Made by a program: the position numbers and the translations under genes. Below are positions 1 to 64,000 of a stretch of 64,000 nucleotides of DNA, in pieces. The notes beneath the pieces were generated by a model. That model made no database searches. It was not told the origin of the DNA and worked only from the letters and a program-made list of their open reading frames with translations. Position 1 is the first letter of the stretch. Each line of letters begins with the position of its first letter. The DNA comes from Acidimicrobiales bacterium (GTDB taxonomy: Bacteria > Actinomycetota > Acidimicrobiia > Acidimicrobiales > UBA8190), in contig DATKSK010000030.1 of the NCBI GenBank assembly GCA_035531755.1, positions 62,001 through 126,000 on the forward strand, given 5' to 3'.

Positions 1-1168
1 GGAGCTTGTGGCTCGGGGTCAGCAGCTTGGTCTCCCGCAGGGCGTACATGGTGCCCGCGGCGGCCAGTCCCAGGACCACCACGAGGACGGCCACCACCCA
101 TGGCCAGCGCCGGCGGCGGCGGCGGCGGACGGTGGAGGCGGCGTCGGTGAGGCCCACGGCAGCGGCGAAGGCCAGGACGTCGGGGTCCTCGCCACCGCGG
201 CCCATGCGCCGGCCGGACGCCGGCGCATGGGCGGGGGGCGCCGACATCCCGTGCTCGGTGAGGTCGTGGCGCTCGGGCGCGACCACGGGCCGCGCCACCA
301 CACCGGCGCCGCCGGCGCCGGCGAGCCGGAGCGGCTCAGGGGCGGGCAGCTCGGCGGCGAGGTCCCGCAGGCGCGCCGCCAGCGCGGCGGCGTCGAGCCG
401 GTGCTCGGCGTCCGCGGCGGCGGCGTCGTCGAGCACCGCCGCCAACGGGCCCAGGGCGTCGTGGCCGGGGAGGTCGGCGTCGACGCGCGCCATGAGGGTC
501 GAGATGGTGGTGTCGGCGGTGAAGGGCACGACCCCGGTCACCGCCTCGTAGAGGACCAGCGCCAGTGCGTAGACGTCGGCCCGGCCGTCGACCACGTGCC
601 CGAGGGCCTGCTCGGGCGCGGCGTACCGGGCGGTGCCCACCGTGGCCCCGGCCGGCTCGGTCAGGGCCGCCTCGGCCAGCGCCCGGGCCAGGCCGAAGTC
701 GGCCACCCGCAGCCGCCCCTCCTCGTCGAAGAGCAGGTTGGCCGGCTTGACGTCACGGTGGACGAAGCCGCGGCCGTGCGCGTAGGCGAGCCCCTCGGCG
801 GCCTGGATGCCGACGGCGACGGCCTGCGGCACGCTCAGGCGCGTCCCCTCGTCGAACATGTCGCGCAGCGAGCCCCCGCCCAGGAACTCGAGCACGAGGA
901 AGGGCCCCTGGTCGTCCTCGCCCCAGTCGTGCACGGCCAGCACGTGCGCGTTCGCCAGCGCGGCGGCCGACTGCGCCTCCGAGCGGAAGCGGCGGAGGAA
1001 GGCGCTGTCGGCGGCCAGTGCGGGGTGCAGGACCTTGACGGCCACACGACGCTGCAGCGTCGTGTCGAACGCCGCGAACACATTCGCAGACGCCCCGCTC
1101 CCGAGCGCGGACTCGATCCGGTAGCGGCCGGCAAGGACCCGACCGATTGATTCGGTGATGGTCGACAT
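1..1168 (-). CDS. Serine/threonine protein kinase, PknB-like (C-terminus cut by window edge)
   Basis: Eukaryotic-type Ser/Thr kinase, cytoplasmic domain tethered to the membrane. ATG at 1168 gives MSTITESIGRVLAGRYRIES, followed by a glycine-rich loop, the VAVKVLHP lysine, the catalytic loop HRDVKPANLL, the DFGLAR magnesium loop and the activation segment GTARYAAPEQ. After about 275 residues comes a Pro/Ala-rich juxtamembrane stretch, an Arg cluster and one membrane span (WPWVVAVLVVVLGLAAAG). The reading frame then runs off the window about 17 residues later, so any extracellular PASTA or other sensor domain is not visible. PknB-family kinases usually act in cell-wall and division control. The frame is open throughout. 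Kinase identity is certain; the exact subtype is inferred. Confidence 0.93.
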   Translation of the reverse strand, partial: MSTITESIGRVLAGRYRIESALGSGASANVFAAFDTTLQRRVAVKVLHPALAADSAFLRRFRSEAQSAAALANAHVLAVHDWGEDDQGPFLVLEFLGGGSLRDMFDEGTRLSVPQAVAVGIQAAEGLAYAHGRGFVHRDVKPANLLFDEEGRLRVADFGLARALAEAALTEPAGATVGTARYAAPEQALGHVVDGRADVYALALVLYEAVTGVVPFTADTTISTLMARVDADLPGHDALGPLAAVLDDAAAADAEHRLDAAALAARLRDLAAELPAPEPLRLAGAGGAGVVARPVVAPERHDLTEHGMSAPPAHAPASGRRMGRGGEDPDVLAFAAAVGLTDAASTVRRRRRRRWPWVVAVLVVVLGLAAAGTMYALRETKLLTPSHKL

Positions 1169-1206
1169 GGGTCCATCCCCAGGCTACCGACGGCGCCGCG
1201 CGGATC

Positions 1207-1238
1207 GGTGGACCAGCCACGGCCCGTGGCCGTCCACC
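1207..1238 (-). terminator. Stem-loop downstream of ligA
   Basis: GGTGGAC (1207-1213) pairs with GTCCACC (1232-1238), and an inner GCCACG/CGTGGC stem closes on a 3-nt loop. It starts 8 bases after the ligA stop and lies in the short gap before the kinase start. There is no clear T-tract, as is common for actinobacterial terminators. Confidence 0.55.
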
Positions 1239-1245
1239 GCGGGGA

Positions 1246-4839
<3,594 letters not shown>

Positions 4840-5985
4840 TCAGGCGCGCAGGCGCTCGACGATCTTCGGCATGACACCGAGCACGTGGTCGACCTCGCCC
4901 GCGGTGGTGGTGGGCCCGAGGGAGAAACGGACCGCCGTCCTGGCCTCGGCGACGGTGAGGCCCATCGCCAGCAGGACGTGGCTCGGCTCGACGGCGCCGC
5001 TGGCGCACGCCGCGCCCGCCGAGGCACCCACACCGGCATCGTCGAGGAGCACGAGGAGCTCCTCCTGGTCGACGCCGGCGATACAGAGGTGGCAGCTGGC
5101 GGCGACCTTCGCGACGCGGTCAGCCACTCCACCGACTCCGGCGTGCACCGCCGTCTCCCCGATGCCGTCCACCGTGGCCCGCAACCCGTCCGCCAGCCGG
5201 TCCCGCAGCACCGCCACCCGGGGCACGGCGTCGACGCGGCCGTCGGTGGCAGCGCGCAGGGCGGCCGCCATGCCGACGATCCCAGCGACATCGTGGGTCC
5301 CGGGGCGCCGGCCGCGCTCCTGGGCCCCGCCGTGGAGCACCGGCCCCAGCGACGCGCCGCCGCGCACCACCAGCGCGCCCATGCCCTTGGGGCCGCCGAA
5401 CTTGTGCGCGCTCACCGACACGAGGTCGGCGTCGGCGGCCGCCTCGGCGACGTCGAGCCACCCCACGGCGGCGACGGCGTCGGTGTGCACCAGCGCGCCG
5501 GGGGCGCGCTGGTGCACCATCGCCGCCACGTCCCGCACGGGCTGCACGGTGCCCACCTCGTTGTTGACGAGCATGACCGACACGAGCCCGACGTCGGGGC
5601 CCAACACGCCCGCCAGCGCCTCGAGGTCCACCACCCCCGACGGCCGCACGGACACGACCGTGCCACCCAGCGCCGCGCACGCGTTGCGCACGGCATGGTG
5701 CTCGACCGCCGAGCACACGACCGTGCCGCGCCCGGCGGCGTGCGCGCCGAGCACGGCGAGGTTGTCGGACTCGGTGCCGCCGGCGGTGAACACGACCTCG
5801 CCGGGCTCGCACCCGAGGCAGGCCGCCACCTCGTCACGCGCCTCGTCGACCGCCGTCCGGGCGCGGCGGGCGACGGCGTGGGAGCCCGAGGGATTGCCGA
5901 AGTGCTCCGTGAGGTACGGGAGCATGGCTGCCAGCGCCTCCGGCCGCAGCGGCGTCGTGGCCGCGTGGTCGAGGTACGCCTGCAC
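4840..5985 (-). CDS. Cysteine desulfurase (IscS/NifS family)
   Basis: PLP enzyme that removes sulfur from cysteine as a persulfide for Fe-S clusters or tRNA thiolation. 381 residues beginning at a GTG (read as Met) with the family N-terminus YLDHAATTPLRPEA. Visible are the His stacking on PLP (SAVEHHAV), the PLP lysine K195 in SAHKFGGPKG and the catalytic cysteine C327 in the mobile loop GAACASGAVEPS. mnmA lies downstream on the same strand, which suggests sulfur transfer to tRNA. No scaffold protein (IscU/SufU) is nearby, so a general housekeeping role is equally possible. Confidence 0.93.
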   Translation of the reverse strand: MQAYLDHAATTPLRPEALAAMLPYLTEHFGNPSGSHAVARRARTAVDEARDEVAACLGCEPGEVVFTAGGTESDNLAVLGAHAAGRGTVVCSAVEHHAVRNACAALGGTVVSVRPSGVVDLEALAGVLGPDVGLVSVMLVNNEVGTVQPVRDVAAMVHQRAPGALVHTDAVAAVGWLDVAEAAADADLVSVSAHKFGGPKGMGALVVRGGASLGPVLHGGAQERGRRPGTHDVAGIVGMAAALRAATDGRVDAVPRVAVLRDRLADGLRATVDGIGETAVHAGVGGVADRVAKVAASCHLCIAGVDQEELLVLLDDAGVGASAGAACASGAVEPSHVLLAMGLTVAEARTAVRFSLGPTTTAGEVDHVLGVMPKIVERLRA

Positions 5986-5994
5986 GGGACCAGG

Positions 5995-6540
5995 CTACGG
6001 CTTGCCCACCATGACCACGACGGCGGCGACGAACACGAACGCCAGGACGACCGCCGAGAGCGCCAGCCGGCGGCACGTCCGATCGAACGCACCGGCCCCG
6101 TCCGCACCGGCCCCGTCCGCACCGGGATGGCGCGCCCAGAGCCCGGGCAGCGCCGCCTGGACCCGTCGCTCATCCGGCCACACCACGGCCTCGGCCATCA
6201 CGGCGGCGAGCAGCCACAGCGCCATGCCCACCACCACGAACCCGTCGCCGGCCTCGAACGCGCCCGCGCTGGCGCCGAGGAGGGCGACGCCGAAGACGGG
6301 CACGCCGTAGAGGGCGCGGCCGGCCCAGTTGACGCCGGGCCGGAAGTACCGGCGCACACCCTCGGCGCCGCCCGCGCCGGGCCCGCGCCGGGCCCGCGCC
6401 GCCTGCACCCCGGTGGCCACCAGCGTCCCGAACCCCACCACCGCGCACAGCACGTGGAGGACGAGCAGGATGCTGTAGAGCGCGCCGGTCGGCACGGCGG
6501 GCACCGTTGCGAACGGCCACTCCGACCCCACCACGACCAC
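5995..6540 (-). CDS. Small integral membrane protein, DUF2269-like
   Basis: Multi-span membrane protein of about 181 residues. Four hydrophobic segments are visible: LYSILLVLHVLCAVVGFGTL, LYGVPVFGVALLGA, VVVGMALWLLAAVMAEAVVW and the C-terminal LALSAVVLAFVFVAAVVVMV. The layout and the early LHVLCAVVGFG segment resemble DUF2269-type proteins of unknown function. A GTG at 6540 was chosen from clustered in-frame GTGs (6540, 6534, 6531) just before the first span; the open frame extends to 6690 but that part lacks membrane or conserved character. It is divergent from galT and ends 10 bp before the desulfurase start. Confidence 0.7.
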   Translation of the reverse strand: MVVVGSEWPFATVPAVPTGALYSILLVLHVLCAVVGFGTLVATGVQAARARRGPGAGGAEGVRRYFRPGVNWAGRALYGVPVFGVALLGASAGAFEAGDGFVVVGMALWLLAAVMAEAVVWPDERRVQAALPGLWARHPGADGAGADGAGAFDRTCRRLALSAVVLAFVFVAAVVVMVGKP

Positions 6541-6788
6541 GCTCGACACAACTCCGACACATTGCCCTGGCGGGCAGGTCCCCGCCGGGACCCCGGCCGC
6601 CGACGACACAACGAGTGGACATCGATCCACGTCACCCGGACCCGGAGTAGCGTGGGCTGTGAGCACCGGGGCACTGGGCGTGGCGAGCACGAGGCCACAG
6701 GCCGCCCGGTAGGGTTACCGATGGGTAATGAGGCAATGGGCGTCGACACGGGTACCGTGACAGAGAAGAGCAGCCCGGGGGGCACGGG
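6541..6788. promoter_or_regulatory. Divergent promoter region, membrane gene / galT
   Basis: A 248-bp gap between divergent genes that must hold both promoters. A GGGGGGCACGGG stretch just before galT could act as its ribosome site. No clear operator or -35/-10 pair was recognised. Confidence 0.35.
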
Positions 6789-7769
6789 ATGAACCAACTC
6801 CGCTTGGACCCGCTCACCGGACGGTGGGTCGTGGTGAGCGTCGACCGCTCCCAACGCCCGTTCGCCTTCGCGCCCCCGGCCACGCCCATCCAGGCCGACA
6901 CCAGCCGGCCCTGCCCCTTCTGCGCCGGCAACGAGGAGTCGACGCCGCCGGCTCTGGAGACCTACGGCTCGAGCGGCTCGTGGCTCGTCCGGGTGGTCCC
7001 CAACCTCTACCCCGCCTTCGAGGGTGACCACCCGTTCGTGGTCGAGAACCGGGGACCGGTCTTCACCCAGGCCACCGCGGGCGGGATCCACGAGGTCCTC
7101 GTGATCTCCCCCGACCACGACCATGGCTGGGAGGGGATCTCCGACGAGCAGGCCGTGCTCGTGATGGCGGCCATCCGTGACCGGATCGAGGAGCACTCCA
7201 CGGTCCCGGGCCTGCGCTACAGCCAGGCGATCGTGAACTCGGGGCGCGAGGCGGGGGCGTCGATCGAGCACCCCCACGGGCAGCTTCTCGGGATGTCGTT
7301 CGTGCCGCGCGAGCTCGCAGAGGAACAGGCGGGGTTCGCACGCTTCGCCGGCCGGTGCCTGCTGTGCACCACCGTCGACGCCGAGGAGGACGCCCGCCAC
7401 CGCGTGGTGTACGCCAATGAGCGCGTGCTCGTGGTGTGCCCCTTCTGGAGCGGCTACCCCTACGAGATGCTGGTCATCCCGCGCACCCACGGGCCGCACC
7501 TCCACCGGGCCACGCCGTCGGACCTCGCCGCGGTGGGACGGGCGCTGCGCACCGTGCTGGGATCGCTCCACGACCGCCTCGGCGACGTGTCCTACAACGT
7601 CGTCTTCCACTCTGCGCCCTACCGTGCGCCCGAGCCCTACCACTGGCACGCCCACGTGTGGCCGAAGCTCACCACCACGGCCGGGTTCGAGGCGGGGACC
7701 GGCGTCCTCATCAACATCATGGCCCCCGAGCAGGCCACCGAAGAGCTCCGGGTGGTCGTCCCCGCCTGA
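6789..7769 (+). CDS. galT: Galactose-1-phosphate uridylyltransferase
   Basis: Leloir-pathway enzyme exchanging UMP between UDP-glucose and galactose-1-phosphate. 326 residues. The zinc-site CPFC is at 42-45, the nucleophile motif HPHGQ at 161-165 (H163 takes up UMP), and a second Cys pair CLLC near 190. The C-terminal YHWHAHVWPKL segment is the expected second HIT-like part. No galK or galE lies adjacent, so the gene stands alone here. It is convergent with pfkA. Confidence 0.93.
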   Translation: MNQLRLDPLTGRWVVVSVDRSQRPFAFAPPATPIQADTSRPCPFCAGNEESTPPALETYGSSGSWLVRVVPNLYPAFEGDHPFVVENRGPVFTQATAGGIHEVLVISPDHDHGWEGISDEQAVLVMAAIRDRIEEHSTVPGLRYSQAIVNSGREAGASIEHPHGQLLGMSFVPRELAEEQAGFARFAGRCLLCTTVDAEEDARHRVVYANERVLVVCPFWSGYPYEMLVIPRTHGPHLHRATPSDLAAVGRALRTVLGSLHDRLGDVSYNVVFHSAPYRAPEPYHWHAHVWPKLTTTAGFEAGTGVLINIMAPEQATEELRVVVPA

Positions 7770-7802
7770 GGCTGCGGCCGGACCCAGCCCGTGCGAGGAA
7801 GA

Positions 7803-7817
7803 CCGGGGGCGCCCCGG
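7803..7817. terminator. Possible bidirectional hairpin between galT and pfkA
   Basis: CCGGGG (7803-7808) and CCCCGG (7812-7817) with a 3-nt loop, in the 51-bp gap between two converging genes. Short, with no T-tract. Confidence 0.35.
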
Positions 7818-7820
7818 CCC

Positions 7821-8870
7821 CTACCCGAGGAAGATCCCGGCGACGCCCCGGTAGAGGTCGAGGTCGACCGTCTTCGCCTTGGACACCGCGTCGGCGATGG
7901 CCACGCGGACGATCTGGCCGGCCTGCAACGCCACCATCGTCCCGAAGGCGCCGTCGTGCACGGCCGTCACGGCGGCGACACCGAAGCGCGTCGCCAGGAC
8001 GCGGTCGAACGCCGACGGTGACCCGCCCCGCTGGATGTGCCCGAGGATGGTGACCCGGGCCTCGAACCCCGTGCGCCGCTCGATCTCCTCGGCCAGCCAG
8101 GCGCCGATGCCGCCCAGCCGGGCGTGGCCGAACTGGTCGACCGACGCCCCTGACGTGGCCAGGCGGAACGACTCGGCGTCGGGCCCCTCGACGGGGACCG
8201 CACCCTCGGACACCACCACGATGGACGAGAACCGACCCCCGAGATGGCGCCGCTGCAACCGGTCGCACACGGCGTCGAGCCCGAAGGGCACCTCGGGCAC
8301 GAGGATCTCGGCGGCACCGCCGGCGATCCCGGCGTGGGTGGCGATCCACCCCACGTGGCGACCCATCACCTCGCACACGATGACCCGGTGGTGAGACTCG
8401 GCGGTGGTGCGCAGCCGGTCGATGGCTTCGGTGGCGATCTGCACGGCGGTGTCGAACCCGAACGTCACCTCCGTGCCCGACAGGTCGTTGTCGATGGTCT
8501 TCGGGATGCCCACGGCATGGACGCCGAACTCGCCCAGCCGGTTGGCGACGCCGAGCGTGTCCTCCCCGCCGACCGCGACGAGAGCGTCGACGCCGTGCGC
8601 GGTGAGGTTGCCGGCCACGCGCTCGGCGCCGCCGTCGACCGTGAAGGGGTTCGTGCGCGACGTCCCCAGGATGGTGCCGCCGACGGCGAGGATGTCGCGG
8701 CACTCGGGCACGTCGAGCGGGACGTAGTCGTCGTCGAGGACGCCCTTCCACCCGTCGAGGTAGCCGATGACCTCGTCACCGTGGACGAGCTGGGCCGTGA
8801 GCACCACCGCCCGGATGGCCGCGTTGAGCCCTGGGCAGTCTCCGCCCCCGGTCAGGATCCCGATGCGCAT
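7821..8870 (-). CDS. pfkA: 6-phosphofructokinase, probably pyrophosphate-dependent
   Basis: Phosphorylates fructose-6-phosphate at C1. 349 residues, N-terminus MRIGILTGGGDCPGLNAAIR. The phosphoryl-donor loop reads GGEDT with Asp at 104, and the catalytic loop reads PKTIDND with Lys at 124. In ATP enzymes such as E. coli PfkA these positions are Gly; Asp104 plus Lys124 is the known signature of PPi-dependent enzymes, for example in Amycolatopsis methanolica. MGRHVGW and the HIQRGGSPSAFDR substrate-binding segment are intact. If PPi-dependent, the step would be reversible. The start is 9 bp after the maltokinase stop, so operon membership is likely. Confidence 0.93.
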   Translation of the reverse strand: MRIGILTGGGDCPGLNAAIRAVVLTAQLVHGDEVIGYLDGWKGVLDDDYVPLDVPECRDILAVGGTILGTSRTNPFTVDGGAERVAGNLTAHGVDALVAVGGEDTLGVANRLGEFGVHAVGIPKTIDNDLSGTEVTFGFDTAVQIATEAIDRLRTTAESHHRVIVCEVMGRHVGWIATHAGIAGGAAEILVPEVPFGLDAVCDRLQRRHLGGRFSSIVVVSEGAVPVEGPDAESFRLATSGASVDQFGHARLGGIGAWLAEEIERRTGFEARVTILGHIQRGGSPSAFDRVLATRFGVAAVTAVHDGAFGTMVALQAGQIVRVAIADAVSKAKTVDLDLYRGVAGIFLG

Positions 8871-8879
8871 CGACCCATC

Positions 8880-10180
8880 CTACGAACGGGACTCGTGGAC
8901 CGCGGCCCGCACCATCTCGAAGGACGACGTCAGGACGCGCAGCGCCTCGCGGCCGGGCGGGACCAGGCCGCTGATGCCCGGGACCCCCAGATAGCCCGCC
9001 AGGAACGCCCGCCGGTTGCGGGCCTCCCAGGCGTGCGCGAGCTCGCCGAGGCCCTCGCGCCCGGACGGGTCGCGCTCGTCGGCGGCCGTGCTCGCCACGT
9101 GCCCGAACGACCAGAGCATGTCGGCCACGTCGGCGAGCGGGGACCGGAACACGCGACCGTCGTCGCCGGGGTCGGTGGACGCCCCCACCGCGGACACCGG
9201 CGTGCCGCCGGGGCTGAAGTCCACGACGTACCACCCCTGCTCGGTCCGCCTGGTGCGACCCAGGTGGAAGTCACCGTGCGTGCGGATCATGGGCGACGGG
9301 ACCTGCAGGGCCCGCAGCTCGCCCAGGAGGTGTCCGACGTCGGGGCGGTCGACCACGTCGGGGCCCTCCGCCTTCAGGGCGGCGTCGATCTCCCGGGCCC
9401 ATTGACCGACGTCGCCGGGGCGGCGGCCGAACGCCTTGTCCAGGCCGACGTGCATGCGCGCCGCCATCGTCCCGAGACGGTGCGCCTCGGCACCGAAGTC
9501 TCCGCCCGCGAGCTCCGGGGGCCCGCCCGACGCGTACAGGTCGCGCACCGACGTCAGCGCCAGGGCGTTACCCGACGACGCGCCGGGCAGGTACTCCTGC
9601 ACGACGCCGAGGTCGCGCCCGGCGCGCCGCCACACCCCGAGCGGCGCGGCCAGGTGGTTGAACCCCACCTCGTCGAGGGCCAGGAACAGCTCGAGGTCGC
9701 GGCGGGGGCCGTCGAGCACGTGGTTGTACACGGTGAAGGCCACGCGCTCGTCGACCACGAGGGTGATCGACCCTTCGTCGTCACGCAGGAACCGCATCGC
9801 CGCGTCCGTCACCGGTTCGTCCACCACCACCAACTGCAGGAGCAGGGCGGCGATCCCGGCGTCGTGCATGGCGTCGACCGCCACGGCCGGCCCCGCGTCG
9901 TCCTCGAACTCGCCGACGACGGCGTCCTCCCCCTCGGGGATGGAACGGACGTCGTCACCGGGGGCGCGCAGGCCGATGGGGACATGCACCATCCGCTCGC
10001 CCAGCTCGGCCACCACGTCGACGATCCCGGGCCGCCCGGGCACCAGCACCTCGGCACTGACCACGCGGACGGGCGCGCCGGCGTCCCAGCCCTGCCGGCG
10101 CGCCGCGTACGCCGACAACAGGCCGGCGAGCGCGGCGCGTGCCGCGTCGGACACGTCGACCACGGTGGTGTCGGCGGGTG

Positions 10181-10184
<4 letters not shown>
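8880..10184 (-). CDS. mak: Maltokinase (Mak/Pep2-like)
   Basis: Phosphorylates maltose with ATP to maltose-1-phosphate, feeding the GlgE alpha-glucan route. 434 residues. The aminoglycoside-phosphotransferase-like catalytic motif THGDFHLGRT and the metal site YVVDFSPGG are visible, with the N-terminal Mak cap region before them. The ATG overlaps the treS stop by 4 bp (ATGA), implying translational coupling. TreS and Mak form a known functional pair. glgE and glgB are not in this window. Assignment rests on motifs plus context. Confidence 0.88.
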
Positions 10185-12142
<1,958 letters not shown>

Positions 12143-12161
12143 ACCCTCCGCACGACGGGCA

Positions 12162-12953
12162 TCAGCGGCCGACGAACCGGGCGCGGCCGGGGCCGTGCTC
12201 CAGGAACGAGGCGACGCCGATGCGGGCGTCCTCGGTGTCGGACACGGTCACGAAGGCCGCGCCCTCGCGCCGCAGGGCGGCGTCGAGAGGTTCCTCAGAG
12301 CCGTCGTCGATCACGCGCTTGGCGGCGGCCAGCGCGACGAGCGGCCCCGACGCCAATCCCGCCGCCAGGGTCAGGGCCTCGTCGAGCACGCGGTCGCGGG
12401 GGACGACGCGGTCCACCAGGCCGATGCGCAGCGCCTCGTCCGCCCCCACCTGGCGGCCGGTGTAGATGATGTCCTTCGCCCGGGCCACCCCGACGAGCCT
12501 CGGCAGCCGCTGCGTGGCGCCGCCGCCCGGGATGATGCCGAGGAGGATCTCGGGTTGACCGAGGCGGGCCCTGTCGGACACGACGCGCAGGTCGCAGGCG
12601 AGCGCCAGCTCCAGCCCTCCCCCGAGCGCGTAGCCGGAGACCGCGGCGACGCTCACCCGTTCGAGCGCGGCGAGCTCGCCGGTCGCGTCCATGAAGGAGC
12701 GGTTGATGCGCTCGGCCGCTCCGGGCCCCGCGAACCCGCCGATGTCCGCGCCGGCGGCGAAGATCCGCGGCCCGCCCCACAGGACCACGGCCCCAGGAGG
12801 GTCGTGGCGCAAGGCGGCCACGGCGTCGCGCAGGCGGTCGAGGAGCGAGACCGACAGCGCGTTCATCGTGGGCCGGTCGATCGTGACCAGCGCCACGCCG
12901 TCGGCGCGCCTGTCGACGGTCACCGTCCCATCGTCGGTGGCACCCTCCCCCAT
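12162..12953 (-). CDS. Enoyl-CoA hydratase/isomerase family protein
   Basis: Crotonase fold, likely adding water to an enoyl-CoA. 263 residues. The oxyanion-hole segments FAAGADIGGF and VSGYALGGGLELALACD are clear. Both catalytic glutamates of typical hydratases appear at GGGLE and in GQPEILLGIIPGGGATQRL. The ATG at 12953 precedes the family N-terminus; a GTG-type extension further upstream is unlikely because that region is Arg/Pro-rich. It sits between meaB and treS. With meaB and the acyl-CoA mutase nearby, branched-chain or propionate-related acyl-CoA metabolism is plausible, but the exact substrate cannot be read. Confidence 0.9.
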   Translation of the reverse strand: MGEGATDDGTVTVDRRADGVALVTIDRPTMNALSVSLLDRLRDAVAALRHDPPGAVVLWGGPRIFAAGADIGGFAGPGAAERINRSFMDATGELAALERVSVAAVSGYALGGGLELALACDLRVVSDRARLGQPEILLGIIPGGGATQRLPRLVGVARAKDIIYTGRQVGADEALRIGLVDRVVPRDRVLDEALTLAAGLASGPLVALAAAKRVIDDGSEEPLDAALRREGAAFVTVSDTEDARIGVASFLEHGPGRARFVGR

Positions 12954-13021
12954 GCGCGCACCGTACCCGACCCGGCACGGGGCCGGGCGCCACGACACCC
13001 GGATGCGCCGACGCCGCCGGA

Positions 13022-14059
13022 TCAGTCCGGGACGCCCTCCTCGGCCACGCGGGCCAGCAGACGGTCGGCGGCGTCGTACGGGTCCATGCGGTGCTCGGCC
13101 ACGGCCTGCGCCAGCCCCGCGAACTCCTCCTCGGCACACAGCCGGTCGACCTCGCGCTCGATGCGCGCCGCCAGCACGATCCGGAACTCGCGGCCCAGGC
13201 GGGCGGCCCGGTCGGGGCCGAGGGAGCCGTTCTCATCGAGATGGCGGCCGTGGCGGACGATCTCCTCCCACAGGGCGTCCACCCCCTCGCCGGTGGTGGC
13301 GGTGGTCTCGACCACCGGCGGCCGCCAGTCGCCGAGCGCCGTGAGGTCGAGCATCTGCTCGAGGTCGCGGCGCGTCTCGCCGGCGCCGGGCATGTCCGCC
13401 TTGTTGACGACGAAGATGTCGGCCACCTCGAGCAGACCCGCCTTGTTGGCCTGGATGGCGTCGCCCCACCGGGGGTTGAGGACGACGATCGTGGTGTCGG
13501 TGGCGCCGGCCACCTCCACCTCCACCTGCCCGACGCCCACCGTCTCCACGAGCACCAGGGGGAAGCCGGCGGCGGCCAGCACCCGGATCGTCTCCGGCAC
13601 GGCGACGGCCAGGCCGCCGAGATGGCCGCGCGACGCCATCGACCGGATGAACACCCCGGTGTCGAGCGCATGGTCCTGCATGCGGACCCGGTCACCGAGG
13701 ATGGCACCGCCCGAGAAGGGTGACGAGGGGTCGACGGCGAGCACGGCGACCTGCTCGACGCCCGCGGCGCGCACCGTGGCGATCAGCCGGTCGGTGAGCG
13801 TGGACTTGCCCGCCCCGGGCGGCCCCGTCAGGCCGACGGTCCGGGCCTCGCAGCCGCTCGTGTAGGCGAGGGAGGCGGCCGCACGCCCCGGCGGCCCGCC
13901 CCGCTCGACCTGGGTGACGAGCCGCGCCAGCGCCACCCGGTCGCCCGTCGTCGCCGCGTCGAGGAGCGCGGCCGGGTCCGACCCGCGCGTGAGCGTGAGC
14001 GGGGGCGGGGGCGCCGGCGGCGGCCCGGCGCCGGCGGGAGAGGTGTCGGACGGGGTCAT
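13022..14059 (-). CDS. meaB: Acyl-CoA-mutase-associated GTPase MeaB/ArgK
   Basis: G-protein chaperone that guards B12-dependent acyl-CoA mutases: it gates cofactor loading and rescue. 345 residues. A Pro-rich N-terminal extension of about 30 residues is followed by the Walker A GPPGAGKST, the switch segment AVDPSSPFSGGAILGDR, VETVGVGQVE and the guanine motif VVNKADM. The 3' end has the C-terminal dimerisation region. The gene for a stand-alone acyl-CoA mutase large subunit lies about 1.4 kb upstream on the same strand, with murA between them, so the two probably work together. Confidence 0.93.
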   Translation of the reverse strand: MTPSDTSPAGAGPPPAPPPPLTLTRGSDPAALLDAATTGDRVALARLVTQVERGGPPGRAAASLAYTSGCEARTVGLTGPPGAGKSTLTDRLIATVRAAGVEQVAVLAVDPSSPFSGGAILGDRVRMQDHALDTGVFIRSMASRGHLGGLAVAVPETIRVLAAAGFPLVLVETVGVGQVEVEVAGATDTTIVVLNPRWGDAIQANKAGLLEVADIFVVNKADMPGAGETRRDLEQMLDLTALGDWRPPVVETTATTGEGVDALWEEIVRHGRHLDENGSLGPDRAARLGREFRIVLAARIEREVDRLCAEEEFAGLAQAVAEHRMDPYDAADRLLARVAEEGVPD

Positions 14060-14107
14060 GGAGCGGGACCGAGCGTACGAGAGGCGCGCTCGGGTCGGGA
14101 AATCGCC

Positions 14108-15412
14108 TCAGCCCCGTGAGACGTCGGCACCCAGCGAGCGCAGCGTGGCGGCGAGGTCCTCGTAGCCCCGGTCGATGTGGCGGGCGTCGGACACCACCGT
14201 CTCCCCCTCGGCCACCATCCCGGCGAGGACGAGCGCGGCGCCGGCCCGCAGGTCAGGGGCGCGTACGGGGGCGCCCGACAGCCGCCGGACACCGCGCACC
14301 ACGGCGTGGTGGCCCTCGGTGCGGATGTCGGCGCCCATCCGCCGCAGTTCGTCCACGTAGCGGAACCGGCCGGAGAAGAGGTTCTCGGTCACGATCCCGA
14401 CGCCGTCGGCGACGCTCAGCATGGTGACCAGGAACGGCTTGTAGTCCGTGGCCACGCCGGGGTACGGGAGGGTGGCCACGTCGACGCTGTGGAGCCGCCC
14501 GCTCGAGGTCGCCCGCAGGCCCTCGGGCGAGTGAGAGACCGCCACGCCGATCTCGCCCATCTTGCGCAGCACCATGTCCATGTGGTCCGCCCGGCCGTCC
14601 TCGACGACGATCTCGCCGCCGGCCAGCCCGACCGCGGCGAGGAGCGTGGCCGCCACCACGCGGTCGGGGACGACCTGATGGGCGGCGGGGCCGGGGTGCA
14701 GCTCGTCCACCCCGTCCACCTCGATGTGGGAGGTGCCCGCCCCCCGGATGCGGGCCCCCATGTGCGTGAGGAAGTCGGCGAGGTCGATGACCTCGGGCTC
14801 GCGCGCCGCGTTCTCGATGACGGTGGTCCCCCTGGCGAGGACCGCCGCCATGAGGACGTTGTCGGTCGCCGTGTGGCTCGGGTACTCGAACACCACGCGG
14901 TGCCCGACGAGCCGGCCACCGTCGCCGCCCGGCACCCGGCCCTCGATGTTGCCGTGCACCATGTCGAACTCGGCGCCGAGGGTGGCCAGGCCGTGCAGAT
15001 GGATGTCGATGGGACGGTTGCCGAAGTCGTCGCCCCCCGGCAGCGCCACGCTGGCCCGTCCCGTGCGGGCGAGCAGCGGCCCCAGCACGACGACCGACGC
15101 CCGCATCTTCTCGACGAGCTCGTAGGGCGCCTCGGGGACCAGTGCGGCCGGCGTGTCGACGACGATGTCCCCGGGGCGGCCGGGCGCCCCCCCGGCGCCG
15201 GGGCCGTCCGGGAGCCGCTCGACGCGCACGCCGATGGCCGTCAGCACCTCCGCCATGAGTTCGACGTCGACGATGCGCGGCACACCGGACAGGACGTGGC
15301 GCCCTTCGGCCAGCAGGCAGGCAGCCATCAGCTTGAGCGCCGAGTTCTTGGCGCCCCCGACCCGCACCGTCCCGTGCAGCGGCCCCCCGGGGCGAACGAC
15401 GAAGCGGTCCAC
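14108..15412 (-). CDS. murA: UDP-N-acetylglucosamine 1-carboxyvinyltransferase MurA
   Basis: First committed step of peptidoglycan synthesis: transfer of enolpyruvate from PEP to UDP-GlcNAc. 434 residues. K22/N23 in GGAKNSALK and the catalytic Asp in GVATDYKP are present. The fosfomycin-target loop reads [15 protein letters not shown], so the usual Cys115 is replaced by Asp128. The same exchange in mycobacterial MurA is known to confer intrinsic fosfomycin resistance while keeping activity. It follows the acyl-CoA mutase gene by 17 bp and precedes meaB; the murA position next to the atp locus is conserved in actinobacteria. Confidence 0.96.
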
Positions 15413-15429
15413 CGGGCCCGGCGCGCCCG

Positions 15430-17115
15430 TCAGACGACCGGGTTCTCGGCCCAGCGGCCGAACACCGACCCCAGCGCGCCGACGATCTCGCCCACGGTGG
15501 CGTAGGCGCGCACGGCGCGCAGGATGGCGGGCATGGTGTTGGCGTCGGGGACCGCGGCGTCGGCGGTCACGGCCGCCAGGGCGGCGTCGACCTCGGCCCG
15601 GTCGCGGCGCTGGCGCACGGCGGACAGGCGCTTGCGCTGCGCCTCGTCGACCTCGGGGCCGATCTGCAGCGTCGGGGGCGCGGGCTCCTCGTTGCCCTCG
15701 GTGAAGGCGTTGACCCCCACCACGATCCGCCTGCCGGCGGCCACCTTGCGCTGGAACACGTAGGCGGCGTCGGCGATCTCACCCTGGAACCAGTTCTCCT
15801 CGATGCCCTGGAGCACACCCTCGAGCAGCGAGCCGCCGCCCCAGTCGTCGAGACGGGAGAAGACCTCTTCGGCCTGGCGCTCGATCTCGTCGGTGAGCGA
15901 CTCCACGAACCACGAGCCGCCCAGGGGGTCCGAGACGTTCGTGACGCCGACCTCGTGGGCGAGGACCTGCTGGGTGCGCAGGGCGATGCGGGCCGCCTTC
16001 TCGGTGGGCAGGGCGAGGACCTCGTCCATGGAGTTGGTGTGCAGGCTCTGCGTGCCCCCGAGGACCCCGGCGAGCGCCTCGATGGCGGTGCGGACGATGT
16101 TCACCTCCGGCTGCTGGGCCGTGAGCGACACCCCCGCCGTCTGGGTGTGGAAGCGGAGCTGCGTCGACCGGGGCGACGTGGCGCCGTACCGGTTGGTCAT
16201 CCACCGCGTCCAGATCCTGCGGGCGGCCCGGTACTTGGCGATCTCCTCGAAGAAGTCGAGATGGGCGTTGAAGAAGAAGCTGAGCCGGGGGGCGAAGTCG
16301 TCGACGGCGAGGCCGGCGGCCACGGCCGCCTCGACGTAGGCGAACCCGTTGGCGAGGGTGAACGCCAGCTCCTGGGCGGCCGTCGAGCCGGCCTCGCGGA
16401 TGTGGTAGCCGGACACCGACACCGGGTGGAATTTCGGCATCTCGGCGGCGCAGAAGCGGACGACATCGACCACCAGTCGCATCGACGGTCGGGGCGGGAA
16501 GATGTACTCCTTCTGCGCCTGGTACTCCTTCAGGATGTCGTTCTGCAGCGTGCCGCCCAGGGCCCGCCGGGACGCGCCCGTCTGCTCGGCGGCCGCCACG
16601 TACATGGCGAGGAGGACGGGGGCGGGCGAGTTGATCGTCATCGACGTCGTGACGTCGGCCAGGTCGATGCCCGCGAACAGGTCCTCGGCGTCGGCCAGTG
16701 TGTCGACGGCCACGCCGCAGCGGCCGACCTCTCCCTCGGCGTAGGGGTCGTCGGAGTCGCGCCCCATGAGGGTGGGCAGGTCGAAGGCGACCGACAGCCC
16801 GCCGCTCCCGGCCCGCAGCAGCTCCCGGAACCGCACGTTCGTGTCCTCGGCGGTCCCGAAGCCCGCGAACAGGCGCATGGTCCACAACCGGGAGCGGTAC
16901 ATCGACGCATAGGGGCCCCTGGTGTACGGGGGGCGACCGGGCCACCCGAGCTGCTCGCCGGCCCGGTGCTCGGGCCAGTCCTCGGGGCCGTACACGGGCC
17001 GCAGCCCGATGCCCGACATCGTCTCGAAGTCGGCGTCCCGCAGGGTCGACGAGTCGTAGTCCTCCTGCCAGCGCGCCATGCCCTCGGAAAGCCCCTCGTG
17101 GGGCGTGGCGTCCAT
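15430..17115 (-). CDS. B12-dependent acyl-CoA mutase large subunit, isobutyryl-CoA-mutase type
   Basis: TIM-barrel catalytic subunit that rearranges the acyl-CoA carbon skeleton with adenosylcobalamin. 561 residues, N-terminal RGPYASMYRSRLWTMRLFAGF, then LPTLMGRDSD, the HIREAGS region and the C-terminal barrel; no cobalamin-binding domain is attached. Residue F83 (in LFAGF) and Q201 (in KEYQAQKEYIFPP) occupy the places of Tyr89 and Arg207 of methylmalonyl-CoA mutase. Phe and Gln there are the known hallmark of isobutyryl-CoA mutase. The small B12 subunit must be encoded elsewhere, as none is seen here. meaB lies downstream. Confidence 0.88.
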   Translation of the reverse strand: MDATPHEGLSEGMARWQEDYDSSTLRDADFETMSGIGLRPVYGPEDWPEHRAGEQLGWPGRPPYTRGPYASMYRSRLWTMRLFAGFGTAEDTNVRFRELLRAGSGGLSVAFDLPTLMGRDSDDPYAEGEVGRCGVAVDTLADAEDLFAGIDLADVTTSMTINSPAPVLLAMYVAAAEQTGASRRALGGTLQNDILKEYQAQKEYIFPPRPSMRLVVDVVRFCAAEMPKFHPVSVSGYHIREAGSTAAQELAFTLANGFAYVEAAVAAGLAVDDFAPRLSFFFNAHLDFFEEIAKYRAARRIWTRWMTNRYGATSPRSTQLRFHTQTAGVSLTAQQPEVNIVRTAIEALAGVLGGTQSLHTNSMDEVLALPTEKAARIALRTQQVLAHEVGVTNVSDPLGGSWFVESLTDEIERQAEEVFSRLDDWGGGSLLEGVLQGIEENWFQGEIADAAYVFQRKVAAGRRIVVGVNAFTEGNEEPAPPTLQIGPEVDEAQRKRLSAVRQRRDRAEVDAALAAVTADAAVPDANTMPAILRAVRAYATVGEIVGALGSVFGRWAENPVV

Positions 17116-17251
17116 GGCACCAGCCTAACGGGCCTGTCGCCGCCCGCCCGGGGCGGCCGCGGCACAGGCGCCACGTCGCGTGGCGGCGTGACGACACCGG
17201 TTCCCTGCGACAAGGGCTGCCGACGCGCGCCGAGCGCGTTATGGTCGGTGC

Positions 17252-18247
17252 GTGGCGCCGAACCCGCGGGCCCCGGACCGCAACCTGGCCATGGAGCTCG
17301 TCCGCGTGACGGAGGCGGCCGCCCTGGCCGCGGGCCGGTGGATGGGCCGCGGCGACAAGGAGGGCGCGGACGGCGCCGCCGTCCATGCCATGCGCGTGGT
17401 GCTGCAGACCGTGGCCATGGACGGGGTCGTCGTGATCGGCGAGGGCGAGAAGGACCACGCGCCCATGCTCTACAACGGCGAGCGCATCGGCGACGGCTCG
17501 CCGCCCCCGACCGACATCGCCGTCGACCCCATCGACGGGACCACCCTGACGTCGCTCGGCCGCGGGGGCGCCGTGGCCGTGATCGCCGTCTCCGACCGGG
17601 GCACGATGTTCAACCCCGGCCCCTGTGTGTACATGGAGAAGCTGGCCGTGGGCCCGAAGGCGGTGGGATCGGTGGACGTCCGTCGCTCGCCGACCGAGAA
17701 CCTCGACGCCGTGGCGAAGGCGCTCGGCAAGTCGCTGCGCGACATCACCGTCTGCATCCTCGACCGCCCCCGACACGCGCAGTTGATCGAGGAGGTGCGG
17801 GCGAGCGGCGCGCGCATCAAGCTGATCTCGGACGGCGACGTGGCCGGGGCCATCTCGGCGGCCTGGCCCGACTCGGGCGTGGACGTCCTCTACGGCACCG
17901 GCGGCACCCCCGAGGGCGTGATCGCCGCGGCCGCCCTGAAGTGCATGGGCGGCGAGATCCAGGGGAGGCTCTGGCCGCGCGACGACGACGAGCGCGCCGC
18001 GGCGGTGGCGGCCGGGTACGACCTCGAGGCCGTGCTGACCACCGACGACCTCGTGCGCGGCGACAACTGCTTCTTCGCCGCCACCGCCATCACCGACGGC
18101 GAGCTGCTCCAGGGCGTGCGCTACCACGACTACGGCGCCACCACCCAGTCGCTCGTGATGCGCTCTCGCTCGGGGACGGTGCGGTTCGTGAGCGCCCGGC
18201 ACGCGCTCGACAAGCTGCGCGAATTCAGCCAGATCGAGTTCGGCTGA
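17252..18247 (+). CDS. glpX: Class II fructose-1,6-bisphosphatase GlpX
   Basis: Gluconeogenic phosphatase giving fructose-6-phosphate. 331 residues from a GTG start, with [29 protein letters not shown] and the metal-binding DPIDGTTL all typical of the GlpX family. [19 protein letters not shown] and the [18 protein letters not shown] stretch are further family blocks. A later ATG at 17292 (MELVRV) is an alternative start. Transcribed divergently from the acyl-CoA mutase gene and followed at 20 bp by a methyltransferase gene. Confidence 0.94.
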
Positions 18248-18267
18248 GGCTGGGCCCGGGGCGAGGC

Positions 18268-19107
18268 GTGGTGCCCGACGCGCCCCACGCGCCCCACGCG
18301 CTCGGCCGGTACCCGCTCCGCAACGACACGCAGCGCGAGGCCGAGCGCCTGGGCTCGCTGCAGTCGCTGCACGACGCCTCCACCATCCGAGGCCTCGAGC
18401 GCCTCGGCGTGGGGCCCGGCTGGCGCTGTGCCGAGCTCGGGGCCGGGGCGGGATCCATCGCACGCTGGATGGCAGGTCGCGTCGGCGACGAGGGGTCGGT
18501 GACCGCCGTCGACCGCGACACGAGCCTGCTCCGCGGCCTCGGGCGGCGGGCGAACGTCACGGTCGTGACCGGCGACCTGGCCACCATGGACTTCGGCTCC
18601 TCGCGCTTCGACCTCGTCCACTCGCGCTCGGTGCTCATGCACCTCGACGACCCCGACGCCGTCGTCGCGCGGGTCGTCCCCTCGCTGCGCCCCGGGGGCG
18701 CGGTCCTGTTCGAGGAGGCGGACGGCGCCCCCGCCCTGGCGGCGGCATCGACGCCGGACCCGGGCCTGCCCATCCCCTTCCTGCGGGTCATGGTGCCCCT
18801 CGCCGCCCGGTGGACGTGGGCGCGGGGCCTGGCGGCGCGCCTCGAGGCGCTGGGCCTCGTCGAGGTGCACGACGACCTGCGCGAGGACGTCCTCAGGGGG
18901 GCGACGCCGGGTGCCGCCTTCTGGCGCCACACGCTCGAGACGATCCGCACCCTCGTGACCGACACCGCCCGGATGGAGACGATCGCCCTCGACGGCTCCG
19001 ACGGCTCCCACGGCCGGGCCGTCGACGACATGCTCACCCTGCTCGACGACCCCGAGTTCGCCGCGCCCTTCACGGCACGGCACCGGGTGTCGGCCCGGAT
19101 GCCCTAA
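18268..19107 (+). CDS. SAM-dependent methyltransferase (class I)
   Basis: About 279 residues with a Rossmann SAM-binding motif (CAELGAGAGSIARWMA), the acidic residue ending strand 2 (VTAVDRD) and the post-motif LRPGGAVLFEEA. The acceptor cannot be told from sequence; the closest look is to UbiE/menaquinone-type or small-molecule methyltransferases. The start is one of two adjacent GTG codons (18268 or 18271), preceded by a GGGCGAGG ribosome site. Its stop overlaps the convergent atpC stop by 4 bp, leaving no room for a terminator. Confidence 0.82.
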   Translation: MVPDAPHAPHALGRYPLRNDTQREAERLGSLQSLHDASTIRGLERLGVGPGWRCAELGAGAGSIARWMAGRVGDEGSVTAVDRDTSLLRGLGRRANVTVVTGDLATMDFGSSRFDLVHSRSVLMHLDDPDAVVARVVPSLRPGGAVLFEEADGAPALAAASTPDPGLPIPFLRVMVPLAARWTWARGLAARLEALGLVEVHDDLREDVLRGATPGAAFWRHTLETIRTLVTDTARMETIALDGSDGSHGRAVDDMLTLLDDPEFAAPFTARHRVSARMP

Positions 19108-19547
19108 CTGGCGGCTCCGGCGACCTCGAGGCGGACCTCGGCTCGGCGGCGGGAGGCTTCCGCTTCCGCCAGCTCCACGTCGGCCGGGGTGCTCTCGGCA
19201 CCGCTCCCGGCCGACCGGGCGACCAGCTCGGCGATCCGCTCGCCGGCCGCCTCGAGGGACCGCCGCGCCCGCTCGACGTCGATGGCGCCGGCGCGCTCGG
19301 CGATCGGGGCGAGCACCACGACACGCTCCCCGTCCACCTGCACGAACCCGCCGTGGACGGCGGCGCGCTCCTCGGTGCCGTCCTCGCGCTGGAAGCGCAC
19401 CGAGCCGGGGACGATGGCACCGATGAGCCTCGTGTGGCCGGGCATGAAGGTGGCGTCACCGACGTCGGTCCGGAGGATGACGGCCTGCACCTCCTCCTCG
19501 AGCAGGACGCTCTCGGGGGTGACGAGGCTGGACTGGAAGGTGGCCAC
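19104..19547 (-). CDS. atpC: F1Fo ATP synthase epsilon subunit
   Basis: Central-stalk subunit that couples rotation and can inhibit ATP hydrolysis. 147 residues with an N-terminal beta-sandwich (FMPGHTRLIGAIVPG) and a C-terminal helical hairpin (VERARRSLEAAGERI). Last gene of the atp operon, 25 bp after atpD. The C-terminal tail is longer and more acidic/Ala-rich than in the E. coli protein. Confidence 0.94.
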   Translation of the reverse strand: MATFQSSLVTPESVLLEEEVQAVILRTDVGDATFMPGHTRLIGAIVPGSVRFQREDGTEERAAVHGGFVQVDGERVVVLAPIAERAGAIDVERARRSLEAAGERIAELVARSAGSGAESTPADVELAEAEASRRRAEVRLEVAGAAS

Positions 19548-19572
19548 GGCTGCTGCTCCTCGTCCGGCGGGG

Positions 19573-21961
<2,389 letters not shown>

Positions 21962-21964
21962 CGG

Positions 21965-23487
<1,523 letters not shown>

Positions 23488-23488
<1 letters not shown>

Positions 23489-24408
23489 CAGTTCTGTGCT
23501 CCTCGGGTTGCCCCCTCAGGCTTGAGGAGGTGGTCCTGTAGTTGTTCGAGTCGGCGCTCGGCGGTGGCGTCGACGAGCAGGTCGCCGATCTGGACCACGG
23601 CCCCACCGAGGAGCGTGGCGTCCTCGGTCATCTGCAGCTCGACGGGGTGGTGGGTGATGCGCTGCAGCGCCTCTGCCAGCGCGGCCTGCTCCTCGTCGTC
23701 GATGGGGCGGGCCGTGCGCACCCGGGCGATGCGCCACCCCCGGGCGCGCGCCGCTTGCTCGGCGAGCCAGTCGAGCGAGCTCACCACGTCGCGCACGCGG
23801 CCCTGCATGGCGACCCGGGCCAGGCGGACGGTGGCCGGCCGTGCCTTGCCCTCGAGCAGGGCCGACACGAGCCCCTGGCGCGACTCGGGTGGCTGCCCGG
23901 TGTCCGACAGCGCGTCGCGCAGCGTCGGGCTCGACTCGACGATCCGGGCGAAGCGGAAGAGCTCGTCCTCGATCTCCTCGAGCTCGGTGACGTCCGGCGC
24001 GCTCTCGAGCACGGCGTCGGCGTACCCCGACATGAAGTGGCGCCACCCCGTCCGGCTGGCGATGGGCTCCTCGGCGCGGAACTCCGGGCCCTCGAGCTCG
24101 TGGAGGTGGCGGGCCAGCTCGTACAGCTCGTGGAGGGTGGTCGGGAACTCCTCGGTGCGCTCGGTGTCGACCGCCCGCAGGACGAGCCGGATCGCCTCGG
24201 GGCGCACCCTCGACTCGAGCAGCTCCTCCAGGATCGCCCGGCGGGCCCCGGTGGGCACCGCGAAGTCGGTGAGGGCCACGGCGAGGGAGTTCGTGCGTGA
24301 CACCAGGTGCGCCACCGCGTTGAGGTCCTCGGCGACCTGCTCGCCGAGGGGGCCCCGGGCGATGTCGCCGAGCACGGCGACGGCGTACCCGCGAAGTGAC
24401 TGGTGCAC
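23488..24408 (-). CDS. atpH: F1Fo ATP synthase delta subunit, long actinobacterial form
   Basis: Peripheral-stalk cap joining Fo subunit b to the F1 head. 306 residues, against about 180 in E. coli. Residues from about 130 to the end are a complete delta protein (YADAVLESA ... [19 protein letters not shown]). The first about 125 residues look like a second delta N-terminal helical domain ([12 protein letters not shown] ... [14 protein letters not shown]). Such lengthened delta subunits are known in actinobacteria. In mycobacteria delta is fused to a second b subunit; here atpF is separate. Confidence 0.93.
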
Positions 24409-24439
24409 GGTTCGGACTGTTCCTTCGGATTCGCCGGGA

Positions 24440-24970
24440 TCAGCTCTGGGTGCTCGACGCCGAGGTGTTGGCCGACGAGCGCAGCGCGGCCACCGCCTCG
24501 TCGATCAGCGCCCGATGGCTCGAGGCGTCGATCTCGCGCCCGATGACCTGCCGGGCGACGGAGAGGACGAGCTCGCCCACCTGGGCGCTCACCTCGTCGA
24601 CGGCGCGCCGCCGGGCCATGGTGATCTCGGCGTCCGCCCTGGCGACGAGGCGGTCGTACTCCAGCTGCGCCCGCTCCTCGGCGTCGGCGTGCATGCGCTG
24701 GGCCGTCCTGTTGGCCTGCGTCACGATGTCCCGGGCCTGCTGGCGCGCCTCGTCGATGGTCGCCTGCCGCTGCGCACGCGTCTCGTCGGCCTCGGCGCGC
24801 GCTTGCTCGGCAGCCTCGAGCGAGGTGCGGATCTGCTCCTGGCGCTCCCCGAGCGCCTTGTCGAGGACGGGCAGGACGTACTTCCAGATCACCCCCAGGA
24901 CGATCAGAAAGGCGACGATCTCGACGATCAGCGTCGCGTTGGGGACGAGGAAATTGCTGCTGGCGATCAT
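24440..24970 (-). CDS. atpF: F1Fo ATP synthase b subunit
   Basis: Peripheral stalk subunit: one N-terminal membrane span (IVEIVAFLIVLGVIWKYVLP) followed by a long charged coiled coil (ALGERQEQIRTSLEAAEQAR onward). 176 residues from ATG 24970; the frame is open to 25012 but the extra residues (MAGAGHRTRTEAEG) are unlike other b subunits. AGAGG lies about 8 bp upstream of the chosen start. Confidence 0.95.
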   Translation of the reverse strand: MIASSNFLVPNATLIVEIVAFLIVLGVIWKYVLPVLDKALGERQEQIRTSLEAAEQARAEADETRAQRQATIDEARQQARDIVTQANRTAQRMHADAEERAQLEYDRLVARADAEITMARRRAVDEVSAQVGELVLSVARQVIGREIDASSHRALIDEAVAALRSSANTSASSTQS

Positions 24971-25098
24971 TCCTTCAGCCTCTGTTCTGGTTCGGTGGCC
25001 GGCCCCGGCCACACGTGGACGATCGGCCGTGGCGGCCGGTCACTGCGGTGCTCCGGCCACCGGGCCCGGGCCCGGGGCGGAGGAACCGGTCCGTCGGA

Positions 25099-25434
<336 letters not shown>

Positions 25435-26193
25435 TCAGTGCGCCTCGCTCATGGCGCTGTCGAAGTACAGGATCGTCAACAGGGCGAAGATGAACGCCTG
25501 GATAGCCCCGATGGCGAGGTCGAAGGGCTTCCAGATGAGGTCGAGCAGAGGCGTCGCCACGTAGCCGATCGGGACGTGGAAGATGGTCCACACCCCCAGC
25601 GCGGCGATGAGCGCCAGCATCAGCCCACCCGACAGCAGGTTGCCGAAGAGCCGGAGGGCGAGCGTCAGGGGCTTGGCGATCTCCTCGACCCCGTTGATGA
25701 AGATGTTGACCGGGAACAGGAACTTCGGGAACGGCTGCGTCACGTAGTGCCGGAGGTACCCTCCGAGGCCCCTCGCCCTGATCGATGCGATGTGCACCGG
25801 GATGATGACGATGAACGCCAGCGCCAGGGTCATGTTGATGTCGCTGGTGGGAGGCCCGATCCACTCGATCTCGGAACCGATGCCCAGGACGGAGAACCAG
25901 TTGGCGATCAGGATGAAGAAGAACAGCGCCACCGCCAGGGGCACGACGGCGGCGCCCCGGGGCCCGATCGATCCCTCCACCTGCTGCCCGACGGCCTGCA
26001 CCACCATCTCCCAGGCGAGTTGGAGCTTGCCCGGCACCCCGCTTGTGGCCCTGGAGCGCAGGGTGAGGCCGATGCCGATGACAATGGCCATAGCGACGAC
26101 CGTGGCCCACACGACATCGAGGTCGAGGCCGAACCGCTGGACGTGGGTGCCGACGTTGATGTCGGCGGCGATGAAGTGGACGGCGCCGGTCAC
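25435..26193 (-). CDS. atpB: F1Fo ATP synthase a subunit
   Basis: Stator half-channel subunit. 252 residues with several spans. The essential Arg helix is ALRLFGNLLSGGLMLALI (Arg in LALRLFGN) and the C-terminal helix is IQAFIFALLTILYFDSAM. The start is GTG 26193, overlapping the upstream AtpI-like gene by 4 bp (GTGA). Confidence 0.97.
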   Translation of the reverse strand: MTGAVHFIAADINVGTHVQRFGLDLDVVWATVVAMAIVIGIGLTLRSRATSGVPGKLQLAWEMVVQAVGQQVEGSIGPRGAAVVPLAVALFFFILIANWFSVLGIGSEIEWIGPPTSDINMTLALAFIVIIPVHIASIRARGLGGYLRHYVTQPFPKFLFPVNIFINGVEEIAKPLTLALRLFGNLLSGGLMLALIAALGVWTIFHVPIGYVATPLLDLIWKPFDLAIGAIQAFIFALLTILYFDSAMSEAH

Positions 26194-26642
26194 GCGTCAT
26201 CCTCCGTGTCGATGAGGGCGGTCCCCATGCTGGTGTCACCCATCAGCGGGTCGCGCAGCATAGCCACCACCACGTTGGCGAGCAGGGAGAACTGGAAGAC
26301 GGCCAGGCCGATCAGGGTACCGACACCGAGTTGGCGGACGAAGAACGTGATCCCCAGGGCGACGACGCTGATGACGCCGAGGCGGCCGAGGGTGTTGACG
26401 GCCAGAGGGCGGCGCTTGTTCTCGTCGGAGGACGCCGCCGCCTTGACGGTGGCGCGGGAGATGAGCCGGAAGTTCACGAGCGCCATCACCAGGCCGAGGC
26501 AGATCCCCAGGCCCACCAGCGGGTACCCGGCGACCACACCCACCACCAGTGCCGCCGCGCCCACGCCGCAGCCCACGAGCGCGGTGCGGCGCGCCACCGT
26601 GGAGATCTGGGGCAGCGAGAAGTGTGCGAACAGGTTGACCAT
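26190..26642 (-). CDS. AtpI-like membrane protein
   Basis: About 150 residues, four predicted spans (GCGVGAAALVVGVVAGYPLVG, GLGICLGLVMALVNF, LGVISVVALGITFFV, LIGLAVFQFSLLANVVVAML). Its place directly before atpB with a 4-bp overlap matches the AtpI / Rv1303-type gene that heads actinobacterial atp operons, thought to assist c-ring assembly. Sequence conservation in this family is weak, so naming rests mainly on topology and position. Confidence 0.75.
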   Translation of the reverse strand: MVNLFAHFSLPQISTVARRTALVGCGVGAAALVVGVVAGYPLVGLGICLGLVMALVNFRLISRATVKAAASSDENKRRPLAVNTLGRLGVISVVALGITFFVRQLGVGTLIGLAVFQFSLLANVVVAMLRDPLMGDTSMGTALIDTEDDA

Positions 26643-26673
26643 CAGCGCAGCTCACCTAGGGGACGCAGCTCAC

Positions 26674-26877
26674 CTACAGGAACTTGCGGACCTGGCGCAC
26701 CGTGCTCCCGACGGCGGCCACGATCCCCACGACCAGGCCCGTCAACGTGGCGATGGGGCTGCTGCCGATCCAGGCGTCGATCGCCAACCCGATCCCCAGT
26801 CCCCCGCCGATCATGAGCGCCGACGCCAGGCCGATGGACATGAGGTCGAAGACCCTCGGCGGGGGCTTTCCCTCCAT
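26674..26877 (-). CDS. AtpZ/AtpI-family small membrane protein
   Basis: 67 residues, two membrane spans (GLASALMIGGGLGIGLAIDAW and ATLTGLVVGIVAAVGSTV) ending in a basic tail (RQVRKFL). Size, the Gly-rich first span with IDAW and the position in front of the atp genes fit the AtpZ-type accessory subunit family. Probably first gene of the atp operon. Confidence 0.72.
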   Translation of the reverse strand: MEGKPPPRVFDLMSIGLASALMIGGGLGIGLAIDAWIGSSPIATLTGLVVGIVAAVGSTVRQVRKFL

Positions 26878-27081
26878 GGCCTCTCGCTCGGCGCGCGTCG
26901 CTCAGAGCGCAGGTGTCGTGCATCGCCTGGGCCGGCCCGAGATCACTCGGCGTGCCCGGCGCTCGCACCGGCTCCAACGACGGCCGGCGCCCGTTCATCG
27001 TCACCGACTGGGAGCGGGAAGCGCACACCACAATCATCGCATCCGCCGCTTGTGCGCGGCAAAACGAGAGGCCCCCGTGGA
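26878..27081 (-). promoter_or_regulatory. Leader region of the atp operon
   Basis: 204-bp gap between wecA and atpZ, both minus. It must contain the atp promoter unless transcription reads through from wecA. AT content is locally raised (around 27020-27070). No convincing -35/-10 pair or operator was picked out. Confidence 0.3.
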
Positions 27082-28455
27082 CTACTTGCGCTCTACAAGT
27101 GATCCCGGGGTCACCACCGACCCGGGGACCACCGCCGGTCCCGGGGCCGTCGTGGCAGCTCCGGCCTCGGCGCCGGGCGCGGCGCCGCTCCCCCCGGCCG
27201 CGGTATCCGCGGACGCGGACGGGTCGACGGCCGGCCGAGCGTGGCCGTCACCGGGGCCGGTCGTGTCGGCGGTGACGCCGAGCGCCCGTGTCACCGGCGC
27301 GTCGTCGGCCGCCCACCGGCCCTCGGCGGTGGCCGCGTCGGCGCCGGCGGCGCCGTCGGCGGCGTCCTTGCGCAGGCCGGGGTGGAACAGCGTGTACAGC
27401 GCCAGGCCCAGGACGATCACCCCGAACGGGATCACGGCGTTGCCCTGCTTGTCGAACAGCGGGTACAGGAGGAACGCGGACAGGACCGCCGTCCACGCCC
27501 ACAGGATGGCGACGGTGCGCCGGGGCCCGTGCCCCAGGCGCAGGAGCCGGTGGTGCACGTGGTCCTTGTCGGGCGTGTGGAACCCCGTCCCCCGCGCCGT
27601 GCGACGGATGAACGCGAACGCCATGTCGGCGATGGGCACACCCAAGATGAAGAGCGGGATGAACAGCGGGGCGAAGAAGAAGTAGGTCTGGCCGCTCACG
27701 TCGGGCGTGCGCCCGCCGATCAGCATGGTCGACGCCGCCATGAGCAGACCCAGGAACAACGCGCCGGCGTCTCCCATGAAGGCGCGCGCCGGGTGGAAGT
27801 TGTGCGGCAGGAAACCCACGCAGACCCCGAGCGCCACGACGGCGATGAGCGGGCCGAGATTGTCGGGCGGGAGGACGCCGAGGTAGACGAGCCGCAGGCC
27901 GTACACGGCGAGCGCACCCGAGGCGATGGCGACGATCCCCGTGGCGAGCCCGTCGAGCCCGTCGATGAGATTCACGGCATTGGTGATGACGATGACCCAC
28001 AGCGCCGTGAGCAGCGGCGTCACGTCGGGCGACAGGACGAAGAAGCCGACGAAGGGGACCTTGAACTGGAACATGGTCACGCCCAGGAAGACCAGGACCA
28101 TGGCGGCGAGGACTTCACCCGCCATCTTGGCGGGGGCCGACATGTCCCGGACGTCGTCGATCACCCCGACGATGAAGATGACGGTGGCGCCGAGCACGAG
28201 GCCGAGCGGCTCCGACGACCCCTGGAACAGGCCCTGGAGCTGCGACAGCTGGGACGCCACGAGAATGGCGACCAGGAAGGCGAGGAACATCGCCACACCC
28301 CCGCCGTAGGGCGTGACGCGTGCGTGGACCCTGCGCTCGTCGGGCTCGGCGACGAACCCGGCGCGCGCCGCCATCCGGCGGATCGGGAACATCGCACCGA
28401 AGGTGGCCACGGCGGCGACCACTGCCACCACGACGTACGCCCCGAGAGGGGGCAC
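27082..28455 (-). CDS. wecA: Undecaprenyl-phosphate GlcNAc-1-phosphate transferase (WecA/MraY family)
   Basis: Integral membrane enzyme that starts lipid-linked cell-envelope glycan synthesis by loading a sugar-1-phosphate on undecaprenyl phosphate. 457 residues with about 11 spans. Family motifs: GVIDDVRDM (Asp-rich metal site), NAVNLIDGLDGLATG, FMGDAGALFLG and the HIHH-like DKDHVHHRLL loop. The last about 110 residues are an Ala/Gly/Pro-rich disordered tail not seen in E. coli WecA. Position next to atp matches mycobacterial rfe (Rv1302). Starts 4 bp after the glyA stop. Confidence 0.94.
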   Translation of the reverse strand: MPPLGAYVVVAVVAAVATFGAMFPIRRMAARAGFVAEPDERRVHARVTPYGGGVAMFLAFLVAILVASQLSQLQGLFQGSSEPLGLVLGATVIFIVGVIDDVRDMSAPAKMAGEVLAAMVLVFLGVTMFQFKVPFVGFFVLSPDVTPLLTALWVIVITNAVNLIDGLDGLATGIVAIASGALAVYGLRLVYLGVLPPDNLGPLIAVVALGVCVGFLPHNFHPARAFMGDAGALFLGLLMAASTMLIGGRTPDVSGQTYFFFAPLFIPLFILGVPIADMAFAFIRRTARGTGFHTPDKDHVHHRLLRLGHGPRRTVAILWAWTAVLSAFLLYPLFDKQGNAVIPFGVIVLGLALYTLFHPGLRKDAADGAAGADAATAEGRWAADDAPVTRALGVTADTTGPGDGHARPAVDPSASADTAAGGSGAAPGAEAGAATTAPGPAVVPGSVVTPGSLVERK

Positions 28456-28459
28456 GACG

Positions 28460-29812
28460 TCAGCCGCCTCCGTCCGGGCTGCCCGCGCCCCCGGTCCCGC
28501 CCCCGACGAGCTGCGCGTACGGGGGGAACCCGCTGCACAGCGCCAGGACCTCTCCCCGCACGCCGTCGAGCACGGCCTCGTCGGCGCGCCCGCGCAGCGC
28601 CCGTCCCATCAGCGAGGCGATGCGGGCCATCTCGGTCGGGCCCATCCCCGTCGTCGTCTGGGCGGCGGTACCCAGCCGGAGCCCCGAGGTCACGAACGGT
28701 GGCCGGGGGTCGTCGGGGATCGTGTTTCGGTTGAGGGTGATGCCGGCACGGTCGAGGACCTCCTGCGCCTGCTTGCCCGTGAGCTCGGCGTCGAAGGGCT
28801 GGAGGTCGATCAGGATCAGGTGGTTGTCGGTGCCCCCCGACACGACGCGGAATCCCTCGGTGGCGAGCGCGGCGGCGAGGGCCTTGGCGTTGGCGACGAC
28901 GGCGGCCGCATAGTCGCGGAACGACGGGAGCGAGGCCTCGCGAAAGGCGATCGCCTTGGCCGCGATGACGTGCTCCAAGGGGCCGCCCTGCAGCCCGGGG
29001 AACACGGCCGAGTCGATCGCCTTGGCGAGGCCCTGGCGGCAGAGGATGGCGCCGCCGCGCGGGCCGCGCAGGGTCTTGTGGGTGGTCAGCGTCACCACGT
29101 CCGCCACCCCGACGGGGTTGGGGTGGACCCCGCCCGCCACCAGACCGGCGGGATGGGCGATGTCGAACATGAGCTGGGCACCCACCGAGTCGGCGATCTC
29201 GCGGAACGGCTCGGGGTCGATGCAGCGCGGGTATGCGGTGGCGCCCGCCACGATGAGCTTGGGGCGCTCGCGCTTGGCGGCGTCGGCCACCTGGTCGAAG
29301 TCGATGACCTCGCCCGGGGTGTCGGGGTCCGACGAGGCCGGGGTCACGCCGTAGGCCACGAAGCGCCAGATCTTGCTGGTGATGCTCGCCGGCGACCCGT
29401 GCGTCAGGTGCCCGCCCTGGTCGAGGCGCATGGCCAGGACGGTGTCACCGGGCTCGAGCAGGGCCTGGTAGACGGCCAGGTTGGCGGTCGCCCCGGCGTG
29501 GGGCTGGACGTTGGCGTGCTCGGCGCCGAACAGGGAGGTGGCCCGGTCCCTCGCCAGGTCCTCGACCTCGTCGATCACCTGGTTCCCGCCGTAGTAGCGC
29601 CGTCCCGGGTAGCCCTCGGAATACTTGTTCGTGAGCACGGAACCCGACGCCGCCAGGACCGCCAGCGAGGTGAAGTTCTCCGACGCGATCAGCTGCAGCG
29701 TGGTCGACTGCCGGTCGATCTCCGCCCGCAGGAGCGCGGCGACCTCGGTGTCGCCGGTGAGCCACTGGTCGAAGGGTGACGCCGCCCGATCGCCGGCGCT
29801 TGCATCGGTCAT
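28460..29812 (-). CDS. glyA: Serine hydroxymethyltransferase
   Basis: PLP enzyme that converts serine plus tetrahydrofolate to glycine plus methylene-THF. 450 residues. [26 protein letters not shown], and the PLP-lysine motif [14 protein letters not shown] are intact, as is [15 protein letters not shown] 29812 starts the usual N-terminal arm; the frame stays open upstream through rpiB on another reading. A Gly-rich tail ([14 protein letters not shown]) ends the protein. Confidence 0.97.
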
Positions 29813-29826
29813 GTCGGTCCTCTCTC

Positions 29827-29854
29827 GGGTCTCGGTCAGCGGGTCTCGGTCAGC
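29827..29854. repeat. 14-bp perfect tandem duplication at the rpiB 3' end
   Basis: GGGTCTCGGTCAGC occurs twice in a row (29827-29840, 29841-29854). The second copy contains the rpiB stop codon, so the last codons of rpiB are duplicated downstream. Confidence 0.9.
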
Positions 29855-30290
29855 GCGTCTCGAGCACGGCGATCTCGTCGATGCGGCGGTCGTGTCGACC
29901 CCCGGCCGGCTCGGTCGACAGGAACGTCTCGATGGCGTCCTTGGCGACCTCGTTGCCCAGGATGCGGCCGCCCATACACACGACGTTGGCATGGTTGTGG
30001 GCGCGCGCCAGGCGCGCCGTGGTGACGTCGTGCACGACGGCGGCCCGTATGCCCGGGACCTTGTTGGCCGCGATGGCGATCCCCATGCCGGTGCCGCACG
30101 CGCACACACCGAGCTGGGCGCGGCCCTCCGCCACGGCGCGTCCGACGGCGGCGCCGAACTCGGGGTAGTCGACCGATGCCTCCGAGTCGGTCCCCAGGTC
30201 GTCGACCTCGTGGCCCATGTCGGCCAGGTGGGAGGCGAGGAACTCCTTCAGGAGGTAGCCGGCGTGGTCGGAGCCGACGGCGATGCGCAT
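29850..30290 (-). CDS. rpiB: Ribose-5-phosphate isomerase B
   Basis: Interconverts ribose-5-phosphate and ribulose-5-phosphate. 146 residues, N-terminus [18 protein letters not shown], catalytic-base cysteine in [17 protein letters not shown], and [22 protein letters not shown] with the phosphate-binding residues. Complete domain, about the usual 140-160 residues. It is 37 bp upstream of glyA and divergent from the thiolase-like gene. Confidence 0.95.
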
Positions 30291-30358
30291 GCGCGAAGCA
30301 TACCGATGCCCCCGCGCCGCTCCGGGGGGCGCGCGGGCCCGGCAGTACGCTCCCCGCC

Positions 30359-31879
30359 GTGCCCCTCGACCCCCGCACCCCCGTCCTGGTGGGGGTGGGC
30401 CAGGTGAGCGAGCCGCCCGACCCGGCGGGGTCCGTCGCCGACCGGCCCGAGCCGGCCGAGCTCATGGCGAGGGCGCTGGCGGCCGCCGCCGGCGACAGCG
30501 GCGCTCCCGGCCTGGGCCGCGCTCTGCTGGAGCGGGGGCAGTCGCTGCGGATCATGGTCCCGCTGAGCTGGCAGTACGTGAACCCGGGGCTCGTCGCCGC
30601 CGAGCGCCTGGGCATCGAGCCCCGGGAGCTGGCCGTGACCGTGATCGGCGGGAACAGCCCCCAGTCGACGGTGAGCCGGACCGCGCTCCAGATCGCCGCC
30701 GGCGAGCTCGATGTGGCCCTGCTGGCAGGGGCGGAGTGCATCTTCACCCGCGTCGCCGCCCGGCGCGACCCCGGCCGTCCCGTGCTGCGGTGGACCTCCC
30801 AACCCGACGACACCCCCCGCCCCGTCGTGCTCGGCACCGACCGGTCCCCTACGACCGATGTGGAGGCGTCCCGGGGGCTCGACCGGCCGCTGCGGGTGTT
30901 CCCGCTCTTCGAGAACGCACTGCGCGCCGCCGCGGGCGAGACCGTCGACGAGCACCAGCGCTCGGTGTCGGAGCTGTGGGCCCGGCTGTCGGAAGTGGCC
31001 GCCGCCAACCCCCACGCATGGTCGCGCCGGGCCCGCAGCCCGGAGGAGATCCGGTCGGTCGGGCCGTCGAACCGCATGGTGTCGTTCCCCTACCCGAAGC
31101 TCATGAACGCCAACGACCGGGTCGACCAGGGCGCCGCGCTCGTCCTGTGCTCGGTGGCCGCGGCCCGCGAGCTGGGCGTGCCCGAGGACCGCTGGGTCTT
31201 CCCGGTCTCCGGGGCCGACGCCCACGACCACTGGTTCCTCTCCCACCGGCAGGACCTGCGGTCGTCACCGGCACTGCGCCTCGCCGCCCGGGGCGCCCTG
31301 GCGCTCGCCGGGGTCGGTGTCGACGATGTGGCGCACGTCGACCTGTACTCCTGCTTCCCGTGCGCCGTGCAGATCGCCGCGGCCGAGCTCGGGCTCCCCC
31401 TCGACGACCCCGGGCGCCCGCTCACCGTCACCGGAGGCCTCGGGTTCGCCGGAGGCCCGGGCAACAACTACGTCACCCACTCCATCGCCACCATGGCCGG
31501 GCGCCTCCGGGACGAGCCGGGTGCGGTGGGGCTCGTCACCGGCCTGGGGTGGTACGCGACGAAGCACGCGGTGGGGCTGTGGTCGACCGAGCCCCCGGCC
31601 GCGGGCTTCCGCTACGCCCACCCGCAGGACGCGGTGGACGCCCTCCCCCGGCGCACGCCGGCATCGGACCACGTCGGGCCGGCCACGGTCGAGACCTACA
31701 CGGTGGTGCACGACAGCGACGGCCGGCCCGAGCGGGCCATCCTTGCCCTCCTGACCGACGACGGGCGACGGGCGTGGGGCACCACGACCGACGGCGACGA
31801 CATGCAGGGCCTGGAGGAGGTCGAGGGTTGCGGGCGCGCCGTCCGCCTGGCGGCGGACGGCCGGGTCACGTTCCGCTGA
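30359..31879 (+). CDS. Thiolase-like protein (TLP1/acetyl-CoA acetyltransferase-like) with extra C-terminal domain
   Basis: 506 residues from a GTG (VPLDPRTPVLVGVGQ). Two thiolase halves are visible, then about 100 residues beyond the fold, as in mycobacterial thiolase-like protein type 1. At the place where thiolases carry the nucleophilic Cys the sequence is IGGNSPQSTVSR, with no Cys; the distal segments are DLYSCFPCAVQ and GGPGNNYVTHSI in place of the usual GGHPxGASG. So a standard biosynthetic or degradative thiolase reaction is doubtful. It interrupts the conserved block between tsaC and rpiB and faces the SnoaL-like gene convergently, 3 bp apart. Confidence 0.8.
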   Translation: MPLDPRTPVLVGVGQVSEPPDPAGSVADRPEPAELMARALAAAAGDSGAPGLGRALLERGQSLRIMVPLSWQYVNPGLVAAERLGIEPRELAVTVIGGNSPQSTVSRTALQIAAGELDVALLAGAECIFTRVAARRDPGRPVLRWTSQPDDTPRPVVLGTDRSPTTDVEASRGLDRPLRVFPLFENALRAAAGETVDEHQRSVSELWARLSEVAAANPHAWSRRARSPEEIRSVGPSNRMVSFPYPKLMNANDRVDQGAALVLCSVAAARELGVPEDRWVFPVSGADAHDHWFLSHRQDLRSSPALRLAARGALALAGVGVDDVAHVDLYSCFPCAVQIAAAELGLPLDDPGRPLTVTGGLGFAGGPGNNYVTHSIATMAGRLRDEPGAVGLVTGLGWYATKHAVGLWSTEPPAAGFRYAHPQDAVDALPRRTPASDHVGPATVETYTVVHDSDGRPERAILALLTDDGRRAWGTTTDGDDMQGLEEVEGCGRAVRLAADGRVTFR

Positions 31880-31882
31880 GTC

Positions 31883-32293
31883 TCAGCCCTCGTCGAGGCC
31901 GCTCATGTCGACGCCGGCGGCGACCAGCTGGCGCTCCAGCAGTCCCCAGTCGTAGTAGTCGCGCCAGGCGGTGATCAGCCCGGCGGCGTCGAACTCGAAG
32001 ATCCCCGCCACGGGGACCTCCATGAGGACGTCGTTGATGGCGAAACGGTCCACGCGCTCGGTGAACGCCGCGTCGCCCACCGACGCCAGCTGCCGGAACT
32101 CGAACGAAAAGTCAGAGGCGAAGCCGGTCTGGAGCTCGAAGACCGGCCGGATCTCGTCGTGGCCCTTCGCCGCGGCGCGATTCGCCTCGCTCCACGTGCC
32201 GCCGGGCGCGAAGAAGCTCGTCAACCGCTCGGGGTCGCGCTGGACCCAGGCGTCGAAAAAGGCGCGGACCGTGTCCGTGTGGTCCTTCGGCAT
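31883..32293 (-). CDS. SnoaL-like / limonene-epoxide-hydrolase-like protein
   Basis: 136 residues, cystatin-like alpha+beta fold of the SnoaL/NTF2 superfamily: N-terminal TVRAFFDAWVQRDPERL and C-terminal IFEFDAAGLITAWRDYYDW. The Arg-x-Asp pair (ERVDRF) and Asp in WRDYYD resemble the catalytic Asp-Arg-Asp set of limonene-1,2-epoxide hydrolase, but the Tyr-x-Asn part is not clear (TWSEANRA). An excellent GGAGGTG ribosome site lies 5 bp before ATG 32293. Substrate unknown. Confidence 0.78.
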   Translation of the reverse strand: MPKDHTDTVRAFFDAWVQRDPERLTSFFAPGGTWSEANRAAAKGHDEIRPVFELQTGFASDFSFEFRQLASVGDAAFTERVDRFAINDVLMEVPVAGIFEFDAAGLITAWRDYYDWGLLERQLVAAGVDMSGLDEG

Positions 32294-32402
32294 CGTGGCA
32301 CCTCCAGTCGGGACGCACCTCCGGCCGGCGCGGCCCGGTGGCGTCGGCCGAGAGCCTGCCACAGCGGCCCGCGCCACCGAGCGGCCCGCGCCCGGGGCGA
32401 CG

Positions 32403-33032
32403 TCAGCCGGCTGCGGCCGCCGCCACGACGTCGGCGAAGGACAGCGCGCCCTCGCGCAGGCACCGCAGGCCGGCCGCGTCCACCGCCACGACGGTGGACG
32501 GCGGCCGCGCGCACCGGCCGCCGTCGACGATCACGGCCACCCGGCCGGCGAAGGCGCGCGCCACGGCCCGCGCCTCGGTGTAGGGCGGCGCCCCGTGCGG
32601 ATTGGCGCTCGTCGTGGCGAGGGGCCCGACCGCCGTGCACAGGCGGCGGGCCACCTCGTGGTCGGGGCAGCGCAGGCCGATGGTGTCGGCGTGGTCGCCG
32701 AGGGCCCAGTCGAGCCCGTGGCGGCGGGGCACCACCAGCGTCAGCGCGCCCGGCCAGAAGATCTCGGCCAGCCGGGCCGCCGTCGGTGGCAGCGCCCCGC
32801 CGGCGCTCAGGGCGTCGGCCTGCGCCCTGGACCCCACCAGGACGGGCAGGTCCAACCCTGCGGGCCGGCCCTTCACCGCGAAGAGCGTCTCCGTCGAGCC
32901 CGGGCACGACGGGTCGACGGCGAGCCCGTAGACGGTGTCGGTGGGGATCGCCACCACCGCGCCGGCCTGGAGCGCGGCGACGGCATCCTGGAGCGCCATC
33001 GCGGTCGGGCCCGGGCGGCTCTCCCCCGTCAT
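32403..33032 (-). CDS. tsaC: L-threonylcarbamoyladenylate synthase (TsaC/Sua5/YrdC)
   Basis: Makes the TC-AMP intermediate for t6A37 of ANN-decoding tRNAs. 209 residues: VAIPTDTVYGLAVD, the KGRP signature (AVKGRPAGLDLPVLV), FWPGALTLVV and TTSANPHGAPP. No Sua5 C-terminal domain. Start overlaps the prmC stop by 4 bp (ATGA), giving a prfA-prmC-tsaC operon. Confidence 0.94.
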   Translation of the reverse strand: MTGESRPGPTAMALQDAVAALQAGAVVAIPTDTVYGLAVDPSCPGSTETLFAVKGRPAGLDLPVLVGSRAQADALSAGGALPPTAARLAEIFWPGALTLVVPRRHGLDWALGDHADTIGLRCPDHEVARRLCTAVGPLATTSANPHGAPPYTEARAVARAFAGRVAVIVDGGRCARPPSTVVAVDAAGLRCLREGALSFADVVAAAAAG

Positions 33033-33963
33033 CCGCCGGCGGACTCCCCCGGCCAGCGCGCCACGAACACCCGGAGGCGGCCGGCGAGGTCGCGCCGCAC
33101 GGCTGCGTCTTCGTACCCGAGCCCCTGCGCCCGTGCGACCACGGCGGCGGCCTGCGTGGGGGCGAGCTCCACGACGATGCTGCCCCCCGGAGCGAGCCAG
33201 CGCCGCGCCGCCGACAGGATGGTCTCGATCGCCTCGAGGCCCGTCGGGCCCGGGACCAGGGCGCCGACGGGCTCATGGTCGCGGACCTCGGGGTCGAGCG
33301 CCTCCCATTCGCGCGCCGAGACGTAGGGGGGGTTGGAGACGACCAGCGCCACCCGTCCGGCGAGCCGGCGCGGAAGGGCCTCGAACCACGAGCCCTGGGC
33401 CGTCGTGACGCGACCCCCCGCCTCCGGCAGCCGGCGGGCCAGCGCGGCGAGGTTCACCGCCAGCACCTCGAGGGCGCCCGCCGACACGTCGGTGGCCCAC
33501 ACCTCGAGCGCCGGGGACGCCGCCGCGCCCTCGGCCGCGAGCGACAGCGCCATCACCCCCGACCCCGCACCGAGATCGACGGCGACGAGCTCGCCGCCGG
33601 GGGCCAGACGCCGCGCCTGCGCCGACAGCTCCTGGAGCGCGATCGCGACGACGTGCTCGGTCTCCGGTCGGGGGATCAGCACGCGGGGGTCGACGTGCAC
33701 CTCCAAGGTGCGGAACTCCCAGGTGCCCAGCACGTACTGCAGGGGCTCCCCGGCGAGCCGTCGGTCGACCAGGCGCTGCACGGCGTCGACCGCGGTCGGC
33801 TCGACGACGTCGTCGAGCCCGGCCACGAGCTCACCGGCGAGCCGGCCGAGGGCGTGGGCGACGATCCATCGTGCCTCGGGGCCCGAGCCGGGCCCGAGGG
33901 CGGTGGAGGCGCGGGCGAGCAGCACTCGTACCGTCGGGGCGGTGGCCGGCGCGGCGCGCCCGG

Positions 33964-33967
<4 letters not shown>
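33029..33967 (-). CDS. prmC: Peptide chain release factor glutamine methyltransferase PrmC (HemK)
   Basis: Methylates the GGQ glutamine of release factors. 312 residues. Helical N-terminal domain, then GTWEFRTLEVHVDPRVLIPRPETE, SAM motif VDLGAGSGVMALSLA and the NPPY motif (VVSNPPYVS) that holds the Gln. Directly downstream of its substrate gene prfA with a 4-bp overlap. Confidence 0.96.
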
Positions 33968-35046
<1,079 letters not shown>

Positions 35047-35212
35047 GGCACCAGGGTACCGACGGGCCCGGCGGCCCCAGGACGCCGGTGTGGAAGGCGG
35101 ACGAGCCGACGCTCAGGGCGACCGGGCCTCCCACCGCCGCTGACGACGGCGTGGACCTGGTGAAGGCCGGCCCGGACCGTCGGTGAACGGTCTTGGCGGT
35201 GGAAGTGGTGAC
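35047..35212. other. Short gene-free stretch between rpmE and prfA
   Basis: About 166 bp with no gene. Probably holds a promoter for prfA-prmC-tsaC after the rpmE terminator. No clear motif seen. Confidence 0.4.
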
Positions 35213-35248
35213 GACCGAGGCCGACGGGGATGCCGTCGGCCTCCGGTC
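35213..35248 (-). terminator. Strong stem-loop after rpmE
   Basis: Nearly perfect 15-bp inverted repeat (35213-35227 with 35233-35248, one bulged base) around a 5-nt loop. It overlaps the last bases of the rpmE stop and lacks a T-tract. Best-looking terminator hairpin in the window. Confidence 0.7.
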
Positions 35249-35474
35249 AGGCGCGTGCTCCGCGCGACTTCGTCGTGCGCTCGCCGTAGCGGCGCTGGAA
35301 GCGCTCGACCCGACCACCGGAGTCGACGAGCTTCTGCTTGCCGGTGAAGAACGGGTGGCACTCGTTGCACAGCTCCACGTGGAGCTCTTGCTTGGTCGAA
35401 CGCGTGGTGAAGGTGTTGCCGCAGGAGCAGCGCACGCTGGCGTCGACGTAGGAGGGGTGGATGTCGGTCTTCAT
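35247..35474 (-). CDS. rpmE: 50S ribosomal protein L31, zinc-binding type
   Basis: Large-subunit ribosomal protein at the central bridge. 75 residues. Four-Cys zinc motif: C-x-C (RCSCGNTF) and C-x2-C ([20 protein letters not shown]). This is the zinc-containing paralogue, not the zinc-free YkgM-like form. A slightly extended basic tail ([10 protein letters not shown]) follows. Lies 37 bp after rho on the same strand. Confidence 0.97.
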
Positions 35475-35511
35475 GGTTCCCCAGTGTAGAGGTGCCGTCG
35501 CTCGGGCCGGC

Positions 35512-37296
35512 TCAGACGGGCGGGGCCGGGCCCTTGGCGATCTCGGCCAGGAACTCGTCGTTGCCCTTGGTGGTGCGGATCTTGTCCATGAGCAGCTCCA
35601 ACCCGGCGGCGGCGCTGCCGTCGGCGGCGAGAGCGTTGAGGACCCGTCGCAGCTTCCAGACCTGCTGGAGCTGGCCCCGCTCGAAGAGGAGCTCCTCGTG
35701 GCGGGTCGAGCTGGCGTTGACGTCGATGGACGGGTAGAGGCGGCGCTCGGCGAGGCGCCGGTCGAGCCGGAGCTCCATGTTGCCGGTCCCCTTGAACTCC
35801 TCGAAGATCACCTCGTCCATCTTCGATCCCGTCTCCACCAGCGCGGTCGCCAGGATGGTGAGCGAGCCGCCCTCCTCGATGTTCCGGGCCGCGCCGAAGA
35901 ACTTCTTCGGCGGGTAGAGGGCTCCGGAGTCGACGCCACCGGACATGATCCGGCCGCTCGCCGGCTGCGCCAGGTTGTACGCCCGGGCCAGGCGGGTGAT
36001 GCCGTCGAGCACGATGACCACGTCCCTGCCCAGCTCCACGAGGCGCTTGGCCCGGTCGAGCGTGAGCTCGGCGATGGCGGTGTGCTCGTCGGAGGGCCGG
36101 TCGAACGTGGAGGCCACCACTTCACCCTTGACCGAACGGCGCATGTCCGTGACTTCTTCGGGCCGCTCGTCGACCAACAGCACGATGAGATGCACCTCGG
36201 GGTTGTTCGCCTCGATGGAGTGGGCGATCTGCTTCAGGATCGTGGTCTTCCCCGCCTTGGGGGGAGAGACGATCAGCCCTCGTTGCCCCTTGCCGATCGG
36301 CGAGAGGAGGTCGATGATCCGCGTCGTCACCTCGGCCGCCCCTGAGGTCTCGAGGCGCAGCTTCTCGTCGGGGAACAGCGGCGTCAGGTCCTCGAACCGC
36401 GGGCGGTTGCGCGCCTCGTCGGGCGCGAGATCGGACACCGAGTCGATGCGGATCAGTGCCGGGAACTTCTCGTTCGACGCCGCCGGTCGGCAGGCGCCCT
36501 CGACGTAGTCGCCGCGGCGCAGCGCGAAACGGCGTGCCTGGCTGATCGACACGTACACGTCTTTGGAGCTCGGCAGGTAGCCGTCGGAACGGACGAACCC
36601 GTATCCCTCGTCGCGCAGGTCGAGCAACCCTCGGACCGGGATGAGCTCGCCGCTGTACTGCGCCTCCTGGCCGCCGCCCTGCAGCTCGCGCTCGCCGCCG
36701 CCGCCTCCACCCGGACCGCCTCCACCCGGACCGCGTTCACGGCCTCGGCGGCGCCGGCCCCGGCGGTTGCCGGGCTCGTTGGCACTGGCACCCTGCTGGA
36801 CGTGCTGACGGTTCTGGCCCCCACCCTGGCGTGGGCCGTTGGCCGACCGCTCACCCGACCGGTTCCCGGCACCGGGATCGCCCGAGGCCTGGTCGCCCGA
36901 GGCCTGGTCACCCTGGGTGTGCTCACCCGACGACTGGTCACCGGGCCCCGCCTCCGCCGCCGGGCGCTCGGCGTCCGCGCTCCCGTTGGCGGCGGGTCGG
37001 TCCGGGCCGACCCCGTTGCCCTCGTGGCCGGCGTCCTCGTCGGCGGCGGCGACCTCCGAGGCCCCGTTCGACGTGGCACGCCTGCTCGCGGCGCGGGTCC
37101 GGGCGGGCGCGTCGGTACTGCCGTTGGCGCTCGGCCCGGCGACCTCGACCCCGGCGGCGCGCAGGATCTGGTCGATGATGTCGGCCTTCTTGCTGCGCGA
37201 GTTGGTGTCGAGCGACATCGCCTGGGCGATCGCCCGGAGCTCTTCTCGCTCTTTTCGTTCGAGTACGGACCGCTCGAGCTGTTGCTCTGCAGCCAT
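35512..37296 (-). CDS. rho: Transcription termination factor Rho
   Basis: RNA-dependent ATPase hexamer that terminates transcription. 594 residues. An N-terminal SAP-like helix region, then about 170 residues of low-complexity insertion rich in Gly, Asp, Ser, Gln and Arg (for example [12 protein letters not shown] and runs of Gly), typical of high-GC actinobacteria. Next the RNA-binding cold-shock domain ([19 protein letters not shown]), Walker A PPKAGKTT, Walker [15 protein letters not shown] and the Q/R-loop region. Followed by rpmE as in mycobacteria. Confidence 0.97.
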
Positions 37297-37600
37297 CAGC
37301 CACCTCGCTAGGTTGCGTCCCCGTATCGGTTTGGGAGAGCCCAGACGTCAGGGGGCACGAACAGGGGGAAAGGCGCCCGGCGTGTCGTCACGCCGAGTCC
37401 ACCGCTGCCCCCACCAAGTCGCCGTCGGAGACCCGTTCAGGAAAGACCGACTGCGAAAGCCTGTCGCCCGCGTCGCTCCGAAGATTTCGGGGGGCGGCGG
37501 TGCCCATATCGTACCGGACACCGAGGCTCGTAGGCAACAACACTCCCACCCCGGGGATTGTTCCCGTTCCGGGGCGAGCGGCCTCGCGCCGGGACCGCCC
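37297..37600 (-). promoter_or_regulatory. rho leader / thrC downstream region
   Basis: 304 bp without a gene. It should carry the rho promoter and 5' leader. A weak inverted repeat CCCCGG (37549-37554) / CCGGGG (37569-37574) with a 14-nt loop lies near the thrC stop side and may act as a thrC terminator. Nothing else recognised. Confidence 0.35.
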
Positions 37601-38641
37601 TCAGAGGCCGAGGCCGGCGAGCACTGCGGCGTCGTCGGGCTCGACCGACTCCGGCACCGAGATCTGGCTGATGGCGAGGTCGGGGTCCTTGAGGCCGTGG
37701 CCCGTCAGGACGCACACCACGGTGGAGCCGCTCGGGACCCCCACCTTGAGCAGCCCGGCCACCGATGCCGCCGACGCCGCCTCGCAGAACACCGACTCCT
37801 CCGACGCCAGGAATCGGTAGGCGGCGAGGATCTCCTCGTCGGTCACCGCCTCGATCGCCCCACCGGACTCGCTGGCCGCCGCGGTCGCCCCGTACCAGGA
37901 GGCGGGGTTGCCGATGCGGATCGCCGTGGCCACCGTCTCGGGATGCTCGATGGGATGGCCCTCGACGATCGGCGCGGCCCCGGCGGCCTGGAACCCGAAC
38001 ATGCGCGGGAGCTTGGTGGCACGGCCCGCGGCCTTGTACTCCAGGTAGCCGCGCCAGTACGCCGTGATGTTCCCCGCGTTCCCCACGGGGATGCAGTGGA
38101 CGTCGGGCGCGTCGCCGAGGACGTCGACGACCTCGAACGCTCCGGTCTTCTGGCCCTGGATCCGATAGGGGTTCACCGAGTTGACCACCGTGATCGGCGC
38201 CGTCTCTCCCAGGCGGCGGACGATGGCCAGGGCCTCGTCGAAATTGCCGCGCACCTGGAGCACCTTCGCCCCGTGCACGAGCGCCTGGGCCAGCTTGCCG
38301 AGAGCGATGTGGCCCTCCGGGATGAGCACCGCACACGTCATCCCCGCGCGGGCCGCGTAGGCGGCCGCCGATGCCGAGGTGTTCCCCGTCGACGCGCACA
38401 CGACCGCCTTCGCCCCGCCCTCGAGGGCCTTCGAGATCGCCAGGGTCATGCCGCGGTCCTTGAACGAGCCGGTCGGGTTCGATCCCTCGAGCTTGAGCAG
38501 CACCCGCGCCCCCACCCGGGCCGACAACCGCGGCGCCTCGAGCAGCGGGGTGCCCCCTTCGAGCAGCGTCACGACCGGCGTGTCGCCCGTCACCGGGAGC
38601 AGGGACCGGTACGCCTCGATCACCCCGGGCCATGCCGTCAT
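37601..38641 (-). CDS. thrC: Threonine synthase
   Basis: PLP enzyme converting O-phosphohomoserine to threonine. 346 residues, class of Mycobacterium ThrC. PLP-lysine motif [29 protein letters not shown] and [12 protein letters not shown] are clear. The ATG overlaps the hom stop by 4 bp. The homoserine kinase gene thrB, normally next in this operon in mycobacteria, is not present here. Confidence 0.96.
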
Positions 38642-40029
38642 CGCCCAGGCCCTGTCCTCGTCTCCCAGGCCCTGTCCTCGTCGCCCAGGACGCGCAGCAC
38701 GCCCCCGACGTGCCCCACCACCTCGAGCCCGCGCAGGTCGTCGAGGGTCCGCTGCACGTCACCCTCGCGCGCCACATGGGTGAGGAAGATCAGCCGGGCC
38801 TCGTCACCCAGCCCCACCTGCTCCATCGACCGGATCGACACACCGTGGTCGCCGAAGACCCGGGCGACGGCCGCCAGCACGCCGGGGCGGTCGACCACGT
38901 CGATGTTCAGGTACCACGCGCACCGCAGGTCGTCGGCCGGCCGGAACCGGGGGCGCACCCGCCGCAGCGGCCGCCCCGAGGTGCCCGTCCGCAGGTGGTA
39001 CGCGGCATCGATGAGGTCCCCGAGCACCGCCGAGGCCGAGGGCCGGCCGCCGGCCCCACGGCCGTAGAGCATCAGCTCGCCGGCGTTGTCGCCCTCGATG
39101 AACACGGCGTTGAACGCGCCCCGCACCGACGCCAGCGGATGGGTCCGGGGGAGCATCGCCGGGTGCACGCGCACGGAGATCTCCGGGGCGTCCGACGGCT
39201 CGGGCCCCGTGCCGTCCACGCGCTCGATGACGGCGAGCAGCTTGACGACATAGCCCAGGCGCGCCGCGAACGAGATGTCGACGGGATGCACGGAGCCGAT
39301 GCCTTCCCGCGGCACGTCGTCGGAGACCACGTCGCAGCGGAAGGCGAGCGCGGCGATGATGGCGGCCTTGGCCGCAGCGTCGTGGCCGTCCACGTCCGCG
39401 GTCGGGTCCCGCTCGGCGAAGCCCAGCCGCTGGGCCTCGGCCAGGGCCTGGGTGTAGGACAGGCCGTCCTCCGACATGGTCGTCAGGATGAAGTTGGTCG
39501 TCCCGTTGACGATGCCCATCACCCGGCGCAGGCGCTCGCCGGCCAGCGACTCGCGCAGAGGCCGGATGATGGGGATGGCCCCGGCGACGGCCGCCTCGTA
39601 GAGCAGGTCGACCCCGGCCGCCGCGGCCGATGCCGCCAGCTCGGCCCCGTGGGCGGCCAGCAGCTCCTTGTTGGCGGTCACCACGGGCTTGCCCGCCGCC
39701 AGGGCGCTGTCGAGCAGCCCGCGGGCGGGGTCGATGCCGCCGATCAGCTCGACCACGACGTCGACCCGGGGATCGGTGACGAGCGCCTTGGCGTCCCCGG
39801 TGATCAGGTCGGCGGGCACGCCGGGCCGCGGGCGAGACGGGTTGCCCACGGCGACGCCGACGACCTCGAGGCGCACACCCGACCGCCACGCGATGGCGTC
39901 GGCGTCGGCAAGCAGGATCGACACGAGGGCCGCCCCCACATTGCCGCACCCGAGCACGGCGACCCGCACGGGGGCGTCGTCCGCTCCGGGGGCTTCGGCC
40001 GCGACCCGGCCGGCGTCGGTCCTCGCCAT
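38638..40029 (-). CDS. hom: Homoserine dehydrogenase
   Basis: Reduces aspartate semialdehyde to homoserine (threonine/methionine branch). 463 residues. NAD(P)-binding [18 protein letters not shown], substrate block [15 protein letters not shown], catalytic-lysine region [15 protein letters not shown] and a C-terminal ACT domain ([20 protein letters not shown]), so feedback inhibition by threonine is likely. The extreme C-terminus lies on a 20-bp tandem duplication that changes the reading frame between copies. Confidence 0.96.
38641..38690. repeat. 20-bp tandem repeat at hom/thrC junction
   Basis: TCGCCCAGGCCCTGTCCTCG at 38641-38660, a one-mismatch copy at 38661-38680, and the first half of a third copy. 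The period is not a multiple of three, so it alters the last codons of hom. Confidence 0.88.
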
Positions 40030-40103
40030 CTGCTCACGCTACCGCCCGTCGACGCCTCGGCCCGACGCCGGCGGGGCGGCTTCCCGGTCGAGAGGCTCGG
40101 CGG

Positions 40104-41435
40104 TCAGGTGTCCAGCCGGAGCAGGTCGTCGTCGGTCTCGCGCCGCACGACGACCCGGGCGTCCCCGTCCCCCACGAACACCACGGCCGGCCGGGGCACC
40201 TTGTTGTAGTTGGACGCCATGGAGTAGCCGTAGGCGCCGGTGACCGGCGTCGCCAGCACGTCGCCGACGCCGGCGGCCGCCGGGAGGCGGGCGTCGGCCA
40301 CGACGACGTCGCCGGACTCGCAGTGCTTGCCGACCACGGTCACGGCGCGCGGCCGCGGGGCGTCCGCCGACAGCGGCAGGAACGTCTCGTACCCGCTGCC
40401 GTAGAGGACCGGGCGCGGGTTGTCGCTCATCCCCCCGTCGACGGCCACGTAGGTCCGCACACCCGGCAGCTCCTTGATGGTCCCGATCCGGTAGAGCGTG
40501 ATCCCTGCGGTGGCGACCACGGACCGCCCGGGCTCGGCCGTGATCCGCGTGCCCTCGGGCACGCCGGAGCGCCGGCAGGCCTCGTGCACGGTCGCGGCCC
40601 ACGAGGCAAGGGACGGCGCGTACTCGCCCGACACGTACGGGACACCCAGCCCGCCGCCGACGCAGAGCTCGGACAGGCCGAGGGGCGCGAAGAAGGCCGC
40701 CAGCACGTCGACCTCCTCCGCGAAGGACTCCACCCGGAAGACCTGGCTCCCGATGTGGGCGTGGACCCCGACGAGCTCGACGCCCGGCAGGCCGCGCAGC
40801 CGGGCCACGCCCTCGGCGGCGGCGCCGGAGGCCAACCCGAAGCCGAACTTGGAGTCCTCCTGCCCGGTCCGGACGAACTCGTGGGTGTGGGCCTCGACGC
40901 CCGGCGTCACCCGGATCATGACCGCCGTCCGGCCTCCCCCGCCGGCCGGACGGGCGAGGCGCGCCAGGCGGTCGATCTCGTCGAACGAGTCGACGACGAT
41001 CCGCCCGACCCCGACGTCGAGGGCGCGGGCCAGCTCGTCGTCGGACTTGTTGTTGCCGTGCAGCACCAGGCGCGTCGCGGGCACGCCGGCCGACAGGGCC
41101 ACGTGCAGCTCCCCTCCCGTCGACACGTCGAGCTGCATGCCTTCCTCGACGGCGAGCGAGGCCATGGCCCGGCACAGGAACGCCTTGGTGGCATAGGCCA
41201 CGCCGTCACCCCAGGCCGCCACGGCCTCCCGGCACCGGGCCCGGAGGTGCTGCTCGTCGTACACGAACAGCGGGGTGCCGAAGCGCTCGGCCAGCTCCAC
41301 GAGGTCGACGCCGCCCACCTCGAGGCGGCCGGTCGGGCCCACCCGCGCCGACATCGGCAGGAGCTCGGCGCGCACCGGGCCCTCGTCGGGCGCGGCCGCC
41401 CCCGTGCCGGAGGTGTGCTCGACGAGGCCGTCCAT
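40104..41435 (-). CDS. lysA: Diaminopimelate decarboxylase
   Basis: PLP enzyme of lysine synthesis (meso-DAP to lysine). 443 residues, alanine-racemase-like barrel. PLP lysine in AYATKAFLCRAM, HGNNKSDDEL, VHAHIGSQ, GGGLGVPY and the C-terminal CESGDVV motif with the catalytic Cys. About 30 extra N-terminal residues precede the conserved VDLVELAERFGTPLFVYDE; several actinobacterial LysA proteins have such a leader, so the start at 41435 is kept. Confidence 0.96.
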   Translation of the reverse strand: MDGLVEHTSGTGAAAPDEGPVRAELLPMSARVGPTGRLEVGGVDLVELAERFGTPLFVYDEQHLRARCREAVAAWGDGVAYATKAFLCRAMASLAVEEGMQLDVSTGGELHVALSAGVPATRLVLHGNNKSDDELARALDVGVGRIVVDSFDEIDRLARLARPAGGGGRTAVMIRVTPGVEAHTHEFVRTGQEDSKFGFGLASGAAAEGVARLRGLPGVELVGVHAHIGSQVFRVESFAEEVDVLAAFFAPLGLSELCVGGGLGVPYVSGEYAPSLASWAATVHEACRRSGVPEGTRITAEPGRSVVATAGITLYRIGTIKELPGVRTYVAVDGGMSDNPRPVLYGSGYETFLPLSADAPRPRAVTVVGKHCESGDVVVADARLPAAAGVGDVLATPVTGAYGYSMASNYNKVPRPAVVFVGDGDARVVVRRETDDDLLRLDT

Positions 41436-41485
41436 GAAAAGAGGCTACTCAGGCCGGGCGTTCGCTCGGTCAGGCCGGCAGTGCG

Positions 41486-43222
41486 CTACATCGACTCCGG
41501 CGCGCTCACCCCGAGGAGGTCGAGCCCGATGGAGAACCCGACGCGGGCGGCCTCGACGAGCCACAGGCGCGCCTGGACGAGCCCGTCGCCGACGCTCTCG
41601 GCCAGCACGGGGCAGTCGTGGTAGAAGCCGTGGAACGCACCGGCGAGCTCCCGGACCCACGCGGTGACCTTGTGCGGAGCGCGGTCCCGGCCGGCGTCGG
41701 CGACGACGTCGGGCAGCTGCTCGAGACAGCGCAGCAGTTCGAGCTCGCGCTCGTGCACGAGCGGCGCGAGGTCGACGTCGGCGAGCGACCGGCGTTCGAT
41801 GCCCCGCTCCGTGCGCACGCGCTCGATGGACGCGATGCGGGCGTAGGCGTACTGCACGTAGTAGACGGGGTTCTCCATCGACTGCTTGCGCACGAGGTCG
41901 AGGTCGAGGACCTGTGCCTGGTCGAGCGACGACATCAGGGACAACAGGCGCGTGGCGTCCGCCCCGATGTCGCTGATCAGCGCGTCGAGCGCCACGAAGT
42001 TCCCGGCGCGCTTCGACATGCGGACCGGCCCGTCCGACGAGGCGCCGCCGAGCTCGGGGTGCTCCTCCACCGCCGTCGCGGTGGCCTGCTGGCGGGTGAG
42101 CCCCGGCTCGGCCTGCATCAGCGCGTCGACGACCGCCTCGAGCGACTGGTTGTAGACGAGCGACACCATCTGCCCGATCTTCACCTCGAGCCGTCCGGCG
42201 TCCACGCCCATGGCCTCGACGCCCAGCGTGAGGCTCTTGACCTGCCCGGCGTGGTCGGCGCCGAAGATGTCGATGACCCGGTCGAAGCCCCGGACCAGGA
42301 ACTTGTCACGGTGGTAGGCGAGATCGCCGGCGAGGTAGGTGGCGTCGCCGTTGGACTTCACGAGGACGCGATCGCGATTGTCCCCGAGGCGGCTCGACCG
42401 GAACCACACCGCGCCGTCCTCCTCGTCCACGAGGCCCTTGGCGGCCAGGAGGTCGATCGTGGCGCGGATGGCGCCGCTCTCCTCCACCGACGCCTGGCTG
42501 TACCACGCGTCGAATTCGATCCCGATGCGCGCCAGCGTGACGCGGATGTGGTCGAGAATACGCTCGCCCGCCCACCGTCCCGCCGCCTCGACGTCCTCGG
42601 GACCGTCGTACTCGGCTGCCAGCTCGGCCACGTACTCCCCTTGGTACCCCTCGTCGGGGACCTCGTCGCCGCGGCGCCGAGCCAGCACGCTGCCTCCCAG
42701 GGCCCGGATCTGGCCACCGGTGTCGTTGACGTAGTACTCGCGGTGCACCGACCACCCGCACCGCGTGAGGACGCGGGCCAGGGCGTCGCCGTACGCGCCC
42801 CACCACCCGTTGCCCACGTGCAGGGGGCCGGTCGGATTGGCCGAGACGAACTCGACCTGTACCCGCTCCCCCGCGCCCAGTTGGGGGCGGGCGTAGCGGT
42901 CCTCGCCGTCGTGCACGACCTCGGCCAGGGTGTCGTGCAACCATCCCGGCTCCAGATGGAGGTTCACGAACCCCGGCCCGGCGACCTCCACCGACCGGAG
43001 GTGGGGGGGCGGGTCCGCCCGCAGTCGCCCGGCGAGCTCCTCGGCCAGCTGGCGCGGCGGCCGACCCAGCGACTTGGCGTTCACGAGGGCCGCGTTGGTC
43101 GACCAGTCGCCGTGCTCGCGACGGCCCGGGCGCTCCAGATGGACGTCGGCCGCCTCCATGACGATGCCGAGGGACGACAACGCCCCGCTCACAGCAGCGG
43201 CGATGCGGGGGCGAGCAGCCAT
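41486..43222 (-). CDS. argS: Arginyl-tRNA synthetase
   Basis: Charges tRNA-Arg. 578 residues from ATG 43222 (MAARPRIAAAVSG); a TTG 39 bases upstream is also in frame but less likely. N-terminal Arg-S domain, HIGH-type motif PTGPLHVGN, the KMSKS variant VRMSKRAGNF, and the C-terminal anticodon-binding domain (YYVQYAYARIASIER). The gene for a tRNA-Arg lies divergently 159 bp upstream. Confidence 0.97.
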   Translation of the reverse strand: MAARPRIAAAVSGALSSLGIVMEAADVHLERPGRREHGDWSTNAALVNAKSLGRPPRQLAEELAGRLRADPPPHLRSVEVAGPGFVNLHLEPGWLHDTLAEVVHDGEDRYARPQLGAGERVQVEFVSANPTGPLHVGNGWWGAYGDALARVLTRCGWSVHREYYVNDTGGQIRALGGSVLARRRGDEVPDEGYQGEYVAELAAEYDGPEDVEAAGRWAGERILDHIRVTLARIGIEFDAWYSQASVEESGAIRATIDLLAAKGLVDEEDGAVWFRSSRLGDNRDRVLVKSNGDATYLAGDLAYHRDKFLVRGFDRVIDIFGADHAGQVKSLTLGVEAMGVDAGRLEVKIGQMVSLVYNQSLEAVVDALMQAEPGLTRQQATATAVEEHPELGGASSDGPVRMSKRAGNFVALDALISDIGADATRLLSLMSSLDQAQVLDLDLVRKQSMENPVYYVQYAYARIASIERVRTERGIERRSLADVDLAPLVHERELELLRCLEQLPDVVADAGRDRAPHKVTAWVRELAGAFHGFYHDCPVLAESVGDGLVQARLWLVEAARVGFSIGLDLLGVSAPESM

Positions 43223-43381
43223 GGTCCCGCCGAGGATGGCGCGGCGGAGCCTGGTGCGCAATTACCGGGCGGGGGCGGCGCCTCGGGACCGTGGTCGGGA
43301 GGCTGCCGGCATCGTGACGACTACAGTTCGGTCACGGCTTCGCGGGCGCGACCCGCGCTCGTGCCGGTGGCATGTGCATCG

Positions 43382-43453
43382 GCCCTCGTAGCTCAGCGGA
43401 TAGAGCACCGGCCTCCGGAGCCGGTGGCGCAGGTTCGAGTCCTGCCGAGGGCG
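43382..43453 (+). tRNA. tRNA-Arg (anticodon CCG)
   Basis: Acceptor GCCCTCG (43382-43388) pairs with CGAGGGC (43446-43452), discriminator G. D-arm GCTC/GAGC, anticodon stem CCGGC/GCCGG with loop CTCCGGA (anticodon CCG, reading CGG), T-arm GCAGG TTCGAGT CCTGC. CCA is not encoded in full (GCC G). Confidence 0.96.
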
Positions 43454-43840
43454 CCGACCGAAGTCCCTGCTCGCAGGGCCTGCGAGGCCGCCCGAGGTGA
43501 AGGGACGAGCACTCCGAGGTCCAGCGAGGGCGGCAGCGAGCCCAGCCGCAAGCCTCTCCGGGAGCCTCGCTTGAGGACCGGGCCCGAATCGAGCGGCAGT
43601 TGTCGGCCTGACCCGACGCCGCGGGGCCCTGGATCCCTCGTGCCCGGGGGTGCCGGCGCACCCTGTCCGCTGGTCTGGTGCCGCCCGATCGCACAAGCCG
43701 CCGTCGAAGCCGTCGTCGAAGCCGCCGTCGACGCCGTCGACGCCGCCGTCGAAACGATCCAGGCACTCGTCGGCCGGCGATGGGCCGTAGCCTGGTGAGG
43801 TGGACTCCCCCTCTGACTCACCCCTGGGTGAACGCCGGTG
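43454..43840. other. Gene-poor stretch with heptad-like repeat
   Basis: 387 bp between tRNA-Arg and the small ABM-like gene. No recognisable gene. At 43692-43764 GCCGTCGAAGCC-type units recur; on the plus strand they read as an amphipathic helix (QAAVEAVVEAAVDAVDAAVE) in a frame that ends at 43798. No good start codon or ribosome site was found for it, so it is not called as a gene. Confidence 0.45.
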
Positions 43841-44164
43841 ATGAAGGGCCGGACGGTCAACTTCTTCGTCGAACCCGCGATGCTCCCCGAATTGCTCCGG
43901 GCGATAGACGAGGAAGTCCTCCCGAGCTTCCGGGAGCTGCCCTCGTTCATCGGGATGGTCGTGCTGCGATCGCAACAGGGGTCGCGCACCGAGGTCACGG
44001 GGATCTCGCTGTGGGAGGGCGACCTCGAGGACTCGGAGGAGGTCGCCGCCGAGTTCCGCCGTGAGGTGCACCGGGTGTCGGGCACGGGCGCCTCGCGCAA
44101 GGCGCACGACGTGCTCCGGCTCGAGCTCCGTGGTGAGCACGGAGCCGGGGACGCTCAGCTCTGA
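43841..44164 (+). CDS. Small ABM-like (antibiotic biosynthesis monooxygenase fold) protein
   Basis: 107 residues. Ferredoxin-like alpha+beta pattern: NFFVEPAMLPELLRAIDEEV, SFRELPSFIGMVVLRSQQG, TEVTGISLWEGDLEDSEEV. This spacing (strand, helix, strand with VVLRS, strand with ISLWE) resembles small ABM-domain or stress-responsive dimeric proteins of unknown role. Adjacent GTG 43838 is an alternative start. Converges with the lipoprotein-like gene. Confidence 0.6.
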   Translation: MKGRTVNFFVEPAMLPELLRAIDEEVLPSFRELPSFIGMVVLRSQQGSRTEVTGISLWEGDLEDSEEVAAEFRREVHRVSGTGASRKAHDVLRLELRGEHGAGDAQL

Positions 44165-44202
44165 CGGCTTCCCGGCGGGCGGGACGACGCGCCGCCCGTC
44201 AG
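44161..44202. terminator. Bidirectional terminator hairpin
   Basis: CTGACGG (44161-44167) pairs with CCGTCAG (44196-44202), and an inner CGGGCGG/CCGCCCG stem is an alternative. Both converging genes place their stop codons inside the outer stem. Confidence 0.5.
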
Positions 44203-45356
44203 GACGCCGTGCTTCCTCCTCGTGCGGCCAGCGCGTCCTGGATGAACTGCTCGAAGCTCACGACCTGGGCGCCCGGAGGAGCGGTGACGCTGACGGGCGC
44301 GCCGTAGTCCGAGAGGTCGAGCACGTCGTCCACAGTGGTCTTGCCCACCGAGGTGACGCTCTCGGTCAAGGAGATGCCGAAGCGCCGCAGCAATCCGGCA
44401 CCGTCGACGTAGACCTTGTCAGAGGCGCTCTCCAAGTCCACGTGGCTCAGGGCCGACTCCATCCACGACGGCAGGTTGGCATGGGCGAGGCGGGCCTTGA
44501 CGGCGGCCGGGTCGACGGTCACCGAGTACCCCTGGACCGCGCTGCCGTCGATCGTGGAGGGGCCGAGCGGCACGATGGTGTTGCCCTGCTGCGCCATCAG
44601 CCGCAGCATCGCAGCGGGGTTGGTGCCCGTCCCGAGCGCACCCGGGTCCTTTCCACTCGAGTCGGCGAGCGACGACAGGTCGATCGAGATCCAGGACTTG
44701 CCGGGGATGAGCTGGTCGAGCCCGGCGACGTGCTCGAAGACCGCACCGGCGATGTACAGCAACTGTACCTGCGTCTGCTGATCGCCTTCGGACAGTGCCA
44801 TGTCGAGCTGCATCGCGTTCTGGCTGAAGTCGATGCTCCCGTTGCCGCTCCCGGACACGTGGGCAGCCGGGGAGTCGACGGACATGTGCATGGTGACGTG
44901 CGCGGTGCGATCCGCCAGTGTGCTGTTGACGGAGTCGATGACAGCGGCTTCGGCGCTCTTGCCGCCGCCGAGCGTGACAACGAGGCCCGCGGTCAGCGCC
45001 ACCACCACGAGGGCTGCCACGGAGGCGACGAGCCGCCGCCGGGGCCGGCCGGTCCGAGGCCGAGATCCTTGCGGGCTCGAGGACATGGAGAAGTCGGACG
45101 ACCCCGGGCCGAACGAAGATTCCCACGCCGACCCTGGCGCCGACACAGGTGCGGCTCCCGGTGCAGAGGCCGACGCCTGTGTCCGCGCACCCCAGTCCGA
45201 CCCGACGGTGTGAGGCGACGCGCCGGGCCCGTCGGGCAGTGCGTCGAAGGACTCCACCGATCCGTCTCGGACCAGGGTGGTGGGCAGGCCCTGCCGGAAA
45301 TAGCGAGCTTCATGGGCCCCCGACGGGTCGGGCGCCCAGCCCTCGTACGCCTGCAT
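44199..45356 (-). CDS. Membrane-anchored LppX/LprG-like protein with DUF2510-like N-terminus
   Basis: 385 residues. The start MQAYEGWAPDPSG ... ARYFRQGLPTTLVRDG resembles the short DUF2510 (W-x-PDP) domain often found at cytoplasmic N-termini of actinobacterial membrane proteins. A Ser/Pro-rich linker, basic RPRRR and one span (LVASVAALVVVALTAGLVVTL) follow, then about 230 extracytoplasmic residues with alternating beta strands and DLSSLADSS, VKARLAHANLPSW patterns like mycobacterial LppX/LprG lipid carriers. There is no lipobox Cys, so it is membrane-anchored, not lipidated. Role in lipid transport is inference. Confidence 0.65.
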   Translation of the reverse strand: MQAYEGWAPDPSGAHEARYFRQGLPTTLVRDGSVESFDALPDGPGASPHTVGSDWGARTQASASAPGAAPVSAPGSAWESSFGPGSSDFSMSSSPQGSRPRTGRPRRRLVASVAALVVVALTAGLVVTLGGGKSAEAAVIDSVNSTLADRTAHVTMHMSVDSPAAHVSGSGNGSIDFSQNAMQLDMALSEGDQQTQVQLLYIAGAVFEHVAGLDQLIPGKSWISIDLSSLADSSGKDPGALGTGTNPAAMLRLMAQQGNTIVPLGPSTIDGSAVQGYSVTVDPAAVKARLAHANLPSWMESALSHVDLESASDKVYVDGAGLLRRFGISLTESVTSVGKTTVDDVLDLSDYGAPVSVTAPPGAQVVSFEQFIQDALAARGGSTAS

Positions 45357-45479
45357 GCAGCCTCCGATCCGCCGTGACACCCCCCAGTGACGATCGGCCC
45401 GTCGGCGCCGGTGCTTTAGCCGGCCACGACCGGGGGTGGGCGGAGGCCGCGGCCGTCGCCTCCCCCGGGCCCCCCGGGC

Positions 45480-45505
45480 CCCCGGGCCCGACGACGGGCC
45501 CGGGG
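45480..45505 (-). terminator. Perfect 11-bp stem, downstream of the DUF5666-like gene
   Basis: CCCCGGGCCCG (45480-45490), loop ACGA, CGGGCCCGGGG (45495-45505). It sits 26 bp past the stop at 45532 and upstream of the next minus-strand gene. No T-tract. Confidence 0.6.
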
Positions 45506-45531
45506 AACCCGGTCGATGCGGGTCTCGCCCG

Positions 45532-46092
45532 TCAGGCCCCCGACGTCGAGCCGGCGGTGGCCGCCGCAGCCGTGGCCCCGTCGCCAGGCATCCCACCCGG
45601 GCCCGGCCCCTGAGGCCGGTCCAGCTGCTCGCTCCCGGCGTGGAGCTTGTCGATGGCCGCGGTGCCGTTCGTGGTCACGGTGTTGAAGGTGACGGCATCG
45701 CCGACGGCGAGGTCGCTGAGGGTGGCCTCACCGTTCTTGTCGATGTCGCTCGTGGCGGTGACCGCGTACGTGGTCGTGGCCGTTCTCGTCCGGATCGTGA
45801 CGTCGGAGGTCCCGACGGCGGTGACGGTGCCGCTCAGGGGGAGGCCGACGCCGCCTCCTGCCGGGGCCAGCGGCGACGACCCGGAGGGCGCCATCGGCGA
45901 CGACCCCGTGGGTGCGGTTGTCGAGGAGGAGCTCGCGGGTACGGAGGTCGGAATCGTCGCGGCGTTGGCCGTCATCGTCGTGGACGCCACCGCACCGGCG
46001 GCGGCACCGAGACCGAGCAGCCCCAAACCGGTGGCGACCGCCTTCGGGATTCGTCGACGGCGCCTGGGGCTCGTCTCATCGTGCGTTTCCAT
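45532..46092 (-). CDS. Secreted/anchored DUF5666-like protein
   Basis: 186 residues. Basic N-terminus (PRRRRRIPKAVATGLG) then a hydrophobic segment (LGLLGLGAAAGAVAS), a signal anchor or Tat-like leader without a twin-Arg consensus. A Ser/Thr/Pro-rich linker (SSSSTTAPTGSSP) leads to one small beta domain, LSGTVTAVGTSDVTIRTRT ... LSDLAVGDAVTFNTV, which matches the OB-like DUF5666 pattern. An Ala/Gly tail follows. Divergent from the two-component system, so possibly under its control; function unknown. Confidence 0.7.
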   Translation of the reverse strand: METHDETSPRRRRRIPKAVATGLGLLGLGAAAGAVASTTMTANAATIPTSVPASSSSTTAPTGSSPMAPSGSSPLAPAGGGVGLPLSGTVTAVGTSDVTIRTRTATTTYAVTATSDIDKNGEATLSDLAVGDAVTFNTVTTNGTAAIDKLHAGSEQLDRPQGPGPGGMPGDGATAAAATAGSTSGA

Positions 46093-46405
46093 GTTCAGTC
46101 TCCTTCGTGACAGCAGTCCCCGATCTGGGGCCTCATCACCGTGGGCCGCGGACCTTTGGTGCCCCGCACGACCAGCTGTGCGTCACCTACGAGCGTCCGT
46201 CTTGCCGATGCGTCAACGGGCGTGTCGATCGGGGCTAGCGTCGGCGACGCGTCTGGGGCCGGATTGATGTGGTCTCAGTGGGGGGCGGACCTTCCCGGTC
46301 CGACCCCGGGCGCGAAGGGACTGCTCGATCCCGGGTTTGGTGACGGGGCGCCTCCACGTTCCACGCGAGCCCCGCCCGGCGGCCCCGCTCCACGACACCG
46401 ACGTT

Positions 46406-46489
46406 CCGCTCCCCAGGCCGCTCCCCAGGCCGCGCCCCAGGCCGCTCCCCAGGCCGCTCACCAGGCCGCTCCCCAGGCCGCTCACCAGG
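46406..46489. repeat. 12-bp minisatellite, seven units
   Basis: CCGCTCCCCAGG repeated seven times head to tail (46406-46489), with single changes in units 3, 5 and 7. The array has no interruption. Confidence 0.95.
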
Positions 46490-46552
46490 GAGAACCATCT
46501 CCCTCCGGCGTTCCCGGGGCTCCCTGGGCCCTCCCGACCGTCGGCCCGATTT

Positions 46553-46579
46553 CACAGGGGGCTCACAGCCGACCCACAG
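46553..46579 (+). promoter_or_regulatory. Candidate OmpR-type operator: three CACAG boxes, 11-bp spacing
   Basis: CACAG at 46553-46557, 46564-46568 and 46575-46579. It lies about 50 bp before the response-regulator start. Autoregulation is inferred from spacing and position only. Confidence 0.4.
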
Positions 46580-46629
46580 TGGCCCTGCAACCGGGACCGT
46601 CATCCTCGGAGCGGGAGGTGCGTCGGACC

Positions 46630-47331
46630 GTGGAAAAGTCGGAACGTCACAGGGTGCTGGTCGTCGACGACGAGCCGTCGATCGTCGACGCCGTGGCCAC
46701 CTCGTTGCGCTACGAGGGCTTCGACGTGGAGGAGGCGATCTCGGGACGGGCGGCCCTGGCCGCCGCACAGGAACGCCCCCCGGACCTGATCGTCCTCGAC
46801 GTGATGCTGCCCGACCTCGACGGCCTCGAGGTGACGCGCCGACTGCGTATGGACGGTATCCGCGCACCGGTGCTGTTCCTCACCGCACGCGATTCCCTCG
46901 AGGACAAGATCGCCGGGCTCACCGTCGGTGGCGACGACTACGTCACCAAGCCCTTCGCGCTGGCAGAGATCATCGCCCGCGCCAGGGCGCTGCTGCGCCG
47001 GTCGGGTGTCGACCAGGCGGACGAGGGCATCCTGCGCTTCGCCGACCTCGAAATGGACGAGGGCGCGCACGAAGTCCGGCGGGGCGGTGCGCGCATCCAG
47101 CTGACGGCCACGGAGTTCAACCTGCTGCGCTTCTTCCTCCGCAACCCTCGCCAGGTGCTCTCCAAGGCGCAGATCCTCGACAACGTGTGGCACTACGACT
47201 TCGGCGGCGAGGCGAACGTGGTCGAGACCTACGTGAGCTACCTGCGCAAGAAGCTCGAGCGTCACGGGCCACCGCTCATCCACACCATCCGCCTGGTCGG
47301 TTACACCCTGCGCGATCCGGAGGCCTCCTAG
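46630..47331 (+). CDS. OmpR/PhoB-family response regulator
   Basis: 233 residues. Receiver domain with acidic pair DD (VLVVDDEPS), phosphorylated Asp57 in DLIVLDVMLPDLDG, and the switch Lys in DDYVTKPF. The C-terminal winged helix (LTATEFNLLRFFLRNPRQVLSKAQIL, VVETYVSYLRKKL) binds DNA. GTG 46630 is chosen because a GGGAGG site lies 11 bp upstream; GTG 46618 overlaps that site. The kinase gene begins at the base after this stop codon. Confidence 0.94.
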   Translation: MEKSERHRVLVVDDEPSIVDAVATSLRYEGFDVEEAISGRAALAAAQERPPDLIVLDVMLPDLDGLEVTRRLRMDGIRAPVLFLTARDSLEDKIAGLTVGGDDYVTKPFALAEIIARARALLRRSGVDQADEGILRFADLEMDEGAHEVRRGGARIQLTATEFNLLRFFLRNPRQVLSKAQILDNVWHYDFGGEANVVETYVSYLRKKLERHGPPLIHTIRLVGYTLRDPEAS

Positions 47332-49020
47332 GTGTCCCTCAGGACCCGGCTGCTGCTGGCGGCCGGTGCCGTTGCGCTCATCGCGCTCGTGATCGCCGAC
47401 GCCGTCACGTACCAGGAGCTGCGTTCCTTCCTCTACGGCAAGATCGACCAGTCGCTCGAGCAGTCCCATAGGCCCATCGAGATCGCCCTGCACAGCGGCC
47501 CGTCGCCCCAGGGCGCGGGGAGGGAGGCGCCCGCGCCGGTCGGCGCCGGGAACGGCATCGCCGGATCGGGAACGACGTCGTCCACATCGACGCCGAGCGT
47601 GTCGGAGGGCTCGTCGGGGACCGAATCCTGCTCCGGGTTCGGAGGGCTGTCGGACCCCGTGCTGCGCCAGCTGGCCCCGAGCACGTTCGTCGAGCTCCGG
47701 AGCGCGACCGGTGCAGCCTTGTGCACGTACTCGGCACCTCCCGAGCTGGGCAGCGCCGAGTCGGTCTCCGAGTCGACCCCGAAATTGCCGGCGCGCGTCA
47801 CCGGATATGCCAAGAATGCCTCCGACCTCGGGGAGCCCACCGTCTACTTCACCGCCGCTGCAGCCAAGGGCGGCGATTCGCAGTTCCGGATGCGGGCGTC
47901 GGTCCTCGAATCGGGCCCGTACGTCGGGGGGGAGCTCCTCGTCGGCGTCCCGCTCGATTCCACTGTCGGGACGCTCGATCGATTGCTGGTCGTGGAGCTG
48001 GCGGTGACGGGCGCCGCGCTGGCCGGGGCGCTACTCCTCGGATGGTGGCTGGTGCGAGTCGGTTTGCGCCCGCTGCGCGCCGTGGAGGGCACCGCCGCGG
48101 CGATCGCCCGGGGTGAGCTCGCCGAGCGCGTCCCCGGCGAGGAGGCCCGGACGGAGGTCGGGCGCCTGGCGCGCTCGCTGAACGTCATGCTGGGCCGGAT
48201 CGAGAAGGCCTTCGCCCAGCGCGACGCCACCGAGCGAGAGCTGCGGGAGTCCGAGGGTCGCATGCGCCAATTCGTCGCCGACGCGTCGCACGAGCTGCGC
48301 ACGCCGCTCACCGCCGTCTCCGCGTACGCCGAGCTCTTCGAGCAGGGGGCCGTCACCCGTGCCGACGACCTCGAGCGCGTCATGCAGGGGATCCGCAGCG
48401 AGACGGCGCGCATGGGCCACCTCGTCGAGGACCTCCTGCTCCTGGCCCGGTTGGACGAGGGCCGGCCGCTCGAGCAGGAGGAGGTCGAGCTCGTGGGCGT
48501 GGCGGCGCAAGCCGTCCAGACTGCGGCCACCGTGGGACCGCAGTGGCCCGTCCAGCTGGTGGCCCGGGAACCGGTCGAAGTCGCCGGGGACCACCTGCGG
48601 CTGCGCCAGGTCCTCGACAACCTCCTGGCCAACGTGCGGACCCATTGCCCCGCCGGGACGTCGACGGTGGTGGCGGTGTCGAGCGAGCCCGGGAACGCGC
48701 TGATCACCGTGTCCGACGACGGCCCTGGCCTCGACCCCGAGCTCGCCGCCCGGATCTTCGAGCGCTTCTACCGCGCCGACCCCTCCCGATCGCGCCGCCA
48801 CGGTGGTGCCGGCCTCGGCCTGTCGATCGTGGCCTCGATCGTCAAGGCGCACGGCGGCACCGTCGCCACCGCGCCGCGACCCGGCGGAGGATCGGTGTTC
48901 ACCATCCGCCTCCCCCTCGCCGGGGACGGGGACGGGGACGGGGACGGGGACGAGAGCGGGGACGGGGCCAACGCCGACGGCCCGATCTCCTCCGGGGATT
49001 CTCAGCCGACTCATAGCTGA
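47332..49020 (+). CDS. Sensor histidine kinase, HAMP-HisKA-HATPase
   Basis: 562 residues. Span 1 at about 6-25, an extracytoplasmic sensor of about 190 residues, span 2 at about 218-241, HAMP, HisKA with H320 (ADASHELRTPLTAVSAY), N-box LDNLLANVRTH, G1 DDGPGLD and G2 GGAGLGLSI. The sensor holds two cysteines (C100, C131), a possible disulfide, and Ser/Gly-rich loops. An Asp/Gly repeat (GDGDGDGDGD) makes up part of the tail. GTG start directly abuts the regulator stop, so the two are translated together. MprB/TcrY-type kinases are the nearest style. Confidence 0.93.
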   Translation: MSLRTRLLLAAGAVALIALVIADAVTYQELRSFLYGKIDQSLEQSHRPIEIALHSGPSPQGAGREAPAPVGAGNGIAGSGTTSSTSTPSVSEGSSGTESCSGFGGLSDPVLRQLAPSTFVELRSATGAALCTYSAPPELGSAESVSESTPKLPARVTGYAKNASDLGEPTVYFTAAAAKGGDSQFRMRASVLESGPYVGGELLVGVPLDSTVGTLDRLLVVELAVTGAALAGALLLGWWLVRVGLRPLRAVEGTAAAIARGELAERVPGEEARTEVGRLARSLNVMLGRIEKAFAQRDATERELRESEGRMRQFVADASHELRTPLTAVSAYAELFEQGAVTRADDLERVMQGIRSETARMGHLVEDLLLLARLDEGRPLEQEEVELVGVAAQAVQTAATVGPQWPVQLVAREPVEVAGDHLRLRQVLDNLLANVRTHCPAGTSTVVAVSSEPGNALITVSDDGPGLDPELAARIFERFYRADPSRSRRHGGAGLGLSIVASIVKAHGGTVATAPRPGGGSVFTIRLPLAGDGDGDGDGDESGDGANADGPISSGDSQPTHS

Positions 49021-49030
49021 CTGTGCGAGG
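49001..49030 (+). promoter_or_regulatory. Candidate regulator site before the electron-transfer genes
   Basis: CTCAGCCGA, CTCATAGCTGA and CTGTGCGAG follow each other at about 9-11-bp spacing, overlapping the kinase stop and 31-60 bp before the next start. The CTCAnAG element resembles the CTCACAG boxes near 46562. Weak, inference only. Confidence 0.25.
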
Positions 49031-49060
49031 GCCGCGAGATTCGGATGGTCGTATGCAGCA

Positions 49061-49468
49061 ATGAACGAGACGCCCACAGGAGACGCCGTCGTCAACCACC
49101 CGGCACCCCCCGACGGTGGGGCCGCATGCTCGTCCGGCAGGGCCGGGGGCCCGCCAGCGGCGACACGTGCCGTGACCGTGACCCGGGTCCGCCGGGCCTC
49201 GAGGACCTTCGCCATCGTGGCCGCCGGCGCCGCCGCGCTGCTCGGCGTGGTCGTGTCCAAGGAGATCCCCGGGACCACCGCTGCCGCCCGGACCACCGCC
49301 ACCGGCGGGTCCCCGTCCGGGGTCTCGTCCGCCACGACGGCGGGGGGCTCGGGCACCACCTCGGGCACGTCCAGCTCGTCGCCGGCGACATCGTCGTCGC
49401 CGGGCTCCTCGTCGTCCTCGGGGTCGGCGACGGTCGTCTCCGGCGGCACCGGCGGCACCGGCCACTGA
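49061..49468 (+). CDS. Single-span Ser/Thr/Gly-rich protein of the electron-transfer operon
   Basis: 135 residues, not assigned to a family. A polar N-terminus of about 45 residues is followed by VRRASR and one hydrophobic span (TFAIVAAGAAALLGVVV). The last about 65 residues are almost only Ser, Thr, Gly, Ala and Pro (for example ATSSSPGSSSSSGS). An N-in anchor with an exported low-complexity tail is likely. Such a tail could be glycosylated, or offer Thr acceptors for the neighbouring flavin transferase; no DxxxGAT-type flavinylation motif is certain. ATG 49061 is the first in-frame start. Confidence 0.6.
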   Translation: MNETPTGDAVVNHPAPPDGGAACSSGRAGGPPAATRAVTVTRVRRASRTFAIVAAGAAALLGVVVSKEIPGTTAAARTTATGGSPSGVSSATTAGGSGTTSGTSSSSPATSSSPGSSSSSGSATVVSGGTGGTGH

Positions 49469-49504
49469 TCCCCACCGACGCCGAAGAGACGGACACAGAT
49501 CGGA

Positions 49505-50506
49505 ATGCGAACCATGACCCCTGAGACGCACGACGACCACGTCGACGCGCCGGCACCGTCCACGTCGGTGCCCCAGCCTGTGCTCCGCTCCATGCGGGCG
49601 ATCGGCACCACGGCGATCGTGGCGGTCACGGCGCCTGCGGCCGCGGCGCGCGCCGAGACGATCCTGGGCGAAGAGCTCGTCGCCATCGACGCGGCGTGCA
49701 GCCGCTTCCGGCCCGACTCGGAATTGTCGGCCCTGAACCGTGCGGGCGGGATCCCCGTGAACGTGAGCGCGTTGCTCTTCGAGGCCATCACCGTGGCGCT
49801 CGAGGTGGCGCAACGCACCGGGGGGGCGGTCGACCCCACGGTCGGCGCCGCCATCGAGGCGCTGGGCTATGACCGCGACTTCGAGGAACTCGGCGCCGAC
49901 ACCACGGCGCTGGTGCGACCGCCGCAGCCTGCGCCCGGCTGGTGGGAGATCGACCTCGACCCGCGCACCAGGACGGTGCGCGTGCCGCCCGGAACCCACA
50001 TCGACCTCGGCGCCTCCGCCAAGGCGCTCGTGACCGACCGGGCCGCCCAGCGCATCGCCCACGCGGTGCGCTCCGGCGTGCTCGTCAGCATCGGCGGCGA
50101 CGTCGCCGTCGCCGGGCCCGCGCCCGAAGGCGGCTGGGCGGTCGGCATCGCCCACGACTCCTCGGCGGCGGTCGACGCCGTCGACCAGGTGGTCGCCATC
50201 GCGACCGGCGGTATCGCCAGCTCGAGCACCGCCGTGCGCACGTGGCAGCGCGGCGCCCGGCGGCTGCACCACATCGTCGACCCGGCGACCGGCGACAGTG
50301 CTGCGCCCCACTGGACCCTGGTGTCGGCGTCCGGCGCGAGCTGCGTCGAGGCGAACGCAGCCAGCACGGCGGCCGTGGTGTGGGGCGAGCAGGCGGTGCC
50401 CAGGCTCGTCGAGCTCGGCCAACCCGCCCGCCTCGTCCGTCACGACGGACAGGTACTCACCCTGAACGGATGGCCCGCCGCCGACGAGCGGGGGCCACGG
50501 TCATGA
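49505..50506 (+). CDS. apbE: FAD:protein FMN transferase (ApbE family)
   Basis: Covalently attaches FMN to Thr/Ser of a target protein, using FAD and Mg2+. 333 residues with family blocks: AIGTTAIVAV, IDAACSRFRPDSELSALNR, THIDLGASAKALVTDRAA, VSIGGDVAVAG and GGWAVGIAHD, plus HHIVDPATGD. Unlike most ApbE proteins there is no signal peptide or lipobox, so it appears cytoplasmic. ATG 49514 is an alternative start, with GGA nine bases before it. Its stop overlaps the next gene by 4 bp (ATGA). Confidence 0.9.
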   Translation: MRTMTPETHDDHVDAPAPSTSVPQPVLRSMRAIGTTAIVAVTAPAAAARAETILGEELVAIDAACSRFRPDSELSALNRAGGIPVNVSALLFEAITVALEVAQRTGGAVDPTVGAAIEALGYDRDFEELGADTTALVRPPQPAPGWWEIDLDPRTRTVRVPPGTHIDLGASAKALVTDRAAQRIAHAVRSGVLVSIGGDVAVAGPAPEGGWAVGIAHDSSAAVDAVDQVVAIATGGIASSSTAVRTWQRGARRLHHIVDPATGDSAAPHWTLVSASGASCVEANAASTAAVVWGEQAVPRLVELGQPARLVRHDGQVLTLNGWPAADERGPRS

Positions 50507-51105
50507 CCTCCCCCGTCCTCTGGTACGCCACCCGCGCCACCGGTCTCGTGGCGCTGGTCCTCCTCACCGGCACCACGGTGCTCGGGATCATGACCGCCAA
50601 CCGGTTCGCCACACGGTGGTGGCCGCGCTTCGCCCAGCAGGACCTCCACCGCCGCGTGTCCATGACCACCATGGCCTTCCTCGGGGCCCACATCGTCACG
50701 AGCGTCATGGACAGCTACGTCCACATCGGATGGGCCGCCGTCGTCGTTCCCTTCGCCTCGACCTACAAGCGCCTATGGGTCACGCTGGGGACGGTGGGTG
50801 TCGACCTGCTCCTCGCCGTGGCCATCACGAGCGCGCTGCGCCACAAGATGGCCGCCCGCACCTGGCGGGCAGTGCACTGGCTGGCGTACCTCTGCTGGCC
50901 CGTCGCCCTCTCCCACGCCTTCGGGATCGGGACCGACATGCGCCAGGGCTGGGTGATCGACCTCGCCGTCGGCTGCATCGCCGCCGTGGTCGGCGCCGCC
51001 ACCTGGCGCATCACCCTCGGCGTGGCCCGCAGGCGCCGGGCGTTGGACGTCGTTCCCATCCGCGAGCGCCCCCAGGGCGTCGCCGTCAAGCACATCTCCG
51101 TCTAA
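50503..51105 (+). CDS. Ferric-reductase-like transmembrane heme protein
   Basis: 200 residues, about five or six membrane spans: WYATRATGLVALVLLTGTTVLGIM, TMAFLGAHIVTSVM, WAAVVVPFAS, LGTVGVDLLLAVAITSAL, WLAYLCWPVALSHAFGIG and a last span near VGCIAAVVGAATW. Conserved-looking His residues (LHRR, GAHI, YVHIG, AVHWL, LSHAFG) sit in helices as in b-heme ferric reductase domains. No FAD/NAD domain is fused, so electrons must come from a partner, probably the flavoprotein encoded next. ATGA overlap with apbE. Confidence 0.85.
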   Translation: MTSPVLWYATRATGLVALVLLTGTTVLGIMTANRFATRWWPRFAQQDLHRRVSMTTMAFLGAHIVTSVMDSYVHIGWAAVVVPFASTYKRLWVTLGTVGVDLLLAVAITSALRHKMAARTWRAVHWLAYLCWPVALSHAFGIGTDMRQGWVIDLAVGCIAAVVGAATWRITLGVARRRRALDVVPIRERPQGVAVKHISV

Positions 51106-51121
51106 CCGACAAGGACACCCG

Positions 51122-52453
51122 ATGACGATCACGACAACCGCCGACAGTGCAGCCGTCGCCAACGGCGCCGGCACCGGCGTCGGGACCAGCGCTGGCGGGT
51201 CCACGCTCCTCGGGAGCTGGCGGGCGCGCCACAGCGCGGACCTCGGCGCCCACCTGGCCCACCACGGCCCAATTCCATTGCCGGGCCCTGGGGACACGTC
51301 GTGGGCGGACCGGTTCGCGGCGGCGATCGAGGCGTCGGGGATCACCGGACGCGGCGGGGCGGCGTTCCCGTCGTCCGCCAAGCTCGCGCTGGCGCGCGCC
51401 GGCCGGGCCGGGCCGACGCTCGTGGTCAACGCCATGGAAGGAGAGCCGGCCAGCGGCAAGGACCAGGCGCTGCTGTCGTGCGTTCCCCACCTCGTCCTCG
51501 ACGGCGCCCAGCTGGTCGCCGCCGCCATCGGCGCCGGTCGGATCGCGCTGTGCATCCCCGCCGACCGCTACGACACCGCGCTCGCCGCCTCGCGTGCCGT
51601 GGCGGAGCGCGCCGGCACCGGGCTCATGCCCGTCGCCGTCACCGTCGTCCGGCCGCCGGGACGCTACGTCGCCGGGGAGGAGTCGGCGCTGGCCTCGTGG
51701 TTGGACGGCGGTCCCGGGGCACCCACGTTCCGACCGCGAAAGGGTGTCGCACTGACGATCGGGCGGCGTCCCGCCCTTGTCCACAACGCCGAGACCCTGG
51801 CGCACATGGCCCTGGTGGCACGGTACGGCCCGGACGCCTTCCGTGCCGCCGGGCGGCCCGGATCACCGGGCTCGACCCTGGTGACGGTGACGGGCGGCGT
51901 GGAGCACCCCGGGGTCTACGAGATCGCCCTGGGGACGCCGCTGGCGGAGGTCGTCGGCTGGGCGCACCCGGTCGACGAGGTCCAGGCCGTGCTGACCGGT
52001 GGGTTCGGCGGGAGCTGGCTCCCCGCCGCCGCCCTCGGGACCGCGTACGCGCCGGGCCCCATGGCCGCGGTCGGCGGTGTGGTCGGCGCCGGGGTCCTGG
52101 TCGTGCTCCCCCGCACCGCCTGCGGGATCGCCGAGACGGCGCGCATCGCCCGGCACATGGCGGGCGAGAGCGCCGGCCAGTGCGGGCCCTGTGTGTTCGG
52201 GCTCCCGGCCATCGCGCAGGACCTGGCATGGCTGGCGAGCGGGAGAGCCGACGCCGGGCTGACCCCGCGCCTGGAGGGCCGCTTCGGCGCCGTCAACGGG
52301 CGCGGCGCCTGCCGACACCCCGACGGCGTCGTCCGCATGGCGCGCAGCGCACTGTCGGTCTTCGCCGGCGATGCCGCTGCCCACGCCTCGGGTCGGCCGT
52401 GCCTCCACCATGCCCGCCCGTCGCTGCTCCCGCCGGCGACGGCGCGACCGTGA
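51122..52453 (+). CDS. NuoF/RnfC-like NAD(P)H-dehydrogenase flavoprotein
   Basis: 443 residues. Like complex I subunit NuoF: FMN/NADH fold with GITGRGGAAFPS (74-84), NAMEGEPASGKD, VAGEESALASWLDGG, an SLBB domain (TVTGGVEHPGVYEIALGTPL) and a C-terminal Fe-S helical domain. The usual C-x2-C-x2-C-x40-C ligand set reads ESAGQCGPC ... GACRHP, so the first Cys is Ala351 and only C354, C357 and C397 remain. Likely oxidises NAD(P)H and passes electrons to the downstream ferredoxin or heme protein. Starts 16 bp after the heme protein gene. Confidence 0.85.
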   Translation: MTITTTADSAAVANGAGTGVGTSAGGSTLLGSWRARHSADLGAHLAHHGPIPLPGPGDTSWADRFAAAIEASGITGRGGAAFPSSAKLALARAGRAGPTLVVNAMEGEPASGKDQALLSCVPHLVLDGAQLVAAAIGAGRIALCIPADRYDTALAASRAVAERAGTGLMPVAVTVVRPPGRYVAGEESALASWLDGGPGAPTFRPRKGVALTIGRRPALVHNAETLAHMALVARYGPDAFRAAGRPGSPGSTLVTVTGGVEHPGVYEIALGTPLAEVVGWAHPVDEVQAVLTGGFGGSWLPAAALGTAYAPGPMAAVGGVVGAGVLVVLPRTACGIAETARIARHMAGESAGQCGPCVFGLPAIAQDLAWLASGRADAGLTPRLEGRFGAVNGRGACRHPDGVVRMARSALSVFAGDAAAHASGRPCLHHARPSLLPPATARP

Positions 52454-52464
52454 GGAGGGCCGTC

Positions 52465-52674
52465 GTGAAGACGACGATCAGGGTCGATCCGATCGCGTGT
52501 GACGCGTACGGGTACTGTGCCGAGCTGCTCCCCGAGCTCGTCAGCCTCGACGAGTGGGGCTACCCCGTCGTCGGCGGGCAGCCCGTGCCCGGTCACGTGC
52601 TGGCGCTGGCCCGGCAGGCCGCCAAGGACTGCCCCCGACGGGCCCTGGTGCTCGAGCAGGCGTCCGACGACTGA
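52465..52674 (+). CDS. Three-cysteine ferredoxin (probable [3Fe-4S])
   Basis: 69 residues. C12-x5-C18 (ACDAYGYCAEL) and C56-P (KDCPRRAL) with the usual DPxxC start and GxP turn. Only three cysteines are present, as in many actinobacterial [3Fe-4S] ferredoxins. GTG 52465 is preceded by GAGGAGGG at 6 bp. Electron carrier, likely partner of the flavoprotein just upstream (11-bp gap). Confidence 0.87.
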   Translation: MKTTIRVDPIACDAYGYCAELLPELVSLDEWGYPVVGGQPVPGHVLALARQAAKDCPRRALVLEQASDD

Positions 52675-52704
52675 GGTAATGGCGTCGCGGCGACGTCGGT
52701 CGAC

Positions 52705-52755
52705 GCCACCGCCACCGCCACCGCCACCGCCACCGCCACCGCCACCGCCACCGCC
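52705..52755. repeat. GCCACC hexanucleotide microsatellite
   Basis: GCCACC repeated about 8.5 times without interruption between the ferredoxin and the HTH-protein gene. Slippage-prone. Confidence 0.97.
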
Positions 52756-52801
52756 GGTCGTGTCGTCGTCGTTCGACCGAGTCCTCTTCCGAAAGGCCTC
52801 G

Positions 52802-53102
52802 ATGTCCACGGAGAGAGAGCGTCTGGTGCACCGGATCGCCGAGCTCATCACATGCTCGGCGCTCCTGCGCCAGCGGCACGAGCATCCCTGCCGAGCGCCA
52901 GCAGGTGACCGAGGCCATCGAGGAGTCCGAGGCCGCCCGCCATCAACTCCGGTTGGCGTTGTTCGCGGTCGGAAAGGAGGAGGGTGCGTCCATCAGCGAA
53001 GTGGGGCGGGTGCTCGGGATCTCGCGCCAACTGGCCTCTCGTCTGGCGGGTGAAGCAACCAACGCGGGTTCCCGGGTGGAAGGCGTCGAAGACGACCCGT
53101 GA
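52802..53102 (+). pseudogene. Small HTH protein gene broken by a frameshift
   Basis: MSTERERLVHRIAELIT and SALLRQR are read from ATG 52802. The continuation, GTSIPAERQQVTEAIEESE, then ASISEVGRVLGISRQLASRL and a stop at 53102, is in the next frame (shift near 52875). Together they give one helical protein with a MarR/AsnC-like helix-turn-helix (ISEVGRVLGISRQLASRL), of a size common in actinobacteria. Either a true frameshift or a base error in the sequence. A shorter protein from GTG 52905 could still be made. Confidence 0.55.
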
Positions 53103-53130
53103 CAGCTGACGGATCCGAGCGCCATCCGAG

Positions 53131-55653
53131 TCACTCGGCGCGCAGGAGCAGAGCCGTCGGCGTCCGGGCGGCGATGCGCCCGGGGATCGCCGCGACGACG
53201 TTGGCGAGCACGAGGGCGCCGACGGTGATGAGGACGACCGACAGCGTGGGGACGTTCGGTGCGGGCACCGCGTCGATCTGGCGGGCGAACAGCTCCCACA
53301 GCACGCGACCCACGATGATGCCGAGCGGGACGCCCACGGTGGCTCCGATGGCGACGGCGACACTCGCCTGCCAGCTGATGCTGGCGGCGAGCTGACCTTC
53401 GGTGAAACCCAGTGTCTTCAACAGTGCCAGCTCACGGCGACGACGCTTCACCGATGCCATGAGCGTCAATCCCAGTGCCGCCACCGTCCCAGCACCGAGC
53501 GCGACGCCGAGAAAGGCCGGAGTCGAACCCATCGAGCGGTAGTTGATGATCTCAGCAGGCAGTTGCACGGTCATCAGGGTCACGCCGTAGTTCGTCGGCA
53601 GGGTCAAGGTGCTGGCAATCCGCTTCAGGGCACGCAACGACGAGGCCGGGTCCGCGCCGTTGCGCAGGCGGACGAAGACCGCGTTCGGCCCGGGGGGGTC
53701 GTTGCCGAAGCTGTCCCTGACCGCAGCCGGTATGAGCTCGTACCGAAGCACGGCCCCGGTCCCCATGGACAGGTGATTGGTGTCCACGCCGGTGATCCCG
53801 ATCGTAGGCATCGTCGCCGTTCCCACGATCCGGAGTCGGGTGGGGGCGGCAGCTGCGAAGGCGACCTCGATGGTGTCGCCGACGTGCTTGTGCAGCGCTG
53901 CCAGCGTCGAGGCGCCGAGCACGACCTGCTCGCGCGCCTGGAGGCCGTGCCCCGACAGCACCGGGGGTTCGACGGTTGCGCCCGGAGTCCCGCCGAGGAC
54001 CGGCACCGTCTGGCTGTCGATCCGAAGGGTGCCGAAGTAGTACCCGGACCACGCGGCGACGTCGGGGTCATGATCGAGCAAGGATGCGGCCTGCCGTTGG
54101 GGGATGTCCCCCACGCCGCCCCCTCCGCTCAACTCGTAGTTCCAGTTCCATCCGTACAAGTCCGGATGCGAGACGAGGCTGTTGAGGCTGGAACCGAAGA
54201 CGACCGTGCTGATCACGACGACCATGGCCAGCACGGCACCCAGGATGGCCGAGCGCACCGGCACCGGGTCGCGGTCGTCTCCCGCTTGCAGCGCGAAGCG
54301 GACCCCGGTCACGGCCGGGGTCGGCATGCCGGCGGCGGCCAACGCAACGGTCAGACCGGATCCCCGAGCTCGAGTCGTGCGGTCGCGCTGGGCGACGCGA
54401 TGGGGCGCCCACCGATGGGCGAGGATCAGCGCGATGGCGCCCAGGCCGACGACCAGGACCAGGAACCCGAGTCCGAGCACGGTCCAGTCGAACGACACTC
54501 CCGGCGTCGGGTCCACGGGACGCACCGGTCCCAGCGGGGCCAACGGGGAGAGGGCGACCGCCACGGCCGCCGCCAGGATCGAGCCCGCGACCACCGACGC
54601 CACGATCCCCAGGAGCCCGTCGACCATGGTCATGCTCGGGCCCGCCCCGAGCGCCCGCAGCGTCCTCCCCTCGCCGGCGCCGAGGCGCAGGTGACGGACG
54701 ATCAGCTGCGCGGCGATGAGCAGCGCGGCGATGGCGGCGATACCCCCGAAGACGCCGAGGGCGATGGCTTCGGGCTTGATCGCCCGCTGGGCCTTCGCCT
54801 CGACGACGGCCGACGCGTGGGGGTCGAACGGGAGTCGCGAAGGGAAGATCTGCTCGATCTCGGACTCCACCGTTGCCACCGAACGGCTGCCGTGATCCAG
54901 TTGGAGGTAGCTGAACGCGTAGTTCGAGCAGCACGCCACCATCCTCCTCGAGAGTGCCGGCGTGAACACGACGGATTGCGGGGTGCCGGACGCGTCGACC
55001 TGGTCCTGCACCACTGCATCGTTGAACACGACGATCCCGACCAGCGTCATCTCGAGGCGGAGCGCCGGCTTCGTCGGCTCGTACGCCGAGCTTCGGTAGA
55101 CGGCCCACGGGGTGGTGTCACCCACGTGCAGCTTGAATTCGCGGGCAGCCGCCGCCGACATGACCATCTCGTCGACCCGGGTCGGGTCGGCCATCCGACC
55201 CGTTGTCACCGTCAGGCGGTCCTGATCGAAGTACTCCCCGTCGACGCTGCCGACGATGTTGCCGCTCGGACCGGTGTTCGGAGAGCCGTCCGGCTTCAGC
55301 TGGTAGGCGTTGAGCGCCGCGAAGCTCTCCACCCGCTTGACGTGGGGAAGGCCCGAGATGGTGCGGACGAGCCCGGCGTCGTACCCGGAGTCGAACCCGA
55401 GGCCCGGGCTGTACAGCCCGGTTCCGACGCTCATGTCCGACGGGTTGGTGCTGGCCAGGAAGGCCGGGAAGGACGACTGCGTGCGCCGGGCGGCGGCGAC
55501 GGCACCCATGGCGACGCCGCCGACGAGCCCGACCAGGAGGACCAGGGCGAGGTAGCTGCCGCCGCGCCCGCGGAAGGTCGCACCGAACCGGTACAGGGCG
55601 AGCCTCAGCGCCCCACCGTTCACCGGCCTACGCCGCCGTGCACGCTTCGCCAC
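53131..55653 (-). CDS. FtsX-type ABC transporter permease (MacB-like)
   Basis: 840 residues. N-terminal span (YLALVLLVGLVGGVAMGAVAAA), a periplasmic domain, a three-span FtsX core (AIALGVFGGIAAIAALLIAAQLIV ... ), a second periplasmic domain, and a C-terminal FtsX core (FLGVALGAGTVAALGLTLMAS, ISWQASVAVAIGATVGVPLGII, VVLITVGALVLANVVAAIPG). The RR(R/E)LALLKTLGFTEGQLAAS block is the ATPase-coupling loop. No ATP-binding partner is adjacent. Start GTG 55653 is the best in-frame choice, but GTG 55623 is possible. Converges with the broken HTH gene. Confidence 0.88.
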   Translation of the reverse strand: MAKRARRRRPVNGGALRLALYRFGATFRGRGGSYLALVLLVGLVGGVAMGAVAAARRTQSSFPAFLASTNPSDMSVGTGLYSPGLGFDSGYDAGLVRTISGLPHVKRVESFAALNAYQLKPDGSPNTGPSGNIVGSVDGEYFDQDRLTVTTGRMADPTRVDEMVMSAAAAREFKLHVGDTTPWAVYRSSAYEPTKPALRLEMTLVGIVVFNDAVVQDQVDASGTPQSVVFTPALSRRMVACCSNYAFSYLQLDHGSRSVATVESEIEQIFPSRLPFDPHASAVVEAKAQRAIKPEAIALGVFGGIAAIAALLIAAQLIVRHLRLGAGEGRTLRALGAGPSMTMVDGLLGIVASVVAGSILAAAVAVALSPLAPLGPVRPVDPTPGVSFDWTVLGLGFLVLVVGLGAIALILAHRWAPHRVAQRDRTTRARGSGLTVALAAAGMPTPAVTGVRFALQAGDDRDPVPVRSAILGAVLAMVVVISTVVFGSSLNSLVSHPDLYGWNWNYELSGGGGVGDIPQRQAASLLDHDPDVAAWSGYYFGTLRIDSQTVPVLGGTPGATVEPPVLSGHGLQAREQVVLGASTLAALHKHVGDTIEVAFAAAAPTRLRIVGTATMPTIGITGVDTNHLSMGTGAVLRYELIPAAVRDSFGNDPPGPNAVFVRLRNGADPASSLRALKRIASTLTLPTNYGVTLMTVQLPAEIINYRSMGSTPAFLGVALGAGTVAALGLTLMASVKRRRRELALLKTLGFTEGQLAASISWQASVAVAIGATVGVPLGIIVGRVLWELFARQIDAVPAPNVPTLSVVLITVGALVLANVVAAIPGRIAARTPTALLLRAE

Positions 55654-55866
55654 ACCTCGGTTGACCTCCCAGCAGGTCGCGCCGATCCCCCGGCCGCGAT
55701 CAGTCTGCCTCGGGGGCGTGGCGCGCCCAAGGGGGCCACCCGGTGTCCTGCCTTCGTGCCTGCACGACCGGCTCCGGGCCGGACCGTGCCAGCCGGGCCG
55801 GGTACCGTCGGGAAGCACGCCGCGGGCCCGGGCACTCCGGGCAGGGAGCGGCCGGGCCCCCGGCTG

Positions 55867-56871
55867 CTACGTGCGCGGCGTCAGCGACGCGAGATCGAAG
55901 CTCCCGCTGCCGGTGAGTGTCGACGCGCCCACCAGGGTCGGACTGGTGACCACGGTCCGCCACGTCCCACGAACGGGAAGTCCGTCGATCGTCGAGAACC
56001 AGGTATCGGCGACGTTCGTTCCCGTCTGACCGCCACCGAAGGTCGCCACCTCGCGGAAATGCAGCGTCGGTACCGCTCGGCCCCCGATGCGCAGGGTCTC
56101 GGGGCCCACGTAGCGGTTGGTCCCGGTCATCGTGACGACGCCGGTGTCGATGGGGTCGTTCTTGCCGGTGCACGCGAAGGCGAAGCGCTGCCCCACCACG
56201 AGCCGGGACGGAATGGCCATCTCCGGCGGTGTGCACGTAAAGGTGGCGGTGTCGGCGATGACGAGGGCGATGAAGTTCCACCGGTACCAGCCGGCGCGGG
56301 CGACCTCCACGAGGTTGCCGTCGCGCGGGCAGTACGTGGAGTTCTGCCAGTGGCTGTCGCTGTAGTCGAGGCGCAGGACCCAGCAGCCGTCGGGCCGGTA
56401 CGAGACCGTGCCCGGGATGCGGGGCCCCTCCACCTGTGACTTCGGCGGGAGCGAGACGCGCTCGTTGCCCGAGCCGGTGTAGGAGTAGACACCTTCGTGG
56501 GGGCGAAGCTTCCCCGGGTCGGCCACCAGGCCCGTGGCCCCTGAGCGGAACCGCTGGTAGGCGGTGATGCCGGCCAGCTCGTGCGGACCGGAATGGTTCC
56601 ACGTGTAGACGAAGAATCCGGCCCCCACGACCAGGACCGTGACGATCGCCGCCGTGACGATCAGTGCCGTCCGGTGCCGTCGGGCGAACGGCGCCCGCCC
56701 GACGACCGTGCCCGCACCCACGTCCCCGCCGGCCCCGACGCCCGTGCCCGCACCCACGTCCCCGCCGGCCCCGACGCCCTCGCCCGGCACGAGCGCGGGG
56801 ATGGTGACGAACAGCGGCTCGATCGGCTCGGGGCGTACCCAGACCGGAGCGTCGTGGACCACGCGGGTCAT
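55867..56871 (-). CDS. Membrane-anchored hypothetical protein
   Basis: 334 residues, family not recognised. The N-terminal about 55 residues contain a duplicated Gly/Ala/Val stretch (GAGGDVGAGTGV), then RRHRTALIVTAAIVTVLVVGAGFFV, one span. The extracytoplasmic part has repeated two-Cys features (DGCWVLR ... YCPRDGNL; FTCTPPE ... FACTGKND) and beta-rich blocks (GTVSYRPDGCW, MTGTNRYVGPETLRIGG), so it is a disulfide-stabilised secreted domain. Follows the acyltransferase gene with a 4-bp overlap. Confidence 0.75.
   Translation of the reverse strand: MTRVVHDAPVWVRPEPIEPLFVTIPALVPGEGVGAGGDVGAGTGVGAGGDVGAGTVVGRAPFARRHRTALIVTAAIVTVLVVGAGFFVYTWNHSGPHELAGITAYQRFRSGATGLVADPGKLRPHEGVYSYTGSGNERVSLPPKSQVEGPRIPGTVSYRPDGCWVLRLDYSDSHWQNSTYCPRDGNLVEVARAGWYRWNFIALVIADTATFTCTPPEMAIPSRLVVGQRFAFACTGKNDPIDTGVVTMTGTNRYVGPETLRIGGRAVPTLHFREVATFGGGQTGTNVADTWFSTIDGLPVRGTWRTVVTSPTLVGASTLTGSGSFDLASLTPRT
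56706..56777 (-). repeat. 36-bp tandem repeat
   Basis: Two copies of a 36-bp unit (56706-56741 and 56742-56777) inside the anchor protein gene, encoding its duplicated 12-residue Gly/Val segment. Confidence 0.9.
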
Positions 56872-57875
56872 GGGTCCGGCTCCGCCGTACGCCCCGGGCC
56901 GCGCCGCAGGAGGTTGCGCACACCCCGCATGACCGGATGTGGGTAATCAGTCCGCAGACGGTCGAGGGCCGCCTGCATGACGGTCGTGGTCTCCTCGTAG
57001 CAGGCGTCGACGACGTCGGGGTCGTCCGCGGCGTCGGGCCCGTACCGGCTCCAGTCGAGCGCGGGCAGGAACTCCACGGTGATCGACGCGGGCATCGGGA
57101 GCGGCGGCACCAGGATGGTCGTCACGCCGAACGGCGGCCCCACGAGAATGGGGAACACGTTGATCCGAATCCGCTTGAGCCCGAGCGCGCTCGCCAGTCG
57201 GTCGCCGCGCGAGACGACCACCACGGCGTGGTGGGAGCCGTGGGTGACGACGGGGACGACGGGCACGCCGGCGTGCAGCGCCAGGCGGACGAACCCCTTG
57301 TGCCCGGCGAGGTCGACCCGGTCGCGCTGGCTCCACGGACGGCACGCCTCAAGGTCGCCGCCCGGGTACACGAGCACGGCGGCGCCCTGCTCCAGCGCCA
57401 GTTCCGCCTCGCGGCCCCCCGCCGGGATGGCGCCGATCCGTCGCAGGAACGGCCCCACCACCGGCAGGCCGAACAGCAGGTCGTAGCCGAGCGCGTACGC
57501 GGGCTGCTCGAGGCCGCGCCGCTTGATGATGGCCTGGGCGACGACCCAGGCGTCGGGCATGTAGAAGAGGCACGAATGGTTGCCCACCAGGAGCACCGGC
57601 CCCGTCGCCGGGAGGTTGTCGAGCTCTTTCACCTCGGGCGAGAAGAAATCCGTGTACCGGGCCACGGCCGCGAGCTTGCGCCCGATGAAGGCGGGGTCCC
57701 GGCGGAACAACGGCTCGGCTCGCTCGTGCTCGAGACGCGTCGACAGGGGGCCCACCAGCGGCGCGAGGAGGCCCTTCGACCCGTTGCCGCCGGCGTGGCC
57801 CGCTGCATTGCCGCCGGTGTGGCCGCCGGTGTGTCCCCCGGTGTTGCTCCCGGTGCGTCCCGCTGTGACGGTCAT
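56868..57875 (-). CDS. Lysophospholipid acyltransferase-family protein (PlsC-like)
   Basis: 335 residues. After a Gly/His/Asn-rich N-terminus (TGGHTGGHTGGNAAGHAGGN) comes a PlsC-like fold: LLVGNHSCLFYMPDAWVV (His-to-Asp catalytic region, spaced longer than the classic HX4D), IGAIPAGGREAELAL, LVYPGGDLEACRPWSQ, and VVPVVTHGSHHAVVV. The YPGGDxEAxRPW block is common in actinobacterial acyltransferases of this family. Likely acylates a phospholipid or related lipid. Coupled to the downstream gene by an ATGA overlap. Confidence 0.83.
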   Translation of the reverse strand: MTVTAGRTGSNTGGHTGGHTGGNAAGHAGGNGSKGLLAPLVGPLSTRLEHERAEPLFRRDPAFIGRKLAAVARYTDFFSPEVKELDNLPATGPVLLVGNHSCLFYMPDAWVVAQAIIKRRGLEQPAYALGYDLLFGLPVVGPFLRRIGAIPAGGREAELALEQGAAVLVYPGGDLEACRPWSQRDRVDLAGHKGFVRLALHAGVPVVPVVTHGSHHAVVVVSRGDRLASALGLKRIRINVFPILVGPPFGVTTILVPPLPMPASITVEFLPALDWSRYGPDAADDPDVVDACYEETTTVMQAALDRLRTDYPHPVMRGVRNLLRRGPGRTAEPDP

Positions 57876-58043
57876 GACGATTCTCGCTTTCCTCCCCGTT
57901 CTCGCGCCCGGACCGGCCCGCGAGGAAGAGCAGTTCGTCCCAACCTTGGGGGGAAACGGAACAGTCCCCGCGCGGCGCCCTGGCCCCGGTCCGGGGCGGG
58001 AGCGGCTGCCGGGGACGGGGCCCGCTACCGGGGACGGGGCCCG

Positions 58044-58448
58044 CTACCGGGGCGGGATGGAGTACGTGACCTGCGCCTTGGCCACGAGATCGTCGGCCCC
58101 CACCGACCGGAGCCCGACGTCGACCACGGCCAGGCTCTTGCCCAGCTTGAGCAGCCTCCCCTCGGCCAACACGTCGACCAGCGGGGGCTTGCGCAGGAAG
58201 TCGATGTGCAGGCTGGTGGTCACGGCCAGAGGCACCGGGCCGATCTGCGCCAGGATGGCGACCCACGCCACGGCGTCGGACAGTGCCATGAGCGCGGGCC
58301 CCGACACCGTGCCACCGGGTCGGCCGTGGGACGCGGTGACGGGGAGCCGTAGGAGCGCTCCCCATGCCGCGGCGTCCTCCACGACGTACGGCGGCGGCGC
58401 GTCCGGGAACACGTTGTCGAGGAAGACCTGGAGCTCCTGCGCGTTCAT
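58044..58448 (-). CDS. PaaI-type hotdog thioesterase
   Basis: 134 residues, hotdog fold. GTVSGPALMALSDAVAWVAIL is the central helix with the PaaI-type Asp, and LAVTTSLHIDFLRKPPLVDV is the following strand. Hydrolyses an acyl-CoA in this family; substrate unknown. ATG 58448 precedes a normal N-terminus; upstream codons are Arg/Pro/His-rich and non-coding. Confidence 0.85.
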   Translation of the reverse strand: MNAQELQVFLDNVFPDAPPPYVVEDAAAWGALLRLPVTASHGRPGGTVSGPALMALSDAVAWVAILAQIGPVPLAVTTSLHIDFLRKPPLVDVLAEGRLLKLGKSLAVVDVGLRSVGADDLVAKAQVTYSIPPR

Positions 58449-58520
58449 CGGGGGCACCAGCGCACAGTACCGGTGCGGGAGTCGACGACCAGGGCTCAGA
58501 GGCCCCCGGCGGCGGTACGC

Positions 58521-58562
58521 GACGGGGTGGGCCGCCCGGACGGGGTGGGCCGCCCGGACGGG
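58521..58562. repeat. 18-bp tandem repeat, 2.3 units
   Basis: GACGGGGTGGGCCGCCCG at 58521-58538 and 58539-58556, then GACGGG. It lies in the gap upstream of the thioesterase gene. Confidence 0.9.
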
Positions 58563-58659
58563 ATGCTCCACACCTACCGGATGCGCCATACCTCCGGAAG
58601 GCTCCGAGGCACCCGCAGGTTCGGCTCCCCACCGAACCGCCCACAGGAGTCGCTCCTGG

Positions 58660-59247
58660 TCACGACGACGCCGGGCCCTCACCGTCGGCGGCCGCAGCCG
58701 AGGCCGCAGCCGGGCCCGCAGCCGGGCCCTCGCCCGCCCCGGTGGCGTCATCGCCACCGGGGCGCGCCGTCCGGGCGGCGCGCAGGGCGCGGATGCCGTC
58801 GTTGATCGCCGTGGTGATCAAGCGGTCGTTGTCCTTCGAGATGAAGCGGTGCACCCGTCGCTCGAACAGGGCGCGCAGGACCGGGTTGAAGGCGTGGTAC
58901 GTCTCGGTGAAGTGGATCCGGGTTCGGCCGTCGCCGAGGTCCTCGAGCTCCGTCCGCCCTTCGGCGCGCGACCACAGGGGCTTGCCGATGGCGTCGTACT
59001 TCCAGGACCGGTGCGGGGTCACCTCGGTGAGCCACTCCCACGAATAGCCCACGCCCCCCGAAAAGAGGTAGCGCGGCACCCGGAAGGTGCAGTGCCGGAT
59101 GAGGCCTTCCCCCACGTCGTCCCCGGGGTGGAGGATCTCGATCGACACCCCCGACGAGGTGGGCCGGCGGGGGCCGCGATACCAGAAGAGCCGCCACACC
59201 TCGCGCGGCGTGCCGTCCACGACCACGGCGTAGCGGTGCTCCTGCAC
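58660..59247 (-). CDS. SRPBCC-family protein
   Basis: 195 residues, START/Bet v1-like helix-grip pattern: YAVVVDGTPREVWRLFWY, GEGLIRHCTFRVP, GGRTELEDLGDGRTRIHFTETYHAF and a long last helix LRALFERRVHRFISKDN. Such proteins bind hydrophobic ligands; partner unknown. GTG 59247 overlaps the nitroreductase stop by one base (TAGTG) with a GGGAG site 8 bp upstream. An Ala/Gly tail ends the protein. Confidence 0.78.
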   Translation of the reverse strand: MQEHRYAVVVDGTPREVWRLFWYRGPRRPTSSGVSIEILHPGDDVGEGLIRHCTFRVPRYLFSGGVGYSWEWLTEVTPHRSWKYDAIGKPLWSRAEGRTELEDLGDGRTRIHFTETYHAFNPVLRALFERRVHRFISKDNDRLITTAINDGIRALRAARTARPGGDDATGAGEGPAAGPAAASAAAADGEGPASS

Positions 59248-59855
59248 TACGACGCTCCCGCCCACGGGGAGCCGTAGGTCTCACGGTGGGCCTTGGCGGC
59301 CACGGGCAGGCGACGGGGGGGCCCGAGGGGCCGCCCCGGCCAGCCGAGAGGGACCACGGCCATGGGGAGCACCTCCGCCGGGAGCCCCACGATCGACGCC
59401 AGCTCCTCCCCGAAGACGAGGGGGAGGGTGGTGAGCGACGAGCCGAGCCCGAGCGCGGTGGCGGCCAGGAGGAGGTTCTGGACCGCCGGGAACACCGAGG
59501 CCTCCATCACCCGCCGGTCCCCGACGCCGGTGTCCCCGGCCACCACCACCAGCACCGGGGCGGCGGCCACGCCTCCCTGCGCCCCGACCTCGACGTCGGC
59601 CAGCAGGCCGGGGGCGAGCCGTCCCTCGGAGTGCGCCCGGCCGCCACCCTCCCAGGCCTGGCGCGTGAGCCGGCCGATGGCGGCACGGCGCTCGCCGTCG
59701 CGCACGACCACGAAGACCCACGGCTGGCGGTTCTCGGCGCTCGGGGCGAAGGTGGCCGCGTCGAGGACGCGCTCCACGGTGTCGTCGTCGACCGGTCGGT
59801 CGTCGAACGTCCGGCAGGCGCGTTGGCGGTGCACGACGTCGAAGAAGCCCTCCAT
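59247..59855 (-). CDS. Nitroreductase-family protein
   Basis: 202 residues, FMN-dependent NAD(P)H oxidoreductase fold. FFDVVHRQRACRTFDDRPV is the phosphate/FMN arm, FAPSAENRQPWVFVVV the conserved nitroreductase block, and ASVFPAVQNLLLAATALGLGSSLTTLP the dimer/FMN helix. ATG 59855 fits the family; GTG 59864 is an alternative. Substrate (nitro compound, flavin or F420-type) not evident. Overlaps the SRPBCC gene by one base. Confidence 0.9.
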   Translation of the reverse strand: MEGFFDVVHRQRACRTFDDRPVDDDTVERVLDAATFAPSAENRQPWVFVVVRDGERRAAIGRLTRQAWEGGGRAHSEGRLAPGLLADVEVGAQGGVAAAPVLVVVAGDTGVGDRRVMEASVFPAVQNLLLAATALGLGSSLTTLPLVFGEELASIVGLPAEVLPMAVVPLGWPGRPLGPPRRLPVAAKAHRETYGSPWAGAS

Positions 59856-59865
59856 CGGCCCCACG

Positions 59866-60735
59866 TTACGGGGCGATGGTGGCCGCCGTCCCCATCACGA
59901 TGCGGGGCTGCGCCCCCGGGCTCAGCCAGCGCAGCAGCGCCAGCAGCTCGCCCGTCGGCAGCGACACGCACCCCGCGGTCGCGCCGCCCGTGGAGACGTG
60001 AAGGAAGATGGCGCTCCCCGCGCCGGGCACGGTGGAGTCGGTGTTGTAGTCGATGACGGCGCCGTAGTCGTAGGCGGGGGTCTGGTCCATGGGCTCGGGC
60101 GCGGCGCCGGCGTCGGCCGTGCTCGTGTCGACCCACTGGTTGTAGGCGGGGCTGGCGGGGTCGTCGTCCCACACGATGCTCGGTCCCGTCACCGGCCGGT
60201 AGGGGAACTGCACGCCGGGATCCGCCAGCACGCCGAAGAAGAAGCCGAACGGGTAGGACCCCGACGGCGTGCGCCCGTCACCCTCGTGCTTCTGCCCCGG
60301 CGGTGCGAAACCGTGGTAGCCGATGTTCGCCTGCCATGGACCGAAGACCTGCTGCCACCCTGTGCCGGTGCGCTGGTAGGCCGTGAGCGTGGCCGCCGTC
60401 ACACCGTAGGAGGCGGCGCTCACGGCGACCACCTGGGACGCCGACCCGACACCGGCGAGGCGCGTCACGAGGGGCGCGGGCGGCGACGGCGAGGTGGTGG
60501 GGGCGGGAGCCGGCACCGCCGTCGGGGGCCGGGCGACGACGGTGGTCGTCGGCGCGACGGCGAGGGTGGTCGTGGGCGGCGCCGGCGTCGTCGCCGTGGT
60601 CGTGGCGACGATCGTCGTGACCGGGACATGGTGGCGGGCACGTGCGGGGGGCGCGGCGGCTCCCCCGCACGACGTCGCGGCGAGGGCGACGGCGAGCGCC
60701 CCCGCGTGCACCCGCATCGCCCGGCGCACCCGCAT
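59866..60735 (-). CDS. L,D-transpeptidase (YkuD family), probable lipoprotein
   Basis: 289 residues. N-terminal signal MRVRRAMRVHAGALAVALAATSC, a weak lipobox (AATSC), then a Thr/Pro-rich linker of about 60 residues. The catalytic domain has AIFLHVSTGGATAGCVSLP, with the His and nucleophilic Cys of YkuD enzymes, which make 3-3 peptidoglycan crosslinks or anchor proteins. The first half (GTGWQQVFGPWQANIGYHGF) is the typical N-terminal strand region. ATG 60735 is chosen for its signal peptide; ATG 60717 is possible. Divergent from an M15 peptidase gene. Confidence 0.83.
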   Translation of the reverse strand: MRVRRAMRVHAGALAVALAATSCGGAAAPPARARHHVPVTTIVATTTATTPAPPTTTLAVAPTTTVVARPPTAVPAPAPTTSPSPPAPLVTRLAGVGSASQVVAVSAASYGVTAATLTAYQRTGTGWQQVFGPWQANIGYHGFAPPGQKHEGDGRTPSGSYPFGFFFGVLADPGVQFPYRPVTGPSIVWDDDPASPAYNQWVDTSTADAGAAPEPMDQTPAYDYGAVIDYNTDSTVPGAGSAIFLHVSTGGATAGCVSLPTGELLALLRWLSPGAQPRIVMGTAATIAP

Positions 60736-60775
60736 CGCCCGGCGCACGGGGATCGCCCGGCGCACGGGGATCGTC
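60714..60775. repeat. 18-bp tandem repeat, about 3.5 units, in the divergent gap
   Basis: CGCATCGCCCGGCGCACC-type units recur with an 18-bp period; the later units carry CACGGGGAT changes. The array covers the start of the L,D-transpeptidase gene and the divergent promoter zone. Confidence 0.75.
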
Positions 60776-60802
60776 GGCGGCCCGGGGCTAGCGTGCGCGT
60801 CC

Positions 60803-61645
60803 GTGCCGCGCTCCGGGCGCACCCTCGCCCTCCTGGTCGCCACCGGCCTCCTTCCCTGCTCGCTCCTGGCCGCCTGCGCGGGGACGGCCCGGACCGGGGC
60901 CCCGCACGCGCACGCCGCCACGGCGTCGGGGTCCGCCCCGGTGGGCACGGCGCCCGTCGTGGAGTCCAGCACCACTATTCCCCCCGGTTCCGGCGCCGGG
61001 GGGACCGGGCCGCCCACCAGGGCCCCGACGACCACGGGCCCGACCACCACCGGGCCGACCATCCCCACGCCACCCCCGGGCTTCGTCGGCGCGGTGGCCC
61101 CGGTCACGGCCGCCGAGGTCCCCTCGACCTGGAGGCCGGGCTGCCCGGTGGGGCCCGCCTCCCTGCGGATGCTGACCATGGGCTACTGGGGCTTCGACGG
61201 CCAGCCGCACACCGGGACCATGGTCGTGAACGCCGCGGTGGTCCCGGCCGTCCTCGCCGTCTTCGGCCGGCTGTACGCCGAGCACGTCCCCATCCGCCGG
61301 ATGCAGCCGGAGGACGCCTACGGCGGGCAGGACCCCGCCTCCATGGCGGCCGACAACACCTCCGGGTTCAACTGCCGGTATGCCGTGGCGGCCGGCCCCC
61401 CCTCCTGGTCGGTGCACGCCTACGGGGAGGCCATCGACGTGAACCCGGTCGAGAACCCCTACATCGAAGGTGGCCAGGTCCAGCCTTCCCAGGGCGCGCC
61501 GTTCACCGACCGGTCGAACGTCCGCCCGGGCATGGCGGTGGCCGGCGGACAGCTCGTGGCCGCGTTCGCGTCGGTGGGATGGGCGTGGGGCGGGCGGTGG
61601 ACCGCGAGCCCCGACTACCAGCACTTCTCGTCGACAGGCGGCTGA
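60803..61645 (+). CDS. M15-family D-Ala-D-Ala carboxypeptidase-like lipoprotein
   Basis: 280 residues from GTG 60803. Lipoprotein signal with a good lipobox (LLAACAG), then a Thr/Pro-rich linker (APTTTGPTTTGPTIP). The domain contains the zinc-peptidase signature SVHAYGEAIDVNPVENPY (His and Asp ligands), with a further His expected in SPDYQHF. It likely trims peptidoglycan peptides at D-Ala ends. It faces away from the L,D-transpeptidase gene, a natural pairing for cell-wall remodelling. Confidence 0.85.
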   Translation: MPRSGRTLALLVATGLLPCSLLAACAGTARTGAPHAHAATASGSAPVGTAPVVESSTTIPPGSGAGGTGPPTRAPTTTGPTTTGPTIPTPPPGFVGAVAPVTAAEVPSTWRPGCPVGPASLRMLTMGYWGFDGQPHTGTMVVNAAVVPAVLAVFGRLYAEHVPIRRMQPEDAYGGQDPASMAADNTSGFNCRYAVAAGPPSWSVHAYGEAIDVNPVENPYIEGGQVQPSQGAPFTDRSNVRPGMAVAGGQLVAAFASVGWAWGGRWTASPDYQHFSSTGG

Positions 61646-61693
61646 CCGGCCGCGGTAGCGTCGCTGCCTGCCTCCGGGGAGGGGGCCACGACC

Positions 61694-62464
61694 ATGACCG
61701 ATCTCTTCTCCATCGCCGGCAAGACCGCCCTCGTCACCGGCGGCTCCCGCGGCATCGGACGCATGATCGCCACGGGCTTCGTGGAGGCCGGCGCCAGGGT
61801 CTACGTGTCGTCGCGCAAGGCGGAGGCATGCGACGAGGTCGCCGCCGAGCTGTCGAACGTCGGTGAGTGCATCTCGTTGCCCGCGGACCTGGCCACCGAG
61901 GACGGCTGCCGCGCGCTGGCGTCGACGCTCGCCGAGCGGGAGGAGCGACTCCATGTCCTGGTGAACAACGCCGGGAACACCTGGGGGGCGCCGTTCGAGG
62001 AGTTCGACGATGCGGCCTGGGAGCGCGTGCTGTCGCTCAACGTGAAGGGCGTGTTCCACACCACCAAGTTCCTGGCGCCCCTGCTGCGGGCCGCGTCGAG
62101 CGACGACGACCCCGCCCGCGTGATCAACATCGGCTCGATCGACGGCATCCACGTCCCGGTGATGGAGACGTACTCGTACTCGGCGTCGAAGGCGGCGGTC
62201 CACCAGCTCACGCGCCACCTGGCCAAGCGGCTCGCCCCGCACGTCACGGTCAACGCCATCGCGCCCGGGCCCTTCGAGTCCAAGATGATGGCCGCCACGC
62301 TGGAGGCGTTCGGCGAGCAGATCGTGGCGAGCGCCCCGCTCCGGCGGATCGGCCGTCCCGACGACATGGCCGGCACGGCCATCTTCCTGGCGTCGCGGGC
62401 CGGTGCCTACCTGACGGGGGCCGTCATCCCCGTCGACGGCGGCATCGCCACCGTGGGGACGTAG
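61694..62464 (+). CDS. Short-chain dehydrogenase/reductase (SDR)
   Basis: 256 residues, classical SDR. Cofactor motif TGGSRGIGRMIATGF, NNAG (LHVLVNNAGNTW), the catalytic Ser in INIGSIDGI and YSYSASKAAV with Tyr and Lys. The PGPFESKMM block follows. The sequence after TGGSRGIG includes SSRKAEAC, where an Arg after the second strand suggests NADPH preference. Substrate not evident; enoyl-ACP reductase-like or alcohol-specific SDRs are possible. Confidence 0.92.
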   Translation: MTDLFSIAGKTALVTGGSRGIGRMIATGFVEAGARVYVSSRKAEACDEVAAELSNVGECISLPADLATEDGCRALASTLAEREERLHVLVNNAGNTWGAPFEEFDDAAWERVLSLNVKGVFHTTKFLAPLLRAASSDDDPARVINIGSIDGIHVPVMETYSYSASKAAVHQLTRHLAKRLAPHVTVNAIAPGPFESKMMAATLEAFGEQIVASAPLRRIGRPDDMAGTAIFLASRAGAYLTGAVIPVDGGIATVGT

Positions 62465-62490
62465 GGCAGACCGATGCCGACGACGACCGG

Positions 62491-62535
62491 TCCGACGGGG
62501 AAGACCCCGACGGGGCAGACTCCGACGGGGAAGAC
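62491..62535 (+). repeat. 15-bp tandem repeat, three units
   Basis: TCCGACGGGGAAGAC at 62491-62505, then two copies with 0-2 changes, to 62535. Located between the SDR stop and the ribosome site of the next gene. Confidence 0.95.
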
Positions 62536-62553
62536 CAGGAAAGAGGAGGGCCG

Positions 62554-63582
62554 ATGCGGCTCAGCATGATGCTCGACTACTCGCGCGGCATCAAGGAGTC
62601 GGCCGACCACGTCGCCGAGCTCGAGCGCGCCGGCCTCGACATCGTGTGGGTGGCGGAGGCCTACGGTCTCGACGGGCCCAGCCAGATGGGCTACATCGCG
62701 GCCAAGACGGCGCGCGTGGAGATCGGCTCGGCCATCCTGCCCATCTACTCGCGCACCCCGGCGCTGCTGGCGCAGACGGCGGCGGGGATCGACGCCCTGA
62801 GCGACGGGCGGTTCATCCTCGGCCTCGGGGCGTCGGGCCCGCAGGTGATCGAGGGATGGCACGGCGTGCCCTACACCGAGCCCCTGCAGCGGACGCGGGA
62901 GATCATCGGGATCTGCCGCAAGGTGTGGCGCCGCGAGGTCCTGACCAACGAGGGCCTGTACCCGATCCCGCTGCCGGCCGGACTGGGGACGGGGCTCGGC
63001 AAGCCCCTCAAGCTCATCAACCACCCCGTGCGCGAGGACATCCCCATCTGGGTGGCGTCGATGGGCCCGAAGAACGTCGAGATGACCGCCGAGGTTGCCG
63101 ACGGCTGGTTCCCGTTCCTGTTCATCCCCGAGCGGGCCCGGGAGGTGTGGGGCGAGCCCCTGGCCGCCGGTGCCGCCCGGCGCTCGGCCGACAGGGGCTC
63201 GCTGGAGATCGCCGCGGGCGGGATGGCGGCGGTGGGCGAAGGCCTCGAGCACCTGCGGGAGTTCGCCCGGCCCATGACGGCCCTGTACGTGGGGGGCATG
63301 GGGGCCAAGGGGCGCAACTTCTACAACGCATTGACACGCCGCTACGGCTTCGGGGCCGAGGCCGAGTTGATCCAGGACCTGTACCTGAGCGGGAAGAAGG
63401 TCGAGGCTGCCGCGGCGGTGCCCGCCGAGCTGCTGGAGAAGACGTCGCTCGTCGGGCCCCCCGGCTACGTGAAGGAGCGCATCGCCGCCTACCGCGAGGC
63501 CGGGGTCACCGTGCTCAACGTGGCACCGATCGGGCCCGACCCCCTCGCCACCATCGAACAGCTGAAGGAGTGGTGCAGTTGA
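62554..63582 (+). CDS. F420-type luciferase-like (LLM) oxidoreductase
   Basis: 342 residues, TIM barrel with the bacterial-luciferase-like blocks IVWVAEAYGLDGPSQMGYIAAKT, RVEIGSAILPIYSRTP, RFILGLGASGPQV, GVPYTEPLQRTREII and IPIWVASMGPKNVEM. These match F420-dependent actinobacterial oxidoreductases, though FMN cannot be ruled out. GAGGAGGG sits 5 bp before ATG 62554. The stop overlaps the next start by 4 bp (TTGA). Confidence 0.9.
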   Translation: MRLSMMLDYSRGIKESADHVAELERAGLDIVWVAEAYGLDGPSQMGYIAAKTARVEIGSAILPIYSRTPALLAQTAAGIDALSDGRFILGLGASGPQVIEGWHGVPYTEPLQRTREIIGICRKVWRREVLTNEGLYPIPLPAGLGTGLGKPLKLINHPVREDIPIWVASMGPKNVEMTAEVADGWFPFLFIPERAREVWGEPLAAGAARRSADRGSLEIAAGGMAAVGEGLEHLREFARPMTALYVGGMGAKGRNFYNALTRRYGFGAEAELIQDLYLSGKKVEAAAAVPAELLEKTSLVGPPGYVKERIAAYREAGVTVLNVAPIGPDPLATIEQLKEWCS

Positions 63583-64000
63583 CGAACCGCCGCATGGTCC
63601 TCGCCGAGCGCCCGTCGGGCATGGTCGACGCCGGCACCGTCCGGCTCGAGGAGGGCCCGGTGCCCGAGGCCGGCCCGGGCCAAGCCCTCGTCCGGGTCCG
63701 CTACCTGTCCATCGACCCCACCATCCGGACGTGGATGGACGACGCGCCGGGCTACCTGCCTCCCATCGCCCTGGGAGAGGTGGTGCGCGCCGGCGGGATC
63801 GGCGAGGTGCTGGCCACCAACAGCGAGCGCTACGCCGTGGGCGACCTCGTGTTCGGGATGCCGGGCTGGCAGGACTACGTCGTCGCCGACGAGGGGGCCG
63901 CCGCCATGCAGGTCATCCCCCCGGGGATCGACCCGACCTTGGTGCTGGGCGTGTTCGGGGTGACCGGCATGACGGCGTACTTCGGGATGATCGACGTCGG
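63579..64000 (+). CDS. NADP-dependent quinone/alkenal reductase-like protein (MDR family), C-terminus cut
   Basis: The first 140 residues of a zinc-free medium-chain reductase. TTG 63579 (MTNRRMVLAERPSG) is followed by VRYLSIDPTIRTWMDD, LGEVVRAGGIGEV, VGDLVFGMPGWQDY and VFGVTGMTAYFGM, the block just before the Rossmann loop. This is close to CurA/LTB4-dehydrogenase-like enzymes. A downstream ATG at 63594 is also in frame. Translation is coupled to the LLM gene by TTGA overlap. The frame is open to the window end. Confidence 0.85.
   Translation, partial: MTNRRMVLAERPSGMVDAGTVRLEEGPVPEAGPGQALVRVRYLSIDPTIRTWMDDAPGYLPPIALGEVVRAGGIGEVLATNSERYAVGDLVFGMPGWQDYVVADEGAAAMQVIPPGIDPTLVLGVFGVTGMTAYFGMIDV

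Follow-up and report, generated by a model that had tools for sequence, protein, structure and literature searches.

A NuoF-like branch, mostly of Actinomycetota, without the first N3 cysteine and encoded with a three-cysteine ferredoxin, a heme protein and ApbE: a probable altered exit cluster in a proposed outward electron line

The 64,000-nucleotide stretch of Acidimicrobiales DNA analysed here, hereafter the window, contains on its plus strand the gene of a 443 aa NuoF-like protein (nt 51122–52453, ATG start) whose cluster domain lacks one of the expected cysteines. In complex I and related proteins, N3 is the cluster that comes first behind the flavin. The protein has an FMN/NADH domain, an SLBB domain and an N3-type cluster domain, with Pfam matches to Complex1_51K (6e-30), SLBB (1e-6) and NADH_4Fe-4S (7e-12), i.e., all three domains used here to recognise a NuoF. 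Its AlphaFold model, built on a 76-row alignment, reached a mean pLDDT of 92 and a pTM of 0.91, and the top Foldseek matches of the model were complex I NuoF, Nfn and HydB chains. In the phmmer alignment with Thermus Nqo1 (2fug_1) the motif ESAGQCGPC falls on HESCGKCTPC, so that Ala351 (nt 52172–52174, as counted from the ORF start) takes the position of the first N3 cysteine, an assignment in keeping with the conservation described below. The remaining N3 cysteines are, on the same strand, Cys354 (nt 52181–52183), Cys357 (nt 52190–52192) and Cys397 (nt 52310–52312, in GACRHP), the last aligning on the fourth cysteine of Nqo1. The four-cysteine set of complex I NuoF is incomplete at Ala351, exactly as the first-pass annotation had read it when it counted three of the four Fe-S cysteines and placed an alanine at the first. 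Fold, domains and three N3 cysteines are common to this protein and to complex I NuoF/Nqo1, from which it differs by the absence of the first N3 cysteine, by a TIGR01959 NuoF equivalog score of 169.6 bits, below the cut-off of 558.65, and by the lack of NuoE and NuoG among the window neighbours scanned between nt 44199 and 59861.

Homologues were collected by homology search in 60 genomes (the relatives set), by a contig scan, from which the best 80 of 592 relatives were kept, and by a further homology search covering 149 phylum genomes, 117 of which gave a match and from which 30 loci were read (one of them, L129, is the same gene as L031). From 161 ORFs carrying the domain, 5 shorter than 330 residues and 7 duplicates were removed and the window protein was added, resulting in an alignment of 150 rows in which the window protein appears twice (as itself and as L001). 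Position 351 is occupied by a residue other than cysteine in 110 of the 150 rows (104 Ala, 5 Ser and 1 Thr) and by cysteine in the other 40, here termed Cys351 rows; the 110 rows are referred to as the subfamily and come from the relatives set (25), the contig scan (73, out of the best 80 of 592 relatives) and the phylum set (11), plus the window. Cys354 and Cys357 are present in 110/110 subfamily rows, bearing in mind that the contig scan used two patterns derived from the subfamily itself (EGEPASxKD and GQCGPCxxGL), one of which includes both cysteines while position 351 lies outside both. Cys397 is found in 107 of the 108 rows with a letter there, the sole exception being L037, where an unread base alters the reading downstream; the three N3 cysteines are thus kept in every intact subfamily row, divergent members of the phylum included. 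The residues G76, R77, G78, G79, K87, N103, E106, E108, N222 and E224, which have FMN/NADH roles, are common to the subfamily and the Cys351 rows. The 40 Cys351 rows do not include a cut NuoF gene with the usual first cysteine (L068:2-1708, minus strand), which shares its locus with an Ala-type cassette encoded on the other strand.

As the subfamily was sorted by residue 351 itself, independent evidence comes from the tree and from the neighbouring genes. A quick unrooted tree was calculated from 51 of the 110 subfamily rows and all 40 Cys351 rows, after removing columns 334, 351, 421 and 427. In this 91-row tree, which contains two long rows (L139 and L140), one branch with an SH-aLRT of 100 splits the two groups; the absence of Cys351 is confined to that one branch, and a single change suffices to explain the trait. 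On such an unrooted tree, the first N3 cysteine was probably lost once, when the branch took the ferredoxin as its partner. The alignment of homologues that the first-pass annotation had proposed as a check of Ala351 thus speaks in its favour, the loss extending through the subfamily, whereas homologues with a retained fourth cysteine would have argued against it. In the contig scan (best 80 of 592) most carriers of the subfamily are labelled Actinomycetota, the labels Acidobacteriota, Dormiibacter and Chloroflexi being found on single contigs.

The genome from which the window derives carries two further Ala351 genes, L031 (G000:C7) and L032 (G000:C22), both with ferredoxin and heme-protein neighbours, as well as one four-cysteine NuoF, L033 (G000:C16). 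Three divergent Ala351 proteins (L136–L138) read RENAGQCGSC or NENAGQCGSC; their genes are accompanied by a ferredoxin, no heme protein being found within 1.5 kb flanks, and another acceptor may be used by these three. Conversely, at L132 a heme protein was matched and a ferredoxin was not.

Immediately downstream of the NuoF-like gene, the window encodes a single-cluster ferredoxin (nt 52462–52674, plus strand, Pfam Fer4_15) with a candidate GTG start at nt 52462 or 52465 and the motif C-x2-Y-x2-C...CP; its closest solved chains are 4id8 and 8amq. The general form of the motif, C-x2-x-x2-C...C[PK], was present in 80 of 81 ferredoxin rows, the only miss (L064) being cut by a contig end, and its variable residue in the 80 scored rows was His (46), Phe (13), Tyr (10), Arg (9), Ser (1) or Ala (1). 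Among the best 80 of 592 relatives, the ferredoxin adjoins the NuoF-like gene in 77 of the 78 loci with room for it (the miss is L103), so that the pairing with a three-cysteine ferredoxin noticed by the first-pass annotation turns out to be a nearly fixed partnership. The same motif, with Tyr at the variable place in the window protein, is shared by the actinobacterial P450-system ferredoxins described in PMC6237146; those genes lie mostly beside P450 genes, whereas the ferredoxins of the subfamily lie beside the NuoF-like gene. According to that study, all ferredoxins of this kind examined held a [3Fe-4S] cluster, and the potentials of the M. marinum set ranged from -340 to +230 mV (PMC6237146). 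By analogy, the window ferredoxin is most likely of the [3Fe-4S] type.

Upstream of the NuoF-like gene and on the same strand are the genes of an ApbE flavin transferase (333 aa, nt 49505–50506, Pfam ApbE 6e-50), with no obvious signal peptide by eye, and of a 200 aa MsrQ-like membrane protein (Ferric_reduct, PF01794; nt 50503–51105) showing no other Pfam domain. In the MsrQ-like protein H49 and H63 are conserved in 79/80 rows (one gap) and H125 and H138 in 80/80, and these four histidines would be enough for two hemes. Within the best 80 of 592 relatives, the heme protein was found in 73 of 76 loci with room (misses L099, L110 and L123) and ApbE in 67 of 72 (misses L079, L099, L111, L117 and L123). 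In the phylum set, 12 loci with a residue other than cysteine at 351, one of which is again L031 of the window genome, included, within flanks of 1.5 kb, 11 with a ferredoxin and 9 with the heme protein. Among the Cys351 loci, many of which have short flanks, neither the 21 from the relatives set (flanks up to 1.5 kb at 12 loci and longer at 9, with a minimum of about 1 kb) nor the 18 among the 30 phylum loci read gave a match to the heme protein or to ApbE; a weak ferredoxin match lies 3 kb away in the Cys351 locus L046. A sensor histidine kinase (nt 47332–49020) just upstream, and a response regulator (nt 46141–47331, true start unsure), both on the plus strand, appear loosely linked to the system: of the best 80 of 592 relatives, 50 loci had sufficient flank, and 24 of these contain a kinase and a regulator somewhere.

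This type of system is already published: PMC8238504 reports 31 MsrQ-like flavinylation clusters with a NuoF-like gene, NAD(P)H being the likely donor, and these likewise combine apbE, a PF01794 heme protein and a NuoF-like protein (PF10589) and are spread broadly in Actinobacteria. The window agrees with such clusters in having a PF01794 membrane protein with heme histidines next to apbE, and differs from them since no FMN-binding domain was found among the neighbours scanned. Section 10 of PMC8238504, which deals with MsrQ-like systems, mentions neither the missing cysteine nor the ferredoxin, and in the open-licence literature searched nothing beyond that paper pointed to such a system, to the absent N3 ligand or to its association with a three-cysteine ferredoxin.

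A small Ser/Gly-rich protein encoded upstream of apbE (nt 49061–49468, plus strand), ending in VVSGGTGGTGH, is a candidate flavin carrier. By eye it has one hydrophobic segment and a Ser/Gly-rich stretch, and of the ApbE motif it shows only a C-terminal SGGT. Pfam assigned it to no family even at E = 1, so that, unlike MsrQ-like flavinylation systems, it offers no FMN-binding domain; none of the eight such proteins scanned has one. A same-strand upstream ORF ending in [ST]G[GA][ST] plus at most 5 residues occurs in 47 of 69 loci with room (best 80 of 592 relatives), as compared with 81 of the 8749 six-frame ORFs of the same loci, a count that includes the upstream ORFs themselves; the other 22 loci have no ORF with this ending, some showing near variants, e.g. 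SGQS. Homologues of low complexity were also seen (e.g. L082:3697-4065 and L084:1948-3093), many of them ending exactly in (S/T)GG(S/T) or SGA(S/T). As given in PMC12052999, ApbE recognises D-x-x-[S/T]-G-A-[S/T]; a tag needs no more than seven residues and performs best when placed terminally. The small protein may carry the flavin of the electron line proposed below, although Gly replaces the motif Ala in most of these proteins and the Asp is often absent.

How the cluster is held without the first cysteine allows for several answers. The first-pass annotation had pointed to Cys334 (nt 52121–52123) and Cys427 (nt 52400–52402) as stand-in ligands, either of which, becoming the fourth cysteine, would give a normal [4Fe-4S] cluster. 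Their invariance in the subfamily (C334 in 110/110 rows, C427 in 106/106 rows with a letter) was suggestive at first, but this candidate was dropped, as both residues, together with His421 (nt 52382–52384; 107/107 rows with a letter; all three codons on the plus strand), co-occur in Cys351 relatives and match a site of HydB. Indeed, C334 is present in 25 of the 40 Cys351 rows, and the His..Cys tail was found in 23 of these 25 and in none of the 15 rows without C334; of the two rows outside the 23, L045 is masked at the tail and L030 has both residues in a separate alignment. This co-occurrence argues that the residues form a unit independent of position 351. C334 changes six times on the 91-row tree, and a cysteine at this position was seen also in the HydB chains examined and in mycobacterial NuoF. 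Moreover, the spacing of C334, H421 and C427 is identical to that of HydB C438, H525 and C531 (offset 104), which belong, in A. mobile NiFe-HydB, to a site of C438, C476, C531, C536 and H525 modelled as [2Fe-2S] (PMC8880783). In T. maritima HydB, the end of a four-helix bundle carries a site modelled as zinc with one His and three Cys ligands, and Nqo1 has Ser, Leu, Arg and Pro at the zinc-site positions (PMC9499530); our Nqo1 alignment likewise places Ser under C334 and Leu under H421. In the AlphaFold model C334 directly precedes helix 335–348, whose far end leads to the cluster loop, these arguments on geometry being drawn from AlphaFold helix positions and the published HydB passages. The NuoF-like protein and HydB of bifurcating hydrogenases, share the core and the Cys...His-x5-Cys triad, whereas the HydB chains examined keep ESCG-C..C, and HydB has extra domains and C536, for which the subfamily offers neither a Cys nor a His in a constant position beyond C427 (by eye, a second cysteine lies three residues past C427 in a minority, e.g. 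L084, L090, L094 and L095). Judging from sequence, C334, H421 and C427 are probably a zinc (or [2Fe-2S]) site of the HydB kind and not N3 ligands. Since they fit a separate site, three cysteines are left for the cluster, and the recruitment of C334 or C427 as fourth ligand is very unlikely. Of the first-pass annotation, the three-cysteine cluster site across the subfamily and the ferredoxin pairing have held, while its cysteine stand-ins have not.

A replacement ligand of another kind was looked for in the two segments around the cluster (positions 345–359 and 392–403), where no invariant Asp, Glu, Ser, Thr, Tyr or His was found. The only polar residues conserved there in at least 97% of rows are R394 and Q353, the latter invariant in the subfamily and common to both sets, as Cys351 rows have Gln or Lys. 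The nearest candidates are Asp401 and His399, just past C397, and in the alignment no side chain is invariant as an obvious substitute. Both candidates distinguish the subfamily from the Cys351 rows, His399 being present in 95/107 rows against Leu in 38/40, and Asp401 in 103/107 against 8/40. In addition, as reported in PMC6237146, Asp ligation is known in the P. furiosus ferredoxin and His ligation in hydrogenase clusters. A [4Fe-4S] cluster completed by either residue nonetheless appears unlikely, given that position 399 varies in 12/107 rows (Leu, Thr, Tyr, Pro or Phe) and position 401 in 4/107, one row in each case possibly being the disturbed L037, while the three cysteines are invariant in intact rows. 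His399 may tune the flavin instead, as the complex I residue at this position lies close to FMN. Apart from position 351, the loop itself is otherwise remodelled in the alignment: Gly355 is found in 110/110 subfamily rows where 27/40 Cys351 rows have Thr or Pro, and position 358, Arg or Lys in 39/40 Cys351 rows, is mostly Val, Leu or Ala. With one ligand gone, this remodelling could be read as the decay of an empty site, with FMN handing electrons directly to the ferredoxin; such an outcome is highly improbable, as no intact row has given up C354, C357 or C397. The nearly fixed gene partners might also hint at a fourth ligand donated within the complex by the ferredoxin or the membrane protein, a reading to which we give hardly any credit, as 76/80 scored rows have no cysteine in the ferredoxin domain other than the three of the motif. 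With the first cysteine missing throughout the subfamily, just three cysteine ligands are naturally to be expected and, in view of the lack of an invariant substitute nearby, a [3Fe-4S] cluster or a [4Fe-4S] cluster with a non-cysteine site. We thus infer as most likely either a [3Fe-4S] cluster or a [4Fe-4S] cluster in which water or a non-cysteine residue binds one iron; a non-cysteine ligand, with Asp401 and His399 as candidates, would agree with the data equally well.

The order of the carriers is proposed because of the gene company, ApbE and the MsrQ-like gene lying upstream and the ferredoxin downstream of the NuoF-like gene in the proportions given above. NAD(P)H would be oxidised at the FMN of the NuoF-like entry subunit, and electrons would pass from FMN to the N3-type cluster, with C354, C357 and C397 as its only cysteine ligands, from this to the three-cysteine, [3Fe-4S]-type ferredoxin, then to the two hemes of the MsrQ-like membrane protein and finally to a covalent flavin attached by ApbE outside the membrane, ending on an outside acceptor. 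An outward line of this kind, running from NAD(P)H to the outside flavin through a cluster whose first N3 cysteine was lost once, is a reading that we consider rather probable. The loci named above that lack one of the partners (L136–L138, L132 and the misses among the best 80 of 592 relatives) count against it. The more specific version, in which N3 is converted to a [3Fe-4S] or open-site [4Fe-4S] cluster of raised potential that transfers electrons to the ferredoxin and two hemes, with FMN bound to the terminal residues of a tether that is anchored in the membrane and has no domain (a natural 'flavin tag'), is advanced more tentatively.

The branch-wide absence of the cysteine, together with the adjoining ferredoxin and heme-protein genes, points to a changed exit cluster within a system that exports electrons from the cell. 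In such a widespread three-cysteine branch, nature itself would show how the fourth ligand affects cluster type, potential, oxygen stability and partner choice, and the NuoF-type outward electron line of Actinobacteria gains a proposed path with testable carriers.
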